A stretch of DNA of 64,000 bases, taken from the IMG/VR virus record IMGVR_UViG_3300044624_001039, positions 1 to 64,000 of that record. One strand, written 5' to 3'. Under the pieces are notes generated by a model. It had not been told where the DNA came from. It ran no database searches and saw only the letters and a program-made list of their open reading frames with translations. The position numbers and the translations under genes are program-made. Origin of the DNA: a virus. Of the stretch, positions 1 through 64,000 are shown one piece after another. Numbering within the stretch: position 1 is the stretch's first letter; every line of letters starts with the position of its first letter.

Positions 1-211
1 GCATGTAATCAACTTCACCGTACTCGGTATTAATCATTTCTTGAGCATCGGACATGAGACTAGCGGCCATCATTGCAGGACCTGTAAACCGAAAAGTAAT
101 ACTTTGTTCTACAGCCTCACGCATTTGTGCTTCTGTGCAACCATACATACGAATTTCACGTTTTTCCTGCATATCACGTTCAACACCACGGACGATAGAT
201 TGTTCAAACAT
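1..211 (-). CDS. Partial unknown gene (N-terminal 70 residues)
   Basis: The gene runs off the left edge, so only its start is visible. It begins MFEQSIVRGVERDMQEKRE and continues as a charged, helix-rich sequence with several Met. AAGGAG lies 8-9 bases upstream of the ATG, and a perfect consensus sigma-70 promoter lies just beyond. Placement behind this repeated early-type promoter suggests early expression. I do not recognise the family. Confidence 0.75.
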   Translation of the reverse strand, partial: MFEQSIVRGVERDMQEKREIRMYGCTEAQMREAVEQSITFRFTGPAMMAASLMSDAQEMINTEYGEVDYM

Positions 212-244
212 TGCAAACTCCTTTAATTAACTTACTAAGACTCT

Positions 245-273
245 ATTATATACCCAAATCCATTTATTGTCAA
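245..273 (-). promoter_or_regulatory. Sigma-70-like early promoter
   Basis: On the minus strand, TTGACA (268-273), a 17-base spacer and TATAAT (245-250): full consensus. It overlaps the stop of the upstream gene and belongs to a repeated family sharing TTGACAATAAATGG and a conserved stretch after the -10. Confidence 0.9.
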
Positions 274-536
274 ATTCTGTAGGTGCAATAACCACGAATT
301 TTGCTTTGTTTATTGGTAAAGCTTTCGTTGAATTTAACTTCATAACCCTTAGCCTTAAGAGCCGTCAACAATGTTGACAGGTCACAGTCTTCCTCAAGGA
401 AAGCATTACTACCGTTTTGATAGCTGTAGGGAGTAATCTTATCAGCAATACCAAGCTTGACCAGTCGTGCTTTGGGGAAACGTGCCCAAGCGTGTCCGGG
501 GTCACCAAATACTTTGATAGAGATTTTCTTAGTCAT
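270..536 (-). CDS. Hypothetical small protein, 88 aa
   Basis: A compact basic protein (MTKKISIKVFGDPGHAWARF...) of unknown function. AAAGGACT is a good ribosome binding site, and the gene has its own TTGACA/TACAAT promoter. Its 3' end overlaps the -35 box of the next promoter. The single-gene transcription unit with a strong promoter is typical of small host-takeover proteins, but no motif supports a specific role. Confidence 0.75.
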   Translation of the reverse strand: MTKKISIKVFGDPGHAWARFPKARLVKLGIADKITPYSYQNGSNAFLEEDCDLSTLLTALKAKGYEVKFNESFTNKQSKIRGYCTYRI

Positions 537-568
537 TTGTAGTCCTTTATTTAACTGTCTAAGTATCT

Positions 569-597
569 ATTGTAGCACAATGCCCATTTATTGTCAA
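569..597 (-). promoter_or_regulatory. Sigma-70-like early promoter
   Basis: TTGACA (592-597), 17-base spacer, TACAAT (569-574) on the minus strand, directly before the 88-aa gene. Same repeated promoter family as at 245-273. Confidence 0.88.
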
Positions 598-1121
598 ATT
601 TCCCAATTATAGGGGCACAACGCTAGTTGACGAAATGACCGAAATCTAAAGTTTTCAAATTTTTTAATATTGTCTTTTTTAATATTATAAGAATATGTAA
701 TCAATCCACAATTCTTTTTATTATGCATTGTGATATGTTTACTCCAAAAACTTTTGGGTAAGAAATAATACATTAAAGAATCAGTATGTGGATTGTAAAC
801 TATAACTCTTAACCCACCTTCTTTAAGTGTACCGGCAGAGGTGACTACACTATGTACTGCCCCTGTAAAACTAGTATTTGATGCACCTGAAGAATTAACA
901 CCAATACTAGCTGTTTTACTATCGGTGCCATCTGAAAAATCACAATGGCTACCATCAATAAATTTATAAGATCCTACTGCCGCAAAACTTTCCTCTATTA
1001 ATCTGGTAACGTTAAACATATCAGGATTCTTATAAGCCCAATTACACAAGTCCTGACTGCGTTTGAATGCGGGGTGATATTTGAAAATTACTTCACGGAA
1101 CAATACTGCATTTTTAGACAT
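594..1121 (-). CDS. Hypothetical protein, 175 aa
   Basis: Begins MSKNAVLFREVIFKYHPAFK. The central part (about residues 56-75) reads DGSHCDFSDGTDSKTAS, followed by a beta-rich stretch GLRVIVYNPHTDSLMYYFLP. Acidic residues followed by DxK are reminiscent of nuclease cores, but I cannot assign a family. Own promoter upstream (-35 TTGACA, -10 TAAACT) and an AGGA ribosome binding site. The 3' end overlaps the next promoter. Confidence 0.7.
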   Translation of the reverse strand: MSKNAVLFREVIFKYHPAFKRSQDLCNWAYKNPDMFNVTRLIEESFAAVGSYKFIDGSHCDFSDGTDSKTASIGVNSSGASNTSFTGAVHSVVTSAGTLKEGGLRVIVYNPHTDSLMYYFLPKSFWSKHITMHNKKNCGLITYSYNIKKDNIKKFENFRFRSFRQLALCPYNWEI

Positions 1122-1154
1122 AAAAAATTCCTATTAAAGTTACAAACAGATGTA

Positions 1155-1183
1155 AGTTTAACAGGAATTCAGTTTATTGTCAA
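1155..1183 (-). promoter_or_regulatory. Sigma-70-like early promoter (weaker -10)
   Basis: TTGACA (1178-1183), 17-base spacer and TAAACT (1155-1160) on the minus strand. It shares the TTGACAATAAA start of the promoter family. Confidence 0.7.
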
Positions 1184-1185
1184 AT

Positions 1186-1782
1186 TTAGGACATGTTGCG
1201 TTTTTGCAACACTTTGTCAGCTAGGCCATATGCTACAGCCTCACTTGCACTCATAAAAAAGTCACGCTCCATATCCTTAGCAAGTTCCTCAAAAGTTTTG
1301 CCAGCACTATTGTGGTCAACATAAATTTGTGTTAGAGATTTTTTCATAGCCAAAATCTCTTTAACTTGAATTTCCATATCAGTAGCTTGACCACGTGCGC
1401 CACCACTTGGTTGATGAATCATATGGCGTGCGTTAGGAAGAATCATTCGTTTATCTTTTGCACCTGCTTGACCAAGCAAACTACCCATTGAACAAGCTTG
1501 ACCCATGACGATTGTTTGAACGTCAGGTTTAACGAATTGCATACAATCATAGATTGCCATACCAGCTGTTACTGAGCCACCTGGACTGTTGATATAGATA
1601 CTGATATCTTTATCTGAATCTTCACTTTCCAAATATAGTAGTTGTGCAACGATTAGATTTGCCATCTGGTCATGTACCTCCCCTTCAAGCAAGATAACAC
1701 GGTCTTTTAATAGACGACTATAAATGTCATAACTACGTTCACCTTTACTTGTTTGTTCTAATACCATTGGGACTAAGCTCAT
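1186..1782 (-). CDS. clpP: ATP-dependent Clp protease proteolytic subunit ClpP
   Basis: Serine peptidase that forms the degradation chamber for Clp ATPases. At 198 aa it has normal ClpP length. The triad is visible: Ser98 in GQACSMGS, His123 in MIHQPSGG and Asp174 in MERDFF. The [14 protein letters not shown] substrate-binding region is also present. The nucleophile context is ACSMG rather than the usual AASMG. An AAGGAAAC ribosome binding site precedes the ATG. A phage clpX lies about 6 kb away on the same strand with an intact ClpP-docking loop, so a phage-encoded ClpXP is likely. The N-terminus looks mature, with no obvious long propeptide. Confidence 0.96.
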
Positions 1783-1806
1783 ATTGTTTCCTTCTTTAAA
1801 AATGTT

Positions 1807-1835
1807 TTGCGATAAATACTTAATGGTGCTATAAT
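1807..1835 (+). promoter_or_regulatory. Plus-strand promoter, with overlapping late-type motif
   Basis: TTGCGA (1807-1812), 17-base spacer, TATAAT (1830-1835). The same stretch contains GATAAATACTT (1811-1821), matching the T4-late-like motif seen elsewhere in the window. Either could drive the gene starting at 1868. Confidence 0.6.
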
Positions 1836-1867
1836 ACGCACTTCATTAACTCTTTGAGATATTATAC

Positions 1868-2944
1868 ATGAGATATACTGAATTTACAAGAACTTTGGTT
1901 GAAGCTGTTGACCAAATTAAAACTGTTACAAAACATGACGTGGAACAGACTTTGCGTAAAGCTGGGTATGAACAGTTCAAAATTAACGGTAACAAACTCA
2001 ATGTTTTGGTACAGATTCCAGATGGTGCAAAGAAAGCTGAATTCCGTAATGATATCTTACAAGAAATATTAGCTGTACTTAAAAAAGCATACAAGCATGA
2101 TGGGGTAGAGTATTCCAGTGATCCTGGAATCAGCAGTTTAGGCGGAGTAGTATTTGCCAATAGTCCAGTACAAGTTGTTGTAAAAGATAGCGGAAAACAA
2201 GGCGAAAAAAGTGCCGGTGTAGCAAATGAACTTGAATTAGCTAGCATTATTCAATCAGTAGTTGAAACATATGGCTCGGCCAATGTAACGTTTGTTGATC
2301 CGCGCGGTAAGAAGATGACCATTAAAAATGTAATAAATGTTGAAGTTGCAGGACGAGACACCGGTAACCGTAAGAAAGCAGATGTTGTATTACAAAGTCC
2401 TAAAGGGTTCTTACCAGTAAGTATTAAGAAATTAGATGCTGATATGTGGGAAAGTGCTGACAATTTGTTTGGTCAACGTGCTCGTGCTGTATTAGATAGT
2501 TTAGTAAAGAATGGTGATGTTAAACTTAACAAGATCGGTGAACGTAAATTAAAAACAGGTACAGTCCCTGTATACGAATTAAGCAAAGAAATTGTTATGG
2601 AACCTACTGAAGAAGAAGCATTAAATGCTATCTTTGGAAGTGATTTAAATCCTAAAGGTGGAATTGTTATTCAGACATTCAAGCCAGAACATTTTGTACA
2701 AGATGGTGCTACTGTAACAGTTGATGCACACGCTGTTATTACTAGTGCAGCCGACATACCGGAAAGTCATCTGATGGTATGGTTACTACGCAATGATAGT
2801 ACACGTAACGGTGGTAGTTTAGGTGTTGCAGGTATTCGTCCTTTAGGAGTTACATTAACTCGTGGTATAGGTAAAAAGGGTACGAAAGACGTTATATTAG
2901 TGGATCAACACGGTAACGTAGTTAAGAATCCAAATATCAAGTAA
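1868..2944 (+). CDS. Putative packaged nuclease-like protein with capsid-targeting N-terminus
   Basis: 358 aa. The N-terminus MRYTEFTRTLVEA has the form of a T4 capsid-targeting peptide, with a potential prohead-protease cut after LVE. Residues about 120-200 have a possible PD-(D/E)XK arrangement: an acidic helix (ELELASII), ADVVL, then PVSIKK. This nuclease reading is inference. The C-terminal third is beta-rich with no recognised domain. It is one of the few plus-strand genes and sits behind a GATAAATACTT late-type motif. Product: probably an internal head protein; catalytic role uncertain. Confidence 0.7.
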   Translation: MRYTEFTRTLVEAVDQIKTVTKHDVEQTLRKAGYEQFKINGNKLNVLVQIPDGAKKAEFRNDILQEILAVLKKAYKHDGVEYSSDPGISSLGGVVFANSPVQVVVKDSGKQGEKSAGVANELELASIIQSVVETYGSANVTFVDPRGKKMTIKNVINVEVAGRDTGNRKKADVVLQSPKGFLPVSIKKLDADMWESADNLFGQRARAVLDSLVKNGDVKLNKIGERKLKTGTVPVYELSKEIVMEPTEEEALNAIFGSDLNPKGGIVIQTFKPEHFVQDGATVTVDAHAVITSAADIPESHLMVWLLRNDSTRNGGSLGVAGIRPLGVTLTRGIGKKGTKDVILVDQHGNVVKNPNIK

Positions 2945-3436
2945 TCAACATTTAGCAAAAGTTTGATGCTTAAGCCATCTTTTTTGTCCATGGCCTACTT
3001 TTAATGATATCCCGTGTTTAGCTAATCTTTCTCTATGTGCATAGAAGCTAGGACCATGACTCATTATTCTATCCTTACCTTCACGTTCACGTTTGTCTCC
3101 GTCAATATCCCATTGATATTGATGCACCATTTCATGTGCTAGAGTAGTGATTAACCATTGCTTACAGAACCACTTGTCCATGAGACGGATTTTGCAATAT
3201 GTTTTACGATATTTAACTATATCATAACTAGCGTAGCACATTCCCCAGTATTTCCTACAGCGGGCTGTAACCTCAATTTCAGGCATGTTCAACTTATTGT
3301 TAAAGCATGCCTGATTGATTAGTTTATATAGTTCTATTACCTCAGCTTGATTTGTACGATAGCTTAGACGTTTTTGGTAACCGATACTTGGTAGCGGTTC
3401 ACGCATTAGTTTGGAAAGTTCGGATCTTTTAGTCAT
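2945..3436 (-). CDS. SprT-like zinc metallopeptidase
   Basis: 163 aa. HEMVHQYQW in the middle is the HExxH zinc/catalytic motif. The downstream SHGPSFYAHRERL matches the SprT pattern in which a later His completes the site. SprT-like (SPRTN-type) proteins include DNA-protein crosslink proteases. The gene converges on the preceding plus-strand gene, with adjacent stops. The upstream region has TTGTTA-N16-TACAAT. Confidence 0.85.
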   Translation of the reverse strand: MTKRSELSKLMREPLPSIGYQKRLSYRTNQAEVIELYKLINQACFNNKLNMPEIEVTARCRKYWGMCYASYDIVKYRKTYCKIRLMDKWFCKQWLITTLAHEMVHQYQWDIDGDKREREGKDRIMSHGPSFYAHRERLAKHGISLKVGHGQKRWLKHQTFAKC

Positions 3437-3445
3437 CTTGTATTT

Positions 3446-3473
3446 ATTGTAGCAAATTCATGTAATGTAACAA
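3446..3473 (-). promoter_or_regulatory. Probable promoter of the SprT-like gene
   Basis: TTGTTA (3468-3473), 16-base spacer, TACAAT (3446-3451) on the minus strand. The -10 overlaps AATAAATACAAG, a variant of the late-type motif, so timing cannot be decided by eye. Confidence 0.5.
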
Positions 3474-3535
3474 TATATTAGGAAAAATAACCTTTTTATT
3501 ATCCGTGATTAAATATATGTTTAGGAGAAAATTAA

Positions 3536-3862
3536 ATGGAAATTATTATAGTATTGGCAATTTTAGGTGTAGGTCTTTGGTGGTATTTCATCCGTGACCC
3601 AAAGAAATCGGAAGTTGCAGCACCTTATAAGGTAGAGACACCCCCATCTACTACGTATGAAGTACCGGAACCAGCCGCTACTACACCGATGCCATTGGTT
3701 GTAGAAGCACCAGCTGTGGCCCCTGTTAAAGCTCCAACTAAGCCAAAAGCGGCAGCTAAAACACCGGCTAAGCCAAAAGCGGCAGCTAAAACTCCAGCAA
3801 AAACACCAGCTAAAAAGGCACCTGCAAAAACAGCAAAGCCAAAAGTTACAGTAGCTAAGTAA
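3536..3862 (+). CDS. Membrane-anchored Pro/Ala/Lys-rich protein
   Basis: 108 aa. An N-terminal hydrophobic segment (about residues 2-19, MEIIIVLAILGVGLWWYF) is followed by a low-complexity tail with KPKAAAKTPA-type repeats, like histone H1 or TonB-type linkers. TTTAGGAG precedes the ATG. It is followed after 11 bases by the 230-aa plus-strand gene, so the two are probably co-transcribed. Repeats of the KPKAAAKT unit are nearly identical at DNA level, which favours length variation. It may be a spanin-like or nucleic-acid-binding membrane protein; neither can be shown. Confidence 0.75.
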   Translation: MEIIIVLAILGVGLWWYFIRDPKKSEVAAPYKVETPPSTTYEVPEPAATTPMPLVVEAPAVAPVKAPTKPKAAAKTPAKPKAAAKTPAKTPAKKAPAKTAKPKVTVAK

Positions 3863-3873
3863 CAACTTGATTA

Positions 3874-4566
3874 ATGAAAATAGGATTTGATGTAATCAGT
3901 GACTTGAATCTGGGCCCTAACGAACATTTTGATTGGGAGGGCAAGGCTACAAGTTTATATTGTGTTATAGCCGGTAACATCAGTAATGATTTACGTACTA
4001 TACATCAAATCCTATTACATTTATCACATTTTTATCAGGGAGTGTTTTATATTGCAGGCACACTTGAATATGAAGGTGTAGCTAATATAGCTACACGTAC
4101 CAATGAACTTTTTAATTTATGTAAAAGTATACGCAACGTAGCATATTTACATAATCATGTAGTAATATTAGATGGTATTGCTATTATAGGAACAAATGGA
4201 TGGTTCCATAATACTTTTCCATATCCGTTATTAAACCCTGAAGATATAGAGAATGAACGATATGATGATCTTGGTTATTTAGGCAACACAATAGAAAAAT
4301 TACAATTACATTTAGATGTAAAGCAAATTTTAATAGTTAGCCATTCTGCTCCCGGACATGAACTATTATTTGGTGAAGAGCCGGATGATATATATTCTAT
4401 ACCTCCGCTAAAATTAGCACTAATAAAAGATTCTGAATGTAAAGTCACACATTGGGTTTATGGTGATTACGATAAAACTGTTGATATTGTAATTCAAGGA
4501 ATTAATTACGTAAACAACAGTTTTTATAAAAGAAACCCTTATTGGGCTAAGAGAGTAGAAATTTAA
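3874..4566 (+). CDS. Degenerate calcineurin-like phosphoesterase
   Basis: 230 aa with the order of a metallophosphoesterase, but most metal ligands are replaced. SDLN stands for SDLH, AGN for AGD, AGTLEYE for GNHEYE and VYGDYD for a GHxH-type motif. SHSAPG retains its His. The intact enzymes use these residues to bind two metals, so this copy is probably non-catalytic and may serve as a structural or binding protein. It overlaps the stop of the convergent clpS by 4 bases. Confidence 0.7.
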   Translation: MKIGFDVISDLNLGPNEHFDWEGKATSLYCVIAGNISNDLRTIHQILLHLSHFYQGVFYIAGTLEYEGVANIATRTNELFNLCKSIRNVAYLHNHVVILDGIAIIGTNGWFHNTFPYPLLNPEDIENERYDDLGYLGNTIEKLQLHLDVKQILIVSHSAPGHELLFGEEPDDIYSIPPLKLALIKDSECKVTHWVYGDYDKTVDIVIQGINYVNNSFYKRNPYWAKRVEI

Positions 4567-4871
4567 GCAGTTTCGGATTCTACTTTAACTTGTAGAGGAA
4601 ATCCTTGACTACGTGCTGAAACAGTAACCTCAATTCCCTTTTGTTCTGCAATTTCATAGGGCAATACAGCGACAACTGCACTACCTTGACTGTGAATATT
4701 TTCGGTAATATGGGCGGCCGTGTCATCAGTATAATTAAAATATTCAATTAAACTTCCTACTACAAATTCCATACTTGTTACTTCATCATTTAAATAAATG
4801 ATTTTAAATAAAGGAGGTTCTGTTAAACTCAAGTTAGGTTTGATTGTAGTTTTTATTTCTGTTTTAGACAT
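4563..4871 (-). CDS. clpS: Clp adaptor ClpS
   Basis: 102 aa, normal ClpS length. The core PPLFKIIYLNDEVTSMEFVV matches the family, including the N-degron pocket region (LNDE...MEFVV). The HITENIHSQGSAVVAVLPYEIAE region continues the family fold. ClpS recognises N-end-rule substrates and delivers them to ClpA(P). The window encodes ClpX and ClpP but no ClpA, so the adaptor would act on host ClpA or ClpC. It sits downstream of hsp20 and dnaK in a stress-protein block. Confidence 0.9.
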   Translation of the reverse strand: MSKTEIKTTIKPNLSLTEPPLFKIIYLNDEVTSMEFVVGSLIEYFNYTDDTAAHITENIHSQGSAVVAVLPYEIAEQKGIEVTVSARSQGFPLQVKVESETA

Positions 4872-4888
4872 AGTTTTAAGTTAGTTAT

Positions 4889-4910
4889 GTGTGCGAGTTA
4901 CCCCGCACAC
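4889..4910. other. GC-rich hairpin between hsp20 and clpS
   Basis: Perfect 7-bp inverted repeat GTGTGCG/CGCACAC with an 8-base loop. No T-run follows on the minus strand, so it is not a classic terminator. It may be an mRNA processing or stability element between two stress genes. Confidence 0.6.
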
Positions 4911-4933
4911 TTATTTAGTGAAAGTTAATTATA

Positions 4934-5383
4934 TTATTTAGTATAAGTAATTGCAATAGATTTCGGTTTCTTTTCTTCTGGAATTTTTCGTTCCAAATAA
5001 ACAGAAAGAATTCCGTTCTTTACTTCAGCATGTATTACTTCAACATGTTCGGCTAATGGGAATGTTTGTGTGAAATCCCTATTGCTTAATCCTCTATGTA
5101 AATATTCATAGTTAAGCATTTCTTCACGTGCTTTAGATCCAGATATAATTAAAGCATTGTTATCTAATTTAATATCTAAATCACTTTCTCCAAAACCGGC
5201 TACTGCAACTTCAATAGTGACAGTCTCTTCACCTGTTTTAATAACATTATGAGGTGGATAATTGGAATTAGTTTGACCGGCTGTTAGACGCATTAATTCA
5301 TCTAACATAGAATCAAAGCCGATTCCGAATTTGTGAATTGATGGGATATCAATAGCACGAAGGGTTAATGTTTTTGTTGTCAT
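4934..5383 (-). CDS. Small heat-shock protein Hsp20 (IbpA-like)
   Basis: 149 aa from the ATG of MTTKTLTLRAID; AGGAG lies 8 bases upstream, so I prefer this start to an upstream ATG. The alpha-crystallin domain is clear: NYPPHNV, VTIEVAVAGF, then GILSVYLERKIPEEKKPK with an IxI-like SIAI tail. IbpA-type proteins hold unfolded proteins for DnaK. It lies directly downstream of dnaK, separated by a strong hairpin, and probably shares its transcript. Confidence 0.92.
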   Translation of the reverse strand: MTTKTLTLRAIDIPSIHKFGIGFDSMLDELMRLTAGQTNSNYPPHNVIKTGEETVTIEVAVAGFGESDLDIKLDNNALIISGSKAREEMLNYEYLHRGLSNRDFTQTFPLAEHVEVIHAEVKNGILSVYLERKIPEEKKPKSIAITYTK

Positions 5384-5416
5384 GTTTTTTCTCCTAATAA
5401 GCAAGTTTATGACGAT

Positions 5417-5444
5417 ATCGGGCCCGCCGAATGCGGCACCCGAT
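5417..5444. other. Strong hairpin between dnaK and hsp20
   Basis: ATCGGG/CCCGAT outer stem with inner CCGC/GCGG and a short loop; TTTTATTT follows on the plus strand. The T-run is on the wrong strand to terminate dnaK. It could be an RNA processing site, or a structure near the hsp20 leader that tunes expression. Confidence 0.6.
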
Positions 5445-5454
5445 TTTATTTAGA

Positions 5455-7350
5455 TTAAGATGCTTCCTTAACCTCTGCATCAACTACATTGTCATCAGAC
5501 TTTTGTGATTGAGATGCCTCTTTAGCTTTTTGTTCCTCTTCATATTTAACTTTAGTAATAGGACCAATAGCTTCATACAGTTCTTTAACTTTGTTTTCAA
5601 TAGATTCAACATCGGTATCAGCTAATGCAACTTCTAATGCATCAATAGCATTAGATGCTTTTTCTTTTTCTTCTGTTGTTACTTTGTCACCGTATTTTTC
5701 ATAATCTTTACGGAAACTATTTAAGGTTGATTCACCGCTGTTTTTTGCTTGAATCAATTTAACTTGTTTAGCATCAGATTCGGCGTTAGCCTCAGCTTCG
5801 TCAACCATCTGTTGAATTTCACGTTCAGTTAGTCCTGAATCAGATTTAATAGTAATCTTATTTTCTTTACCTGTGCCTTTATCCTTAGCACTTACATTAA
5901 GAATACCATTAGCATCAACATCTAATGTAACTTCAATTTGGGGAACACCACGCATTGCTGGAGGAATTCCTTCTAAATTAAACTCACCTAATAACTTGTT
6001 ATATGTAAACAAATCACGTTCACCCTGTGCAACTTTAATAGTTACTGCAGGTTGATTATCATCTGCGGTTGAAAACACTTGTGAATGTTTAGTAGGAATA
6101 GTTGTATTTTTCTTAATAAGTTTAGTAAATACGCCACCCGCTGTTTCAATACCCAAACTTAGTGGGGTTACATCAAGTAACAATACATCTGTACGTTCAC
6201 CGGCTAATACACTACCTTGAAGTGCCGCGCCGGCTGCTACTGCCTCATCCGGATTAACATCTTTGCGAGGTGTTTTACCAAACAATTTTTCAACTGTTTC
6301 TTGTACTTTGGGCATACGTGTCATTCCACCAACAAGAATTACCTCATCAATATCTGATATTGACACACCAGCATCTTGTATAGCTTGTTGACATGGTTTG
6401 ATACTACGTTGAATTAATTCATCAACTAACAACTCTAACTTAGCACGACTTAATTTAACATTTAAATGTTTAGGTCCACTAGCATCGGCTGTGATATATG
6501 GCAAGTTAACATCTGTTTGAGCACTACTACTCAGCTCAATTTTTGCTTTCTCGGCCGCGTCTTTCATTCGTTGCAATGCCAATACATCTTTAGTTAAGTC
6601 AATGCCATTGTCTTTCTTAAACTCATCAACTAAGAAGTCCATGATACGTTGGTCAAAGTCTTCACCACCTAAGAATGTATCACCATTGGTTGATAATACT
6701 TCAATTTGTTTCTCTCCGTCAACGTTGGCAATTTCAATAATACTTACATCAAATGTACCACCACCCAAATCATAAACAGCAATCTTGCGATCTTTCTTAT
6801 CTTGTTTATCTACACCATATGCTAATGCGGCTGCTGTAGGTTCGTTGATAATACGTAGTACTTCTAATCCTGCAATACGTCCGGCATCTTTAGTAGCTTG
6901 ACGTTGACTATCATTGAAGTAAGCCGGTACTGTGATAACTGCTTTAGTTACCTCTGTGCCCAAATAATCTTCAGCAGTCTTTTTCATCTTACGTAAGACT
7001 TCAGCACTGATTTGAGGTGGTGCTAATTTTTGTCCATTAGATTCAACCCATGCATCACCGTTGTCTGCTTTAACAATTTTGTATGGCATCAAGTCAATAT
7101 CTTTTTGTACAGCTTGTTCAGTGAACTTGCGTCCAATTAATCGCTTGGCAGCATAGATTGTATTTTTTGGATTAGTAACTGATTGTCGCTTGGCACTAGC
7201 ACCTACTAATATCTCATCGTTAGAATAGGCAACGATTGAGGGTGTAGTTCTTGCACCTTCTGAATTTTCAATTATTTTGGGGATTCCGTTTTCAATAACG
7301 GCTACACATGAATTTGTGGTACCTAGATCGATACCGATTACTTTGCTCAT
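5455..7350 (-). CDS. dnaK: Chaperone DnaK (Hsp70)
   Basis: 631 aa, essentially full length. The ATPase domain starts [14 protein letters not shown], with [10 protein letters not shown] and VGGMTRMP phosphate and adenosine motifs. The linker [15 protein letters not shown] leads into the substrate-binding domain and a lid ending in a charged tail ([10 protein letters not shown]). By eye it resembles proteobacterial DnaK throughout. No dnaJ or grpE is visible here, so host co-chaperones would be needed. Its AAAGGAG site is good, and a late-type ATAAATACTT motif lies about 60 bases upstream. Confidence 0.98.
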
Positions 7351-7409
7351 TGTTTTCTCCTTTATAAAGCAAGATTTTTATTTGTAGACCCTATAATAGG
7401 CATCTAGAA

Positions 7410-7419
7410 AAGTATTTAT
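7410..7419 (-). promoter_or_regulatory. Late-type promoter motif before dnaK
   Basis: ATAAATACTT on the minus strand, about 60 bases from the dnaK ATG. It fits the GATAAATACTT motif found before other genes and resembles T4 late promoters (TATAAATA). Confidence 0.5.
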
Positions 7420-7459
7420 TATAATTATTTACGTAAAAAATAATATTATTTAGGATAAA

Positions 7460-7678
7460 TTAATACAACTTTTTAGGAAGACTTTGGTCACGTAAAAACT
7501 TATCCCAACGTCTTTTAGCCTGACTTTTAGCTAGTTTACGTTTAACGGTAGGTTTTACAAATTCTTGACGGTCACGTACTTCTTGTAAAGTTCCGTAGTC
7601 TGTCATCAACTTTTTGAATTTTCGTAATGCTTTGTCAGTATTACCATCGTTAACTAAAACTTTTCTTCCTCTAATCAT
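7460..7678 (-). CDS. rpsU: Ribosomal protein bS21
   Basis: 72 aa, basic, with the S21 signature: alternating Arg/Lys, ALRKFKKLMTDYGTL, EVRDRQEFVKPTVKRK and KRRWDKFLRD. bS21 sits at the 30S platform near the anti-Shine-Dalgarno and affects initiation. Phage copies are known in large phages and pelagiphages. ATGA coupling with clpX upstream implies co-expression. Confidence 0.93.
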   Translation of the reverse strand: MIRGRKVLVNDGNTDKALRKFKKLMTDYGTLQEVRDRQEFVKPTVKRKLAKSQAKRRWDKFLRDQSLPKKLY

Positions 7679-8880
7679 ATTGCGGCTTTTGGTTGTAAAA
7701 TTTGCTCCTGATTAATATTTATCTTTCTAATGTTATTTTCACGGTATTTCTTTGTGTTATACATATGAGGCATCAAAACCTTCTCAATCTCTGTATGTAA
7801 TCCACGTGCACCAGTCTTTAATTTCATAGTGTTTTCGGCTAATTGTGAAATAGCATCTTCACTAAAATCCAACTCAATGTCATCTAAACTAAGCAAATAC
7901 TTATATTGGTCAATATAGTTATTTTTTACTTCAGTTAATACCTTAATCATTTCCTCTTTAGTTAGATTCTCTACGTTAACTGTAGTAGTAAATCGTCCAA
8001 TAAACTCAGGAATCATACCAAATCGTGTTAAATCATCAGGGGTAACCATAGACAAATCACCCTCTGTACGAACATCTTTAATATCTGCCCCAAAGCCAAT
8101 ACTAGTACCATTAACTCTATTGTTAACAATATCTTTTAATCCTACAAAAGCACCACCGGCAATGAATAAAATATTCTTAGTATTAATTTCCATCATATCA
8201 CCACCGGGATGTTTACGTCCGCCACCGGCTGGTATACGACATGTAGTACCTTCAACCATTTTCAATAATGCTTGTTGAACACCCTCTCCTGATACATCAC
8301 GGGTAATACTACTGCCTTCGCTTTTACGGGCAATTTTGTCAATCTCATCAACAAATACAATACCACGTTCTGCTAGTTTAATATCACCACCGGCAGCATT
8401 TAATAACATTGTAATCATGGATTCAACATCATCACCTACATACCCTGCTTCCGTTAAACTTGTAGCATCAGCAACAATAAAGGGCACTTCTAAATATTTT
8501 GCTACAGTCTTTGCTAGTAATGTTTTGCCAGATCCAGTAGGACCAACTAATAAAACATTACCCTTTTGTATCTCTAAATCTTTGGGAGGATTGTTAATAC
8601 GTTTATAATGATTAGCAATAGCTACACTAAGAACCATCTTAGCATTGTTTTGTCCAATAATATGTTGGTCTAGAAATTCCTTAATGGTTTCAGGATCAAA
8701 TCTAATATTAACTTTTTCAATCTTTTCTTCTTCAGGGTTTTTATCATCATGCATTAATTGAGTACATAACTCAATGCAATCACTACAGATGGCTACATCT
8801 TCCCCCACAATGAGTTTGTTTACTACGTCTTTATGATTACCGCAGAATGAACAATGGCTTAATTTTATTTCTGTTGACAT
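7675..8880 (-). CDS. clpX: Clp protease ATP-binding subunit ClpX
   Basis: 401 aa. N-terminal zinc-binding domain with C10/C13/C32/C35. Walker A is GPTGSGKT (about 113-120), Walker B is VFVDEID, pore loop 1 is GYVGDD, and the RKH loop GGRKHPGG is present. The ClpP-docking tripeptide IGF occurs in TSIGFGADI. All functional elements appear intact, so this should unfold substrates and dock with phage or host ClpP. It is coupled to bS21 downstream. Confidence 0.97.
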   Translation of the reverse strand: MSTEIKLSHCSFCGNHKDVVNKLIVGEDVAICSDCIELCTQLMHDDKNPEEEKIEKVNIRFDPETIKEFLDQHIIGQNNAKMVLSVAIANHYKRINNPPKDLEIQKGNVLLVGPTGSGKTLLAKTVAKYLEVPFIVADATSLTEAGYVGDDVESMITMLLNAAGGDIKLAERGIVFVDEIDKIARKSEGSSITRDVSGEGVQQALLKMVEGTTCRIPAGGGRKHPGGDMMEINTKNILFIAGGAFVGLKDIVNNRVNGTSIGFGADIKDVRTEGDLSMVTPDDLTRFGMIPEFIGRFTTTVNVENLTKEEMIKVLTEVKNNYIDQYKYLLSLDDIELDFSEDAISQLAENTMKLKTGARGLHTEIEKVLMPHMYNTKKYRENNIRKININQEQILQPKAAI

Positions 8881-8893
8881 ACTAATACTTATC

Positions 8894-9901
8894 TTAATTA
8901 TTTTTTACACACATTTTTTTAGGTACAACTGATAATTCAATTTTAGATAAATTTTGCATTATATTTGCTAATTTACTATTGTTTTGAATTTTCATCTCAA
9001 TCGTACTTTTCTCACCTGCTTTTGTATTAATACCGATATTAATTGTTTTTATATAGTTAATATCATAATAATCACCTGCTCTACGATGTAATTGTTTAGG
9101 TTTAAAACATTCACTATACTGTGTCCTATTATATAAATCTTTAATTTCCATATTAATTCTAACTTCATTCCAATTCATGATGGAATCAAGTATATTATTT
9201 GTAATAACAAATTCATTAAAATAGTATTTCTCAGATCCTACTCTGATTGTAGAAGGATATTGCTGTGCAAATCCTTTTTCTACTGTCCACAATGATGGCT
9301 TGCCGTCTGATACTAATCGTATTGCATCGTGGAACGATGCTATATAGTTAGGATTCCAGTTAAGTTCATACGGGATAGTTAATGTTATATTCCTATAGGC
9401 ATCCACCTTAATAACATAATCACTTTGTTTAATATCATATGCCCTTCTAGGATAATCATTTAATACACTAGCAAGTATCCTATCTCCGTTCTTTTTATTT
9501 TCTAAAAATGATTTATATTGATTATTGTGTTTAGCACCATCAAGATTTTTACTATCTTTACCTTTAGATAGAATCCTATCACTTAAGCTAAGTAATGATA
9601 ACTTAACATCTACTACCACTTGAACTTTATTACCAATAATTTCTTGTGAAATAATTTTATATTCATCAACAAAAGCTGAACTATATGCTAATATTTCATT
9701 TTTAATGAGTTTGTCATTGTATGATTCACGTTCACTAGCTATTACCACACCAACTTGATATTCAATAGCTTCTTTAAACGCATTGTGTTTGGCTTCTTCA
9801 TATGTGTTACCTATGCCGGTGCTACGAATATAGTTATCAGACTTAGAGGTAGAAGTACATGCGGTAAGTATAAAACATACCGTTAGTAGCAATAAACGCA
9901 T
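8894..9901 (-). CDS. Lipoprotein, 335 aa
   Basis: The signal peptide MRLLLLTVCFILTAC ends in a lipobox (LTAC), so an outer- or inner-membrane lipoprotein is expected. The mature part is a mixed alpha/beta protein with YEEAKHNAFKEAIEYQVG near the N-terminus, as in bacterial LPP20/FlgT-like proteins. It follows a second lipoprotein gene by 2 bases, so the pair is probably co-expressed. Possible role: cell-surface alteration during infection; inference only. Confidence 0.8.
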   Translation of the reverse strand: MRLLLLTVCFILTACTSTSKSDNYIRSTGIGNTYEEAKHNAFKEAIEYQVGVVIASERESYNDKLIKNEILAYSSAFVDEYKIISQEIIGNKVQVVVDVKLSLLSLSDRILSKGKDSKNLDGAKHNNQYKSFLENKKNGDRILASVLNDYPRRAYDIKQSDYVIKVDAYRNITLTIPYELNWNPNYIASFHDAIRLVSDGKPSLWTVEKGFAQQYPSTIRVGSEKYYFNEFVITNNILDSIMNWNEVRINMEIKDLYNRTQYSECFKPKQLHRRAGDYYDINYIKTINIGINTKAGEKSTIEMKIQNNSKLANIMQNLSKIELSVVPKKMCVKNN

Positions 9902-9903
9902 AA

Positions 9904-10539
9904 TCAGTTACCGAATTTTTTACGCAATTGATTAGAAACTTGTTCGGATTCTTTATCCCAACGAATAGTTACAGCAACTTCTTGCGCTCCGATAACTTCT
10001 TGTTTGATAACTTTAAATCCACGTAAAATACCCTGTGCATTGACACGAATGGTTTCGCTTAGTTGATATGCAGTATCGTTACTATTTTCACGCACAGAAT
10101 GATTAGTATCTTTTTCAGCATCACTATCACTCATTGCAACAACTTCACCGGTTGTTGTACGTGATTTCATCCGATCACTTGCTTTCTCAACATTTTTAGC
10201 AAAAGTAGTATTTACTCTTGTACTAGAAACATCTTCCTGAATAAAATTGCGAACATTAGCACGGGCCCTATCACCTGCACGAATCAATGCAGTTCGGCGA
10301 TTACTTTCAGTATTACCATTTGTACTTGCAGTACCTATTGCTTCAATACTAATAATAGTACAATTTGATTTGTTCAACGTATACCAACTACAATCAGTTT
10401 CAATACGGATAGTATCTTGTTTAAATGATGTGGATAGTTTTTGATTACGAACCTGTTCAAATTCTCCCTCACCACGTTTCATATTAGAACAGCCCACTAG
10501 TGAGATAGCAGATACCAATACCAATATTTTAAAATTCAT
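9904..10539 (-). CDS. Lipoprotein, 211 aa
   Basis: I place the start at MNFKILVLVSAISLVGCS: a lipobox (LVGC) follows a short hydrophobic stretch, GGAG lies upstream, and the promoter -10 (10570-10575) rules out the longer reading. The rest includes a helical RRTALIRAGDRARANVRNF segment and a C-terminal beta stretch AVTIRWD, similar in style to its neighbour. Paired with the 335-aa lipoprotein. Confidence 0.8.
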   Translation of the reverse strand: MNFKILVLVSAISLVGCSNMKRGEGEFEQVRNQKLSTSFKQDTIRIETDCSWYTLNKSNCTIISIEAIGTASTNGNTESNRRTALIRAGDRARANVRNFIQEDVSSTRVNTTFAKNVEKASDRMKSRTTTGEVVAMSDSDAEKDTNHSVRENSNDTAYQLSETIRVNAQGILRGFKVIKQEVIGAQEVAVTIRWDKESEQVSNQLRKKFGN

Positions 10540-10569
10540 TTCAATCTCCAATAAGTTTAAGATATGTAT

Positions 10570-10598
10570 ATAGTAACACAATATCTAATAATTGTCAA
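10570..10598 (-). promoter_or_regulatory. Sigma-70-like promoter of the lipoprotein pair
   Basis: TTGACA (10593-10598), 17-base spacer, TACTAT (10570-10575) on the minus strand, about 30 bases before the corrected ATG. Confidence 0.85.
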
Positions 10599-12149
10599 TT
10601 ATTTTTGGTTCTTTAGGTAAATTTCAATCTGTTCTCTTTCGTGATCCGACAACAAATCAAGGTCATATTCGCCCTTTTCTATCTTTTCAACCAAATATTT
10701 GATATATTTTTGGTTATATAAATAGGTATCTGATTGGCCCTTCTGAACCTCAATCCATTTATTTCCGTCATACTTATATACACGATTTGGTAATGCATCT
10801 ACTCGTACAAACAAATCACCCTTATTAGCTTCATTTGGAAACTTAATACCAAAGTTAGTGCTGATAGAACGTTGACTATCTGGTTTTAGCACGAATATAT
10901 CTGGACGTAAACTCTTTAGTGCATCTAATTGGTAATGCCTATCTTCAAATATTACATATCCACCTTCTAATTCCTTATAAGGTTTTTGTTGTTCCAATAC
11001 TATTTGTTCTGCTGTATCTTCTTCAACTTCTTTTGGTGCAACCATTGGTTTAGTATCAAAATGAACAAAAGGTTTAGTTAAGTATGGATGTTGTTCCAGT
11101 ATAGACTTTTCGGGTTCGGGTTTGGTAAATTCCCAATCAACATTGTCTATATTATCCTTCACATCACAATTTTTATTAGGACAGAAAGGACCTATTCCGG
11201 GTGCATCAATTAACTCAGTGCCACACATGTAACAATTAATAGGTTCTTTAGGAGATCCCGCCATTGCAATAATCTGTTTAACTTGTTCATCAGTCAACGG
11301 ACCATCATCTGGCTCATATGCAGGTTCTGTGACAGTGGGAGTCGTTGTTGGTTCAGTCCCTAGAGGGCTGTCACCCTCCTCTTTATCCCATTCTTTACTT
11401 GCGTTGGCGGCAAGTACAAGTGCAATAGCTAATGGGTCAAACACAATAACCAATAAGATAATAACCCAACGAACAGCAGATTCAAGCGTATTGTTATCAG
11501 CATCATCACCGTATATTAATGCGGCAATATATTTGATGGGACCTACCTCAGCTTCTATCTTACGATTTTCAGCCGCAATAGGTGCTCGTTCTTCATTTAG
11601 TTTAGCAATTTCTTTTTGTGCGTCACCAATATCTTTTTGTATTTTAGCACGTTCACCTGCTTGTTGTCTACGAATTTGAACAGCACGTTCAGCACTATTT
11701 TCACTATCACCGCGACTTAATCGTTGGTCAACTTGATTGTCCATTTGAGTTAATGCTTTTCGTGCTAACTCAATGTTATCTCTTTGTGTTTTTATCTTCT
11801 CGTCATACAATGCTAATTTAGCTTGACTATCACCTGAGGTAATACCTTGATCCATATGTGCTTTACTTAAAAAGCCAAAGATACCCATACTGGTTAATAA
11901 TGCTAGTGCAACAACAGCAGGTACTAGATATAATTTTAATAACCAACTAGTACGATACCAATATTTGCGTAGCCAAACAGTTGCGGTAATCTTTCCTACT
12001 TCTAGAATACCTCCCATAATAATAACAGGAATAACCGCACCTGCAAAGATAGCGGTTAACCCGATAATACTATACCAGGCTGCTACCGAACTAAGCGATA
12101 GTGCCACTAATAGTGTGAGATTTGAGAATGATAAAAATTTAAGGCGCAT
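10599..12149 (-). CDS. Membrane protein with coiled coil and zinc-binding tail
   Basis: 516 aa. Three hydrophobic segments lie in the first ~110 residues, then a long charged coiled coil (about 110-205, IKTQRDNIELARKAL...), then a further membrane segment (VRWVIILLVIVFDPLAIALVL, about 225-245). A cytoplasmic-type tail carries a four-Cys cluster (CYMCGTE ... CPNKNC). The tail also has a region for binding or wrapping (ISTNFGIKFP...). Function unknown; the architecture suggests a membrane scaffold in the infected cell. Confidence 0.75.
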   Translation of the reverse strand: MRLKFLSFSNLTLLVALSLSSVAAWYSIIGLTAIFAGAVIPVIIMGGILEVGKITATVWLRKYWYRTSWLLKLYLVPAVVALALLTSMGIFGFLSKAHMDQGITSGDSQAKLALYDEKIKTQRDNIELARKALTQMDNQVDQRLSRGDSENSAERAVQIRRQQAGERAKIQKDIGDAQKEIAKLNEERAPIAAENRKIEAEVGPIKYIAALIYGDDADNNTLESAVRWVIILLVIVFDPLAIALVLAANASKEWDKEEGDSPLGTEPTTTPTVTEPAYEPDDGPLTDEQVKQIIAMAGSPKEPINCYMCGTELIDAPGIGPFCPNKNCDVKDNIDNVDWEFTKPEPEKSILEQHPYLTKPFVHFDTKPMVAPKEVEEDTAEQIVLEQQKPYKELEGGYVIFEDRHYQLDALKSLRPDIFVLKPDSQRSISTNFGIKFPNEANKGDLFVRVDALPNRVYKYDGNKWIEVQKGQSDTYLYNQKYIKYLVEKIEKGEYDLDLLSDHEREQIEIYLKNQK

Positions 12150-12156
12150 CTAATAT

Positions 12157-12369
12157 TTAGTCTATAGTTACATCAAATAAATGACTATAATAGTTAAGAA
12201 ACTCAGCTACTGGTAAAACTAGTTTTTGAGGGATACTAGGACCGTGAGTAACATGATATGTAACTAAATAATCCCCACGATTCTCATCTGTTCTTTTTAC
12301 CTGTATTACTTCAATCTTGTTACCATCTTCAAAAACGTAGGATTGTCCTACTAGTGTATATGCATTCAT
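12157..12369 (-). CDS. Hypothetical small protein, 70 aa
   Basis: Beta-rich small protein (MNAYTLVGQSYVFEDGNKIE...) overlapping the stop of the 426-aa gene by 4 bases, so translationally coupled. No recognised family. Confidence 0.7.
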   Translation of the reverse strand: MNAYTLVGQSYVFEDGNKIEVIQVKRTDENRGDYLVTYHVTHGPSIPQKLVLPVAEFLNYYSHLFDVTID

Positions 12370-13646
12370 TTTGTATTATGGTACACGTCAAACTGCGACC
12401 ACTGACCTCTCCAGTTTTCATGTTCACTGTCCATTCCTTCATCTTCAAGCTCATCACCATCATATACTAATCGTGTGACAACACTTGTGCCCTCAACATC
12501 CCAGTTCAATACTTTAAGTTTCTTAGGTTCAAATACACCTTCAATAGTAGTTTGAATACAAGATCCCTTACCACCTTGTGTCCACATTAACCAATAACCT
12601 TTACCTAGATATTCTGGATATAGTTCTTCTACTTCTTCTGTAGCTTCCCAACGACTATCTTCTTCACCATGTGCCTCAATAAAGAATGAGTCTAAATCAC
12701 CTTCATAAATTGTTTCACCTTCACTATTCTCAATAGTCATGTGAGTATCATCTTGGTCAAATCCCCAGAATGAAATCTTATCTTGGTACTCATAGTAAGG
12801 TAAATCAAATCGTGCCGCTTTAGGAGTATTGTTATCATCGTAATCGTAGCTTTCATTAAGAGCATCACTCAAATCACTTTCGTGATCCTCATCACTCCAA
12901 TAATCATATTGTGCCTTCTTAATCTTACTTACACCAATCTCACGTGTGCGACCCCAGATGCGAATAGTATATGTATCTTCAGGATAACTTTCTTTCAAAG
13001 AACCATCATCTTCCCCTGGATTATCGAATGGCCATTTAGCAGGAGGATTAGTCAGTGATTCAAATTCACGCTTAAGTTCTTCCAAGCCTGCTTCCAAATC
13101 AGTTTCATCAACTAGTTCTTCATCTTCATCAGTGGCTTCTTTTTCTTTAGCCCAACGTGCGGTTCGTTCATCAGATTCTTGTTTATCTTTGATTCCGGCT
13201 TCTGTTAGTTCAGTGTCGCTATCACACATTGGGCAAATTTTCTTTGCTTCATCAAGGTCATTGCCATCATTATCTTGCCATGTCCAATCAGCATCATATG
13301 ATTGACCTACCCACTTACACTTAGTACACTTATGTGTTGGTTCTGGTGGAGTCGGATCACTGTGCCAACTAGATTCATCACCTAGTTCATATGTAACATC
13401 GTATCCACCCTTGCGGTCAGTCCAACAATCATCATATTGAAATTCCCATTCAATCTCTACATCATTCTCGTAGGCATCATTGATTACATCTTCATAATCA
13501 TATGTGCCGTCGGCAATACCATCCAGTATTACCTTAATCTCATCTTCTTCCTTATCAGGATAAATTTCACTTAATAGTGCTTCATCAAGTTCAATGGCGT
13601 ATTGTCTATCGTGTTGATGCCATTCGTGTTTAACTATTGTTACCAT
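12366..13646 (-). CDS. Very acidic zinc-ribbon protein, 426 aa
   Basis: Highly acidic (Asp/Glu-rich) with one CxxC...CxxC ribbon (CTKCKWVG ... CPMCDSD, about residues 102-143). The C-terminal half is beta-rich with many Trp. AAGGAGG lies before the ATG. Such acidic proteins can mimic DNA, but there is no direct evidence here. It is the last large gene of a coupled early cluster. Confidence 0.72.
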   Translation of the reverse strand: MVTIVKHEWHQHDRQYAIELDEALLSEIYPDKEEDEIKVILDGIADGTYDYEDVINDAYENDVEIEWEFQYDDCWTDRKGGYDVTYELGDESSWHSDPTPPEPTHKCTKCKWVGQSYDADWTWQDNDGNDLDEAKKICPMCDSDTELTEAGIKDKQESDERTARWAKEKEATDEDEELVDETDLEAGLEELKREFESLTNPPAKWPFDNPGEDDGSLKESYPEDTYTIRIWGRTREIGVSKIKKAQYDYWSDEDHESDLSDALNESYDYDDNNTPKAARFDLPYYEYQDKISFWGFDQDDTHMTIENSEGETIYEGDLDSFFIEAHGEEDSRWEATEEVEELYPEYLGKGYWLMWTQGGKGSCIQTTIEGVFEPKKLKVLNWDVEGTSVVTRLVYDGDELEDEGMDSEHENWRGQWSQFDVYHNTK

Positions 13647-13761
13647 TTTGTGCCTCCTTAGCGTTTTTCCAAATTGTTTTAACTATATCTACTACAGGAC
13701 GAACTATCCATCCGCCCCAAAATATACCACCTAAAAAATATAACCATTCATTGAACGTCAT
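13630..13761 (-). CDS. Small membrane protein, 43 aa
   Basis: MTFNEWLYFLGGIFWGGWIV followed by a basic/polar tail. One likely membrane helix (residues 6-20). Start and stop are both coupled: ATGA overlap with the 74-aa gene upstream, and its end overlaps the start of the 426-aa gene. These junctions support a real gene despite its size. Confidence 0.7.
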   Translation of the reverse strand: MTFNEWLYFLGGIFWGGWIVRPVVDIVKTIWKNAKEAQNGNNS

Positions 13762-13982
13762 TCTTCAACTCCGAAATGTTTACGCAATCTGTTGTACAAT
13801 TCATGTTGGTTGTATCCGTAACCATCATGGCGTATTGTTTCTTCACTGAGTCTGTTGCAACACTCGTTGATAATCAACTCGGCAAACTTTTCTTTGTCAA
13901 AGATCCAGCCTTCACCACTGTTAGATGTTGGCTCAATATAAGTTGTAGCTTGTTCAGCAAGTAGTTTAATTCGTTCGTTCAT
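13758..13982 (-). CDS. Small paralog-family protein (FDxEKFAELI type), 74 aa
   Basis: Contains FDKEKFAELIINECC and ends KHFGVEE. Similar small proteins occur at 17032-17259 (FDTEKFAELIVRECD, HFGVEE), 16809-17039 and 23846-24061. This is a family found repeatedly in T4-like phages without known function. It overlaps the DNA ligase stop by 4 bases. Confidence 0.78.
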   Translation of the reverse strand: MNERIKLLAEQATTYIEPTSNSGEGWIFDKEKFAELIINECCNRLSEETIRHDGYGYNQHELYNRLRKHFGVEE

Positions 13983-15328
13983 TTGTCATCCCTAAATCTA
14001 ACAAAGCGAGGGAAACGCAAACTATAAGTACCATCTTGGTTCTGTGTAATCACATCACACAAAACCTCAGCAGTTCTACCAATAACCAAATTACGGTTAG
14101 TCCAATAGTCATCTCTATCAGTGTCACTAAAGCCACTACCCACATTGACTGAAATTTCTTTTCCATCATCAACTCCATGACAAACTAATGCTCCTAATCT
14201 TCCTAAATTTCTACCAGTACCTTCTTCCACACCTACAACTTCTAAATCTACTGTTAGTGTAGGCTTCCATTTCATCCAATCTGTACTACGTTTGCAGATA
14301 TATGGAGCTTCTAATTCTTTAATCATAATGCCTTCAAATCCTGCATTGACATTATCCTTAGCATAACGCATCAATTGATCCTTACCGGCTGCTGTATCTA
14401 AATCAACCATGATATGCGGTAACAACTCTACACTAATCATTGTATCAACAACAGGGCGCATACTATCAAGCAATGCAATACGCTTACGCAGTTGTGCGTT
14501 CCAATGTCCTGCTCGGAAATCATCTAATGGAATAATATCAAAGATATTAAATACACTATCTTCTGCTTGAACGTTATCTTTCCTACGTGCTTGGCGCATA
14601 AGTTCTTGGAATGTATTGCCAATCACTTCACCATCTAACACAAATCCGTTAAACAAACTACGACCTTGATCGGTGCTCTTACAAGCACGAACAATCTTAA
14701 GAAAGTTATCCCTAACTTGTTGTTCAATGTGACCAAAGTTGTCAAACTGTTTTCCGTTACGACTGAAACAAATTGTTGTTATATCACCTGAATCACTAGG
14801 AATAACCATTAACAACACACGTACACCATCTAACTTAGGCTCAAGACGTTTCATGCCTTTCATCTCCGGGCGACCTTCACTGTTAGTAGCAAGTTGACAA
14901 CCAAAGATTGGAATCTCGTAAGCTGTTTTCTTACAAATCTTATTGATTGTTTTATCACTAATACCTGCACGTAAGTCTCTACGCAACACAGGTGCTAAGA
15001 ATGTATTCCATTCTTCACTATCAAATCGTTCAGCCATACTTTGAATAGCATCACGTGCGGCATGACCCGTCAATCTACGTTGACTAAGTTGTAGCATCAA
15101 CTCATTAAACTCTTCCCAGGGATTGTCTGCATTAGTAATACCAACTGTTTCTGGTACTTGACGAACACCAAACGTAACGTAAGGATTGTAGCATGCCTTC
15201 ACAAATGAAAGAAAAGTTATAGCGTTACTACTACCTAGGACACTTGACTCAAGCGCCTGTAAAATCACATCTTCTTTATGAAGGCGACTATCTGATTCGT
15301 TTAATTTATTAATCCAACTTGCTGACAT
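13979..15328 (-). CDS. ATP-dependent DNA ligase (T4 gp30-like)
   Basis: 449 aa. The adenylation motif EPKLDGVRV places the nucleophile at Lys165. Downstream motifs follow: DGEVIGNTF (motif III), GFEGIMIKELEAPY (motif IV) and DWMKWKP (motif V). The N-terminal ~160 residues are a helical DNA-binding domain as in T4 and eukaryotic-type ligases. It seals nicks in replication and repair, acting with the polymerase and 5'-3' exonuclease encoded here. Confidence 0.95.
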   Translation of the reverse strand: MSASWINKLNESDSRLHKEDVILQALESSVLGSSNAITFLSFVKACYNPYVTFGVRQVPETVGITNADNPWEEFNELMLQLSQRRLTGHAARDAIQSMAERFDSEEWNTFLAPVLRRDLRAGISDKTINKICKKTAYEIPIFGCQLATNSEGRPEMKGMKRLEPKLDGVRVLLMVIPSDSGDITTICFSRNGKQFDNFGHIEQQVRDNFLKIVRACKSTDQGRSLFNGFVLDGEVIGNTFQELMRQARRKDNVQAEDSVFNIFDIIPLDDFRAGHWNAQLRKRIALLDSMRPVVDTMISVELLPHIMVDLDTAAGKDQLMRYAKDNVNAGFEGIMIKELEAPYICKRSTDWMKWKPTLTVDLEVVGVEEGTGRNLGRLGALVCHGVDDGKEISVNVGSGFSDTDRDDYWTNRNLVIGRTAEVLCDVITQNQDGTYSLRFPRFVRFRDDK

Positions 15329-15331
15329 ATT

Positions 15332-15817
15332 TTATCCTGAGAATGGCCACGCTGTTGTTGCAACAAAAGGTGGACGGGGTTTAAGTTCTACTGTTTCAAT
15401 ACTCTCATTATACACGTCCTCATCTATTTTGTCAACAATATATGGACCCAAAATAGTGATACTTTCATAGTCAACTTGCCAATCATGTTCACTATCATAA
15501 AGCCATCCTGCACCACCATCTGCCCAAAGTTGTTCAATTTCTTCCTTTTCTTCTTCAGTAAAGCTATCATCAAATTCAAAATCTACTGCACATAGGTCCT
15601 CAAGTTCACATCCCCAACCAATTTCGGAATCTACAATATGTTCTTTGTCATCACTATATGGAAGTTCATCTTCATTTTCAACAAAGCCTTGACCCCAACG
15701 ATATGTTTCGGTTACATTCCAACTACGTATATTACCTTGCTCATCTTTGCTGTAAACATCATAAAATGCTTCAACTGATTTTTTATCTACAGGTCTAATA
15801 CGATATAATATAGCCAT
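15332..15817 (-). CDS. Acidic hypothetical protein, 161 aa
   Basis: Begins MAILYRIRPVDKKSVEAFYD; the middle is strongly acidic (DDSFTEEEKEEIEQLWADGG). No family recognised. It sits 3 bases upstream of the ligase, and its ribosome binding site lies within the end of the 37-aa gene. Confidence 0.7.
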   Translation of the reverse strand: MAILYRIRPVDKKSVEAFYDVYSKDEQGNIRSWNVTETYRWGQGFVENEDELPYSDDKEHIVDSEIGWGCELEDLCAVDFEFDDSFTEEEKEEIEQLWADGGAGWLYDSEHDWQVDYESITILGPYIVDKIDEDVYNESIETVELKPRPPFVATTAWPFSG

Positions 15818-15818
15818 A

Positions 15819-15932
15819 CTATTTTCCTTCTACAACGTAATATTTAGAATGAGGGTAAGTTACCAACAGCCACTCTAGCATCTCAGGGCTGTATGGTAAC
15901 TTGACTGACTGATATTTGTTTGTGATATACAT
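15819..15932 (-). CDS. Short ORF, 37 aa, with internal hairpin
   Basis: MYITNKYQSVKLPYSPEMLE... ending VVEGK. TAATG overlap at its start and a stop 1 base before the next ATG argue for translation. Its DNA also holds a large inverted repeat (15857-15902), so the stretch may act as an RNA structure instead of, or as well as, a gene. Confidence 0.6.
   Translation of the reverse strand: MYITNKYQSVKLPYSPEMLEWLLVTYPHSKYYVVEGK
15857..15902. other. Large imperfect inverted repeat
   Basis: AAGTTACC-a-ACAGCC pairs with GGCTGT-at-GGTAACTT: 8 + 6 paired bases with a small internal loop and a 15-base terminal loop. It is much stronger than other intragenic repeats in the window. Confidence 0.7.
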
Positions 15933-16360
15933 TACCAGCTACTGTTATAAAATACTTTAAAACCTAAGAATATTTCTGCCTTAGCATTAGTAACAAACTC
16001 AAGGTCTTGTTCATAGTAATGATTGTCTGCAGGATTACCAAAAAAGAAACCTTCTGTATCTGGAAGTTTACCGTCACGAATAGCACGTTCAAGGTTATCC
16101 AAATCATCCCATGTTAGTTCTAACTCAATGCCGTTGAATATAGGCCAACCGACACTTTGTCTTGGACGACCTTTACTAACCCAAAGTTGTTCCATCCATC
16201 CATGCAAATTAGGATGCTTCCGCCAATAAGCAAGTTCATGTGGCTTAGTAACTGTGTCACTTTCAAAATCATTTGTTGTTTCATCAAACTCTGCGTTATC
16301 GTAGAAGTCATTGTATTGCCCTTTTTTGCTGGCAACATAAGCATACATATCTAGTCCCAT
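15932..16360 (-). CDS. Phage protein with MGLDMYAY start, 142 aa
   Basis: The opening MGLDMYAYVASKKG is a recognisable start of a small phage and bacterial family of unknown function. Near the end, NHYYEQDLEFVTNAKAE is helix-forming. AAGGAGT precedes the ATG. Nothing indicates catalysis. Confidence 0.75.
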   Translation of the reverse strand: MGLDMYAYVASKKGQYNDFYDNAEFDETTNDFESDTVTKPHELAYWRKHPNLHGWMEQLWVSKGRPRQSVGWPIFNGIELELTWDDLDNLERAIRDGKLPDTEGFFFGNPADNHYYEQDLEFVTNAKAEIFLGFKVFYNSSW

Positions 16361-16369
16361 TATTACTCC

Positions 16370-16678
16370 TTAATTAAATTTCAAGTTAGATTCTGGATAC
16401 CAAAATCTAAAATATTCTATTGCTGTTTTTGTTAGAAAAAATTGATGTTGTAAGCCACTACTAGTAGAAAGCTTATATGACCAATTACTAGTCTGAATAT
16501 GTCTACCTATCTTTACATACGCATCAATGTCATTGGTGCGATTAAATGATTTTTCAAAAAATGTGAACAATTCTTTAAAATTGTTATCATTATCTGTTTC
16601 ACGACCAACCAATGTTATTTTCTTAGAAAACATAGTTGCTTTAGAATTACTACGTATATCATCTAAAATGTATCTCAT
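16370..16678 (-). CDS. Hypothetical protein, 102 aa
   Basis: MRYILDDIRSNSKATMFSKK... rich in aromatic and polar residues. Start overlaps the stop of the 42-aa gene (TAATG), implying coupling. Family unknown. Confidence 0.68.
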   Translation of the reverse strand: MRYILDDIRSNSKATMFSKKITLVGRETDNDNNFKELFTFFEKSFNRTNDIDAYVKIGRHIQTSNWSYKLSTSSGLQHQFFLTKTAIEYFRFWYPESNLKFN

Positions 16679-16806
16679 TATTTCACCTGTTCCGCAGTTA
16701 CCTGTTTAACTTTCTCAACACCATTATCAAGTAGTTTAGCAATACCACTAAAGCCTACAGTAGCAACAATGATGCCAAATACTGTTCCAATTAAAAAGTT
16801 CTTCAT
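16678..16806 (-). CDS. Small membrane protein, 42 aa
   Basis: MKNFLIGTVFGIIVATVGFS forms one membrane segment, followed by an amphipathic tail (LLDNGVEKVKQV). Near-adjacent to the upstream 76-aa gene and overlapping the next start by one base. A short phage membrane peptide of unknown role. Confidence 0.7.
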   Translation of the reverse strand: MKNFLIGTVFGIIVATVGFSGIAKLLDNGVEKVKQVTAEQVK

Positions 16807-16808
16807 TA

Positions 16809-17039
16809 TTAAATCTCCGGAAATTCTAATTTTTGCCAATCTTCTCTATACTCTATCTCTAAACATTTTGCCGCATCTGTATAGCCATGATTGACTAATG
16901 TTTGAACACACTTTTCTATAATCAAACTAGCAAAAGCGTCAGGATCAAAATCATATGTATATGTAGAACGATTACCTTTATCATCTACCTCAACATAGCC
17001 ATTGGCTTCTTTAAACAGTTTTTCAATATCTTTATTCAT
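16809..17039 (-). CDS. Small paralog-family protein, 76 aa
   Basis: Starts at the ATG of MNKDIEKLFKEANGYVEV (a GTG one codon earlier is also possible). FDPDAFASLIIEKCVQTL matches the FDxEKFAELIxxEC family at 13758 and 17032. GGAG lies 8 bases upstream. Unknown function. Confidence 0.75.
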   Translation of the reverse strand: MNKDIEKLFKEANGYVEVDDKGNRSTYTYDFDPDAFASLIIEKCVQTLVNHGYTDAAKCLEIEYREDWQKLEFPEI

Positions 17040-17259
17040 CACTCATCTCCTCAACACCAAAATGGATTAACAAATCTCTACCTAACAAAGGACCATGTTC
17101 CCACACACTACGGGCATAACGGTCACACTCTCTAACAATCAGTTCTGCAAACTTTTCAGTATCAAACCGATCTACCATATAATTGTCAAACGCATTAGTA
17201 CCACGCATTTCACGCACAATACATTTTGCCTTCAATTCATTAATTAATTCTGTATTCAT
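17032..17259 (-). CDS. Small paralog-family protein, 75 aa
   Basis: FDTEKFAELIVRECD and LIHFGVEEM place it with the 74-aa protein at 13758. Overlaps neighbours on both sides by a few bases. Four such paralogs in the window suggest repeated duplication. Confidence 0.78.
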   Translation of the reverse strand: MNTELINELKAKCIVREMRGTNAFDNYMVDRFDTEKFAELIVRECDRYARSVWEHGPLLGRDLLIHFGVEEMSDE

Positions 17260-18002
17260 AATACCTTTACACGATTAAGTTGGGTAGTGTTATCTCTATG
17301 AGCTTTAACAGTACCATAAATGTTCATTGTATCACCTGCTGGTACCTTGTTTTTGTAGCTAAAGAATACTGGTTGATCGTCTGTGGTAATACCAGTCACA
17401 AAGAATACATTATAACTATGTGAATAGGTACACTTGATAACTTCAATTTCAAGTTTTACCTTGTCACCTGCTTTACCAACAAAACCTCCGGTAGCAAAAT
17501 TAACACGTTGTTCTACGGTTTGACGTTCAACGCCACGCTCATAGCATGATGGCAAACTAGCAATAACAGCAATATCATACGTGCTAGTAATAACATTTCT
17601 GTTAGCAATTAACATTGCGGTGTTGTCAAAATCAGTCAAATGTTTACCTTGAAGGATTTTGAATGTCAATGCCTGATAAAACGCACGAACCTTTTTACCT
17701 TGGTCGCGGTCTTCGTCAGTAATACCTGATTGGTCAGATAACAGTTGTTCAACAATCATACGATTGGATAGTTTTGTTTTTGTAGTATCTGATTCGGAAA
17801 TCATACTCAACTTGATATAACTGCCATTAATACGTTGTGCCGCACATGCCGCATTCCACACGTCATCGGCGTTGTGATTAACTACAACTTTGTTTGTTTT
17901 AGTTTTAGCACGATAGTAATCACTACCGTTATCATCTGCATGACCCATACGTTGAATTTGACGACTAGTCATGTTTGATACATTATAAAATCCAGGCATC
18001 AT
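17256..18002 (-). CDS. Hypothetical protein, 248 aa
   Basis: MMPGFYNVSNMTSRQIQRMG... then mixed alpha/beta; the C-terminal ~90 residues (GDKVKLEIEVIKCTYS... VFFVTGITTDDQPVFF) read like a small OB or beta-barrel fold, so nucleic-acid binding is possible. TAAGGAGT precedes the start. It is conserved-looking but not recognised. Confidence 0.72.
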   Translation of the reverse strand: MMPGFYNVSNMTSRQIQRMGHADDNGSDYYRAKTKTNKVVVNHNADDVWNAACAAQRINGSYIKLSMISESDTTKTKLSNRMIVEQLLSDQSGITDEDRDQGKKVRAFYQALTFKILQGKHLTDFDNTAMLIANRNVITSTYDIAVIASLPSCYERGVERQTVEQRVNFATGGFVGKAGDKVKLEIEVIKCTYSHSYNVFFVTGITTDDQPVFFSYKNKVPAGDTMNIYGTVKAHRDNTTQLNRVKVL

Positions 18003-18009
18003 TAACTCC

Positions 18010-18276
18010 TTAAACTTCAGATTCGTATTCGTAAAAAGTAACTGACGGGTCCAACTTCTTCAATTGTTTAGCCGCTGTCATCAATTCTTTGTAGCGACGG
18101 TTAACTTCTGCACGGGGCAACTCACCATCGCATGTAAGATTCTCCGGGCTAAGAGCCGAATCAATCATATCTGCTACACGTTGACGACCTGAGGCAGTAG
18201 TGATTTCATACTGTTCACCTTTGAAGAATGAATTCCAGTGATTCTTCTGGTCAATAAATGCTTGTAATGCTTTCAT
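18010..18276 (-). CDS. Hypothetical protein, 88 aa
   Basis: MKALQAFIDQKNHWNSFFKG..., predominantly helical. Has its own consensus promoter and begins a unit with the 248-aa gene 7 bases downstream. Confidence 0.72.
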   Translation of the reverse strand: MKALQAFIDQKNHWNSFFKGEQYEITTASGRQRVADMIDSALSPENLTCDGELPRAEVNRRYKELMTAAKQLKKLDPSVTFYEYESEV

Positions 18277-18308
18277 GTTTAGTCCTTTATTTAACTGTTT
18301 AAGATTCT

Positions 18309-18337
18309 ATTATATACCCAAATCCATTTATTGTCAA
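18309..18337 (-). promoter_or_regulatory. Sigma-70-like early promoter
   Basis: TTGACA (18332-18337), 17-base spacer, TATAAT (18309-18314) on the minus strand. Near-identical to the promoter at 245-273 across more than 30 bases. Confidence 0.9.
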
Positions 18338-18555
18338 ATGTAGAAATCTGACGTAAAGCCCAATGATGTGTAGACAATTTCACGGACTTCAGTATCCATT
18401 GCTTCGCCGAACAATTCATAGTCACTATCGGCCACATCACGCAAATTTTGCAATACTTCGGCCCATGTGCTTTTACGATTTTTGTGGAATTCAATGATAT
18501 CGGCAATTTGTTGATTACCTTCTTCACTAAACATTCCGTATGTTGCTGTAGTCAT
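18334..18555 (-). CDS. Hypothetical acidic protein, 73 aa
   Basis: MTTATYGMFSEEGNQQIADI... acidic and helical. Preferred over an overlapping minus-strand frame because it has its own promoter and an AAAGGAAA ribosome binding site. Its 3' end overlaps the next promoter -35 by a few bases. Probably an early takeover protein; unproven. Confidence 0.75.
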   Translation of the reverse strand: MTTATYGMFSEEGNQQIADIIEFHKNRKSTWAEVLQNLRDVADSDYELFGEAMDTEVREIVYTSLGFTSDFYI

Positions 18556-18587
18556 TTCGTTTCCTTTATCTAACTGTCTAAGATTCT

Positions 18588-18616
18588 ATTGTATCACCGG
18601 ATCCATTTATTGTCAA
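18588..18616 (-). promoter_or_regulatory. Sigma-70-like early promoter
   Basis: TTGACA (18611-18616), 17-base spacer, TACAAT (18588-18593) on the minus strand. Confidence 0.9.
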
Positions 18617-18624
18617 ATTTTGGC

Positions 18625-19518
18625 TTATTTTAATGTCACCGAGTATGAATTTACCCGAACTTCCCCTTTACCGTTTATGATTTCCGTTCCAAATTCTATG
18701 TTATTAATATAATTATCAGAAATAACATTTCGTTCTTTAAGAAAATTTAAAAACTGTTTTAAGTCAATATTATTTTGACCTGCTAATGATTTTATACTAT
18801 AAAAAGTAACTAATGTGGGATTTCCAGTAACTGGTCCGGGTTGTATATTATAAATATACAGATTTTTACCGATAGTTACAATTTCTCCTGTAGGATTACA
18901 CCAACCACCCCAACAATCAATAATAATACCCAATTCTAAATTCACATCACCAGTCTTAAGTCCACGTGGTTTATCAGTTTTTGATAACCAAGATGACAAA
19001 AATAACCAGCCGGAACCATTATCACGATTAATTTCAATATCCCAATTAATATCTATAGATGTAATATTATTAATAACTTTGGGTAATGATGGGCTAATAT
19101 CAGTATTACCATAAGCGGGTTTAAATCCATAAACAATTTCTGGATATGACCTAACTCCAGTAGCTATATTAGTACCAAAATCCCATGTCCATCTAGCAAC
19201 CACTGTATTTTTACCTGAAAATCCCATACCAATACATTGACTCCATGGTGCAGTTGGTGAAGGTACATTATATAATCCCCATGAACCCCATGAATTATTT
19301 TCATATCCATATTCCGGATTTATTTTTATATCCGGATGAATTACTACTGTATTCGGAGTTGTTACGCAATTTAACTGTAAATCTAAAGGTTTTAATAAAG
19401 TATTAATTATTGGTGCAGGCTCGGGTAATGGAGGCAAATCTCCTCCACCGCCGCATCCAATAATTGGACCTATTAAAATGAATGTTGAAAAAAGTTTAAC
19501 TCTGGTCCTAGATAACAT
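18625..19518 (-). CDS. Lipoprotein, 297 aa
   Basis: The signal peptide MLSRTRVKLFSTFILIGPIIGC has a GC lipobox followed by GGGG, so a surface lipoprotein is expected. The mature part is rich in Trp, Gly and Asn, with beta-strand patterns (NSWGSWGLYNV, WTWDFGTNIATG). It could be a secreted or superinfection-exclusion lipoprotein. Own early promoter upstream. No family recognised. Confidence 0.75.
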   Translation of the reverse strand: MLSRTRVKLFSTFILIGPIIGCGGGGDLPPLPEPAPIINTLLKPLDLQLNCVTTPNTVVIHPDIKINPEYGYENNSWGSWGLYNVPSPTAPWSQCIGMGFSGKNTVVARWTWDFGTNIATGVRSYPEIVYGFKPAYGNTDISPSLPKVINNITSIDINWDIEINRDNGSGWLFLSSWLSKTDKPRGLKTGDVNLELGIIIDCWGGWCNPTGEIVTIGKNLYIYNIQPGPVTGNPTLVTFYSIKSLAGQNNIDLKQFLNFLKERNVISDNYINNIEFGTEIINGKGEVRVNSYSVTLK

Positions 19519-19551
19519 TGGTAACTCCGTGTATTGACAGTCTAAGATTGT

Positions 19552-19580
19552 ATTATATACTCAAATCCATTTAATGTAAA
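19552..19580 (-). promoter_or_regulatory. Sigma-70-like early promoter
   Basis: TTTACA (19575-19580), 17-base spacer, TATAAT (19552-19557) on the minus strand; same family with one change in the -35. Confidence 0.85.
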
Positions 19581-19582
19581 AT

Positions 19583-19918
19583 TTAAGCGGCTAGTCTTTG
19601 TTGTGTTTTTGCAACATTATCTTGGACCAACTGTTCAAAACCCGCTTTAGTAACTGGATAGCCCAACAATTTCAATTGCTTTTTGATATGCGGTTGAATA
19701 AAGCCCTTAGAACCGACGATTTCAAGTGGTGCCTCACCCTTTTCTAAACGGCTGAAATATTCCTCAACTGTAAAATTCTTTGTAAGGAATGTAAGGAAAC
19801 TTGCTTTGGTGCTACGGCTATATTTGAAGCGGGCTACAAACTTTGTAGTACCGTCAACTGGGTTTGTATAGTCAACATACTCAGTACCGTAGAAATTGCC
19901 CTTGATGAATTTAGTCAT
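19583..19918 (-). CDS. Hypothetical basic protein, 111 aa
   Basis: MTKFIKGNFYGTEYVDYTNP... with a Lys-rich C-terminal helical half (FIQPHIKKQLKLLGYPVT). Own promoter and AAAGGACA site. Basic character hints at nucleic-acid binding; not shown. Confidence 0.72.
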   Translation of the reverse strand: MTKFIKGNFYGTEYVDYTNPVDGTTKFVARFKYSRSTKASFLTFLTKNFTVEEYFSRLEKGEAPLEIVGSKGFIQPHIKKQLKLLGYPVTKAGFEQLVQDNVAKTQQRLAA

Positions 19919-19950
19919 TTCGTGTCCTTTATCTAACTGTCTAAGATTCT

Positions 19951-19979
19951 ATTGTATCACTGGATCCATTTATTGTCAA
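19951..19979 (-). promoter_or_regulatory. Sigma-70-like early promoter
   Basis: TTGACA (19974-19979), 17-base spacer, TACAAT (19951-19956) on the minus strand. It sits immediately after the terminator of the upstream unit. Confidence 0.9.
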
Positions 19980-19990
19980 ATTTTGGGCAT

Positions 19991-20019
19991 AAAAAAGCCC
20001 CAAAAACGGGGCATTTTTT
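19991..20019 (-). terminator. Rho-independent terminator
   Basis: GCCCC-GTTTTT-GGGGC stem with an A-run before and a T-run after, so it can act in both directions. It ends the unit of the 90-aa gene and insulates the next early promoter. Confidence 0.88.
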
Positions 20020-20033
20020 GAGAACTAAAAGTA

Positions 20034-20306
20034 TTACTTTTTAGTATTAGTACTTTGATTAACAAAACTGTACATTTTTTCCGCAGTTTCTAGGATTTTA
20101 TCTAGTCCAGGAAACTCTGGCATGTTTACTTTGTTAACAATTTGTCCAGTTTTCTCATCACGTTCGGCACTGACTTCCCAGCCCATATATTTAGCATGAT
20201 ATTCTTGACCTACTAGGTCTTTAGCCATTGATAAAATATCGGTACGAATTTCGTAGCCATTTTTATTGAATTTAACTTCTGGTAGTTTTGGTGTGTAGTC
20301 TGACAT
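20034..20306 (-). CDS. Hypothetical protein, 90 aa
   Basis: MSDYTPKLPEVKFNKNGYEIRT... ends NQSTNTKK. Its layout (short N-terminus, then helical ETAEKMYSFVNQ) is of a type seen in T4-like marine and freshwater phages, function unknown. Ends just before a strong terminator. Confidence 0.72.
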   Translation of the reverse strand: MSDYTPKLPEVKFNKNGYEIRTDILSMAKDLVGQEYHAKYMGWEVSAERDEKTGQIVNKVNMPEFPGLDKILETAEKMYSFVNQSTNTKK

Positions 20307-20381
20307 TATATTTCCTTTGTGTGTTAATGTTCATATAGTATATGACATTTTTTTAGGTTCCTGAAATCTTTCGGGAAAATG

Positions 20382-20465
20382 TCATTTCATTTTACTTGCT
20401 TTGTAGTCTTTGATAGACTGAATTGCCTCTAGTAGGCTGTTGAAAAGTTGTTTAAGTGTGTTCAT
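20382..20465 (-). CDS. Very short amphipathic peptide, 27 aa
   Basis: MNTLKQLFNSLLEAIQSIKD... a single amphipathic helix. GGAG lies 8 bases upstream, and the start overlaps the stop of the 55-aa gene. Small, so less certain. Confidence 0.5.
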   Translation of the reverse strand: MNTLKQLFNSLLEAIQSIKDYKASKMK

Positions 20466-20629
20466 AGAAATCTCCAATCTGATTGTTTGCGATGGAACTC
20501 ATAGGTCAATCGCTCAATGTCGCCTATATCTTGTGGATTACGGCCAACTATATATTTTTCTAATTCTGTTCCGTAGGTGTCTGTGGAGAAACCTAGGAAC
20601 ACTACTAGCATTCCTAGAAATTTCTTCAT
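20462..20629 (-). CDS. Small secreted protein, 55 aa
   Basis: Start placed at MKKFLGMLVVFLGFSTDTYG, which reads as a signal peptide and directly follows the upstream stop. The short mature part (about 35 residues) is charged. Possibly periplasmic. Confidence 0.65.
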   Translation of the reverse strand: MKKFLGMLVVFLGFSTDTYGTELEKYIVGRNPQDIGDIERLTYEFHRKQSDWRFL

Positions 20630-20630
20630 A

Positions 20631-20918
20631 TTACTTAGCCTTTGTAGATTTAGCAGATTTAGCAATATTAAAAGCAGGTACCATTGCTTTATACTGGTCA
20701 GCTAATTGTGTGTAGAAATCTTTGCTTGTGAAAATCATACCCAAAGCCATCATTGATTGCATTCCTGCATCTGCGGCTTGTTTAGTGTATTTTGATTGTG
20801 CATCAATAAAACCGTTCAATGCATTTTTAATGCCATCGTGTTGAACTGTTTGTTCTACGAATTGTTTTTTGAAGTCTGTAACGCCGTCAATAAAGGCGTA
20901 AGTTGCTGTGTTAAACAT
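20631..20918 (-). CDS. Phasin-like protein, 95 aa
   Basis: All-helical with MFNTATYAFIDGVTDFKKQF at the N-terminus and a basic AKSAKSTKAK tail. The pattern is reminiscent of phasins, which coat polyhydroxybutyrate granules, but identity by eye is weak. AGGAG precedes the ATG. Confidence 0.6.
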   Translation of the reverse strand: MFNTATYAFIDGVTDFKKQFVEQTVQHDGIKNALNGFIDAQSKYTKQAADAGMQSMMALGMIFTSKDFYTQLADQYKAMVPAFNIAKSAKSTKAK

Positions 20919-20983
20919 TTTATATCTCCTATGTGTGTGTTTAAAATTGGGTTTTTATGAAGAACCCCTAACTTCATATATAT

Positions 20984-21268
20984 TTATGCCGATTGATAGA
21001 TTTCTCTATATTTTGACATAGCTATTTCTCTAGCCAGAAACAATCTTAACTTGACATAATCAGTTAATTCCTCATCCTCTTTTAAAGAGGTTTCAATATT
21101 TAATACTATCCTACGAGAATTAACTAATATATCCTCATCCTCAAATAGAATCAAATTTGGATCAATGCCCCAAGTTTTAATTGCAATAAGTTTGTATGGA
21201 TTACTTCTTAGAAGCTTCGGCTTTTTTATCGTCGGCTTTTGCTGGTGCTGGGCTAGCAGGCTTTGCAT
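20984..21268 (-). CDS. Hypothetical protein with uncertain start
   Basis: The C-terminal part (IAIKTWGIDPNLILFEDEDI ... YVKLRLFLAREIAMSKYREI) looks like a real, conserved-type phage protein. The first ~25 residues overlap the low-complexity secreted-protein gene in another frame, and no good start codon or ribosome binding site is present after that gene ends. Expression may depend on the overlapping ATG at 21268, on a non-ATG start, or on a frameshift. Confidence 0.55.
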   Translation of the reverse strand: MQSLLAQHQQKPTIKKPKLLRSNPYKLIAIKTWGIDPNLILFEDEDILVNSRRIVLNIETSLKEDEELTDYVKLRLFLAREIAMSKYREIYQSA

Positions 21269-21452
21269 CACTTTTAGTGTCTGCCTTGGGAGCATCCTTT
21301 TTCTTAGCTAATTTCATTTCTTCTTTTGGTGCTTCTGCTTTAGCAGGTGCAGCCGCAACTGGAGCAGGCGTTGCTGGCTTTGCGGCAGTATTCTGAGCCA
21401 TTGCTGTTGCTACTGACAATGTTGTGATTAGGGCGATTGCTAATGTTTTCAT
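21201..21452 (-). CDS. Secreted Ala/Lys/Pro-rich protein, 83 aa
   Basis: The signal peptide MKTLAIALITTLSVATAMAQ ends with an AMA/Q-type cleavage site. The mature part is low-complexity, with repeated PAPA/AKAD/KKDAPK units. AAAGGAAA precedes the ATG. Probably periplasmic; role unknown. Confidence 0.7.
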   Translation of the reverse strand: MKTLAIALITTLSVATAMAQNTAAKPATPAPVAAAPAKAEAPKEEMKLAKKKDAPKADTKSDAKPASPAPAKADDKKAEASKK

Positions 21453-21528
21453 TTTAAGTTTCCTTTATGTTAATGAAGTAGATTTTATACCTACATATAT
21501 ATAACGTATCAGACACGTGATTAGTTGA

Positions 21529-21536
21529 CATAAATA
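21529..21536 (+). promoter_or_regulatory. Late-type promoter motif
   Basis: CATAAATA followed by CATT and the ATG. If T4-late spacing holds, transcription would begin at or just after the ATG, making the message leaderless or pointing to a later start codon. Confidence 0.4.
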
Positions 21537-21540
21537 CATT

Positions 21541-22023
21541 ATGTTATATATATCTTATCAGGGAATTTACGACGGGCAAAACTACGAATATGCTAACACA
21601 CCAGACCAAATAGGCAAATCATTTAATAATGGATTTGCATGTATGGTTGATGTTTGGCGAATAAATAATACACTTTGTGTAGGCCCGGAAGCTGCACCTA
21701 TTCCAGTTACTGACAAATATTTGCAAGGTAATCGTTTTTGGATTAAATGCGGGAATCAGGTAACATATGATTGGTTTACAACACAATCATTAAAAAATTA
21801 CCCTAACTATTTTTATCAACCCAATTCTAATGTAAATGCATTAACTAGTAGTAATAAGTTATGGACACCGGGTACAGTTCCGGTAAATAATACTAGTATT
21901 GTTGTGCTACCTGAAATAAAAGATAGAGCATTGTTTAGTACAGTACAGTTAAGATGCTACGGAATATGTAGCACCTATTTAACTTTTATCAAACGTATGC
22001 GTAATGAAGGTGAATGGTATTAA
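21541..22023 (+). CDS. Degenerate GDPD-like (glycerophosphodiesterase fold) protein
   Basis: 160 aa. The order of motifs recalls GDPD-type TIM barrels: LYISYQGIYDGQ in place of ISHRGN, MVDVW for the VEIDVW acid strand, and KCGN for the HAKN strand. The catalytic His of HRG and the other His/Asp positions appear lost. Probably a non-catalytic sugar- or phosphodiester-binding derivative. Isolated plus-strand gene converging with a minus-strand neighbour. Confidence 0.55.
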   Translation: MLYISYQGIYDGQNYEYANTPDQIGKSFNNGFACMVDVWRINNTLCVGPEAAPIPVTDKYLQGNRFWIKCGNQVTYDWFTTQSLKNYPNYFYQPNSNVNALTSSNKLWTPGTVPVNNTSIVVLPEIKDRALFSTVQLRCYGICSTYLTFIKRMRNEGEWY

Positions 22024-22187
22024 CCACCACGACCACTTCTACGAACAACAGTTGCACCACCATTACCCTTAGTTGGTTTAGGACCTTGTGATTTAGGAGC
22101 TTTAGACAATCCTGGATGTTTGTTATTTTGTTTGGCGGCATTAGCCATATTGATAAAAGGGTTCTTGCTTTTCTTTTCTTCAGTCAT
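22020..22187 (-). CDS. Basic Gly/Lys-rich small protein, 55 aa
   Basis: MTEEKKSKNPFINMANAAKQ... ends VVRRSGRGG. The RGG-like tail and high Lys content suggest nucleic-acid binding. ATGA overlap with the 135-aa gene supports translation; the stop overlaps the convergent plus-strand gene. Confidence 0.68.
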   Translation of the reverse strand: MTEEKKSKNPFINMANAAKQNNKHPGLSKAPKSQGPKPTKGNGGATVVRRSGRGG

Positions 22188-22591
22188 TTTGTTACCTTTA
22201 TGCTATCTAAATATTCATTTACATTTCCATACAGACTTATCATCATAGCTATTTTGCTATCATAAAATCTTATGTACGGAAAACTTCTCTTTTCAAGTTT
22301 ATTTACTCCCATATAATAGGGGCATTTGATTTTTTTATTAAGTTCTAGTATATAAGCATGATATTGAATTTCCGGTTGCAATTTTAATTCATATTGATAA
22401 AATTCAATTTCTGCCATTCTGAATGCTAGATCACCGTAATCAGTTAAACGTAATCCATCTTGGCGACCAGTCATCCACCATTTAAATATTAGCTTATCTA
22501 CTGGTATAGCTTTTTCTTGTTTAAATGTATCAGGAAGTTGAGCCAATACAACTTCTGTAATAGTTTCTTTTAGAGCCTTACGCTTACTCAT
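22184..22591 (-). CDS. Hypothetical phage protein, 135 aa
   Basis: Start taken at MSKRKALKETITEVVLA (ATG overlapping the upstream stop) rather than a TTG four codons earlier. The middle (FKWWMTGRQDGLRLTDYGDL) is of a type shared by T4-like marine phages. Function unknown. Confidence 0.72.
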   Translation of the reverse strand: MSKRKALKETITEVVLAQLPDTFKQEKAIPVDKLIFKWWMTGRQDGLRLTDYGDLAFRMAEIEFYQYELKLQPEIQYHAYILELNKKIKCPYYMGVNKLEKRSFPYIRFYDSKIAMMISLYGNVNEYLDSIKVTK

Positions 22592-22877
22592 CTGGGTAGA
22601 CAACTCTACCTGAATTCATAAACACTACAGTAAACTTATCTGTTTTAAATTGTAGGTTTAGTTTACGACACAAATTTCGTGCATGACCTGGATTACTGAA
22701 ACTTGTTTTCTTATACTTAGGAGTTGATTCATTATCTAAGTAATGTTGGCTTTTTAAATTAATAGGTTGACCATCATAAAATACTGCCCATATGCCGGCA
22801 GCTTCTACAATTTGATCACATTTATATGTTACTTTGTCTACTAGTTCAAGTAAGACTTTTGGTTGGGTTCTACTCAT
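22584..22877 (-). CDS. Hypothetical phage protein, 97 aa
   Basis: MSRTQPKVLLELVDKVTYKC... contains a basic region (GHARNLCRKLNLQFKTD). Abuts the neighbouring genes on both sides in a coupled cluster. Family not recognised. Confidence 0.7.
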   Translation of the reverse strand: MSRTQPKVLLELVDKVTYKCDQIVEAAGIWAVFYDGQPINLKSQHYLDNESTPKYKKTSFSNPGHARNLCRKLNLQFKTDKFTVVFMNSGRVVYPDE

Positions 22878-23077
22878 TAAAATTTACCACCGTTAATTTC
22901 TACTTGAAATACAGGCTCTATTGCAATTTTATTTTGCAACAATTCATAGTTATCAACAAGTAATTTTGACAGTTCATCACGTAATCCACGTGCTTCACCT
23001 ATAGGAATTACCACGTCTTTTCCTTGTTTAGTTTCCATAATGGATACTTTATCTATAAATCGTTTAATGTGTATCAT
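22877..23077 (-). CDS. Hypothetical small protein, 66 aa
   Basis: Start at the ATG overlapping the upstream stop (TGATG); an internal METKQGKD start is possible. The rest is helical (GLRDELSKLLVDNYELLQNK). A GATAAATACTT string precedes the ATG but lies in the end of the upstream gene. Confidence 0.65.
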   Translation of the reverse strand: MIHIKRFIDKVSIMETKQGKDVVIPIGEARGLRDELSKLLVDNYELLQNKIAIEPVFQVEINGGKF

Positions 23078-23538
23078 CAAGTATTTATCGCTGTTTTAGC
23101 ATCAAATTCAGTTTTATATGGTCCTTGATAAGGATAACGCTGAATAAAGATATATTTAGGGCAAAAAATAGTTTCACTTTCATTACCTTGTTGAATGTTA
23201 AACCATCCTGCGGCGTGATAACACTTGCTTTTTGGACCTGTAGTAAATAGATGCAATTTACGTTTAATATCTAACATACTGTTAAAAACTTTATCTGTTG
23301 TAGGATATACCTTAAAGGGCAAATCGTGTTTAGTTTTATCTGCTTTTTTTACAATTTCAAACTCAATATTTGTCCTACGTTTAATAGCATTTGTGTTTTT
23401 ATAATGGCTTTTATTGCCATTCAATTTCACTTCAAATCCTGATCCATCAGCTAATACATTGCCAACTTTTTCTTTACCATCAGTAACAATCCAAAATTGA
23501 TTTTTAACTACGGGTTTTGCAATAAGTGTTTTTGTCAT
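23077..23538 (-). CDS. Hypothetical phage protein, 153 aa
   Basis: Begins MTKTLIAKPVVKNQFWIVTD, beta-rich first half, basic middle (FEIVKKADKTKHDLPF), Tyr-rich end. The overall style matches conserved proteins of T4-like cyanophages. Function unknown. Confidence 0.75.
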   Translation of the reverse strand: MTKTLIAKPVVKNQFWIVTDGKEKVGNVLADGSGFEVKLNGNKSHYKNTNAIKRRTNIEFEIVKKADKTKHDLPFKVYPTTDKVFNSMLDIKRKLHLFTTGPKSKCYHAAGWFNIQQGNESETIFCPKYIFIQRYPYQGPYKTEFDAKTAINT

Positions 23539-23567
23539 GTTTGTTCCTCTGTGTAAGTATACTATGT

Positions 23568-23849
23568 TTAAATATATATGTCAACCTTTGTACCAAGACT
23601 ATATAAATATCGGTACTCTTGATATTCTTGGGTAAGTTTTAATGATTCATACCGTTTAATTTCGTCAATATGTTCTTGGAAATCTCTGTCTTGTTCTAAT
23701 CGTCTTTCCAATTGTGTTTTTAATATCTTTTCTTTTTCTAACTCTTTAGCCGTTGCAATCTCTCGGACTTTTGCTAGTTCCATAGCATCTTTTAACATAT
23801 TATACCTTAAGGTATAATTAAGCAAGGGGGTAGGAGCAGATATAGTCAT
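23568..23849 (-). CDS. Coiled-coil small protein, 93 aa
   Basis: Mostly charged helix (KVREIATAKELEKEKILKTQ). ATGA overlap supports the start given. A shorter form from MLKDAMELAK (23798), with AAGG upstream, is equally plausible; the intervening DNA carries a perfect 18-bp palindrome. Confidence 0.65.
   Translation of the reverse strand: MTISAPTPLLNYTLRYNMLKDAMELAKVREIATAKELEKEKILKTQLERRLEQDRDFQEHIDEIKRYESLKLTQEYQEYRYLYSLGTKVDIYI
23800..23817. promoter_or_regulatory. Perfect 18-bp palindrome
   Basis: TTATACCTTAAGGTATAA is fully symmetrical. It contains a TATAAT-like box and AAGG placed as a ribosome binding site for an alternative ATG at 23798. It could be an operator for a dimeric repressor. 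Confidence 0.5.
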
Positions 23850-24061
23850 TTAATACCAAAATGATTTTTTATTGCGTTTTTTGCTTCTATAATAGCAGCC
23901 TCATGTTGATTTTTATCAAATGAGGTATGTACATGAGGTTTTGCTGTATTATCTATGGCAAGTAAACATTCATCAATTAATATTGATGCAAATAGTCCGA
24001 CAGCAAATTGTTCATCAGTGATACATTTTTCTGCTATTCCTTTAAGTTTTTCGTTATCCAT
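23846..24061 (-). CDS. Small paralog-family protein, 71 aa
   Basis: MDNEKLKGIAEKCITDEQFA... with FASILIDECLLAID and a closing NHFGIK, matching the FDxEKFAELIxxEC / HFGVEE family in a more divergent form. Confidence 0.7.
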   Translation of the reverse strand: MDNEKLKGIAEKCITDEQFAVGLFASILIDECLLAIDNTAKPHVHTSFDKNQHEAAIIEAKNAIKNHFGIK

Positions 24062-24072
24062 ATTTATCCCCT

Positions 24073-24312
24073 CTATTTAAATAACTTTACATCCTTATGT
24101 TTAACAATTATAACACGATGTATATTATCTTTATATTTAATCGGTAAATCTAAATGAACACTAATTCGTGGTCCTTCAAGTTCATTAATCAATGTATCAT
24201 TACCAACTGTACCTACAAATGGGATCTTATTCCATTTCCCAATAATACGATCACCGATATTATATTTACCCTGATATCGGTTTGCTTTGAAATATTCTGC
24301 TAAACTTGGCAT
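24073..24312 (-). CDS. Hypothetical protein, 79 aa
   Basis: MPSLAEYFKANRYQGKYNIGDRIIGKWNK... (small beta-barrel-like pattern, GDRIIGKWNKIPFVGTVG). The GDR...G...G pattern resembles SH3-like folds. TAATG overlap with the gene upstream. Confidence 0.68.
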   Translation of the reverse strand: MPSLAEYFKANRYQGKYNIGDRIIGKWNKIPFVGTVGNDTLINELEGPRISVHLDLPIKYKDNIHRVIIVKHKDVKLFK

Positions 24313-24509
24313 TATAACATAAATTGTTTTAATAGATTACGGGAAATAGATAGATCCTCTACTAGAGGTTCTTCAAGGATTTTACGATATTCTGTAATGA
24401 TTTCTAAAGCATAGGCTTGGTCCTCATCATCTAAGGAATTCCACCACTCAAACAATTCATTTGGTGTTTTGTTTAAAATATATTGAATGTTTTTGTAATC
24501 TCTTGTCAT
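24312..24509 (-). CDS. Hypothetical helical protein, 65 aa
   Basis: MTRDYKNIQYILNKTPNELF..., acidic and helical with EWWNSLDDEDQAYALEI. AGGAG precedes the ATG. Unknown function. Confidence 0.7.
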   Translation of the reverse strand: MTRDYKNIQYILNKTPNELFEWWNSLDDEDQAYALEIITEYRKILEEPLVEDLSISRNLLKQFML

Positions 24510-24510
24510 T

Positions 24511-24738
24511 TTATTCTCCTAATTTTTCCCAAGTGTATTCTGATTCTTTCATGTATGCCACTGGTTGTATCCAACCATTTTTAATAGCTTCTATAATCAT
24601 AAATTTATATTGACTCGGACATTTGTTACTAATTTCAAACCCAGCACGTGGCGCCATAACAATACCATTTTCTATCATAAAATCAGGATCATCCTTACGG
24701 ATAGTTTTAATAGTTTTGTCTGGAGAAGTAAAGGTCAT
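24511..24738 (-). CDS. Hypothetical protein, 75 aa
   Basis: Start at MTFTSPDKTIKTIRKDD because this ATG overlaps the exonuclease stop (ATGA). Mixed alpha/beta (FEISNKCPSQYKFMIIEAIK). Family not recognised. Confidence 0.7.
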   Translation of the reverse strand: MTFTSPDKTIKTIRKDDPDFMIENGIVMAPRAGFEISNKCPSQYKFMIIEAIKNGWIQPVAYMKESEYTWEKLGE

Positions 24739-25739
24739 ACAAGTGAACCTGTATAAGTGTTGTTTAACCACCGGCTGTATGTTTCCGATTGCTCTGATAT
24801 TTTTGTCAACTCATACTTGCCGCAGAATTTTAGAAAGTGTAGGCCAACTTGAGGGGTAGTAACAGTACGAACACCCTCACGAATATGTTTGTCAACACTA
24901 GCCTTAACCTCATCGGGTTGACATGTCAAATCAATCAATACCCGATTGCGTTCATAATCATCACGCACCCGATGTTCAACATTATTATGGTCCAACCAGC
25001 GTTGAAGTTGTAGATTGTTCCACGAGTAGCCTTGCTTTTCTCTATCAGCATAAGCCTCAATCAATCCAACTTTATTCTTAGTACCTTTAGTACGCACACC
25101 TGGGTATGCACTGAACACGTTGTCTGTAGCATCTCCCCTCATGCATTTCTCAAAAAGTATAAATTGGGGGTCACCTAACAATTTAGGTTCACCTGTTTTC
25201 TTGTCCTTAATAATACGACCTTTATCGTCAAAGTAACCTTCAAGCGTAATCAATTGATTAGTGATTCCATTATATTGTTTCACGTTTTTGGTTATGAGTT
25301 GTATGTAGTCGCTATCACTTGAAATAATAAAATGTTCATCATCGGGATGCAAGTGAATGAAACGTGCAATCAAGTCATCAGCTTCTGCCTTAGGATCACG
25401 AAGGACACTTACGTTAGTTTTCTCACGCAAAAAAGTTGTGAACTTTTCATACGTTTCCCAAAAAAGTTCGTTTTCTTCTTTTTCTGCTTCTGTTTGTGAT
25501 TGTGTGTCTACAACTCTATTCTTTTTATACGGCTCATAGTAAGACTTCCTCCACGATTTTCCCTCCAAGCAGAACACAACGTGGTCAATTCCAAATTTGC
25601 GAACGATTTGATTGCATGATGCAAGTGTAAGATGTAAGGCCATGCCCACCTTCTCCCATGGATCACTATTGCGTGAGGCAACATGTCTTGCTCTGAAAAA
25701 AGTATTTGCGGTGTCAATGAGTGCGTATTTGTATGTCAT
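24735..25739 (-). CDS. 5'-3' exonuclease / RNase H (FEN family, T4 rnh-like)
   Basis: 334 aa. ALIDTANTFFRARHV at the N-terminus carries the first acidic residue. KSYYEPYKKNR, AEADDLIARF and IISSDSDYIQL are the metal-binding and helical-arch motifs of FEN-type nucleases. A helix-hairpin-helix-like region with GDATDNVFSAYPGVRTKGTKNK follows. Removes RNA primers and flaps with the polymerase and ligase. Own consensus-like promoter. Confidence 0.9.
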   Translation of the reverse strand: MTYKYALIDTANTFFRARHVASRNSDPWEKVGMALHLTLASCNQIVRKFGIDHVVFCLEGKSWRKSYYEPYKKNRVVDTQSQTEAEKEENELFWETYEKFTTFLREKTNVSVLRDPKAEADDLIARFIHLHPDDEHFIISSDSDYIQLITKNVKQYNGITNQLITLEGYFDDKGRIIKDKKTGEPKLLGDPQFILFEKCMRGDATDNVFSAYPGVRTKGTKNKVGLIEAYADREKQGYSWNNLQLQRWLDHNNVEHRVRDDYERNRVLIDLTCQPDEVKASVDKHIREGVRTVTTPQVGLHFLKFCGKYELTKISEQSETYSRWLNNTYTGSLV

Positions 25740-25745
25740 GTGTTT

Positions 25746-25774
25746 ATTATATACTACTATTTAATTGTTGTCAA
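25746..25774 (-). promoter_or_regulatory. Sigma-70-like promoter of the exonuclease unit
   Basis: TTGACA (25769-25774), 17-base spacer, TATAAT (25746-25751) on the minus strand. The spacer differs from the repeated early family. Confidence 0.88.
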
Positions 25775-25787
25775 CTAGTCCGGTTTC

Positions 25788-26228
25788 TCAGACCAAGTAT
25801 AAGTTTGGATTTGAATTGAGTTCTTTGACAGTAATCTTACGATGATGTTCCAAATTGTTGAAGGGTAAGAAATCATCTTTCAACATTTTGACAGGAAACC
25901 CTTGTTGGTCAATAGTGTCTTTGACAAGGGTTACCATTTCATCTACTGTCATCTTAGCTTTTGGACTAACCCACTCAACGGGTTCCCCATAAATTTTATG
26001 ACATTGACTAGCAACACGTTGTTTAATAATAGATTCTAATGCCTTAATGTGCATAGTTTCTCCATAAAACAAATAACAAAACTCTTGCTCAACCCCAGTA
26101 TGGTCACTATATTGTTTAGACCGTTTCTTGGGATTGATAGTAATACCATACCCTAACAATTGTACAAACTCACTACCATATTTGATGTAGTGAGCCGTTA
26201 CAATAATGTATAAGAAACAGCCATTCAT
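25788..26228 (-). CDS. GIY-YIG / T5orf172-like protein
   Basis: 146 aa. FLYIIVTAHYIKYG ... LLGYGITINPKKRSKQY follows the GIY-YIG layout (a strand with YII, then GIT, then NPKKR). The catalytic details are not fully clear, so nuclease activity is inferred. It is coupled (ATGA) to the ParB-like gene. Confidence 0.6.
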   Translation of the reverse strand: MNGCFLYIIVTAHYIKYGSEFVQLLGYGITINPKKRSKQYSDHTGVEQEFCYLFYGETMHIKALESIIKQRVASQCHKIYGEPVEWVSPKAKMTVDEMVTLVKDTIDQQGFPVKMLKDDFLPFNNLEHHRKITVKELNSNPNLYLV

Positions 26229-27493
26229 GATTTCATTGCTTTCTTAACCGGTGCGGGCAAGTACTTAGTCAAGTCACCTGCAGTATTACTATCATACAAA
26301 TCTACAATTTCAGGCAGTTGATGAGTGCCACCCAAATTACGATACATTTTCATTAACAATACGAATGATGCTTGTGATTCAACAGGCGATTCGTCAACAG
26401 GCATATCCCAAGTCTTAGCATACCAGCGTTTAAAAGTATTTGCACTTTCACTACTCAACATTTCAGGTGTACTAAAACAAGTTTGAATAACTGCATGAAA
26501 TGGATCTAAAAATTCTTTCTCAAAGTTTTTAGAATAAACATCAGCCTTCATTTTAACTTTGAAATAGTCGTACATGAAACCATATAAGTCAATTTCCATA
26601 CCATGAATTTCAATGTTAGGCCAGTACTTAGCATGGGTTTTCAAAATGAATTCCCAATTCAGGGGCTTACCTTTGTACTTACGCATTGCACTAACGTGAG
26701 AAATAGATTTGGGATGACCACGATTCTCATCCTCATCACCTGACAAAGGTTCAAATCCGTTGTCCTCACAAATTTGTTGCAATTCATGTGCTTCTTTATA
26801 TTCTGTATCAATGTTGCCATCAACACGATAAGACAAGACTTCAATCTTGTGATGATCGTAAGGTCCGATCGGCTTAGAATATTTACCATTGAATACATCA
26901 AATTGCTTTCGTGCGAAAGAACGGTCATCTGTTTCAATATAAGTAAAGGGTACTTCTAGGTCTTGCCAATCACCATCATACCCATCCCACAATCCATGAT
27001 ATGCAATTGCGGCTTCTAGCACCACTGTATGTTGTGCATTAGTTGAATGAAAGCGCCATTTACCAACTTCTTTGGTACCTTGAATAGCAGACATGAATTG
27101 AACACGGAAGCGATCCAAGTTTGCAATCTTCACCAGGTGTTTAACGTCCAAATCACGTTGAATATCATCATCAATAAAGATATCTTTCAGTTTGACCATT
27201 GCAAATTTCAAACGCAAACTGCGGTCATACTTAGTACCCTTCTTTACAAGAGCGGCGATATGCTTGTGCCATGATCCATTACTAGGATCAAATAGTTGAG
27301 TCAACCTATCCTCAATACTTGCCTCATTGTACTCACCTTTTTTGCGCTTCAACCGATGAACAATTTGACGCAACATTTTAACTGCTTTGGGTTTTGTAAA
27401 AATAAACGGGAATGTGTTATGAGTTGTAGCTACTCCGGCATTCACAACTTTGTTAAATTTAATAGCATCTTTTGTAAGTTTAGACGTTGCCAT
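26225..27493 (-). CDS. ParB-like nuclease-domain protein, 422 aa
   Basis: Residues about 98-200 read as a ParB/sulfiredoxin-type domain: VKLKDIFIDDDIQRDLD, then the G/NxQH-type HSTNAQHTVVLEAAI. The C-terminal half is helical and unrecognised. Such proteins in phages have varied functions (ATPase/nuclease or DNA binding). Strong own promoter upstream. Confidence 0.65.
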   Translation of the reverse strand: MATSKLTKDAIKFNKVVNAGVATTHNTFPFIFTKPKAVKMLRQIVHRLKRKKGEYNEASIEDRLTQLFDPSNGSWHKHIAALVKKGTKYDRSLRLKFAMVKLKDIFIDDDIQRDLDVKHLVKIANLDRFRVQFMSAIQGTKEVGKWRFHSTNAQHTVVLEAAIAYHGLWDGYDGDWQDLEVPFTYIETDDRSFARKQFDVFNGKYSKPIGPYDHHKIEVLSYRVDGNIDTEYKEAHELQQICEDNGFEPLSGDEDENRGHPKSISHVSAMRKYKGKPLNWEFILKTHAKYWPNIEIHGMEIDLYGFMYDYFKVKMKADVYSKNFEKEFLDPFHAVIQTCFSTPEMLSSESANTFKRWYAKTWDMPVDESPVESQASFVLLMKMYRNLGGTHQLPEIVDLYDSNTAGDLTKYLPAPVKKAMKS

Positions 27494-27524
27494 AAAAAAC
27501 CTTGAATTAAGTTAATAAGTCTCT

Positions 27525-27553
27525 ATTGTATAGAAAACTCCATTAAATGTCAA
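27525..27553 (-). promoter_or_regulatory. Sigma-70-like early promoter
   Basis: TTGACA (27548-27553), 17-base spacer, TACAAT (27525-27530) on the minus strand; a diverged member of the repeated family. Confidence 0.87.
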
Positions 27554-27572
27554 ATTTTGTTTTGTTGTATTT

Positions 27573-28172
27573 TTACAACAAATTATCGTAATAGGAAAAT
27601 AACGTTGAAAAATGCTTCATATCTACATTACAATTAACATAAGAATAATTCCTTGTAGGGTCTTTATAGTTGAGTAAGGGCAAACAATGTTTTTGTTTTT
27701 TATGTTGATTTGCTAATTCTCCTTCAACCCATTCAGTCATATCTCGGTCTTTACGAATAAAACTACTTACTGTAGGTGCCCTACTATCAATATTCCATAC
27801 ACCTATACTTAAGTATTTTTTATCATTCAAATAGTCAGGTAAATTACCATTTTTAATTTCAGTCATTGTGTTGAAATAAAAATCTGCGCCATGGGAGCTT
27901 TTTGATTTTTCATAACCCCATCCATCAAACCAAGCAAGTTGTCTACCTAAACGTTCGCCTACAGCCTTTTCAGTATCCTCACCGGGTTCTGGACAACTTT
28001 GACCAATCTTCAAAAATTCATGTTCAATAAAACTTTTTCTATACATAACAGCATAAACGTACATTTTACTGATTTGATTATCACGTAAAATTTGATATAT
28101 CTTGGTGTGATGATCTATAGATCCCAAATCAAAATAAAAATCCGGATTATTCAACGAAATATTATTAAACAT
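27573..28172 (-). CDS. Hypothetical protein, possibly GIY-YIG-like, 199 aa
   Basis: KMYVYAVMYRKSFIEHEFLK followed by IGQSCPEPG and ERLGRQL resembles the Y...KIGxS...RL core of GIY-YIG or T5orf172 proteins. Evidence is limited to this stretch. Coupled to the 141-aa gene upstream. Confidence 0.55.
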   Translation of the reverse strand: MFNNISLNNPDFYFDLGSIDHHTKIYQILRDNQISKMYVYAVMYRKSFIEHEFLKIGQSCPEPGEDTEKAVGERLGRQLAWFDGWGYEKSKSSHGADFYFNTMTEIKNGNLPDYLNDKKYLSIGVWNIDSRAPTVSSFIRKDRDMTEWVEGELANQHKKQKHCLPLLNYKDPTRNYSYVNCNVDMKHFSTLFSYYDNLL

Positions 28173-28597
28173 TAACTTACCTCTGTTCTTCCATTACCTA
28201 AATCCTTAGTACGTATTACCCTTGCATCACGGCTTTCCGTACGGTTCTCGGGATCTGCTACCTGTTGTTCATACATCTCTAATGCTACATTACGACATAC
28301 TGTTTGAAACCATCTATCAACTATGATTACATCAGTATCGTCATCCCGTTGTCTATATCCTGCCTTAATTAAATTCAATACAAACTTGTCATTAAAATCT
28401 AAATCAAATGCACCATCATTAATATTCTCAGGATTGATTTCTACTTTAGTAATAGCAATGTATGGTTCACCGGATGCCGTAGCTTTTTCTTTTGCTGTAA
28501 GTTCTGTCTTAGCTTTAATTTGTTTAGGCTTAGGCTCTTTCTTAACAACAGGCTTAATCTCTTGCTTTTTAAATAAGTTTTTTAATTTTTCAAACAT
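28172..28597 (-). CDS. Conserved T4-like phage protein, 141 aa
   Basis: A basic Lys/Pro-rich N-terminus (KNLFKKQEIKPVVKKEPK) then INPENINDGAFDLDFNDKFV and VDRWFQTVCRNVALEMYEQ. This arrangement is familiar from T4-like cyanophages, where its function is unknown. Confidence 0.75.
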   Translation of the reverse strand: MFEKLKNLFKKQEIKPVVKKEPKPKQIKAKTELTAKEKATASGEPYIAITKVEINPENINDGAFDLDFNDKFVLNLIKAGYRQRDDDTDVIIVDRWFQTVCRNVALEMYEQQVADPENRTESRDARVIRTKDLGNGRTEVS

Positions 28598-29610
28598 TTA
28601 TATCTTTCTAGTAATTTAAAGCTGGCTAAGTTTTTAGCCTTACTTTCGCACATCATATCAAAATTATCAATGAATGTCAATGCCCAATCGTTCACTGCTT
28701 CATTCCAATAATAATCACTATGTGCCCTAAGTTTCTGTTTACTGTACCCAGCTTCTATCAACGTATCATGGGAGGGACGTTCATTAGGGGAGTGTTCAAT
28801 AAGACAATCTTCCCTACTAACACTATAATGTAAAGTAGGGCGAACGCCACGCCAACTGTCAATGACCCTCTTAACACGGTCATCAGTAGGTTCAATGTAT
28901 TCACCTTCCCGAATCCAGTGGTGATGTATGTCCATAACCGTCGGTACGAGGTCAGATAATGATAAACAGTCTGTAAGTCCATGTGTATATTCCTCATTTT
29001 CTAATGTAAGTGTGTTTCTCGCTTCTGGCGACAATCTGTTGTACACATCTCTAATGCCTTGAGGGCCTCTACGACCTGAGATATGTACATTGATTTTCAT
29101 ATCTTGAAACTTCTGACCATAGCCCATCCAACGAGCCATGTCACAATGATATTCAAATTCATCTATACTCTTATTTACTACCTCATCACGGTCGCTCGCT
29201 AAAACTACAAACTGATCAGGGTGAAAGCTAAGACGCACATCATTGGCACGTGCAGTCTCACCGATTGGTGCCATCCAACGTTCTAAACTATTCTGTACAT
29301 CAGTTGAATGCCAAAAGTCTTTGTATTCATCCATGGTATAGAATGAAAACATATCGCTAGTCAACCGCAACATACGTAATTGTGGATCAAGTGTTGCAAC
29401 TTTCTTAACAAGTGCATGTGTATTCATAATATTGCGTTTAGCAACATCCATAATCTTTTCTTCTACAACATCACGCTTATTACGCTTTGCCCATGCTTGT
29501 GTAGTGCCGCCTGTGTTAAGACCTTCGGCTGAAACAATCTCACCCTTCTTGTTAATTTCTGCCCATTTACAAGCGAAACCGATGCGTTTGACTGACTGAT
29601 TTGTGTACAT
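28582..29610 (-). CDS. UV-damage endonuclease UvdE/UvsE
   Basis: 342 aa. RIGFACKWAE at the N-terminus, then LRLTSDMFSFY, LSFHPDQFVVLAS, LTLENEEYT and MDIHHHWI: the metal-binding His/Glu/Asp residues along a TIM barrel are intact. The enzyme nicks 5' of UV photoproducts and opens excision repair, useful for phages in sunlit water. Promoter TTGACT-N17-TACACT lies upstream, divergent from the plus-strand operon. Confidence 0.93.
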   Translation of the reverse strand: MYTNQSVKRIGFACKWAEINKKGEIVSAEGLNTGGTTQAWAKRNKRDVVEEKIMDVAKRNIMNTHALVKKVATLDPQLRMLRLTSDMFSFYTMDEYKDFWHSTDVQNSLERWMAPIGETARANDVRLSFHPDQFVVLASDRDEVVNKSIDEFEYHCDMARWMGYGQKFQDMKINVHISGRRGPQGIRDVYNRLSPEARNTLTLENEEYTHGLTDCLSLSDLVPTVMDIHHHWIREGEYIEPTDDRVKRVIDSWRGVRPTLHYSVSREDCLIEHSPNERPSHDTLIEAGYSKQKLRAHSDYYWNEAVNDWALTFIDNFDMMCESKAKNLASFKLLERYKCLKN

Positions 29611-29624
29611 AGATAGACCAAAAT

Positions 29625-29632
29625 GATAAATA
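29625..29632 (+). promoter_or_regulatory. Late-type promoter of the packaged-protein operon
   Basis: GATAAATA on the plus strand about 57 bases before the first ATG. It is the only evident plus-strand promoter for the three-gene operon, and fits a late, T4-type programme. Confidence 0.55.
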
Positions 29633-29640
29633 ATAGATGT

Positions 29641-29669
29641 AGTGTAGCATACCTACGCAATAAAGTCAA
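29641..29669 (-). promoter_or_regulatory. Sigma-70-like promoter of uvdE
   Basis: TTGACT (29664-29669), 17-base spacer, TACACT (29641-29646) on the minus strand. Confidence 0.82.
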
Positions 29670-29689
29670 CTATTTACGGAAATGATATT

Positions 29690-31027
29690 ATGAGAATAAC
29701 TGAAATTTTAAGAGAAGCAGATGAATGGGAAGAAAACACCGAAAAATGGGATCGTTTTAAAAAGTGGGCGATTGACCAAATGATGCGCTCAACGGAGAAA
29801 GTTGGTACTGGTAATCATGTTAGTAAATTAGAAAATCAATACTTTGGTCATCCAATTAATGTAGGTCCTAGTAACACATCGCAACAACCATTTGGATCCG
29901 TAACTACCAATATTGGTGCTAACAAAGCCTGGACAGAGTTTGTTCAATCTATCATAGACAACTACGAAAACTATGAAGCAGAATGGAAAGCAGATTCGGC
30001 GGCAGCGTTACTTGACAATCCAGAATATAAAAAATTCCTTGATCGTGCATACACGGATTTCATGGGCATGGGCGAAAATACCACTGACCAACGTGAACAA
30101 CATGCCATAGCACTAAGTGGTTATCAAGTAAAACACTATGGCGGAAAGCTATTTGGTTCGTTATTTGGAAATATCAAAGGTGCTAGAGCCAGTATGACCC
30201 CCGAAGTGTATGGCGCATTAGAAAAAGCTCAATATGATCTGGAGCAAAAAAAGATAACTGACTGGGACGATAAACGCCGTGAAGAACAATTAAAGTTCTG
30301 GAAAATGTTGCCATACCCAATTAAACTAATGGTTGCAGCCGGCATGGGAAAAACACCCGCACAAGTTGAAGCAATTCTCAGCACTTCCGGTAAGTCTGAC
30401 AACGAAATAATGGGTGCTTATTTTAACGCATCAGAGCCAGAAAAGCCAACTAAACCAGAAATGCAAAAGGAAAATATAGCTCCAAGACAGCAAGGTTCTC
30501 AAATGCCGGTAACTAAAGAATATTGGCAAAAAGCAGTATTAGCAAGATATCCTAAAGCTAGATTCATACATGAAAAAATGTTAAACGGTGCCATTTACGC
30601 AATGGATGATAGTGGACAAGTTGGTTCATATGAGCCAAAAAGAAGTTACGCTAAAGTTGGACCTGAGTCTCTAAAAACCGAAAGTATGGCAGAAGATTGG
30701 CAAAAGGTCAATAAAAAAGACAAGACTGATGGTATGAGTAAAAAGGCTGTTAGTGCTTATCGTAGAGAAAATCCGGGTAGTAAGCTAAAAACTGCTGTAA
30801 CTACTAAACCCAGTAAGTTGAAAAAGGGTAGCAAAGCTGCCAATCGCCGTAAATCATTCTGTGCTAGAATGAGTGGCATGAAGAAAGCACATGCAAGTGC
30901 CAAGACTAAACGAGATCCTGATAGTCCAATCAACAAAGCACTACGCAGATGGAACTGCGAGAGTGTAGAACAAATGGAAAAATTGGTAATGATTGCCGAA
31001 CAAAAAATTAGGGACCTTAAAAAATGA
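29690..31027 (+). CDS. Putative packaged protein with capsid-targeting N-terminus and DUF6321-like tail
   Basis: 445 aa. The N-terminus MRITEILREADEW has a candidate prohead-protease site after LRE. The middle is helical. The last ~90 residues (GMSKKAVSAYRRENPGSKL ... FCARMSGMKKAHASAKTKRD) form a very basic domain of the DUF6321 type seen in T4-like phages, likely to contact DNA. First gene of a coupled plus-strand operon (ATGA overlap with the next). Inferred role: DNA-associated internal head protein. Confidence 0.78.
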   Translation: MRITEILREADEWEENTEKWDRFKKWAIDQMMRSTEKVGTGNHVSKLENQYFGHPINVGPSNTSQQPFGSVTTNIGANKAWTEFVQSIIDNYENYEAEWKADSAAALLDNPEYKKFLDRAYTDFMGMGENTTDQREQHAIALSGYQVKHYGGKLFGSLFGNIKGARASMTPEVYGALEKAQYDLEQKKITDWDDKRREEQLKFWKMLPYPIKLMVAAGMGKTPAQVEAILSTSGKSDNEIMGAYFNASEPEKPTKPEMQKENIAPRQQGSQMPVTKEYWQKAVLARYPKARFIHEKMLNGAIYAMDDSGQVGSYEPKRSYAKVGPESLKTESMAEDWQKVNKKDKTDGMSKKAVSAYRRENPGSKLKTAVTTKPSKLKKGSKAANRRKSFCARMSGMKKAHASAKTKRDPDSPINKALRRWNCESVEQMEKLVMIAEQKIRDLKK

Positions 31028-32214
31028 ACTTTACAGAATTATTTGAGGGTGCAACACCCAAATTACCGGGTGCTGTAGGTGGCATTAAAGTTATGAGCAT
31101 GGATCAATTTCTTGCCCAATCCGATGATTTACCTGACGAAGAACTAGATGAAGCAACTAAACTACCAGCTCAAACACGTGAACTAAAAGGTCAAGAACTA
31201 GAGGACTACTTAGATAGAATTCGTAATCGTGAAAAGGGTAAAACAGACAAATATAAACTACCCTACATACATCGCTCAAGTGTAGTAAAATACTATAATG
31301 AAGAAGGTAAACGCTACAATACAGATCAAATTAAAGAAGCATTAGGTGTTCGTCCAAAGAAACTTCTTAAACAAAATGAAAAGATGAAACATAGCAATGG
31401 TGAACTAGAACAATTCTATAACATTGGTTTCGCAGCATTGGTTGGTATTGCATTAGATGAAGGTACTAACGAACTAATTGTAGTTAATACATGTCCTGGT
31501 GCTGGTTCATGTAAGGTAGATTGTTTTGCTATGAAGGGTGGTAAGGTTCAGTTTGAAGGTCCTTGGTTAAGCGATGGGAGAATCTTAACTTTCTTATTAA
31601 ATGACCCAGATGGATTCTTCAATCAACTAAGTGCAGAAATCACAAAAGAAGAAAAATCAGCACAAAAAGGTGGTTACAATCTAACTATACGTTGGCATGA
31701 TGCTGGTGATTTCTTTAGCCCAGAATATATGGACATGGCATTTAAATTAGCTGCCGCTCACCCTGATGTTAAGTTCTATGCTTATACAAAGATAGCAGAT
31801 GCGGCATTGGGTCAAAAGCCAAGTAACTTTATTGTTAACTGGAGTGAAGGTGCAAGCACAAGCCAAGAGAAACAAGTTAAACAACAAGATCCGCAACTAG
31901 ATGTAACTAAAAATAGTCGTATCGTTCCAAGTAAGTTATTCTATGACTTATTGAAGAAAGATAAAGATGGTAAGTTAGATAAGACTGCTGATGGTGCATG
32001 GCAACCACGTGATGCCGCAGCATTAGAAGAATTGAAAGATAGATTAGCACAACAGTATAATCTAAAACGTGAATCTATTATTAGCTACAACGAGATGATG
32101 GCAACTCCCGAGAAGAATAACATCAAAAAATGGAATGTTATCATTGCTCCCGGTGAAGGTGATATCAGTGCTAATAGACAAGACGTATTGTCTACATTGT
32201 TATTGAAGCACTAA
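31024..32214 (+). CDS. Gp88-family protein with capsid-targeting N-terminus
   Basis: 396 aa. The start MNFTELFEGATPK has a candidate cut after LFE. The core matches the 'gene product 88' family: NTCPGAGSCKVDCFAMKG, IRWHDAGDFFSPEYMD and VKFYAYTK. Three Cys in the first motif could bind a metal or cluster. The family's biochemical function is unknown. Adding a capsid-targeting peptide suggests delivery to the cell with the genome. Confidence 0.82.
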   Translation: MNFTELFEGATPKLPGAVGGIKVMSMDQFLAQSDDLPDEELDEATKLPAQTRELKGQELEDYLDRIRNREKGKTDKYKLPYIHRSSVVKYYNEEGKRYNTDQIKEALGVRPKKLLKQNEKMKHSNGELEQFYNIGFAALVGIALDEGTNELIVVNTCPGAGSCKVDCFAMKGGKVQFEGPWLSDGRILTFLLNDPDGFFNQLSAEITKEEKSAQKGGYNLTIRWHDAGDFFSPEYMDMAFKLAAAHPDVKFYAYTKIADAALGQKPSNFIVNWSEGASTSQEKQVKQQDPQLDVTKNSRIVPSKLFYDLLKKDKDGKLDKTADGAWQPRDAAALEELKDRLAQQYNLKRESIISYNEMMATPEKNNIKKWNVIIAPGEGDISANRQDVLSTLLLKH

Positions 32215-33065
32215 TGAGAGCAAATGAGTTCATTACAGAAGCAGTTGGTGGTGACTACATTTATCATAGTGTGTCACAGCCTAATCAAATCTGGAACATA
32301 CTACGCAAAGGTGTTATAAAACCTAATCTTTCTGATACAGATGAAGAAGGTGGTTGGGAAATACCAGTCATTAGTGCAAGTAGAAATCAATACTATAGAT
32401 TCCCATATGGTGGTGGTAGTATTCAACTTGTGTTAGATAGAAATGCATTACGTCAAGCTGGCTTCAAAGTAATGCCATTCTCTTATATGCAATTCTACAA
32501 TCAGCCTGATGGTACTGGCCCTACTGCTAGTAATACAATGTATAAACAAGAAACAGAAGAACGTATCTATCACCCAAGAGGTATAGGTATCCCTGTTAAG
32601 AAACCATATGTTGTAGGTATACAGATACGCAAGGAACTAATGAAGAAAGTTCCAGAAGGTCTACTAAAGTTAATTAATGATAGTGGGCTTGAATTAACTC
32701 CAATGCGTGATGATCCTACTAACAGAGAAAAGTTCTCACGTAAGTTAGCTAAACCACCATTGAATTCTAAAAATTACTATAAGCCTGAAAATATGCAAAT
32801 AGTAGCACGTGCTAATGATCCAAATAAGTTTGACTTATGGCACATTGGTGACTGGGGTCCAATGCCAATTGGTGACGGTGATGAAAATTTTAAAGGTCAT
32901 ACTAAGGAAAAAGCAATAGAGGTGTTTAAACGGGTAACAGGTGGTAATCCTAAAGGAGTTCAATCAGCTATAAAGTTTGACGGTGATCTCTCAAAGAGTT
33001 ATTATCATAACTTGGATGGTACTGGTAAAAATGATAAGGTTCCTCCAATCGCACGTAATAATTAA
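32214..33065 (+). CDS. Candidate packaged ADP-ribosyltransferase-like protein
   Basis: 283 aa. MRANEFITEA is the clearest match in the window to the T4 internal-protein leader MKTYQEFIAEA. It is followed by YIYHSVSQPNQIWNILRKG, VISASRNQYYRF, IQLVLDRNAL and ETEERIY: the order H/Y..., S-x-S, then ExE is that of ADP-ribosyltransferase folds. T4 Alt is a packaged ADP-ribosyltransferase, so the parallel is attractive. Catalysis is inferred, not shown. Confidence 0.68.
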   Translation: MRANEFITEAVGGDYIYHSVSQPNQIWNILRKGVIKPNLSDTDEEGGWEIPVISASRNQYYRFPYGGGSIQLVLDRNALRQAGFKVMPFSYMQFYNQPDGTGPTASNTMYKQETEERIYHPRGIGIPVKKPYVVGIQIRKELMKKVPEGLLKLINDSGLELTPMRDDPTNREKFSRKLAKPPLNSKNYYKPENMQIVARANDPNKFDLWHIGDWGPMPIGDGDENFKGHTKEKAIEVFKRVTGGNPKGVQSAIKFDGDLSKSYYHNLDGTGKNDKVPPIARNN

Positions 33066-33892
33066 ATTTTTAACAACTCTTCCATAGTATAAAGATTACG
33101 CATATAGGGTGATACATCTTCTAGGACTGAACTAGCAATATCACCCTTTCTTCTTGGACCGTATACTACATCAAAGTCAACATCATTAACTTTCTGGAAC
33201 AGACTTACAATCTCTTTGACTGTATAACCTACACCGTGACCCAATGATTCTACACTATTGCTAGGCTTTTCAATAGCTTGTTTTAGTGCATCACATATCT
33301 CATTCACATGCACATAGTCACGTACACAAGTACCGTCAGGTGATATATCATAATCATTACCAAATACAGTAAACTTACCTGTATCACGTGCTTTTATTAG
33401 ATTGTACATTAGTCCGTCAGGGTTAGTGGGTTCATAACCATCACTACCCACAACATTATAGAATCTAAAAATAGTATAATCTTGTTGTTTATGTTGTGTG
33501 CAATATTCTCTAACAACATCTTCTGCGGCACGTTTACTTATACCATACGCACTAGCACAATCTTGGGCAGCACCTGTACTAGCAAAGATAAAATTCTTTG
33601 TCTTTATCTTGTTAACTACATTCATTGTACCATTCAAGTTAGTGATATAGTATTTGATAGGAATCTGTTCACTTTCACCCACACGAACTAATGCTGCCAA
33701 ATGTATAACCGCATCATATTCAATATCGCCGGGTATGGCAAATTGTCTATTAATATCACAACGATAAAACTCATTCAACGGTGCTTGTGGTTCATCAATA
33801 TCTAAGCCATGCACTTCATATTCATTTTTAAGCATTTTGCATAGATGACTGCCGATGTAGCCTGAGCTACCTGTAATTAAAATCTTTTTCAT
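33062..33892 (-). CDS. NAD-dependent sugar epimerase/dehydratase
   Basis: 276 aa, extended short-chain dehydrogenase. ITGSSGYIGSHLC is the NAD-binding glycine motif, and YGISKRAAEDV supplies the YxxxK pair. HLAALVRVGES and RFYNVVGSDG match UDP-glucose 4-epimerase relatives. It supplies nucleotide sugars for the neighbouring glycosyltransferase. Overlaps that gene's stop by one base. Confidence 0.92.
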   Translation of the reverse strand: MKKILITGSSGYIGSHLCKMLKNEYEVHGLDIDEPQAPLNEFYRCDINRQFAIPGDIEYDAVIHLAALVRVGESEQIPIKYYITNLNGTMNVVNKIKTKNFIFASTGAAQDCASAYGISKRAAEDVVREYCTQHKQQDYTIFRFYNVVGSDGYEPTNPDGLMYNLIKARDTGKFTVFGNDYDISPDGTCVRDYVHVNEICDALKQAIEKPSNSVESLGHGVGYTVKEIVSLFQKVNDVDFDVVYGPRRKGDIASSVLEDVSPYMRNLYTMEELLKI

Positions 33893-35226
33893 TAAAAACT
33901 AAACAGGCTTAATCCTGTTTCCTCTTCTATTGGTTCGTAGCTAGGATCTTTTGTTAAATATGTATCATTGTCAGTATATATAACACGGAACTTGTGTTTA
34001 TTTGTTAATACACTACGTACATCATCAATACAAATAATACTACGGTTTAAACTACTGATAAAATCAATATGTTTAATTGTAGTTTCATTACATATTTTTG
34101 CAGTATTTGTGTTGGATTTTTTTGCTTCAAATGTGTTAAAGCATGTATTCCATTTATTAAAAACTGTAGCTTCTTGTTCTTGTGCGTGTTGCAATGACCC
34201 TAAATTATACCATCTTTCAGCTTTTTCAAAAATGTCATATAACTCTTTTGCTTTTTCAGCCATGTTCTTTTTGTTACAAGTGTAAAAATAATCGCTGTTA
34301 AAGTTATTAGTCCAACGCTGATTCTCTAATACAAGTGTAGGCATTTGTATATGTTGTTCATAGAATGCCATACCATAACTCTCAACAATACTAGGATTGA
34401 ATGCAATTCTAGCACTAGTCATAAAGTCAACTTTCTCTTGACCAATGATACCTACTTTAATTTCGTATGGTACGCCAATCTTCTTTAATCTATCTTCAAA
34501 CTTCTTAGCACCATTTGCGCTAGTCATTACCTTAGCAGGCAGTTTTGTTTGTTCAATTAGTTCTAAGAATAATTCAGGATTCTTACCTTCTTCCCATCTA
34601 CCAACAAACAATATACCTTCACGTTGTTTGTGATGTTCTTCTAATAATGCAGGTTCACTTATAGGAATAGGAAGATGCCACACTGTATCACTGATATTAA
34701 GTTGATTGAATTTACTTTGTGTTCCTACATACAATTGATCCATTTCTAACTGTCTACGCATCATTTCATTAGTAGAATATAAGAAAGGATTCTTGGTATC
34801 TTTAAAGATTTGACTTTCTAAATGAGTATAAGCAATGATTTGAATTACATCCTCAAGACCCATTGTACTTGCTACTTGTACAGTTTCATATGTATTGCAT
34901 ATTAGAGCATCATATAGATTATGTTCTAACGCCTCTACAATTGCAGTACGGAAGTTAGCCATTCGTTCATAGCAAAATGTATCACCATACATAAAGATAT
35001 TGCTATGATCGGTATACTTTAATGATTCTAATGGTGCAATAATATTTGCGGGAATAGATTTAACAAACTCATTATCATTAGGTTCTTTATCTGTAATGAT
35101 ATCAACTTTAATATTATGTTGATCCATCAACTCGCAAAAGCTTTTTGTAAATTGCCCTATCCCACCATGAGGGATAAGAGTTTGATAGCTTACTAAAAAG
35201 CCAATTCGTTTATCGTATGTTCTCAT
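33892..35226 (-). CDS. Glycosyltransferase, GT4-like
   Basis: 444 aa, GT-B fold. HGGIGQFTKSFCELM near the N-terminus and ILFVGRWEEGKNPELFLEL in the C-terminal domain are typical of GT4 enzymes; PSIVESYGMAFYEQ is the donor-binding EX7E-like region. Acts with the epimerase to build glycans on virion proteins, DNA bases or host surface; the acceptor is unknown. The final ~80 residues look like an added domain. Confidence 0.9.
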   Translation of the reverse strand: MRTYDKRIGFLVSYQTLIPHGGIGQFTKSFCELMDQHNIKVDIITDKEPNDNEFVKSIPANIIAPLESLKYTDHSNIFMYGDTFCYERMANFRTAIVEALEHNLYDALICNTYETVQVASTMGLEDVIQIIAYTHLESQIFKDTKNPFLYSTNEMMRRQLEMDQLYVGTQSKFNQLNISDTVWHLPIPISEPALLEEHHKQREGILFVGRWEEGKNPELFLELIEQTKLPAKVMTSANGAKKFEDRLKKIGVPYEIKVGIIGQEKVDFMTSARIAFNPSIVESYGMAFYEQHIQMPTLVLENQRWTNNFNSDYFYTCNKKNMAEKAKELYDIFEKAERWYNLGSLQHAQEQEATVFNKWNTCFNTFEAKKSNTNTAKICNETTIKHIDFISSLNRSIICIDDVRSVLTNKHKFRVIYTDNDTYLTKDPSYEPIEEETGLSLFSF

Positions 35227-35396
35227 TTATCTTTTACAGTAGGTACATCACACCATTCAGTCCATTTTTTCACTGCTACGTATTTCCCATCATCGGTCTT
35301 TGTACTGTAATCAGTTACTTCAATATGTGTTCTATATTGTAACACTTTTTCTGGTCCGTCCCAACCGTTTCGGACAAGATATCTTAATTCATACAT
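35223..35396 (-). CDS. Hypothetical small protein, 57 aa
   Basis: MYELRYLVRNGWDGPEKVLQ... a small beta-type protein. Overlaps the glycosyltransferase start (ATGA) and follows the 72-aa gene after 4 bases, so it fits the run of coupled genes. Confidence 0.68.
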   Translation of the reverse strand: MYELRYLVRNGWDGPEKVLQYRTHIEVTDYSTKTDDGKYVAVKKWTEWCDVPTVKDK

Positions 35397-35400
35397 ATAT

Positions 35401-35619
35401 TTACCTTTTTAGTTTCCACATAATATGGGTATTCTTATCGTGCCATCTATACTCAAAAATAGATTCACCGGGCCCAGTAATGATTCTAGTCATACGATAA
35501 GCGTATTCTAACCAAATACGTTTACCTGATATATCACATCTATGTGGTAACCAAGCAAACTTGTATTCGGTGCCGATCATTCTTTCATAGAAATGATCGT
35601 ATGCCTGTGTTTGTGGCAT
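35401..35619 (-). CDS. Hypothetical small protein, 72 aa
   Basis: The start at MPQTQAYDHFYERMIG overlaps the queE stop (TAATG). Trp/Tyr-rich, mixed fold (HRCDISGKRIWLEYAYRMT). Unknown function. Confidence 0.7.
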   Translation of the reverse strand: MPQTQAYDHFYERMIGTEYKFAWLPHRCDISGKRIWLEYAYRMTRIITGPGESIFEYRWHDKNTHIMWKLKR

Positions 35620-36467
35620 TAAGTTCCCCATTCGTTTTTGAACAACGGGACTTGAAGTCTGTCACTATAACGGTAACCACGATTCATTGCTTCAATAGCA
35701 ACATTCTTAGCATTCATGCTGTATACAGATTCTACACCACCGCATGGCATAAAGTATACAGGACCTCTAAATCCACCATTACGAAATTCTTGTACAGCTT
35801 TATCAGCTTCTAATGCATCATCTTTAGTAGCGATAACAAACTTCAAATAAACAAAGCCAACTGTTTCATATTGACGAATAACACTAGGACAAATTGCCTC
35901 TTCCCACTTCTCACCACTGATGCTTAATTTAGGACTAACACTAAATGTTAATGCATTCTTTTCTCTGTTAATCTTCCATTGTTGTAGATAGATTGATAGG
36001 TCTTGACTAAGTTCTTGTGTTCCGTTAGTTTCAAACGTAATCTCTTTCAATGCTCTCATTTTTTCATTTGAAAGTAAGTCAGGATATGCTCTTTGCCAGC
36101 CAAGTAAAGGTTCTCCACCTGTAATTACAAGATGTTCATCCATCCAACGATTGTGAGGGAGCATAGCCATGATGTCATCAACAATATCATCAGTGGGGCG
36201 AACAGGACTAAGATGCTTGAACCTAGGATCCCATGAAGCATAACTGTCACAACCTGTACTGACTAAAGGCAATTTTTTATAATCATCATAATAATGAACC
36301 CTTGACGCAATATCTTCTACTTCTTTACTTACTTGACCTTTAGGCATGCCAAAGCCCGCACATTTAAAGTTACAACCGAATGTTCGTAAGAACACGGAGG
36401 GAACTCCCATATAACGGCCCTCACCCTGAATACTATAGAATAGTTCTGAAATTTTTATGTTACTCAT
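35619..36467 (-). CDS. queE: 7-carboxy-7-deazaguanine synthase QueE
   Basis: 282 aa radical-SAM enzyme that converts carboxytetrahydropterin to CDG, the third step to preQ0. SIQGEGRYMGVPSVFLRT, GCNFKCAGFG, HLVITGGEPLL and FETNGTQEL are present. The third cluster Cys does not follow in the usual CxxxCxxC; instead an insertion is followed by TGCDSYASWDP, as in cyanophage-type QueE. With FolE, QueD and DpdA it forms a DNA-modification set. Confidence 0.92.
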   Translation of the reverse strand: MSNIKISELFYSIQGEGRYMGVPSVFLRTFGCNFKCAGFGMPKGQVSKEVEDIASRVHYYDDYKKLPLVSTGCDSYASWDPRFKHLSPVRPTDDIVDDIMAMLPHNRWMDEHLVITGGEPLLGWQRAYPDLLSNEKMRALKEITFETNGTQELSQDLSIYLQQWKINREKNALTFSVSPKLSISGEKWEEAICPSVIRQYETVGFVYLKFVIATKDDALEADKAVQEFRNGGFRGPVYFMPCGGVESVYSMNAKNVAIEAMNRGYRYSDRLQVPLFKNEWGT

Positions 36468-36470
36468 ATT

Positions 36471-36662
36471 TTACCAATTATGTATTGTGTTTGCTATAAT
36501 AAAACAACATGTTATCACATGTAAGATCACCCAGAAAGTTTTTAGGAACAATGCAATTCTTGCTTCACCCAATGTAAGAATAGGTACATCAGGTCTGTCA
36601 TCATCTGTATTACCCATTAAATGACCGGTTGCTCTAGCCCAAATTTTCTCTAAACTATTCAT
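36471..36662 (-). CDS. Small membrane protein, 63 aa
   Basis: Start at MNSLEKIWARATGHLMGNTD, overlapping the upstream stop. A C-terminal hydrophobic helix (IALFLKTFWVILHVITCCFI) predicts a tail-anchored membrane protein. Confidence 0.7.
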   Translation of the reverse strand: MNSLEKIWARATGHLMGNTDDDRPDVPILTLGEARIALFLKTFWVILHVITCCFIIANTIHNW

Positions 36663-37290
36663 TTTTTTCCTCAATGTTATAGAACCAATCATCACCTGCA
36701 GTCCATTTGCGTGTACCATCTACTGTCCATAGATTTTGAGCCGCTTGAAAATCAGGAAATTTAGTTTCACTAGGAATTAAACTTTGGTCATACCACAAGC
36801 AACGATTGTTAGGCTGACAAGCAAATTGTCCATTTTCTAACTTAATAAAATTAAACGATTTGTGTTCTTCAGCAACTTCAGTAAAGCCGGTATCTACATC
36901 CATGCCGTCAGCACAAAAATCTACTGTAAACAAATAGTTACCATAATGCCATTCTTTATCTTTACCTAAAAACTTAACACCTAGATTACGCAAGCCTATT
37001 TTTTCAATGATAGTAAAACGGTACCCCATACAGTCCCAAAGCTGTAGTATATCTATAGGTAAGTTGCCAGTATGATCTTCTTTCCATACATAAGCATGAA
37101 TAGGCAACTTGTCATAGAGTGCCCCATAATTGGGCAATAATGATTCTATACGAAACACTTGTCCACGCAGTGCTTTAAGACTGACCCATATAGCAGGTTC
37201 TAATTCGCCGTGACCTTTTTCAAAGTTATAGAGAAACTCTCGTTTAACAAAACATTTGATTGGTGGCAACGATCCTACAATATAACTCAT
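36655..37290 (-). CDS. Hypothetical phage protein, 211 aa
   Basis: MSYIVGSLPPIKCFVKREFL..., mixed alpha/beta; the latter part (DFCADGMDVDTGFTEVAEEH, NLWTVDGTRKWTAGDDWFY) is Trp- and Asp-rich. It sits in the que gene run, so a role near that pathway is possible but unsupported. Confidence 0.7.
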   Translation of the reverse strand: MSYIVGSLPPIKCFVKREFLYNFEKGHGELEPAIWVSLKALRGQVFRIESLLPNYGALYDKLPIHAYVWKEDHTGNLPIDILQLWDCMGYRFTIIEKIGLRNLGVKFLGKDKEWHYGNYLFTVDFCADGMDVDTGFTEVAEEHKSFNFIKLENGQFACQPNNRCLWYDQSLIPSETKFPDFQAAQNLWTVDGTRKWTAGDDWFYNIEEKNE

Positions 37291-37911
37291 TTAATATTTT
37301 CCTGATGCTAACACGATTTGACAAATGTGTTCTAATCGTTCAATGTGTTCAAATGCACGCCATGGGCTAGTGTCAATAGCAACTACACCGTGACCTTTAA
37401 TTCCTACAATGTCATAAGCAATATTACCATAATCATCTAACTTGAGATTTTCGTGACAACGATCTGCTAGTTCTTGACTGATAGGTGCCACGTCTCCTAC
37501 ATTAGGTGCTACCTTAGTGTAACGATTGAGTTCTGGGAACGCATCGCTAATGGTACTTAAATCAATACCGGCATGCATGGCAGCAATGCAATAAGTAGGA
37601 TGTAAGTGAACTACTACACGTACATCATTACTATGCTGACCCATTGCTCGTTGTAATCCAAAGTGCAGAGGAATCTCTCCACTGGGTTTTAGTTTAGCAC
37701 TGATATCTGAATAGTGTTCTTCTTGCCATAATAGACCACGGATACTGATCTTTTTAAATTGATCAGGCTGTAGTGTCTGCTTACGGACGCCACTAGGAGT
37801 GATATAAAAGTGATCACGGTCGTGATGACGAATACTTACATTGCCATCACGACTAGTAATCCAATTGCGTCTATATGCTTCAACTAATGTATCGCAAATA
37901 GTTTCTAACAT
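37291..37911 (-). CDS. Class II aldolase/adducin-domain protein
   Basis: 206 aa. SRDGNVSIRHHDRDHFYITPSG is the phosphate-binding N-terminal part, and VVVHLHPTYCIAAMH is the HxH zinc motif, with a later GHGVVAI. Members include fuculose-phosphate aldolase and MtnB-type dehydratases. Substrate unknown. Lying between queD and queE is unusual and could mean a modified pterin or sugar branch. Confidence 0.87.
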   Translation of the reverse strand: MLETICDTLVEAYRRNWITSRDGNVSIRHHDRDHFYITPSGVRKQTLQPDQFKKISIRGLLWQEEHYSDISAKLKPSGEIPLHFGLQRAMGQHSNDVRVVVHLHPTYCIAAMHAGIDLSTISDAFPELNRYTKVAPNVGDVAPISQELADRCHENLKLDDYGNIAYDIVGIKGHGVVAIDTSPWRAFEHIERLEHICQIVLASGKY

Positions 37912-38393
37912 TATTCAAACTCTCTATCTTCTCTGTGACCACCGCGGCCTGCCATATTACTATCAGTCTCACGAACCTCTACTCTACAGCACCAAACACG
38001 CTTTGCTTCTTCACTACCACAGTTGGGTAAAAAGATTGTATTCACATATTCATACAAGAAGTCAGCAATACCTTCACATCCAGTGCGTTCTACTTCTGTA
38101 ATCTTTGCTAGTTTCAAACGACCTAGTTCTAATAGATGTTCACGCATTGGGTCATCTTGTGCGACTAATAGTGTATGGTCAAACCATTCTTCTAGTTTAT
38201 CTTTGAGTGGTCGTAGTCCACCGAAGTCAGTTACCCAGTTACGTGCGTCTAGTGTATCAGCTTCAAACTCAAAGTGAAAACTCATGGCATAGCCATGAAT
38301 TAAATTACAATGACTGTCTGCACGCCATTGACGATATGCGACAGGACCTATTTGTCTGTATGTTTTTGTTGAAAAGAATTTTTTGTTTGCCAT
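37911..38393 (-). CDS. queD: 6-carboxytetrahydropterin synthase QueD
   Basis: 160 aa, PTPS fold. ADSHCNLIHGYAMSFHFEFE has the Cys nucleophile and zinc-region His; NWVTDFGGLRPLKDKLEEWF and WFDHTLL follow. The usual HGH is HGY here, as in phage-type members. Converts the FolE product to carboxytetrahydropterin for QueE. A strong inverted repeat overlaps its ribosome binding site, so translation may be controlled by RNA structure. Confidence 0.88.
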   Translation of the reverse strand: MANKKFFSTKTYRQIGPVAYRQWRADSHCNLIHGYAMSFHFEFEADTLDARNWVTDFGGLRPLKDKLEEWFDHTLLVAQDDPMREHLLELGRLKLAKITEVERTGCEGIADFLYEYVNTIFLPNCGSEEAKRVWCCRVEVRETDSNMAGRGGHREDREFE

Positions 38394-38401
38394 TTGTTTC
38401 T

Positions 38402-38424
38402 CCTATGTTATATTATAGCATAGG
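38402..38424. promoter_or_regulatory. Inverted repeat at the queD ribosome binding site
   Basis: CCTATG-C-TATAATATA-A-CATAGG is a near-perfect 23-base inverted repeat. It contains TATAAT, and its right arm merges with the AGGAG site, so it could be an operator or a structure that hides the ribosome binding site. A second short GC stem (ACCGG/CCGGT) lies just upstream. Confidence 0.6.
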
Positions 38425-38473
38425 ACGCAGAATTTGTATACCGGGATGAGCCCAAAGAGACCGGTTATATTAT

Positions 38474-38680
38474 TTACCGTTTTATTCCCCAAGATACTTT
38501 ATTCCAAATTCGTTCGTGTACAAAGTATAATATGGTATTGGCAATAATTTGAATCGTTGCAATTGAACTTGCAATGACGAAATTACCTGAAATCAAATAG
38601 GATATCATAAACGTGCTAAAACTACCAGTTATTCTCCAACTGATAGTCTTTACTAAACTACGTTTATTGGTATCACTCAA
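38474..38680 (-). CDS. DUF2061 membrane protein
   Basis: 68 aa. RSLVKTISWRITGSFSTFMI and ILYFVHERIWNKVSWG are the DUF2061 signature, with two membrane helices. In bacteria this family often neighbours sulfate-assimilation genes; here it abuts an APS-kinase-like gene. Confidence 0.87.
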   Translation of the reverse strand: MSDTNKRSLVKTISWRITGSFSTFMISYLISGNFVIASSIATIQIIANTILYFVHERIWNKVSWGIKR

Positions 38681-39467
38681 GACCTAGTTCCTTACGGATC
38701 TTTGTAGCACTAATAGAATGAGTAGCATCATCAAACGTTTCTTGTTCAATCTTATACCCAACATCACGACCATATGTAATATTTACAATATTTGGAACAA
38801 TTTGAATCTCGTACTGACCTTGATATAACATATCTAAATCACGTTTGATAAAACTTTTTACTTGTTCAATAGCAAATGGATTACTTCCTTGCCATCCTTG
38901 ACAGTCTCTAATTTGAATAACTACTTGTCCTGTCTTAGCAATAGCACGTTCAAACAATTTACGATGACCTGCATGCCATGGTTGCCAACGACCTAACATT
39001 TGTACTGTTTCTTTTTGCCAATCAAATACTGGTCTACGACGGTTGTCATATAAATGAGCAAAAATGAATTCACTCCATTTTTCTGCATTTTGTTCGGTAA
39101 TACGGAAATCATATTGTTCAGGAGGAATAAATGCTTTATTAGTATCTTCATAGCGACCTTTGTCAATAGTATCAACCCAAACAGTCCAATCTGCTTTGAA
39201 GTTATTACGCATTTCAACTAACGGAGCAACAAAATCACAGATGACATAATCCATGTCTGTCATACTATCTGCTAATTCACGCATACGATGGCTTTGACGA
39301 ATACGACCTTCTGTACTAAAGTCCCAGTCGTTATATTTCTTACGAACATCGTCAGCGTTGAGCCATCCTACTTTTTTCTTTTCAGATTGTAAATGGTCAT
39401 TAATGTGTTGTGCCAGATATGTTTTGCCGGCTCCTGGTAAGCCCATGATTAAAATTCTTTGAGTCAT
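38673..39467 (-). CDS. APS-kinase-like P-loop domain fused to a nucleotidyltransferase domain
   Basis: 264 aa. The N-terminal half has MGLPGAGKTYLA (Walker A) and WLNADDVRKKYNDWDF, as in adenylylsulfate kinase. The C-terminal half has LGRWQPWHAGHRKLFERA (HxGH-type) and ISATKIRKEL, the ISxTxxR motif of nucleotidyltransferases. It could make PAPS, or phosphorylate and nucleotidylate a small metabolite. A sulfotransferase encoded near 59 kb would need PAPS. Confidence 0.85.
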   Translation of the reverse strand: MTQRILIMGLPGAGKTYLAQHINDHLQSEKKKVGWLNADDVRKKYNDWDFSTEGRIRQSHRMRELADSMTDMDYVICDFVAPLVEMRNNFKADWTVWVDTIDKGRYEDTNKAFIPPEQYDFRITEQNAEKWSEFIFAHLYDNRRRPVFDWQKETVQMLGRWQPWHAGHRKLFERAIAKTGQVVIQIRDCQGWQGSNPFAIEQVKSFIKRDLDMLYQGQYEIQIVPNIVNITYGRDVGYKIEQETFDDATHSISATKIRKELGLE

Positions 39468-39468
39468 A

Positions 39469-39942
39469 TTATTTATTAAGTGTATTTATAATTTGGGCAT
39501 CCGCTACCCGTTTTCTTAAACTTGAACTACTGAAACTATGGTCACGACCATTGAAAACTATTTCAATGTTTCTATAAAAACATTCTTCTTTACCCGAGAA
39601 GTCTTTATCCTGATATTCAACACCCAAAATGCGTACATCTACGGGAAGAATTAGCAACAAGTCTCTTAGGTCATTTTCAGTTTGATATACAACAACTTCA
39701 TCAACATAGCGGCAAGCACTAAGTTGAATTTGTCGTTCTACAATACTTTGAATAGGTTTATTCTTAGTATCTGGTCTATCAATAGTTGGATCAGTTTGTA
39801 AACCACAAATCAAATAATCACAATGATTCTTTGCTTCGCTTAACATAGCGATATGACCTGCATGAAGCATGTCAAATGTGCTAAAGGTAATACCAATTTT
39901 CTTACCTTCTTGTTTGAGTTTTTTAATATGATTAAAAATCAT
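39469..39942 (-). CDS. Cytidylyltransferase-like nucleotidyltransferase
   Basis: 157 aa from the ATG that overlaps the upstream stop. ITFSTFDMLHAGHIAMLSEA is the HxGH motif of TagD/RfaE-type enzymes, and SSSSLRKRV the ISSTxIR-like motif. Possibly activates a sugar or alcohol phosphate. Directly follows another nucleotidyltransferase gene. Confidence 0.87.
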   Translation of the reverse strand: MIFNHIKKLKQEGKKIGITFSTFDMLHAGHIAMLSEAKNHCDYLICGLQTDPTIDRPDTKNKPIQSIVERQIQLSACRYVDEVVVYQTENDLRDLLLILPVDVRILGVEYQDKDFSGKEECFYRNIEIVFNGRDHSFSSSSLRKRVADAQIINTLNK

Positions 39943-40175
39943 TTGGACAATGTTCTCCACATCTTAGTTTGGTCGTGTTCTTTTAAGAATTCTTCCTCAC
40001 CTGCAAATGTAGGACTATCAGCTATAATCTCATCAAGTAGCCACTTGATACGATGTAAATCTTTTTTAATTTCAAACTGATTGAATCCATCATTATACTT
40101 GCTATGTAATTCTACACCTGCAATATAGATTTGATGATGAACACTATTGTAATCCATTGGTTTACGAAATCCCAT
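39939..40175 (-). CDS. Hypothetical protein, 78 aa
   Basis: Start at [20 protein letters not shown] (TAATG overlap, GGGAG site). A phage-type helical protein with KKDLHRIKWLLDEIIADSPT. Unknown function. Confidence 0.7.
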   Translation of the reverse strand: MGFRKPMDYNSVHHQIYIAGVELHSKYNDGFNQFEIKKDLHRIKWLLDEIIADSPTFAGEEEFLKEHDQTKMWRTLSK

Positions 40176-40354
40176 TATACGGTCTCCCATAATTCAAGAG
40201 CTTTTGCAGGATATATTTGCACAGAGCCCTTCTCAGTAGAACTTTCAACTGCATAACCTTCGGGAGTTAACTCTGTTGAGTATGTACCTACTACTTTACC
40301 GTGCCATTGTGAACCTGACACTTTCTTAACCATATCACCTAATTTAAATTTCAT
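40175..40354 (-). CDS. Type II (R67/DfrB-like) dihydrofolate reductase homolog
   Basis: 59 aa from the ATG that overlaps the folE stop. From [16 protein letters not shown] through [10 protein letters not shown] and [12 protein letters not shown] it tracks the plasmid R67 enzyme nearly residue for residue. The active-site Lys and the VQIY segment are both kept. R67-type DHFR works as a homotetramer with one central pore and is not inhibited by trimethoprim. It lacks only the unstructured N-terminal tail. Located next to folE, so a folate/pterin link is natural. Confidence 0.92.
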
Positions 40355-41031
40355 TTGCAACCTTTATTAGCAATTTGTAAAAACTCACTTCGTGCCGCTG
40401 GGTCAGTTTTGAATCCGCCACCTAAACGACAAGTAACTGTACTACTACCTGTATCTTCTACACCACGACTTTTAACGCAATAATGCTGTGCATCAATCAT
40501 AACTGCAACATCTTCTGTATCAAGGATGAACTGTAAGGTGTGAAATATTTGTTCAGTTAATCTTTCCTGAATTTGCGGACGTTTACTGAAATATTCTACG
40601 ATACGGTTGATCTTACTAAGACCTAATACTTTTTGTTTAGGGACATAAGCTACAGTAGCCAATCCGTCAATGACTACAAAATGATGTTCGCAGTTAGATT
40701 GAACATTAACATTACGCTCTACAACCATTTCGTTGTATTGCATCTTGTTGTCAACTGTTGTACATTTAGGGAATGCTTCATAGTCAAGCCCCCAAAAGAT
40801 TTCATTTACATACATCTTAGCAACACGCTTGGGTGTTTCAATTAAACTATCATCTGTTAAATCTAAACCAAGATATTGCATAATAGCAGTGAAGTGTTCT
40901 TCAATTCTATCAATTTTATCTTTTCTATCTAGCTTATTAGGCAATGTAGGTGTTTCAACACCCATTTTAACTAAGTGTTCATGTACTTGTTGGCCCAACT
41001 CTGGATCTGTTTTTGTTTTATTATAACTCAT
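40351..41031 (-). CDS. folE: GTP cyclohydrolase I FolE
   Basis: 226 aa, start at [15 protein letters not shown] with AAGGAAGG upstream. [37 protein letters not shown] and [14 protein letters not shown] hold the zinc Cys/His and catalytic residues. It makes dihydroneopterin triphosphate from GTP, first step for both folate and 7-deazaguanine. Neighbours queD/queE and dpdA point to the latter. Confidence 0.95.
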
Positions 41032-41068
41032 AGATAACCTTCCTTTGTGATGGTTTTGTTTTGATATT

Positions 41069-41088
41069 GTGTTACCTTTATGTAACAC
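41069..41088. other. Perfect hairpin upstream of folE
   Basis: GTGTTAC-CTTTAT-GTAACAC: 7-bp perfect stem, 6-base loop, in the folE leader. Possible regulator or processing site. Confidence 0.6.
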
Positions 41089-41091
41089 AAG

Positions 41092-41099
41092 TATTTATC
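41092..41099 (-). promoter_or_regulatory. Late-type promoter motif before folE
   Basis: GATAAATACTT on the minus strand, about 60 bases from the folE start; it overlaps the end of the upstream gene. Confidence 0.45.
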
Positions 41100-41328
41100 A
41101 CTTTGATTTAGCAACTGATTTTTTTGATTTAGCCCTAACTGCAGGCTTCATGTTAGCAAGTTCTGCACTACGACAAGCTTCACGAACCTCGTTAACTAAT
41201 GCATCCCAATCCCAAATCAATTCAGTATGCCCATCTTCAAATGTTTTCACAGTAAGATGAGTACCCTGATTGATTATAGGCCACTCCCCAGAAGGAACGT
41301 TTTCAGATTTCTTCTTGCGGGTTGCCAT
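41098..41328 (-). CDS. Basic small protein, 76 aa
   Basis: MATRKKKSENVPSGEWPIIN..., with a core WDWDALVNEVREACRSAELA and a Lys/Ala-rich tail (AKSKKSVAKSK). Probably nucleic-acid binding. Directly downstream of another basic protein gene. Confidence 0.72.
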   Translation of the reverse strand: MATRKKKSENVPSGEWPIINQGTHLTVKTFEDGHTELIWDWDALVNEVREACRSAELANMKPAVRAKSKKSVAKSK

Positions 41329-41330
41329 GA

Positions 41331-41525
41331 TTAAGCCTTAGCTTTTGCTTCTGCACGTGCGGCTTTTTCTGCTGTAATTTCATTACGGCGAGCCTTAACT
41401 GCTTTCGCTAGTTCTGCTAATGCTTTACGGGCACGTGTACCTGCGGATGCATTACCTTTGTTAAACTTATCATTCTCGGCATTATATGCTGCCAAACTAG
41501 TTTCAATATCATTTTGTGCGCTCAT
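41331..41525 (-). CDS. Histone H1/Hc1-like small protein, 64 aa
   Basis: ASAGTRARKALAELAKAVKA with a Lys/Ala/Arg-rich end is the Hc1-type pattern of phage and bacterial histone-like proteins. Likely compacts or coats DNA. AAAGGAAA precedes the ATG. Confidence 0.75.
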   Translation of the reverse strand: MSAQNDIETSLAAYNAENDKFNKGNASAGTRARKALAELAKAVKARRNEITAEKAARAEAKAKA

Positions 41526-41540
41526 TTTATTTCCTTTATG

Positions 41541-42719
41541 TTATGAGTATTTTGTTTCTCTTGTGTATTTACGATAGTCACTACTCATGCGTAAATATTG
41601 TTCTCCGTTGCCTTCCATGATATCACAGATACGGTCAATAGTTCCATCATTATAATCACTAATACGACCTTGAAAGTTATGTGGTGCTACCAACAAGTTC
41701 TGTAACTTAGACATAGCATCATCAATACTCCAGGGGATATATAATCGGGTATTATCATTAGCAAAAGTTTCTGGAAAACTACGATATGCTGGATATAGTA
41801 CGTTACAACCCAATGTATCTGCTTCACTAACTGTATTGCTTACCCAGTCTTGCAAAGCACAATTAAACAATACTCTAGTATCGTTTAGTAGTTCATAATA
41901 ATCGTTCTTTTCCAAGTCTTCATAGATAACAAGCTTACCCTCGCTTTGTAGTTTACGAGTGCGTTCCATATAACTTTCGTTATTGCTTTTTAGTTTACTA
42001 CCACTGAATACACAGAATTCAATGTTATTATTTGATCTAGCGTGGAATGCTTCAATCAAATCCATATAGAAGTCTGGTTGCTTTTCTTGATCCCATCTTG
42101 CGCTAAATGCTACACGCATTTTACGTTGATTGAAAGGTTTGAGAGGTCCACTGATACGACTACGAACTTCATGTTTACCAAATGCAAGACCACTAATGTT
42201 ATATAATGGTGCCTTCCATCCTGCAATTTTCATATGCATAATCATTTCTTCATTGGTAGCTAATACGCCATCAACAAAACTATCAACCATTTTTTCATAG
42301 TGACCCATGAATTCACTCATTCCCCATACATGTACGAAATCATCCGGATCAATTGACTGAGCAAGACAACGGACAAATATACGAGGACGGAGATTAGCAG
42401 GAACTTGCTTAAGAATGTAAGGCAAACTCTCAATGCCTGGTTGAAACATATCTTCAAAATAGATAATATCTTCATCACTACACTCGCCTTGCTTCATCAT
42501 TTTAACTAGATTCATAAGTTGACTCATACCGAAGTATGTACGACCATGTGCATCTAGTACTTGTCCTGTCACAATAGCTTGGTCATTACTGAGAGTTTCA
42601 CCCGGTACAATAACATAGTTAATGCCTCTACGTTTGAACACAGATTCATTCCACTCTTGCAGTTGTAGAGTGTATCGTGCTTTATAGGGTTCAAGACCCA
42701 TGTAAAACAGTTTTCTCAT
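41541..42719 (-). CDS. Glycosyltransferase, GT-B fold
   Basis: 392 aa; the start at MRKLFYMGLEPYKARYTLQL overlaps the upstream stop (ATGA). RKMRVAFSARWDQEKQPDFY and a donor-site region NTVSEADTLGCNVLYP match GT4-like enzymes. Near dpdA and folE, so a DNA-base glycosylation role is possible but speculative. Confidence 0.83.
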   Translation of the reverse strand: MRKLFYMGLEPYKARYTLQLQEWNESVFKRRGINYVIVPGETLSNDQAIVTGQVLDAHGRTYFGMSQLMNLVKMMKQGECSDEDIIYFEDMFQPGIESLPYILKQVPANLRPRIFVRCLAQSIDPDDFVHVWGMSEFMGHYEKMVDSFVDGVLATNEEMIMHMKIAGWKAPLYNISGLAFGKHEVRSRISGPLKPFNQRKMRVAFSARWDQEKQPDFYMDLIEAFHARSNNNIEFCVFSGSKLKSNNESYMERTRKLQSEGKLVIYEDLEKNDYYELLNDTRVLFNCALQDWVSNTVSEADTLGCNVLYPAYRSFPETFANDNTRLYIPWSIDDAMSKLQNLLVAPHNFQGRISDYNDGTIDRICDIMEGNGEQYLRMSSDYRKYTRETKYS

Positions 42720-42919
42720 GGACGTGCATCTTCCTGCCACTGATCTTTAGCCCACTTGCCAGTTACTGCTTTAGTAAATTGGCGATATGCAAAGCTACGC
42801 ATATCATATAGTGTTGATTCATCAAACTTGTATCCATAATCCTGACAGAACATTAGATAGTTTTCTAGGTCCTCAAAGATTTGTTGAACACGTGGGTTAG
42901 ATTGTTGTTGTTTTGCCAT
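42716..42919 (-). CDS. Hypothetical small protein, 67 aa
   Basis: MAKQQQSNPRVQQIFEDLEN..., helical with a Trp/Lys-rich C-terminus. Coupled to the glycosyltransferase. Function unknown. Confidence 0.7.
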   Translation of the reverse strand: MAKQQQSNPRVQQIFEDLENYLMFCQDYGYKFDESTLYDMRSFAYRQFTKAVTGKWAKDQWQEDARP

Positions 42920-42930
42920 TTTATATTCCT

Positions 42931-43386
42931 TTAAATAGCGAGTTGTTGATAAGGTTTATTTGTGTTATAGACAATCGTAGCACCATTCTCATTATCTTCT
43001 GATACTTGAATAGCGATATTACGATCTGGATACCGAGTTGCGATAATCTCATAAAGATCATCACTAATCATTTCACAACTTTTGTAATTCAATTCTAGAA
43101 TGCCTTGAGAATATTGATTCTCTAACCATCTTTTAAACTGAATAAACTCAATATCACGGTCGTTGTGAAATACTTCAATAGACACTTCAAAATGAAAGAT
43201 GTGTCTATGTGGAGTAGCTAAAAAGCTAACATCATACTCATCACCTGTTGCAAGTGCTGGGTCTGTTGCTGCCGCTGGGTATTTATGAATACCTTCTTTT
43301 TGAAAACGTACAAAGATTGTACGTAATGCATTATTTTTAATACGAGAACGTTTCTCTGCCATTGCTTGTTCATGTTGTTCTATCAT
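42931..43386 (-). CDS. Second PTPS/QueD-fold protein
   Basis: 151 aa. HRHIFHFEVSIEVFHNDRDI, KSCEMISDDLYEI and IQVSEDNENGA follow the PTPS/QueD order (zinc HxH, acid-binding segment, closing Glu strand). It is more divergent than the QueD at 37.9 kb. The Cys nucleophile position is unclear, so the reaction may differ. Could act in the deazaguanine route or on another pterin. Confidence 0.65.
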   Translation of the reverse strand: MIEQHEQAMAEKRSRIKNNALRTIFVRFQKEGIHKYPAAATDPALATGDEYDVSFLATPHRHIFHFEVSIEVFHNDRDIEFIQFKRWLENQYSQGILELNYKSCEMISDDLYEIIATRYPDRNIAIQVSEDNENGATIVYNTNKPYQQLAI

Positions 43387-43610
43387 TTATAGTCCCTATT
43401 TAATGTTGCCCATGTTAACCACTGATGAAATGTATTATACACTAATTCAGCTTCTTTGTCATCCTGATTTACCCTAATTCCACGTATATAAAACCCGTCT
43501 TTTGCTACACGTAACATCTCACTTGTTCCGCCAGTAAAGGTGATAACAGACTCCTGAGTTTCAGAAGATATTGTTGATTTCATTGTAAGTGATGGATTAA
43601 CGGTCATCAT
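43383..43610 (-). CDS. Hypothetical protein, 75 aa
   Basis: MMTVNPSLTMKSTISSETQE..., with a conserved-looking core MLRVAKDGFYIRGIRVNQDD and YNTFHQWLTWATLNR, a phage protein type of unknown role. An internal Met (43583) is an alternative start. Confidence 0.7.
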   Translation of the reverse strand: MMTVNPSLTMKSTISSETQESVITFTGGTSEMLRVAKDGFYIRGIRVNQDDKEAELVYNTFHQWLTWATLNRDYK

Positions 43611-43809
43611 CTAAATCTACCCTTTCATGGTCATGATCCCATTGCGCCCTATTCAATAAACGCAATTCATTAAAATACTTATCCTTAACATCTTTCAATT
43701 TTTGAATTTTTTCAGTATCAGTACTACCTGATTTTTCTAATTGAAAAAGTTGATTCTCAACTAATCTATATGATTCTTCTAAAGTTTTAATACGATTTTT
43801 ATATGGCAT
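43597..43809 (-). CDS. Coiled-coil small protein, 70 aa
   Basis: Long charged helix (KTLEESYRLVENQLFQLEKS) and an acidic tail ending DLDDDR. Follows the DpdA-like gene closely. Confidence 0.7.
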   Translation of the reverse strand: MPYKNRIKTLEESYRLVENQLFQLEKSGSTDTEKIQKLKDVKDKYFNELRLLNRAQWDHDHERVDLDDDR

Positions 43810-43810
43810 A

Positions 43811-45361
43811 TTACTCTCCTAGTATTTCATTCATAGCATCATCGCTATCCTCTATTACCTCTTCAAACTCTGGTTCATTTTGAACTTCAAATAATTCTTC
43901 AAACTTACTTAATGCATTAACAGTTCGTTTACCACTAATACCCTGACTACCTGATTGAAACTGCATCCACAATCTACTGTTTTGATCAATCAAATCAATT
44001 GCTTCCTGTTTAGTTTTTTTACTAAAGATTTCATCAATAACATCTTTGAACAAAACACGTTCAAACTGTTCATTCATTAACATCTTGGGAACAACACCTT
44101 GCTCATATTGACGATTAGCCTCTTGTACAGCATTCATATGCATCCAAACATTATGACTTTGAATCAATGTATAACTCAATGTATCCCAACTTGTTTTTGT
44201 TTCTTTGTTATGCTGTCCCAAGAAACCATGACCACGATAGCACATATCCTTAAGCAGTAGTTTATCAGTTACTGGACTATCTGTAAATAGTTTATGGATA
44301 CCTTCAGCTAATACAGCATCACGATATTTTCTAGTATCACTTGCATATTCTTTCTTTTCAGCAGTCTTTTCCATACTGTATGACCATTTCTTATTATGCT
44401 CAATATTAGTATTGAAATATGCTAAACCCTTAGCCGCACTATAGAATGGGCTTGCACAGTCAAACGTAATCTGTAATTTTGGGTTATGATACTTACGAAT
44501 AGCACGTTGTATATCAGTAAACAATACTGCATACTCTAATATACTTGTACCCAAACAGTGAATTAAATCATGTTTACCTTCTACTAATAAACCATCATGG
44601 ATAATATCAACCATTCTAGTTAGCATCAAGTGTACATCAATCTTGTTTTGACCACCAAATGCCCAACCATTAAAATGAGTGTCTGGATAGATATTTGGGT
44701 CACAATACTTCTTCATTTCAGCATACCAATCATCTGACTGTGTATGTGTACGACCTTGCAATACATTTAGGAACTTACATTTACCCGAACGATTGTTAAT
44801 GAAGTATTCGTTGTTAATATGAGTAGCAGTAATTGCTTCCTGAATAGTACTAATACCATGAAGACTATTACCGTTCTTATCCTTCATATTAAAGGTAGTT
44901 ATTGATTGTGAAGGAATATCAAGTACCATACCATAGTCCATGTATGTATCCATCCAGTTCAATACAGCTTTACGCTTAATCATAGCCTTAGGGCAATTAG
45001 GGTCTTTCCAATCAGCCGGCCATTGACCTTTTAAAATCTGAAATCCACCAGAGTCACCCAACATAAATGTACCAGCTTCACGTTCTCTAATGATACTTTC
45101 GCTAGGATCGTTTACAGTTGTATCTAAGTTAGCATGACCTGCACTGTACAAACCCCATTTATAATAATATAGACCTTCACTACTATTTAAAAAGTTTAGT
45201 TTCTCTACATCACCGTTGAATTGAGCAGGGATACGTGCAGGGTCAAAGTATTGTTCACCTTTACGTTGCTTACCCAAGCCAGAGATATAAAAACTACTAA
45301 CTGCAGGTAAGAACAATGCCCAATCAGGGTTTTGTTTTGCTGATAGATTATCTTGTTCCAT
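43811..45361 (-). CDS. dpdA: DpdA-like DNA deazaguanine transglycosylase
   Basis: 516 aa, longer than bacterial tRNA-guanine transglycosylase. FMLGDSGGFQILKGQW holds the catalytic-type Asp of TGT (DSGGFQ). FLNVLQGRT, GWAFGG and ITFDCASPFYS (second Asp in the FDC motif) follow. In DpdA proteins this TIM barrel exchanges guanine in DNA for a 7-deazaguanine. Together with FolE, QueD and QueE it strongly suggests modified phage DNA. The final ~120 residues are phage-specific and helical. Confidence 0.83.
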   Translation of the reverse strand: MEQDNLSAKQNPDWALFLPAVSSFYISGLGKQRKGEQYFDPARIPAQFNGDVEKLNFLNSSEGLYYYKWGLYSAGHANLDTTVNDPSESIIREREAGTFMLGDSGGFQILKGQWPADWKDPNCPKAMIKRKAVLNWMDTYMDYGMVLDIPSQSITTFNMKDKNGNSLHGISTIQEAITATHINNEYFINNRSGKCKFLNVLQGRTHTQSDDWYAEMKKYCDPNIYPDTHFNGWAFGGQNKIDVHLMLTRMVDIIHDGLLVEGKHDLIHCLGTSILEYAVLFTDIQRAIRKYHNPKLQITFDCASPFYSAAKGLAYFNTNIEHNKKWSYSMEKTAEKKEYASDTRKYRDAVLAEGIHKLFTDSPVTDKLLLKDMCYRGHGFLGQHNKETKTSWDTLSYTLIQSHNVWMHMNAVQEANRQYEQGVVPKMLMNEQFERVLFKDVIDEIFSKKTKQEAIDLIDQNSRLWMQFQSGSQGISGKRTVNALSKFEELFEVQNEPEFEEVIEDSDDAMNEILGE

Positions 45362-46092
45362 TATTTTGCTTGTGCTGGGAGTAAGTAACGATAAACTGCT
45401 AAACCACTGTCAACAACAATCTCTGTAGCGCCAGCATCACTAATGCGAATAATCTTATCACCGGGTAGATCCATAATGCTTAAGAATTCTTTAACAGGCC
45501 ACATCCATGCTTTGTTCAATGAACCAGTGACACCCGGATGAAACACAAAGTTACCTGAGTGAGTTGACGGATCACCAAAGTAAACCATTAAGTTACCATT
45601 TTCTGTTTTAGTAGTAAAGTTCTTTTCTTCACTATTGGCACTTGCTTGACGTTTCAATCGTTGAATGCCAGCAATACTTGGTTCAAACTCTACATTCCAT
45701 GTAGTGCCTTTGAACATTACATTCTTAACTTTTTCATCAGCAATAGCTTTACTCATCAAACGATAGTCGTTAACGAAATCACCTGCTTTTGTTTCAAAGT
45801 GAATGTATTCTGGTACACTTGCACCGTCTTTGTTAACACGTGTAACATTGATTTTAGCATGTTCATCATAGTCATCAAAGCTTAGAATTGTTTTAAGTTT
45901 ACCTAAGTTAGGCATACCAAACGTTCCGATAAACTCTACGCTAGGATGTTTAAGAACACCACTAACGATAACAGATTTATCTTCTGCTACTGCGTTTACA
46001 GTTGTCTCTGTGTCAGTTCCACTAACTTTAATCAAATCAATACAGCCTAAGCCATGTGTGTGTTGAATTAAATCTTGTAAATTATCTTTCAT
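45361..46092 (-). CDS. DNA polymerase sliding clamp (T4 gp45-like)
   Basis: 243 aa. IGTFGMPNLGKLKTILSFDD, VEFEPSIAGIQRLKRQA and the VYRYLLPAQ end match the T4-type trimeric clamp. Tethers the polymerase and, in T4, activates late transcription with gp33/gp55, consistent with late-type promoters here. Own promoter upstream. Confidence 0.9.
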   Translation of the reverse strand: MKDNLQDLIQHTHGLGCIDLIKVSGTDTETTVNAVAEDKSVIVSGVLKHPSVEFIGTFGMPNLGKLKTILSFDDYDEHAKINVTRVNKDGASVPEYIHFETKAGDFVNDYRLMSKAIADEKVKNVMFKGTTWNVEFEPSIAGIQRLKRQASANSEEKNFTTKTENGNLMVYFGDPSTHSGNFVFHPGVTGSLNKAWMWPVKEFLSIMDLPGDKIIRISDAGATEIVVDSGLAVYRYLLPAQAK

Positions 46093-46133
46093 GTTTTTCC
46101 TTTGTTTTAACTATTTAGGTAGTTGTAATACGT

Positions 46134-46162
46134 ATTATAATGGAATATATTACGAATAGCAA
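46134..46162 (-). promoter_or_regulatory. Promoter of the sliding clamp gene
   Basis: TTGCTA (46157-46162), 17-base spacer, TATAAT (46134-46139) on the minus strand. Confidence 0.75.
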
Positions 46163-46169
46163 CACCAAT

Positions 46170-48887
46170 TTAACCGAAACTGAATAAATCATTGAATGTA
46201 CTGTTGGTATCTGTATTACTACGAATATCCCAATCTAATACACCCAATAAGTTATCAATCTTTTCATCTACTAACGTTTGTTCCATTGCTGAATCATCAA
46301 ATGGTAACTCAGTAAACCATTTGGGCAAACGTAATTCATCTACTGGATATGCTACACTAGTAAACCCTAATGGATTAGGTTTTAGTTTACAGACTACAAC
46401 CTTCATACCGTCAATAATCTTTTGACTATAATTGTCTCCGTTTACTCTACGTAGGTAATTATAATTCAATGCCGCTCTAACGTGACCGGGCATATTAGCA
46501 CGACCTGTACTACTTTTTGCTTCTAAGTCACCATACATCGTAAGTTTGTTTACACCTTTAGGTGAACCTTTAGTCCAACTATCCTGTGCTGTTAATATGC
46601 GTTTAAAATCTTTTACAGCTTCAATAACTTCTGTACGGCCTTTACCTTGTTGTAGAACCATCTGTAGTACATTCATTAAGAATTCTTGTACATACTTAGG
46701 AGTATCAGCACGTTTCAAATCAAGACCCATAGCTTTGATATCACCCAATGCACCGTCTTTGTCTTTACGTTTACCTTCTTTGTCAAAGATATTAATAGCA
46801 TAACGCTTCTTAACAATAAAGATAGCACGATCACCAATCAATTCACGTCCAGCTTTAATGATAGCACCATTCTTACGTGGTGCATGAAAAGCTTTCTCCA
46901 TAAATGCAGGGAACGATTCATTTGCTTGGTCAGCTATACCATCATACAATCCAATACAAGTTTCTTTATTCCACTCTAATGCACCAGAATCAATCTGAGG
47001 CTTTAATGTTGGATAAGCTGTGAAGTAACAACTGTCAGTATCACCATACACAATAGCATTACCTTCGTGTGAATAGATACCTTCTACAGTTTCATTGATA
47101 GTACTCATCATATGCTTAACGATCTGACGACCAGATAATGTAACTGATTGACCAATACGTTTATCATAGAAACGACAATGTTCATTCAATAGTGCACCGT
47201 ATGCTGAGTTGAGTAAAATCTTACGAACAAGTTGTCGTTTGTCCCAGTACTCTCTATCCTCCGTAGTAGTTGCTTCTTTAAGTTTTTTCTGCATCTCTTT
47301 ACGATCTGAGTACCAACGACTTAGTAGACCGGGTACAACACCTTCTTTTTCATAAGTAAAGATTGTACCATTAGCACTTAACATCCAGGGCTTATGACTA
47401 TCAAAGATCATCTTCCATATTTCAGCTGCCGACATTTCTACACTACGACCATCTTCGTAGTCAACAGTAAGAATAGTTCCACGTTCTTGGTTCATAATCG
47501 CTGTGTACTCTAATGCACCAAATAGATTTTCCCAGAGAATAGACCCTGTAACTGCATCATCACCTTCTTTGTGACGTTTCTTTTCACTTGCTAATCGTAC
47601 ACCTTTGTCGTGCATATATTGGTCTGTGATTGTTTGTCTGACCTGAGCAACGATGGTTTCTCCTGCCATGTTGAGGGCACGAATAACCGAGGGATAGAGT
47701 GAGTTGATATCAACTGCACCGACCCACTCGTGCATTCCTCTTTTCGGCGTAGCAACAAAGGCACCTGCTGCCTGCTGGACATCTTCTTCATTTTCAACCT
47801 TTCGTTTTTTATCTGGTACTACTAAGCCACGTTCGTGTGCTTCATTAAAAATTGCCATCTCAATCATTGCTACTGAACCCATAACTGTTGGAAGCAGTAC
47901 AGTATTCTCGTGTGCAAGTTGATTAGCTAATTCTAAAAACTTAAGTTTGTTGTGAATCTTCACTAACAACATAGTATCTTGTCTGTTGTATTCAATGAAT
48001 TTTTTAAAGTCTTTGTTATACAGTTGGTCAAGAGTACCTTCATATTGTGTTTTGTTTTCACCCACTTCCATCTCACCGATAGAATCAAGTTTATAACTGT
48101 GGCGTGATTCATAGTTATATTTTTTGTACAACTGTAAATAGTCCAAGTGAATACGACCTACTAAGTCATAAGTTGTTTCACTTTTACCGAATCGTTCGTA
48201 TTCTCTAGCTTTAGGAAGTTGACCCATCAAGCAGAACTTGCGTGTGTCATCCTTACTCATTACTCTAGTAACACGATTGACCATATAGGGTATATCATAG
48301 CCTTCTGAGTTCCAGCCAGTTAGTACATCAGCATCTTCAATGAGTTGAAAGAAAACATCAAACATTTCTTTCTCATTTGTGAATAGCATTGTATTCTCAA
48401 ACTCATTAGTGATTTCTTGGGCTGTTTCACTGCTCATATGTTTCGGAGCAATCACTAATGTAATACATTGATCTAGCCAATCTAAGTAACAACTAATAGC
48501 TGTAACAGGATTGAATGGATCATTAGTAGGGCTGAATCCTTTTACAGGATCAAAGTCTACTTCAATGTCAAAGAAACAAGTATGAAGTTTAGGTGCATCA
48601 ATACCAAGATAGTTTTCACTTAAACAGCGAAAGACAACTGGTATATCACTTTCAAATAATTTTTTATTTGAATGGATACGTTTTTCTTTTTCAAACTCTT
48701 GTCGTTTGCGAGTACTGAAACGACTGACTGGATCGCCGTATATACTACGTTGTTTACCCCTAGGATCAGGATAATACAATACGTAATTAGTAGGGTATTC
48801 TTTGTATTGACGCTTGCCGTCCTTGTCTCTTTCTACAACGTAGATACGGTCTTCATCCCTACTGTGAATAGCATCCACATAACTCAA
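46170..48887 (-). CDS. DNA polymerase, family B (T4 gp43-like)
   Basis: 905 aa with both exonuclease and polymerase domains. Exo I FFDIEVDFD, Exo II GWNSEGYDIPY and Exo III YNRQDTMLL are intact, so it proofreads. Polymerase motifs are DINSLYPSVIR (A), KILLNSAYGALLN (B) and YGDTDSCYFT (C). Acts with the clamp, ligase and exonuclease encoded here. It overlaps the DsbA-like gene by 4 bases. Confidence 0.98.
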   Translation of the reverse strand: MSYVDAIHSRDEDRIYVVERDKDGKRQYKEYPTNYVLYYPDPRGKQRSIYGDPVSRFSTRKRQEFEKEKRIHSNKKLFESDIPVVFRCLSENYLGIDAPKLHTCFFDIEVDFDPVKGFSPTNDPFNPVTAISCYLDWLDQCITLVIAPKHMSSETAQEITNEFENTMLFTNEKEMFDVFFQLIEDADVLTGWNSEGYDIPYMVNRVTRVMSKDDTRKFCLMGQLPKAREYERFGKSETTYDLVGRIHLDYLQLYKKYNYESRHSYKLDSIGEMEVGENKTQYEGTLDQLYNKDFKKFIEYNRQDTMLLVKIHNKLKFLELANQLAHENTVLLPTVMGSVAMIEMAIFNEAHERGLVVPDKKRKVENEEDVQQAAGAFVATPKRGMHEWVGAVDINSLYPSVIRALNMAGETIVAQVRQTITDQYMHDKGVRLASEKKRHKEGDDAVTGSILWENLFGALEYTAIMNQERGTILTVDYEDGRSVEMSAAEIWKMIFDSHKPWMLSANGTIFTYEKEGVVPGLLSRWYSDRKEMQKKLKEATTTEDREYWDKRQLVRKILLNSAYGALLNEHCRFYDKRIGQSVTLSGRQIVKHMMSTINETVEGIYSHEGNAIVYGDTDSCYFTAYPTLKPQIDSGALEWNKETCIGLYDGIADQANESFPAFMEKAFHAPRKNGAIIKAGRELIGDRAIFIVKKRYAINIFDKEGKRKDKDGALGDIKAMGLDLKRADTPKYVQEFLMNVLQMVLQQGKGRTEVIEAVKDFKRILTAQDSWTKGSPKGVNKLTMYGDLEAKSSTGRANMPGHVRAALNYNYLRRVNGDNYSQKIIDGMKVVVCKLKPNPLGFTSVAYPVDELRLPKWFTELPFDDSAMEQTLVDEKIDNLLGVLDWDIRSNTDTNSTFNDLFSFG

Positions 48888-49150
48888 AGTGTTTTCCCTA
48901 CAGTTTCTAGGATAGTGTTGAGTTCATCGTGGTCTTTGTTAGTCTGACCTAAACTTGCTTTGTGTGCAATTTTAATTGCTTTCTTTAATGTACTAGCTTT
49001 GATTTCAAGTTCTTCTGCTACAGCTTTAATAGTGTCGTTTAATCCACCATTCAATGTATCAATTTCATGTAGGACGTGCATCCCTTCATTAATTAATTGT
49101 GTTAGTTTAATCTTTGCTTCACCGTTAAAGGTTCTGTTATAATCTGACAT
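48884..49150 (-). CDS. DsbA-like dsDNA-binding protein
   Basis: 88 aa. NGEAKIKLTQLINEGMHVLH ... LNTILETVGKTL is the T4-like DsbA pattern of cyanophages. T4 DsbA binds late promoter regions. Co-transcribed with the polymerase behind a TTGACT/TATACT promoter. Confidence 0.75.
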   Translation of the reverse strand: MSDYNRTFNGEAKIKLTQLINEGMHVLHEIDTLNGGLNDTIKAVAEELEIKASTLKKAIKIAHKASLGQTNKDHDELNTILETVGKTL

Positions 49151-49173
49151 AGTTTCTCCTTAAATAATTAGTT

Positions 49174-49202
49174 AGTATACTTGAGTTGTGTAGATAAGTC
49201 AA
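49174..49202 (-). promoter_or_regulatory. Sigma-70-like promoter of the dsbA-polymerase unit
   Basis: TTGACT (49197-49202), 17-base spacer, TATACT (49174-49179) on the minus strand. Confidence 0.85.
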
Positions 49203-49795
49203 GTGTTTTTCTTACCTTCTACAATCTTCTTGACCAAAGTATAAATACCCGGATTGACTTTCAATACGTGAGGCATTAATTCATTACGGATGTAATTACG
49301 GGTATATCTGTTATTCTTATTAGATTTATCCTCACACCATTCAATATTATGACTTTCACACCAATATATAAAATCTTCTTTTCGTGTGGTTAAGAATGGG
49401 CGTAGTACATTGTTTCTTGTTAGTGGAATAACTTTGGGTGTGCCGTGTAAACTTGACCAAATATATGTTTCAACACAATCATCCAAATGATGACAGGTAA
49501 TGATTGGTCCATGTTTAGCAAAATATTGATAGCGTTCTTCTCTCCAGAATTCTTCTTGGCTCATTGATTTGGGTTTGTCACGATTTAGCACACCTAAAAA
49601 TAATGGAAGATTTCTATCTTCACAAAATTTAGATACAAAATCTAATGCTTTATTACTGTGTTCAGTACCATGATGGAAGTATGCACAAGATACGTCATGT
49701 TTACGACTTAAAAAGTCAACAACAGCACAAGAGTCAACACCGCCACTGAATGCTACTGTAACTTGTTTGGGTAATGGTACTGTTAACTTAATCAT
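49199..49795 (-). CDS. TilS-like PP-loop ATPase
   Basis: 198 aa. VTVAFSGGVDSCAVV is the PP-loop; CHHLDDCVETYIWSSLHGT, LRPFLTTRKEDFIYW and the RNYIRNELMP end are the signature of tRNA(Ile) lysidine synthase. It is shorter than bacterial TilS and lacks the C-terminal tRNA-recognition domains. QueC, another PP-loop ATPase that the deazaguanine route would need, has different motifs, so I do not call it QueC. Confidence 0.8.
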   Translation of the reverse strand: MIKLTVPLPKQVTVAFSGGVDSCAVVDFLSRKHDVSCAYFHHGTEHSNKALDFVSKFCEDRNLPLFLGVLNRDKPKSMSQEEFWREERYQYFAKHGPIITCHHLDDCVETYIWSSLHGTPKVIPLTRNNVLRPFLTTRKEDFIYWCESHNIEWCEDKSNKNNRYTRNYIRNELMPHVLKVNPGIYTLVKKIVEGKKNT

Positions 49796-49801
49796 CTATC
49801 T

Positions 49802-49830
49802 ATTGTAACATAGAATGATTTAGTTACCAA
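49802..49830 (-). promoter_or_regulatory. Promoter of the tilS-like gene
   Basis: TTGGTA (49825-49830), 17-base spacer, TACAAT (49802-49807) on the minus strand. Confidence 0.7.
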
Positions 49831-49832
49831 TA

Positions 49833-50789
49833 TTATTGGATACCTGAACTTGCGGCCAAATAACTTCTTGCTGAACTTAACGGGCCGCGAATACTTGCAG
49901 TTGCTGTATCAGTTGCATATGTTATGCGGTCTACCCTAGAAGTAAATGAGCCGCTGCCAAACCAACCATATGTTGTACTATCAGTTGATGCAGCCAAATA
50001 TGTTCTACCTGAACTTAATGGACCACGAACACTTGCTGTTGCGGTATCAGTTGCAAATATAACTCGTTGTACTGTAGAACCACTATAACCACCGCCAAAC
50101 CATCCATCTGTGGGTGTACCTGTTGCGGCTAGACGAAAATTTGAATTAGTTAATGGACCACGAACACTTGCAGTTGCAGTATCAGTTGCAAAGGTTACCC
50201 TGTCTATGGTAGAACGGAATGTTCCGGGGGCAGGGCTAGATGCATAACCGCCTGCCCACCATCCATCAGTTGCATTACCTGTTGCGGCCAAGGCACTTCT
50301 GGCTAAACTTAATGGACCACGTACACTTGCTGTAGCAGTATCAGTTGTGTATGTTATGCGATCTACTGTTGAAAAATAAACACCTGCAGGTGTACGCCCA
50401 CCACCAAACCAAGCATTAGTTGTATTTCCAGTACCAGCTAAATATTTTTTTGCCGCACTTAGTGGACCACGTACACTTGCTGTAGCAGTATCAGTTGCGT
50501 ATGTTATGCGATCTACTAATGATTGTACTGTTGGGCCAGTAACTTCTCCGCCTGCAAACCATCCGTAAGTAAGATCACCAGTTGCACCTAAACTTTTTCT
50601 AGCTAAACTTAATGGCCCTCTATTAGTTGAAGTATCAGTATCTGTTGCATATGTTATGCGACTTACTAATGATGCGATACTCCCTGTAGATCCGCCGCCA
50701 AACCATCCTGCATCGGGTGTTGATGGTGGTGGAACTAGAGTGAAGCCACCGCCGGCTGCTGTAAATCCACCTGTTATTGTTATTGACAT
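49833..50789 (-). CDS. Kelch-like six-repeat fibre protein 1
   Basis: 318 aa. N-terminal ~30 residues (MSITITGGFTAAGGGFTLVP) are shared with the other fibres and probably attach to the virion. Six ~45-residue repeats follow, each with GWFGGG, RITYATDTATAS and RGPLS. This pattern suggests a six-bladed beta-propeller. Likely a receptor-binding or surface-glycan-binding tip, since it sits among glycosyl- and sulfo-transferases. Confidence 0.8.
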   Translation of the reverse strand: MSITITGGFTAAGGGFTLVPPPSTPDAGWFGGGSTGSIASLVSRITYATDTDTSTNRGPLSLARKSLGATGDLTYGWFAGGEVTGPTVQSLVDRITYATDTATASVRGPLSAAKKYLAGTGNTTNAWFGGGRTPAGVYFSTVDRITYTTDTATASVRGPLSLARSALAATGNATDGWWAGGYASSPAPGTFRSTIDRVTFATDTATASVRGPLTNSNFRLAATGTPTDGWFGGGYSGSTVQRVIFATDTATASVRGPLSSGRTYLAASTDSTTYGWFGSGSFTSRVDRITYATDTATASIRGPLSSARSYLAASSGIQ

Positions 50790-50802
50790 TCTTTAACCTT
50801 TA

Positions 50803-51684
50803 TTATAAATCACCAGTATTGGTTGATGGGTAGGCACGATTTGGTCCCCATATTATACGTACAGCTCCGTCACCACCGTCACCATTAGTGTAGGCATTTT
50901 GCTGTGCATTTAGTCCGCCACCGCCACTCCCACCGCCGTATAATCCACCGTCACCGCCAGTACCATATGCGCTGTTAGTCCCGTTTCCGCCACTTGAGCC
51001 GCCACTTCCAGCAGTTGGAGAATAGCCGCCGGCGCCACCTCCCCCACTCGGACCTTCTCCGTAAATACCTACTCCGCCGCCACCTGAACCATTATTGAAA
51101 TACCAAGGTGGGTTAGAATATATGTAACTAGCACCGCCACCTCCACCGCCACCACCACTTCCTGAACCACCGTTACGGGAATCTGGATTACCGCCGGTGC
51201 CACCATTACCTGAATAGCCACCGGCTCCGCCACCTCCGTTTTGAGAACCATTACTACTATTACCACCATTGCCGCCACCAACGGTACCACCGTAAGGGCC
51301 AGCACCAAATGCAGATCCGGTACCACCTTGAAACCCGCCTGCGCCACCGTATACAAGAATATTACTGCTTCTACTAATTGAACTATCTGTTGCGTAGTCA
51401 CCACCGTTTAATAATTTAAATGCTTCACCGACTACTACTGTTAATGTTTCTCCTGGTGTAACTGGTAGATTATTAATATATCGTAGTCCACCTCCACTTC
51501 CACCGGATGATCGCGGTGCACCGGCACCGACGCATACTGCACAAACAGTAGTAACATCTGCAGGTACTACAAACGAGGTAGTACCGGGTGTAGTGAATGA
51601 TTGTTGACCCGTGGGCGGGGGTGCCGAGACTACAGTCCATCCGCTACCATCTACTGTTATGCCACCTGTTATCGTTATTGACAT
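50803..51684 (-). CDS. Glycine-rich adhesin-like protein
   Basis: 293 aa. N-terminus MSITITGGITVDGSGWTVVS as in the kelch-like fibres, then a beta domain (TTPGTTSFVVPADVTTVCAV) and a long Gly-rich tail with GGG and NG repeats. Gly-rich (polyglycine-II-like) tips are known from T-even-type adhesins and tail tips. Shares its N-terminus with the propeller proteins, so the same docking site could carry alternative tips. Confidence 0.75.
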   Translation of the reverse strand: MSITITGGITVDGSGWTVVSAPPPTGQQSFTTPGTTSFVVPADVTTVCAVCVGAGAPRSSGGSGGGLRYINNLPVTPGETLTVVVGEAFKLLNGGDYATDSSISRSSNILVYGGAGGFQGGTGSAFGAGPYGGTVGGGNGGNSSNGSQNGGGGAGGYSGNGGTGGNPDSRNGGSGSGGGGGGGGASYIYSNPPWYFNNGSGGGGVGIYGEGPSGGGGAGGYSPTAGSGGSSGGNGTNSAYGTGGDGGLYGGGSGGGGLNAQQNAYTNGDGGDGAVRIIWGPNRAYPSTNTGDL

Positions 51685-51702
51685 TTTTTAACCTTTATTC
51701 TT

Positions 51703-52656
51703 TTAATATTGACCTGCATTTGCAGTCACAAACGTATCCCCGGCGGCGGTCAATGGTCCTCTTACACTAGCAACATCAGTATCAGTTGCATATGTAATTC
51801 GTAAAACAACACTAGTGTCAGGTCCCCCGCCTGCTATCCATCCGTAATTACTATCTCCTGCCTGTCCTGCTGCACGTCTTGCCGCATTTAATGGTCCTCT
51901 AGTGGTTCCAGTTGCTGTATCGGTTGCATATTCAATACGCATCACATTTGACATAGGGGAACCACCTGGATTATTTCCACCCGCAAACCAACCATATGTA
52001 CTATTTCCACTGCCACTTGTTTCTGAGGTAGAAATACTCAATGGACCTCTAACACTAGCTGTTGCAGTATCAGTTGCATATTCTATACGATCTACCCTAG
52101 AAAGTGCCGGAGAGCCAGGTGCACTTCCTCCTGCAAACCATCCATAGCTAGTAGTAGAAGTTGATCCTAGTCCGTACCTACCTAAACTTAATGGTCCCCT
52201 TGCAGTGGCAGTTGCTGTATCTGTTGCATATATAATACGGTCTACTGTTGTATAATATACAAAGGGTACAGTAGCAGAAAGACCTCCTCCAAACCAACCA
52301 TACGTAGATGAATCGGATACTCCAGCCAAAGTGTTTCTACCAACAGTTAATGGACCTCTAGTTGTAGAAGCATCAGTGTCAGTTGCATATGTGACTCGCT
52401 TTACATTAGAACCATTATCATAACCACCGCCCCACCAACCGTTAGCAAGTGTTGCTACACCTCCTGATCCACGAACGGCGTTTGTACCTCTATTAGAGGC
52501 TGTTGCAGTATCTGTTGCAAAAACTATACGTTGATTCACTCCACCTGCGGGACGTGAACCTCCAAACCAAGCTGCAGTAGGCTCTGAAGGTGGCGCGGCA
52601 CTGAAACTAAACCCTCCACCTGTAAATGTTATTCCACCACTAAATGTTACTGACAT
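51703..52656 (-). CDS. Kelch-like six-repeat fibre protein 2
   Basis: 317 aa. Starts MSVTFSGGITFTGGGFSFSA. Six repeats, more diverged than in its neighbours (first repeat NRGTNAVRG instead of RGPL). Also GWFGGGLSATV, GWFAGGSAPGS. Inferred propeller receptor-binding protein. Confidence 0.78.
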   Translation of the reverse strand: MSVTFSGGITFTGGGFSFSAAPPSEPTAAWFGGSRPAGGVNQRIVFATDTATASNRGTNAVRGSGGVATLANGWWGGGYDNGSNVKRVTYATDTDASTTRGPLTVGRNTLAGVSDSSTYGWFGGGLSATVPFVYYTTVDRIIYATDTATATARGPLSLGRYGLGSTSTTSYGWFAGGSAPGSPALSRVDRIEYATDTATASVRGPLSISTSETSGSGNSTYGWFAGGNNPGGSPMSNVMRIEYATDTATGTTRGPLNAARRAAGQAGDSNYGWIAGGGPDTSVVLRITYATDTDVASVRGPLTAAGDTFVTANAGQY

Positions 52657-52671
52657 ATATTATTCTTTCTA

Positions 52672-53607
52672 TTATTGTATACCTGATGATGATGCCAAAG
52701 CCTGTCTAGCTAAACTTAGTGGACCACGCACACTAGCTGTTGCTGTATCTGTTGCATATGTTATTCTATCTGTAGTTGACAATACTTGAAAACTAGAACT
52801 ATATCCGCCACCAAACCATCCATCAGTATTATTTCCGGATGCAGCCAAATATCGTTTAGCTGATGATAGTGGACCACGCACACTAGCTGTTGCTGTATCT
52901 GTTGCATATGTTATTCTATCAACTGTTGAACTAAACCCGACACTCGGATCATACCCACCACCAAACCATCCATCAGTTGTATTGCCGGCAGCGGATAAAC
53001 CATATCTGGCTAAACTTAATGGACCACGTACACTTGCAGTTGCGGTATCAGTTGCATATGTTATTCTCTGTACTGATGACACCGGCCCGGGATCGCCACC
53101 ACTAAACCAGGCATCGGTTGTATTACCTGTTGCTGCCATTCGTGCTTGTGCAGTATTCAATGGACCACGTACACTTGCGGTAGCAGTATCTGTTGCATAT
53201 GTTATTCTATCTATCCTTGATAATGGACCAACACCACCACCAAACCATGCATCAGTATCATTGCCGGCAGCGGCTAAAAGGCGTCTGGCTAAACTTAATG
53301 GTCCACGTACACTAGCTGTATCGGTATCTGTGGCATACGTAATGCGTTGTACAGTTGATTTAGGTCCAGGATCTCCACCACCAAACCAACCGTAGTCGAG
53401 ATTTCCAGTACCGGCTAGTTGAGTAGTAGCTGAATTTAGTGGGCCACGTACACTTGCAGTAGCAGTATCTGTCGCATATGTTAGCCTATCTATCCGTGAA
53501 GACGGTCCGTTTCCTCCACCAAACCATCCTGCAGTGGCAGTGGGAGGTGGCTGAACTATTGATATCCCACTACCTATTGTCCAACCTGGTCCTATCACAA
53601 TCGTCAT
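52672..53607 (-). CDS. Kelch-like six-repeat fibre protein 3
   Basis: 311 aa. MTIVIGPGWTIGSGISIVQP start differs slightly from the ITGG type. Six highly regular repeats (GWFGGGYDPS, RITYATDTATASVRGPLSLA). First in its block, behind a GATAAATACGC late-type motif. Inferred tail-tip propeller. Confidence 0.8.
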   Translation of the reverse strand: MTIVIGPGWTIGSGISIVQPPPTATAGWFGGGNGPSSRIDRLTYATDTATASVRGPLNSATTQLAGTGNLDYGWFGGGDPGPKSTVQRITYATDTDTASVRGPLSLARRLLAAAGNDTDAWFGGGVGPLSRIDRITYATDTATASVRGPLNTAQARMAATGNTTDAWFSGGDPGPVSSVQRITYATDTATASVRGPLSLARYGLSAAGNTTDGWFGGGYDPSVGFSSTVDRITYATDTATASVRGPLSSAKRYLAASGNNTDGWFGGGYSSSFQVLSTTDRITYATDTATASVRGPLSLARQALASSSGIQ

Positions 53608-53628
53608 ATATTTACCTTTATCATAGCG

Positions 53629-53636
53629 TATTTATC
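53629..53636 (-). promoter_or_regulatory. Late-type promoter of the first fibre block
   Basis: GATAAATA on the minus strand, about 22 bases before the ATG of the first fibre gene; AAAGG between serves as ribosome binding site. Confidence 0.6.
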
Positions 53637-53674
53637 ACACTATTTATAACTATATGGCTTAGGACACAACTATC

Positions 53675-54088
53675 TTAACCACCTAAAGTTTCCGAAGCAG
53701 GTGCTAATTGTGCAAAACTAGCTAACATTGACTCAACACTACTATTGTCAAAAGCCATAGCTAATACTTCAGCTTCGGTCTTGCTCAATCGTGTCAACAT
53801 ATCACTATTGCTAGCTACACTAGCTCTCTGTGCTTCATATTGGCCCTGTATTTCATTGGCCCACTGAGAATATGTACCCTCACCCAAGCCATTTACTGGA
53901 GTAATAACAGTCTCATCTGGTACAACACTCATGCAATAGTCAATACCATTACTATCTACAAACCAAAACTTAACGTCTAATCCGTCAATTCTTGGATGTG
54001 TCTTACCATTAGGTCCCATGTTCTTATCAACAAAGAACTCTACTAAATTCTCACCATCAACGTAATAATGCTTTATGTACTTAGCCAT
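53675..54088 (-). CDS. Hypothetical fibre-associated protein, 137 aa
   Basis: MAKYIKHYYVDGENLVEFFV..., beta-rich N-terminal half, then a helical end (LTRLSKTEAEVLAMAFDN). Placed between the oxygenase and fibre genes, it may be a fibre chaperone or accessory, by position only. Confidence 0.68.
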   Translation of the reverse strand: MAKYIKHYYVDGENLVEFFVDKNMGPNGKTHPRIDGLDVKFWFVDSNGIDYCMSVVPDETVITPVNGLGEGTYSQWANEIQGQYEAQRASVASNSDMLTRLSKTEAEVLAMAFDNSSVESMLASFAQLAPASETLGG

Positions 54089-54780
54089 GTTTTATCCTTT
54101 TTATTAGCTATAGGTTTATCAACACCTATATTATATTTATGATTAATCATATTAGTTTCGTCTTCCATACTTGGAAAACCCTTAACTGTCATCCAATTTA
54201 CTATACTATATCTGGTTCCTTTAGTAACAGCTTCAACCCCATGCAAATACTCATGCGTAGAGGGAAAACAAACTAACATTCCCGGTTCTGGACGAACTCT
54301 TACTCTTAACTCAGGAAATACAAAATCTCCACCTTCAAAATCATCATTTAAAAACAATACTGTACTCAAATCTCTATCAGTACTTTTACGCCAAATCAAT
54401 GGTTCATTGCCAGGTGGCTTCCACAATGATTGACCGTCACAATGCGGTAAGTAATGACCATCTATTCCATAATGCAATAGTTGCGGCAACTCAGAATCTT
54501 TAATCTCAAACTCATAGAATGGATTGATAACATTGGTTACAACATTACGAAACAAATCAATAATCTCATCAGCAATATCTTCTAGGTCAATCATCTGTGT
54601 ATCTCTAACTTTTTTGTCTACACTAAATTTGGTACTTTTACTTTTGTTACTTTGTTCTGGATCAAATACAGATAAATCAACTTTTTGCTGCCTTTTGGCA
54701 TGATTCATAATGAACTCTACACCCTCTTTGGAAATCACATTGGGTGCAATTAATATGTTACTTAGTGGATTATGTTTCAT
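54073..54780 (-). CDS. 2OG-Fe(II) oxygenase (prolyl-4-hydroxylase type)
   Basis: 235 aa. HYLPHCDG gives the HxD iron ligands, and HGVEAVTKGTRYSIVNWM the distal His and the 2-oxoglutarate-binding Arg/Lys region. FLNDDFEGGDFVFPE is typical of the P4H family. It hydroxylates a protein or small molecule; next to fibres and glycosyltransferases, a virion protein is a reasonable guess. Confidence 0.9.
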   Translation of the reverse strand: MKHNPLSNILIAPNVISKEGVEFIMNHAKRQQKVDLSVFDPEQSNKSKSTKFSVDKKVRDTQMIDLEDIADEIIDLFRNVVTNVINPFYEFEIKDSELPQLLHYGIDGHYLPHCDGQSLWKPPGNEPLIWRKSTDRDLSTVLFLNDDFEGGDFVFPELRVRVRPEPGMLVCFPSTHEYLHGVEAVTKGTRYSIVNWMTVKGFPSMEDETNMINHKYNIGVDKPIANKKDKTWLST

Positions 54781-56597
54781 TTACTATTCCATTTGTCATT
54801 AAACAAACTCTTTGGTGATACTTCTGGTTTACTATGTGTTGATGGCTTCTCGTGCATTCTGTCTAATCTTTCAGTAATACCAATACGTTCAGTAACCTTC
54901 TCATTTGCTAATGCTAGTATATCACTACTGGTTACTTCTTCAATACCAGCAACAACTTTCTTCTGTAACTCTAATAAGAATTCTACACTATGCTCACCAC
55001 CAGTCAATGCTTTACCTAAATCAGGAAAGTCATTCTTAACACGATTTACATCACCTGAAATCAATGTAGGTGCACTGGCTCTACGCATACTGTGAATGTT
55101 ACCGACACCAATCCCAGTGTTCCGACTAATCATCTCATCCATAGCTTGGTTAGCTAATCTACGCTCCCAATATACATGGTCTTCATTCTCAAACTGTTCA
55201 CGAGTTATTGGACCACCATTCTGTTCTACTAATCTATCTAAAATCTTATCAAACGTAGCAATCTGCTGTACCCGATCACGTATCTCTAACTCACTACTCT
55301 TTAAGAAGTTTTGTAGATTTAAATAATCTAAATCATACCAACACAACTTAGTACCACCATCTTTAGTTGGCCATTGAATTGGTTCTTCTTTGTTTTTCTT
55401 ATTCCACTTATAATCAAACTCACGTTGATGTTCTTTCATCTCAGTAATCTTGCTGAATAATCCTTCTGCCATAATTCTACGATTCTTCAACATAGCATTG
55501 AATGCACTTGGAATTGTATAGTTATCCAGTGTGATAAACTTTTCAATTTGGAAGTTACTACGCCCTTGAGCATGTTCTTTATCTGCTTCTTCCCAGCGAA
55601 AGATTTCGTCAAATACTTGTGTTAGTATTTTTTCATCATGTACAATCTTATCACCTGTATGTGATGTTAGATTAGATATTTCCATTTTCTTTTTCATTGT
55701 TGATCCTTTTGTTGATAGTTTGTTTAGTAGAATATGCCATTCTTTGGCAATAGTGTTCCAGTTATAGTATTCACAAGCCCATTCAGCCTGTTCCCTAGTA
55801 TGTGTATATTTAGTTTGTGATAGTGCTTGGCAAATATTATGTGCAAAATCATCTAAAAACTTTTTACTCGGTATCCATCCACTTGGATGATATTGTGCAT
55901 CTAATGGAACAATAGTTCCATAACCATTACTTGTTTCGGGTAATGCACCTATATCACTTAATACTGGGTAACATCCTGAACGCATCGCTTCAATCAACGT
56001 AACACAGCTTGTTTCTTCCCAAATATTTGGATAAACAAGTAATGATGCTTCACTAAATTCATTAGCAAGTTGTTGATGATTTATTGGTTCACTATAATAT
56101 GTGTTTGGTGTATTTTGTAATTCTTTGTATATTTGTTTAAACTCTTGTGTATCACTGTTACCATACAATTTCATACCCGAGAATACTTTAAGTATTGCGT
56201 CTGGATGTTGTTTTAGTACTTGTTTAAAGATATAGGGTAGATATTTTAGTCCACGAAATGGTGTACTAGCGTATATAAGAGTTTTGTTTGTTTTTTGTTT
56301 ATATGTAAAATAGTCTGCACCGCCATTACGTATTACAGATATCTTATGTTTTGGTATGTTAAGATATTTAATGAATTGAGTTTTTTGCCATTCACTTACA
56401 CATACAATATGTGTTATTTTAGTCCAATCAACGTTTAAGAAGATTGGTTGATCGTGGGCGTAGTGTGCCCAGAGTATCTTTATTTGTTTATTGCTATTGA
56501 TTAGTTTATGTGGGTCAAAATCTACTAAAGTATCAGTCGGGAAATTGATATGTTCTTGTAAAAAATGAAACCCAGATTGGGTAGCACCTAACATCAT
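54777..56597 (-). CDS. Glycosyltransferase fused to a phage-specific domain, 606 aa
   Basis: Residues 1 to about 290 are a GT4-type enzyme (ISVIRNGGADYF, LIYASTPFRGLKYLPYI, SCVTLIEAMRSGCYPV) with a short N-terminal domain. From about residue 301 a separate helical region begins (MKKKMEISNLTSHTGDKIVH), ending in a charged tail. An internal ATG at 55697 with AAAAGGAT upstream could make the second part independently. So it is either a genuine fusion or two products from one frame. Confidence 0.8.
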   Translation of the reverse strand: MMLGATQSGFHFLQEHINFPTDTLVDFDPHKLINSNKQIKILWAHYAHDQPIFLNVDWTKITHIVCVSEWQKTQFIKYLNIPKHKISVIRNGGADYFTYKQKTNKTLIYASTPFRGLKYLPYIFKQVLKQHPDAILKVFSGMKLYGNSDTQEFKQIYKELQNTPNTYYSEPINHQQLANEFSEASLLVYPNIWEETSCVTLIEAMRSGCYPVLSDIGALPETSNGYGTIVPLDAQYHPSGWIPSKKFLDDFAHNICQALSQTKYTHTREQAEWACEYYNWNTIAKEWHILLNKLSTKGSTMKKKMEISNLTSHTGDKIVHDEKILTQVFDEIFRWEEADKEHAQGRSNFQIEKFITLDNYTIPSAFNAMLKNRRIMAEGLFSKITEMKEHQREFDYKWNKKNKEEPIQWPTKDGGTKLCWYDLDYLNLQNFLKSSELEIRDRVQQIATFDKILDRLVEQNGGPITREQFENEDHVYWERRLANQAMDEMISRNTGIGVGNIHSMRRASAPTLISGDVNRVKNDFPDLGKALTGGEHSVEFLLELQKKVVAGIEEVTSSDILALANEKVTERIGITERLDRMHEKPSTHSKPEVSPKSLFNDKWNSK

Positions 56598-56600
56598 TTT

Positions 56601-57563
56601 TTATTGTATACCACCTGCAGCGGCCATTCTCTGAGAATATGCACTAAGTGGACCGACTAAACTTGCAGTTGCAGTATCAGTTGCAAATGTTATTCGGTTA
56701 ACTGTTGACACCGGTCCATTGCCGCCACCAAACCACGCATCAGTTGTATTACTCACCGCCGACAAAAAATATCTAGCAGAACTAAGTGGACCACGCACAC
56801 TAGCAGTTACAGTATCGTTTGCATATGTGATTCTATCTACTATTGAAAGGCTGCCCGGTGAAGTTGTGCCACCACCAAACCAACCGTCAGTGGTATTACC
56901 CGCCGCGGCTAAACGCTGTCTAGCCAAACTAAGTGGACCACGTACACTAGCGGTTGCAGTATCGTTTGCATATGTGATTCGGTCTACCGTTGAACGGTTG
57001 ATGTTGGGTGAGGCCGGGACGTATCCTCCACCAAACCAGCCATAATCACTATCACCTGCAGCCGCAAAAAGCCTTCTAGCCACACTAAGTGGGCCCCGCA
57101 CTGACGCGGTTGCAGTATCGGTTGCATATGTAATTAGTTGTACCGTTGAACCGGGTGCTCCACCTGTGCCGCCACCAAACCAGCCATTAGTAGTATTACC
57201 TGCAGCGGCCATTTGATAGGTAGCCGCACTAAGTGGACCACGTACACTAGCGGTTGCAGTATCGGTTACAAATGTTATTCGGTCTACGACTGATAAACCT
57301 CCTGCACCTCCTGCACCTCCTGCAAACCAACCGTAAGTAAAATTACTGGAGGCAGCCATATCACTTTTATTTCCAGTAAGTGGTCCACGAACACTTGCAA
57401 TTGCAGTATCGGTTGCATATGTGATTCGTTGTACGGTTGAGGTACGACCGTATGTCGGTGACAAATATCCACCGCCAAACCAACCCGCTGTGTTTTGTGG
57501 GGGTGCACCTTCCATACTAACACCGCCCGAAAATGATATTCCACCTGTTATTGTTACTGACAT
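56601..57563 (-). CDS. Kelch-like six-repeat fibre protein 4
   Basis: 320 aa. MSVTITGGISFSGGVSMEGA start; six repeats (GWFGGGTTSPGSLSI, RITYANDTATASVRGPLS). Belongs with the next gene to the second fibre block. Inferred receptor-binding propeller. Confidence 0.8.
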   Translation of the reverse strand: MSVTITGGISFSGGVSMEGAPPQNTAGWFGGGYLSPTYGRTSTVQRITYATDTAIASVRGPLTGNKSDMAASSNFTYGWFAGGAGGAGGLSVVDRITFVTDTATASVRGPLSAATYQMAAAGNTTNGWFGGGTGGAPGSTVQLITYATDTATASVRGPLSVARRLFAAAGDSDYGWFGGGYVPASPNINRSTVDRITYANDTATASVRGPLSLARQRLAAAGNTTDGWFGGGTTSPGSLSIVDRITYANDTVTASVRGPLSSARYFLSAVSNTTDAWFGGGNGPVSTVNRITFATDTATASLVGPLSAYSQRMAAAGGIQ

Positions 57564-57578
57564 TTTATATTCTTTCTT

Positions 57579-58553
57579 TTATTGTACACCGGAGGTTGTA
57601 GAGGTAGAGTATACGGCAGCATTTAATGGGCCGCGAACACTAGCTGTTGCAGTATCTGTTGCATATGTTATTCTATCAACAGTTGATCTACTGCCTCCGC
57701 CACTATTTACATAACCGCCGCCAAACCAACCATTAGTATTATCGAAGGCTGCAGACAGTAGCTGTCTACGTACAGTTAATGGTCCACGGCTGCTTAATGC
57801 GGCTGTATCATTTGCAAATGTCATACGATTTACTACCGATGTTACATATGGGGGTGTGGGTGTAATGCCCAGGTAACCTCCGCCAAACCAGCCATATGTA
57901 GTAGAATCCGTGACTGCTGCCATGGCCCGATTAGCTTCACTTAATGGCCCGCGGTCGATTGCAACATTAGTATCAGATACATATGTTATCCTAGATACAG
58001 TAGATACGACTCTAGCTGGACCCGGTGCAAAGCCACCGGCAAACCATCCATATTCATTTGTACCAGTAGCGGTCATATTATATGAAGTATAACTTAGTGG
58101 ACCTACGCCAGTAGCTGTTGCTGTATCTGTTGCATATGTTATACGTGATACTGCACTTGTGTTATTGGTAGTATAACCGCCACCAAACCACCCATATGTG
58201 TCAGTGGTAGAGGCTGCTAATTGACGTACGGAACGATTTAATGGCCCTCTAACAGAAGCAGTATTAGTATCTGATGCAAAAGTTATTCTACCTACAGTAG
58301 ACGATGGTGGATTATTACCACCGGCATACCATCCATAAGTAAGTGTTCCTGTAGCGGCTTGATCGGTGAATGAGCCGCTTAATGGACCCCTGACTGATGT
58401 ACTTGCAGTATCTGTTGCAAATGTAATACGCTGTACAGTTGATCCAGTAGATCCACCTGCCCACCATCCTGCTGTTGCTGTTGATGGTGGTGCAAATTCC
58501 ATAGTCAATCCACCCCCGCTAAATGTAATTCCTGCTGTAATCGTTACTGGCAT
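57579..58553 (-). CDS. Kelch-like six-repeat fibre protein 5
   Basis: 324 aa. MPVTITAGITFSGGGLTMEF; six somewhat diverged repeats (GWYAGGNNPPS, GWFGGGYLGITPTPPY). Behind a GATAAATATA late-type motif and an AGAGAG site. Inferred tail-tip propeller. Confidence 0.78.
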   Translation of the reverse strand: MPVTITAGITFSGGGLTMEFAPPSTATAGWWAGGSTGSTVQRITFATDTASTSVRGPLSGSFTDQAATGTLTYGWYAGGNNPPSSTVGRITFASDTNTASVRGPLNRSVRQLAASTTDTYGWFGGGYTTNNTSAVSRITYATDTATATGVGPLSYTSYNMTATGTNEYGWFAGGFAPGPARVVSTVSRITYVSDTNVAIDRGPLSEANRAMAAVTDSTTYGWFGGGYLGITPTPPYVTSVVNRMTFANDTAALSSRGPLTVRRQLLSAAFDNTNGWFGGGYVNSGGGSRSTVDRITYATDTATASVRGPLNAAVYSTSTTSGVQ

Positions 58554-58572
58554 AATATATCTCTCTTTAATA

Positions 58573-58580
58573 TATTTATC
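58573..58580 (-). promoter_or_regulatory. Late-type promoter of the second fibre block
   Basis: GATAAATA on the minus strand, about 20 bases before the ATG. Confidence 0.55.
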
Positions 58581-58584
58581 AATA

Positions 58585-59430
58585 TTATATACTAAACAGC
58601 TTGATTTTACTCGGTTTTACAACTTCTCTCCAATATTCTAATTTAGAATACTCTCTAACTAACTCAATACCTAATATCTCTACTGGATCTAAATTCCTAC
58701 TGGCTAATTTAGGTCGTACACTATGCATACCCTCTAAATTGTAAGTTACATCATCTACGGGTGTTACATTCTTAATATTATTAAAAACAAACTTATACGA
58801 CGGAATATCTAAAAAATCAACAATATCACTCAATGTTTCTTCCGGATTACTAACTAAATCATCATACTCTACTATATGCATACAGGCTTTTACACTTGGA
58901 TTATTGTAACCCTGATACATACTCCATAAACTCTGATTTACAATACCCGTAGGTTGCATCAAATAATAACATCGGTTCTTAGTGTTCAATTCCATACGAT
59001 TGTCTACTAACCAACGGTCAATAAAGTTATCACCGGGATTATTGCTACGATTTACTAAATCAATAAAACTAGCTAAGATAGATGGTACATCTCTAACAAT
59101 ACATACAATCTTTGGCTTTGTAGTTATAAACTTACATATTCTATCAGTGTTGTTAGGCCATGCACGATTGTTATCCATTATGTACTTTTTAGGTATATTC
59201 TTATAGTACTCTCTGGGTAATGATTCTAATACATTTTGTTTAGCTACTGGTTGTGGATTAGCACTATACGCTTCACTACCTTCATCAAAGTATTTCTCTG
59301 TATAATATAACAACTCTACAGTAGGGCTTAATGGACTTACATACAAGTCTGGATGTTGATTCATTACTGAAGCTAGCATAGTGCCACCAGCTCTTGGTAA
59401 TCCACTATAAAAAAAGAACTCTTGTTTCAT
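58585..59430 (-). CDS. Sulfotransferase
   Basis: 281 aa. YSGLPRAGGTMLASVMNQHP is the 5'-phosphosulfate-binding loop and VCIVRDVPSILASF the 3'-phosphate region of PAPS-dependent sulfotransferases. It transfers sulfate from PAPS to an alcohol, sugar or Tyr. Together with the APS-kinase-like protein it would allow sulfation, plausibly of virion or host glycans. Confidence 0.87.
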   Translation of the reverse strand: MKQEFFFYSGLPRAGGTMLASVMNQHPDLYVSPLSPTVELLYYTEKYFDEGSEAYSANPQPVAKQNVLESLPREYYKNIPKKYIMDNNRAWPNNTDRICKFITTKPKIVCIVRDVPSILASFIDLVNRSNNPGDNFIDRWLVDNRMELNTKNRCYYLMQPTGIVNQSLWSMYQGYNNPSVKACMHIVEYDDLVSNPEETLSDIVDFLDIPSYKFVFNNIKNVTPVDDVTYNLEGMHSVRPKLASRNLDPVEILGIELVREYSKLEYWREVVKPSKIKLFSI

Positions 59431-59431
59431 A

Positions 59432-59926
59432 TTAATTTGTTTCTGTCATCATTTGTTTCATACGTAGTTTAGTAGCTTCGGACACATTCATAGTACGTTC
59501 TAGTTCTTCATAACTCCACGCACCATTGTGCCAAAATGCACCATTATCTAAATTATAACTTTTGGGTAAATACGCAGGATCAAAGTAACTTAGTAGTTCT
59601 TCAGTTGTATTGATTTTAACTACATCTTCACCAAACCATTCATAACATATTTCGCTACTAACAATACATGGTATATGAGTATACTGTCTACGATGTGTTA
59701 ACGCAAACAATCTGGACACACCACTTGGTCCTGCATGTACCTGTTGTTCGTCATGTATAATTATTTGTATTGGATCTATATGTTTACTATTATCCATATG
59801 TTCTAGTATTGCACCTAGATAGTCATAACGACTTCTTGGATGATTTGGCATATGACACCAACCATCTTCACCGGTTTGTGTGATACGATTTATAGGGAAG
59901 TTTGGTACAAAGTATGCTTGTTTCAT
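59432..59926 (-). CDS. Hypothetical protein, ParB-like features, 164 aa
   Basis: IIIHDEQQVHAGPSGVSRLFALTHRRQYTHI (in shorter pieces: HAGPSGVSRL, RQYTHIPCIV) resembles the substrate loop of ParB-like domains. Adjacent to oxygenase and sulfotransferase genes in a coupled run. Role unknown. Confidence 0.6.
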   Translation of the reverse strand: MKQAYFVPNFPINRITQTGEDGWCHMPNHPRSRYDYLGAILEHMDNSKHIDPIQIIIHDEQQVHAGPSGVSRLFALTHRRQYTHIPCIVSSEICYEWFGEDVVKINTTEELLSYFDPAYLPKSYNLDNGAFWHNGAWSYEELERTMNVSEATKLRMKQMMTETN

Positions 59927-60537
59927 TTTTGTTTTGTAAAGAAGAATAGCATAACCAATCTGCCGTTATCCATACAATCACCAAAGTTATCACCATGACT
60001 GTGCCATAATAACGGATCAAACAATACTAAACGATTATACTTCATTGGACTAGATGCATAGCGTGTCCATAATGTTTTATCAAGCCCATCACCATAGATT
60101 ACATTTCTACGTAGTTCTTCATAGTTAGTGAAGCCTAAATATTTACCTTCTTCTGGTGTAGCTGGAGCACGTTCTATACCTAATCTATTATGATAATAAA
60201 AGTGTGTTCCAGATTCTGGACGACATTGATTTGGTGTATTAAGATATAGTACACCGCCCACATCCCAACCTGGATCAATATGTATATTTTGTTCAAAGGT
60301 ATCAGTTGCTAAACTAATTCTAAAGTAACCGCAACTACTGCCCTCTGCCGGGATTAAGTAATCACCCCAACGATTTTGCACCTTCTCTAACATTTCTTCT
60401 GTGAAGTAAGATTTATCAGAGTTTTTGCCTGGATATGTATGATCTTTTGGTTCCGGATAATTTGAGTTCAATGCGTTTAATCGCATTTGATATGGATCAT
60501 CTAAAAAGTCATCAATGATTACGATATTAGTTTTCAT
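59923..60537 (-). CDS. 2OG-Fe(II) oxygenase, DUF6445-like
   Basis: 204 aa. NIHIDPGWDVGGVLYLN supplies the HxD, LFDPLLWHS the distal His, and NGRLVMLFFF the closing Arg strand. It is a second oxygenase, distinct from the P4H type at 54 kb. Substrate unknown; overlaps neighbours as part of a coupled modification cluster. Confidence 0.82.
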   Translation of the reverse strand: MKTNIVIIDDFLDDPYQMRLNALNSNYPEPKDHTYPGKNSDKSYFTEEMLEKVQNRWGDYLIPAEGSSCGYFRISLATDTFEQNIHIDPGWDVGGVLYLNTPNQCRPESGTHFYYHNRLGIERAPATPEEGKYLGFTNYEELRRNVIYGDGLDKTLWTRYASSPMKYNRLVLFDPLLWHSHGDNFGDCMDNGRLVMLFFFTKQK

Positions 60538-61193
60538 TATAGTTCCTGAAAGACATGACTACCAACGTGACATAGATTGATACTAGTATCCATCCAAGCT
60601 TGCATTCCAGTACTACGGGCCCTAGTGAAGAAGCTTAAATCTTCTGGTAGATAGATATCACCCTGACGCATTTCATGGAAGTAGTGATAGCTGTTATCAT
60701 ATTCCTGTTCAGTTGGGTTATGAGTAGTGCTTTCGTTTGTTGGTGTATATTTAAGATCTGGGTATTGTTTTGCAATACGAATGAATACGTTACGGTGAAT
60801 GAGACTGAAGCCGATACCAATTTTATCTATAGCTACTAGATCACCTTCACGTTGTGGTGGTTGAGTGAGTGTGAAGTTCCATTTTAGTGGTATAGTTTTC
60901 ATTGGGTAAGCACCGCATACCATTTCTTTATTGTGATTAAGAAGTTTTAGTACATCATCAGCTTCAAATCCAACATCGCTATCTAAAAAGAATAGATATT
61001 CAAAATCAGTATTGTTTATGAAGAAGTTAGCTATACGGCTGCGACCACGACTTATTAAACTTTCGTTTGCAAGTGTGAGCATACCGTGATCTATGTTATT
61101 TCTAACAAATTGTTTACCCAATTTAAAGAGGCTGTTGGTTGTTTTATCTGATACTACTCCGCCGTAGCAAGGCATTCCTATTAATATTGACAT
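60537..61193 (-). CDS. Glycosyltransferase, GT-A type
   Basis: 218 aa. ILIGMPCYGGVVSDKTTN, RSRIANFFIN and the DxD-type FLDSDVGF indicate a GT2-like enzyme; the C-terminal HVGSHVF matches the metal/acceptor His strand. Its start lacks a good ribosome binding site. Confidence 0.82.
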   Translation of the reverse strand: MSILIGMPCYGGVVSDKTTNSLFKLGKQFVRNNIDHGMLTLANESLISRGRSRIANFFINNTDFEYLFFLDSDVGFEADDVLKLLNHNKEMVCGAYPMKTIPLKWNFTLTQPPQREGDLVAIDKIGIGFSLIHRNVFIRIAKQYPDLKYTPTNESTTHNPTEQEYDNSYHYFHEMRQGDIYLPEDLSFFTRARSTGMQAWMDTSINLCHVGSHVFQEL

Positions 61194-61196
61194 GTA

Positions 61197-61216
61197 GATA
61201 TTTAGTAGGAAATATC
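61197..61216. other. Perfect inverted repeat upstream of the GT-A gene
   Basis: GATATTT-CCTACT-AAATATC: 7-bp arms and a 6-base loop, 3 bases before the ATG. TTGACA lies just upstream (61220-61225), but the matching -10 is poor. Could be an operator or a translation-blocking hairpin. Confidence 0.5.
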
Positions 61217-61254
61217 TGTTGTCAAAATATTATTGACATTTGTTATTACTTTTT

Positions 61255-61830
61255 CTATTGAAATATTTCAGGATGTGCTTTACCAAATATTTTAATATAT
61301 TTTCCAGCCATCATATCCGCTTCTGCTTCTATTGGACTACCCGGATAACTATCACCCGGCTTAATCATATTTAATTCACCCTGACGTACATGAACCAATT
61401 CATGGAATACTGTACGAAATATATCTACTAAATTTCTATTAGCACAATAAACCCATACTTCACCTGTTTCTGGATTATGTCTTCCAGTATGATGACCCTC
61501 TTGTGCTTCTTTACTATCATAACTAAACTCTATCTTTGGTGTACTTTCTAAATTTAACTTCTTACTTGTCCAAGCAAGAAACTTCTGTACAATAGGATTA
61601 TTATTCAAATCTGCTTGACCATCTTCATCTAGTTTACCTTTAATCCAATTGTCTGGAGTTTTGTGATATTTTCTAACAAATAAGTCATGTAATGCATCAC
61701 CGGTTATACGATGCTTCTTTGCTATACTTCTCATTAGTTTATCAATGGTATTATAGTCGTGTTTCTCTAAGCTAGGAAGTTTCTTAGCTAGTTCACTTGC
61801 GGCTGATTCGTATAGTTCTATTGCTCTCAT
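61255..61830 (-). CDS. Zinc metallopeptidase with capsid-targeting N-terminus
   Basis: 191 aa from MRAIELYESAASELAKK, with a candidate cut after LYE. FRTVFHELVHVRQGELNM gives HExxH, and SPIEAEADMMAG the third ligand region (gluzincin-like EAEAD). No ribosome binding site precedes the ATG; CATAAATACTAAT lies directly before it. Inferred packaged peptidase that could act after injection. Confidence 0.75.
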   Translation of the reverse strand: MRAIELYESAASELAKKLPSLEKHDYNTIDKLMRSIAKKHRITGDALHDLFVRKYHKTPDNWIKGKLDEDGQADLNNNPIVQKFLAWTSKKLNLESTPKIEFSYDSKEAQEGHHTGRHNPETGEVWVYCANRNLVDIFRTVFHELVHVRQGELNMIKPGDSYPGSPIEAEADMMAGKYIKIFGKAHPEIFQ

Positions 61831-61835
61831 ATTAG

Positions 61836-61843
61836 TATTTATG
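61836..61843 (-). promoter_or_regulatory. Late-type promoter motif, possible leaderless start
   Basis: CATAAATA on the minus strand; with T4-late spacing the first transcribed base would be the A of the ATG at 61830. Confidence 0.45.
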
Positions 61844-61854
61844 CTCACTTTAAA

Positions 61855-61923
61855 CAGAGTCTGGCGTAACTCTGAACCAGGCAGCAGCCGCCTGCTTGAC
61901 GCCATTAACCGTTGACGACAACG
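61855..61923. ncRNA. Structured GC-rich island, candidate RNA with pseudoknot
   Basis: Three stems lie in 69 bases: CAGAGT/ACTCTG (61855-61874), CAGGC/GCCTG (61878-61894) and CGTTG/CAACG (61910-61923). The first loop contains GGCGT, which can pair with ACGCC at 61899-61903, giving a pseudoknot. The region is far richer in GC than its surroundings and has no gene. Strand and function unknown; it could be a 3' structure of the nuclease mRNA or a small RNA. Confidence 0.5.
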
Positions 61924-61937
61924 TGCCCTAAGGTGGG

Positions 61938-62375
61938 TTAGTTACACCAAGAAGTTTTAGCTTCTCCGTAGTATTCTCTTGCAAATCCATTCTGTATTAA
62001 CATTGTTCTTAAACTTTGTCCATCAAGTAATATATCACCCAATACACGTCCACCATACTTATCCCAATCAGCAATAGCTACTTGACGTTTTTGTGCTTTA
62101 GTTATAGCATTTTTTGTGAATGCAGAAGCAGCCTGACCACGTTGATCTTCAGCTGGACATTGCGCTCTATGACCTTTTTCAGGTGTATCAACACCAAATA
62201 CACGAATACTTAATTCTTGTTTTAATGGTGGAGGTAAGAACGGTGCTTGAAATGCTACAGTATCGCCATCAATAACTCTAGTGATTGTAAAATCATATAC
62301 ATTCATTGGTTTTTGTTTTTGTGCAAATGCTATAGTAGATATTGCTAATAATATGATTGTTATTATTTTTTTCAT
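61938..62375 (-). CDS. Secreted thermonuclease (SNase family)
   Basis: 145 aa. The signal peptide MKKIITIILLAISTIAFAQ, then ITRVIDGDTVAF, IRVFGVDTPEKGH, DKYGGRVLGDILLDG: the staphylococcal nuclease catalytic Asp, Arg and Glu residues. Would act in the periplasm. May degrade host or rival DNA or help on exit. Next to the GH19 protein. Confidence 0.93.
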   Translation of the reverse strand: MKKIITIILLAISTIAFAQKQKPMNVYDFTITRVIDGDTVAFQAPFLPPPLKQELSIRVFGVDTPEKGHRAQCPAEDQRGQAASAFTKNAITKAQKRQVAIADWDKYGGRVLGDILLDGQSLRTMLIQNGFAREYYGEAKTSWCN

Positions 62376-62385
62376 TTAGTTGTCT

Positions 62386-63267
62386 TTATAAAATATTTTT
62401 GTAATCAATAAACTTTGCATGTCTATCTTGTAATCCACGTAGTGCTGGATTAATCTTTTTTGTTACTGCCTTTGTATCGTTAAAGTTATTTATATGTGGT
62501 TTAACTCTTGTTTGCCAATACCATACTGCAATCTTGGCTGCGATATCAGGTCTTTCTGCTAATTCAGGTTGATTTAATAAATCAATACCTAATGCTTGAC
62601 TAGCCATACGATAGTTATCACGTCCGGTCAATTGAATGAAGCCACGACCATGATATTTTTCTCCATCACCTACATATTTATTACCTAATATCTTTGCAGT
62701 ACGTGGTGCATATTGGCGATCATATTTCTTAGCAAAATATCCTTGACCAACACTTTTTTCTTTTAGTCTACTAAAATTCCATGATTCATGTTTAGTTTGA
62801 GCCATAAACTGTGCTAATTCAGTACCAACTATACCGGCAGCTACCGCGGCTTTATGTAATAAACTTTCAATTTGAGGATAGTTACTTAATGTAGTTATGG
62901 GAGCTTCTTTTTGTGGTTCTATCGGTGTGTCTTTATTAACAGTATTGTTAGGTTTTGTATCTCTAGTGCCTAATGCAGCCATGCCAGCTAACCCACCAAG
63001 AAAACCTCTACGACTTAAATCTTCTAATACTTTACGATTTTTTACTTTACTAATCTCAATACTTATTGGTGTATTAGTTGTTTTTGCTCTAAATATATTA
63101 TCAGTCTCACGTACCCCTGGCTTAAGTTCAGATGCTACAATTAAGAATCTTGCTCTATTCTTTTTTATGCCAACAAACTCACCAACTAATACTTGATAGT
63201 TGGGATAATTTGGTGTCAAATCTACTTTAGGATTTGCTTGTTCGGTAATAAACTCTGTAGCTCTCAT
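62386..63267 (-). CDS. GH19 lysozyme-like protein with capsid-targeting and internal Tat-like motifs
   Basis: 293 aa from MRATEFITEQA, with a candidate cut after ITE. Residues about 11-80 form a small beta domain. A stretch at about 82-98, LSRRGFLGGLAGMAALG, matches a twin-arginine signal. The last ~150 residues (MAQTKHESWNFSRLKE, HGRGFIQLTGRDNYR) are a GH19 chitinase/lysozyme domain with catalytic Glu. Probably cleaves peptidoglycan; capsid packaging would fit entry. Confidence 0.82.
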   Translation of the reverse strand: MRATEFITEQANPKVDLTPNYPNYQVLVGEFVGIKKNRARFLIVASELKPGVRETDNIFRAKTTNTPISIEISKVKNRKVLEDLSRRGFLGGLAGMAALGTRDTKPNNTVNKDTPIEPQKEAPITTLSNYPQIESLLHKAAVAAGIVGTELAQFMAQTKHESWNFSRLKEKSVGQGYFAKKYDRQYAPRTAKILGNKYVGDGEKYHGRGFIQLTGRDNYRMASQALGIDLLNQPELAERPDIAAKIAVWYWQTRVKPHINNFNDTKAVTKKINPALRGLQDRHAKFIDYKNIL

Positions 63268-63271
63268 TATT

Positions 63272-64000
63272 TTATGATGTTGAATAACCTGCAGCCGCAA
63301 GTTGAAATCTACCAGTACCTACACCTGTAGTATCAGTAGCAACTACACCTGTATTACTTACTAAATTAGTCATTGATAAGCCATTAACTCCATTAATAGA
63401 TCCATATCCAAATATAGCCTTATCCCTACCATACCCAGTGGCTGCTAATCGGTTTCTTGCTGTACCTACACCGGTAACATCATTACTAACAACGCCTGTA
63501 TTTGATACTAGATTGGTTATTGATGTGGGTCCGTCTCCATACCCAAATATAGCTTTATCAGTTCCATAACCTGCAGCCGCTAATGCCACTCTATCAGTAC
63601 CGACACCTGCAGTATCTGTGGCTACTACACCTGTGTTTGATACTAGATTGGTTACCCTAGTAGTTCCGTATCCAAATATAGCTTTATCACCGCCATAACC
63701 TGCGGCTGCAAGCCACCATCTTGCTGTACCCACCCCGGCAACATCATTACTAACAACACCAGTGTTTGATACTAGGTTAGTCATTGATTTAATGCCTGTG
63801 CCGCTGGTGCCATACCCGAATATAGCTTTATCATAGCCATATCCCGCGGCAGCAAGATAACTTCTAGCAGTGCCCACACCTGTAGTATCATTACTAACAA
63901 CACCAGTGTTTGATACTAAGTTAGTCATAGATAAATATGTAAGAGCTTGATTGTATCCAAAACCAAATATGGCTTTATCAGTTCCGTAACTTGCGGCTGC
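63272..64000 (-). CDS. Repeat fibre protein, second type (partial)
   Basis: Open through the right edge of the window. About five repeats of ~45 residues with KAIFGYG, MTNLVSNTGVVSNDTTGVGT and AAAGYG. The pattern is propeller-like but differs from the GWFGGG/RGPL fibres. Likely another tail-tip protein; its N-terminus lies outside the window. Confidence 0.75.
   Translation of the reverse strand, partial: AAASYGTDKAIFGFGYNQALTYLSMTNLVSNTGVVSNDTTGVGTARSYLAAAGYGYDKAIFGYGTSGTGIKSMTNLVSNTGVVSNDVAGVGTARWWLAAAGYGGDKAIFGYGTTRVTNLVSNTGVVATDTAGVGTDRVALAAAGYGTDKAIFGYGDGPTSITNLVSNTGVVSNDVTGVGTARNRLAATGYGRDKAIFGYGSINGVNGLSMTNLVSNTGVVATDTTGVGTGRFQLAAAGYSTS
63272..64000. repeat. Tandem ~135-base repeats inside the partial fibre gene
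   Basis: Units containing ACTAACAACACCAGTGTTTG-like sequence recur every ~135 to 160 bases, matching the ~45-residue protein repeat. Confidence 0.8.

Follow-up and report, generated by a model that had tools for sequence, protein, structure and literature searches.

The active site of calcineurin-like metallophosphoesterases (MPEs) comprises eight canonical residues spread over the motifs D-x-H, GD, GNH, H and GHxH. Departures from this pattern occur in nature: MPPED2 is an MPE with one metal ligand position changed, and the B subunits of eukaryotic DNA polymerases, which are multi-domain subunits of the replisome, carry an inactive MPE fold with a protein-protein role. MPE-fold pseudoenzymes are already known as a kind, VPS29 being an example. 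VPS29 of retromer uses the MPE fold as a rigid scaffold and has Asn39 at the bridging metal position; in vitro it retains metal binding, with Asp, Asn and His as ligands (PMC3101248). On the phage side, genes for Hsp20 and Clp proteins are reported in the vicinity of bS21 (PMC9723584), and jumbo phages are reported to encode ClpS, SprT and calcineurin-like proteins (PMC7824862). Within the open-licence PMC literature we found no fitting description of a phage pseudo-phosphoesterase, nor of a proteostasis cassette with such a gene.

Here we examine a gene of a large phage, in a window of 64,000 nucleotides of viral DNA (positions 1 to 64,000 of IMG/VR record IMGVR_UViG_3300044624_001039), whose product we call pseudo-MPE. 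The solved structure closest to its model is PptH from Mycobacterium tuberculosis (6unc; 15% identity), which the PDB title identifies as a hydrolase. MPPED2 (3rl3, 3rl4) is also a fold match (Z 17.3-17.4), with one altered ligand position against six active-site positions in pseudo-MPE. The Pol epsilon B subunit (5vbn) is a weak Foldseek match (E 6.6e-4), a likeness in fold. VPS29 shares with pseudo-MPE an Asn at the bridging position (N35, 84/84 here), but it is eukaryotic and less eroded; the parallel is drawn as an analogy only. Most pseudoenzymes come to notice as ancient end points. In this case the slot beside ClpS is occupied by an intact form in one of two sister phage groups and by a dead form in the other, the loss coinciding with a new neighbouring gene, and the stages on either side of a conversion from enzyme to binder can be compared directly.

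Results

A divergent phage protein with a predicted MPE fold

Homology to the calcineurin-like MPE superfamily is found at the sequence level. The product matches PHROG_1649, 'metallo-phosphoesterase' (E 1.6e-5), and profile-profile comparison by hhalign aligns the pseudo family with the intact MPE of Sinorhizobium phage Phosso (E 6e-15). Pfam, including PF00149, returned zero matches for the protein even at E 10, and was likewise blind to pseudo-MPE in the family members tested. Only three of 50,697 phage records matched the window protein, every match being weak, and all three are jumbo-phage MPEs. Searches of PDB sequences with phmmer and profiles gave nothing relevant; a hit to LuxQ (E 0.06) was put down to chance. 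In genome contigs, none of 11 matches to two sequence patterns was a cellular relative.

Viral relatives, on the other hand, are plentiful: one scan yielded 231, and about 200 viral contigs carry the protein, many records in the scans being near-duplicates. The alignment scans used the best 80 of 197, the best 80 of 231 and the best 80 of 204 loci, and the resulting count of 84 distinct members leaves out L016-L018, L085-L108 and the truncated L011. The patterns of these scans held D10 (IGFDxISD) and W21-K24, so that invariance there is partly built in; N35, L64 and positions 157, 198 and 200 were in none of them. One separate search used HWVYGDYD as one of six patterns.

Structure prediction had been proposed as a check on the original prediction. 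A model built from a 52-sequence alignment reached a pLDDT of 92.0 and a pTM of 0.90, and replaced an earlier AF2 model from nine sequences (pLDDT 58.7, poor), whose Foldseek list was set aside. Foldseek put MPEs at the head of its list (PptH at E 1.4e-8), with 42 PDB matches at E <= 0.001, and, among viral structures, found MPEs down to E 2.4e-13. The best solved match by VIA-align was PptH (Z 22.0, rmsd 3.1 over 223 residues), followed by TT1561 (Z 18.2). Because of these Foldseek matches and the extent of the PptH alignment, the product is modelled as a complete calcineurin-like MPE fold along the full chain. A 'phosphoesterase' label based on this fold would mislead.

Table 1 Features of the pseudo-MPE locus (window coordinates; residue counts over 84 distinct pseudo-MPEs).
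Feature	Position	Strand	Remarks
Pseudo-metallophosphoesterase gene	3874..4566	+	230 aa; ATG start; without internal stop
Motif I, SDLN (residues 9-12)	3898..3909	+	D10 kept, His12 to Asn; D10 84/84, H12 9/84
WEGKATSL (residues 21-28)	3934..3957	+	WEGLGTSL in intact sisters, so ancestral; K24 specific to pseudo clade
Motif II, AGN (residues 33-35)	3970..3978	+	bridging Asp to Asn35; N in 84/84 pseudo, D in 19/19 sisters
Motif III, AGTLEYE (residues 61-67)	4054..4074	+	Asn and catalytic His of GNHE to T63 and L64; E65 kept
Motif IV, SHSAP (residues 156-160)	4339..4353	+	His157 kept in window; H157 in 23/84
Motif V, VYGDYD (residues 195-200)	4456..4473	+	both His of GHxH replaced (D198, D200); H198 1/84, H200 3/84
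ClpS	4563..4871	-	convergent with pseudo-MPE, 4-nt overlap at stop codons; PHROG ATP-dependent protease, E 1.4e-18
Upstream partner gene	3536..3862	+	108 aa; hydrophobic N-terminus; basic Ala/Lys/Pro-rich tail ending KPKVTVAK; 11 nt before pseudo-MPE start
Proteostasis cassette	1186-8880		ClpP-type protease, SprT-like, ClpS, Hsp20, DnaK (631 aa), bS21, ClpX
PHROG_12709 gene	1868-2944	+	358 aa; function unknown in PHROGs; E 9.4e-36; KKADVVL...SIKK stretch nuclease-like by eye only
DUF4407-like gene	10599-12149	-	516 aa; weak match, below Pfam cut-off

Most of the metal site is lost across the family

Motif by motif, the window protein follows the MPE order, with SDLN, AGN, AGTLEYE, SHSAP and VYGDYD in succession. 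The eight canonical residues were checked against aligned intact relatives (the Phosso MPE and the nearest ones), which have SDLH, AGD, DGNHEH and FGHxH where the window protein has SDLN, AGN, AGTLEYE and VYGDYD. Two of the eight are kept, D10 and H157; the other six are replaced, with N12, N35, T63, L64, D198 and D200 standing for H, D, N, H, H and H. The original prediction had named these four segments as substitutes for the MPE ligands in a preserved fold order, and they are present as quoted, with the same pattern in 84/84 members. Its observation is confirmed; it had omitted the fourth motif, SHSAP, in which H157 is still present, and D10 is kept as well.

Among the 84 distinct pseudo-MPEs, 50 keep one canonical residue, 30 keep two and four keep three, and none exceeds three of eight. 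In motif III, N63 and H64 occur in one member each and E65 in all. The complete ligand set of an active MPE (D-x-H, GD, GNH, H, GHxH) is absent from the window protein. As read from the alignment, active-site loss is the state of the whole family, not of one protein, and metal loss is likely to have come with it. N35 alone is insufficient proof of this, since VPS29 with an Asn there can still bind metal; it is the combined ligand loss that makes it likely.

The eroded protein remains under strong selection

Pairwise NG86 comparison of the window gene gave dN/dS values of 0.10-0.19 against nine close relatives (dS 0.72-1.16) and 0.25-0.28 against three farther ones (dS about 1.4-1.5). Over 228 pairs the median was 0.19 and the maximum 0.37. 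Site rates, computed on a FastTree topology, place most former ligands in the middle to fast range (percentiles: N12 53, T63 72, L64 51, H157 57, D198 45, D200 92). The residues W21, K24, Y29, H146, D148, W194, K226 and R227 are invariant in the family, W21 and K24 being partly contained in the search patterns. By these codon and site-rate estimates pseudo-MPE is strongly constrained, and the constraint is evidently no longer that of the metal site.

An intact sister family occupies the same slot

The sister scan, with the MPE pair of Phosso and Atu_ph07 as query, returned 59 loci, from which 46 proteins were read out; its pattern included DGNHEH, so that invariance there is partly built in. 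Twenty of the 46 group with the pseudo family (FastTree support 1.0), and all five metal motifs are present in 19 of these 20. These intact sisters (L220-L253 type, about 258 aa; more distantly the Phosso MPE and PHROG_1649) are the closest relatives of pseudo-MPE in sequence, share WEGxxTSL with it, and sit in the same slot, convergent with ClpS and with Hsp20 downstream. They differ from it in being about 28 residues longer, in their PRGR loop and metal motifs, and in having no K/A/P-rich upstream gene. At the C-terminus pseudo-MPE has NNSFYKRNPYW where intact families have a PRGR/PRGY-type loop. Outside the pseudo clade, one sister (L233) has lost a single ligand: it has GHVR instead of GHxH, its motifs being otherwise intact.

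The pseudo-family profile matched a protein in 16 of 17 sister records, with E-values of 1e-26 to 1e-34 in 14. ClpS is present in 14 of the 17, where it always lies downstream of the intact MPE in convergent orientation; it abuts the MPE in 11/14 and is separated from it by at least one small ORF in 3/14. In a 64-protein tree (LG+C20 by PMSF, quick search) the 35 pseudo rows split off with an SH-aLRT of 100, the 15 intact sisters having 57; in the FastTree tree the support for the pseudo clade was only 0.65. In the sisters, 33 sites that the pseudo clade has fixed are either different or variable; P222, W224 and R227 at the C-terminus are among them. WEGKATS, considered as a newly gained motif, was ruled out by WEGLGTSL in the intact sisters, leaving K24 and some other sites as clade-specific.

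Because there is a single pseudo clade and intact sisters lie at the same ClpS slot, the simplest account would be that the active site was lost once, in place, in the ancestry of this clade and that the partner gene arrived along with this; alternatively, the partner gene may have been lost in the sister group instead. That this is a pseudoenzyme kept intact, as had been proposed from the window alone, is borne out by the full fold, the family-wide ligand loss, the purifying selection and the clade structure with intact sisters at one locus.

A putative partner gene lies upstream in the pseudo clade

A partner ORF precedes pseudo-MPE at 81/81 loci with upstream sequence (three of 84 loci, at contig edges, were dropped), with a gap of at most 20 nt in 79/81. 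Its K+A+P fraction over the whole protein is 0.28-0.69 (median 0.48). The finder picks the most K/A/P-rich same-strand ORF of each locus and the partner is of low complexity, which favours the pairing result. The N-terminus is a hydrophobic segment at 48 loci, a short FLKxLF-type helix at 30 and neither at three; among relatives, it is transmembrane-like in some and a short amphipathic helix in others. An APYKV-type segment recurs, and a KPKxxVAK-like C-terminus is found in 42/81 by a strict pattern. Upstream of intact sister MPEs, a partner-like gene was found at 0/13 loci: same-strand ORFs there had K/A/P fractions of 0.11-0.23 or were missing, and an opposite-strand gene sits where the partner would be.

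Downstream, the convergent ClpS gene is present for 83/83 relatives, 77-95 nt away in three and abutting in the rest. Across 61 pseudo-MPE loci the neighbours include convergent ClpS (60), Hsp20 (60), ClpX (58), ClpP (49), SprT-like (41) and bS21 (40). A full DnaK gene occurs at just 8/61 related loci, the other cassette genes in most. ClpS, Hsp20, bS21 and the ClpP-type protease were named by PHROGs, SprT-like and S21 by Pfam, and ClpX and DnaK by ORF appearance, DnaK also from phage-record annotation. Downstream of both pseudo and intact MPEs, DUF4407-like and bS21 genes are found repeatedly.

Discussion

Non-catalytic binding is the most natural and best supported reading of pseudo-MPE, as far as comparison of sequences can tell. 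Its more specific form, in which the protein is the catalytically inactive binding subunit of a module of two genes, the other encoding the upstream small protein, has in our judgement an even chance of being right. A phosphoesterase with an intact site beside ClpS would have been converted in place, once, coinciding with the presence of the partner gene, and the MPE-fold protein, presumably without catalysis, would serve as scaffold or adaptor. The partner would probably hold it at the inner membrane via its hydrophobic or amphipathic N-terminus and offer a basic Ala/Lys/Pro tail. A putative physical complex of the two is favoured on two grounds: the pseudo clade always shows the pairing and the intact clade never does, and the newly fixed sites include residues in the basic C-terminus. 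Against the module, operon pairing is equally expected from plain vertical inheritance.

The behaviour of the old pocket raises a different possibility. D10, N35 and E65, which lie at old pocket positions and are invariant in 84/84, are among the slowest sites (percentile 6 for D10 and 0 for N35), which hints that the pocket is still doing something and counts against a pure binding-subunit reading. The pocket (D10, N35, E65, S/T63) might bind a nucleotide or phosphate compound unhydrolysed and signal to the ClpS/ClpX/Hsp20 cassette, whose neighbourhood is so well conserved, or to a phage process. Such a ligand sensor is possible though unlikely: the PRGR/PRGY-type C-terminal loop is gone, the remaining pocket positions vary freely, and D10 and E65 could be structural. 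A more elaborate version of the binding reading is quite improbable, namely that a large phage lineage turned the enzyme, in place, into a membrane-tethered adaptor, a new module of the dead MPE with its basic, K/A/P-tailed membrane partner that would recruit substrates, ribosomes or nucleic acid to the phage ClpS-ClpX-ClpP/Hsp20/bS21 cassette.

Pseudo-MPE could also be the regulatory dead half of a pair, with a separate intact MPE encoded kilobases away, since PF00149 matches occur in 35/40 pseudo-MPE records (17/20 in a first set, 18/20 in a second). In the first set, 16/20 records have a separate MPE of about 270-300 aa on the opposite strand, 3.7-10.8 kb upstream; of the other four, contigs G009, G019 and G020 end within about 7.5 kb and G004 is without one. 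In the second set it lies within 10 kb in 11/20 and at 13-24 kb in seven, and two have none, one of them (G034) on a contig that ends about 4 kb upstream. The motifs read at 20 separate loci comprise 14 intact classical MPEs (about 260-300 aa) and six that we take to be LpxH-like. Because such matches occur in most records, the loss of the ClpS-slot enzyme would have left the phages with an MPE. A dead-half role is nevertheless doubtful: G004 and G024, each with 13 kb or more of sequence upstream, lack any match, in other records the two genes lie up to 24 kb apart, the separate MPE belongs to a different and more distant family, and plain inheritance could explain the linkage. Nor was the separate MPE retained as direct source of pseudo-MPE, the sister family at the ClpS slot being closer (E about 1e-30 for the sister family by profile search against 3e-10 for the separate MPE by hhalign, values from programs that are not strictly comparable). 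A sister-type copy was found in none of 20 pseudo-MPE records, where the other matches, a second pseudo copy in G011 excepted, were weak (E 1e-4 to 1e-7) and at the places of the separate MPEs. The 524,565-base IMG/VR record G011 (L038 and L134) has two pseudo-MPE copies and six PF00149 matches, and may represent two related phages whose genomes were merged during assembly.

Equally doubtful is a still active enzyme whose metal site has been rebuilt in non-canonical form from D10, N35, H157, D198 and D200. All five side chains are possible metal ligands at canonical sequence positions, and VPS29 binds metal with a bridging Asn (PMC3101248). Conservation, which bears directly on the alternative site that would have undone the original prediction, speaks against it: D198 occurs in 3/84, D200 in 21/84 and H157 in 23/84 members, and among the first-listed close relatives (72-85% identical) only L006 shares the D198/D200/H157 set. 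The catalytic His64 is missing in 83/84. A site based on D198 and D200 is, on these alignments, not family-wide, and the window protein alone may have a weak one.

A decaying relic enzyme without function is scarcely credible: ligand loss taken alone would fit, but the dN/dS of 0.10-0.19, the 83 distinct full-length, uninterrupted relatives and the invariant residues refute pseudogene decay of the gene.
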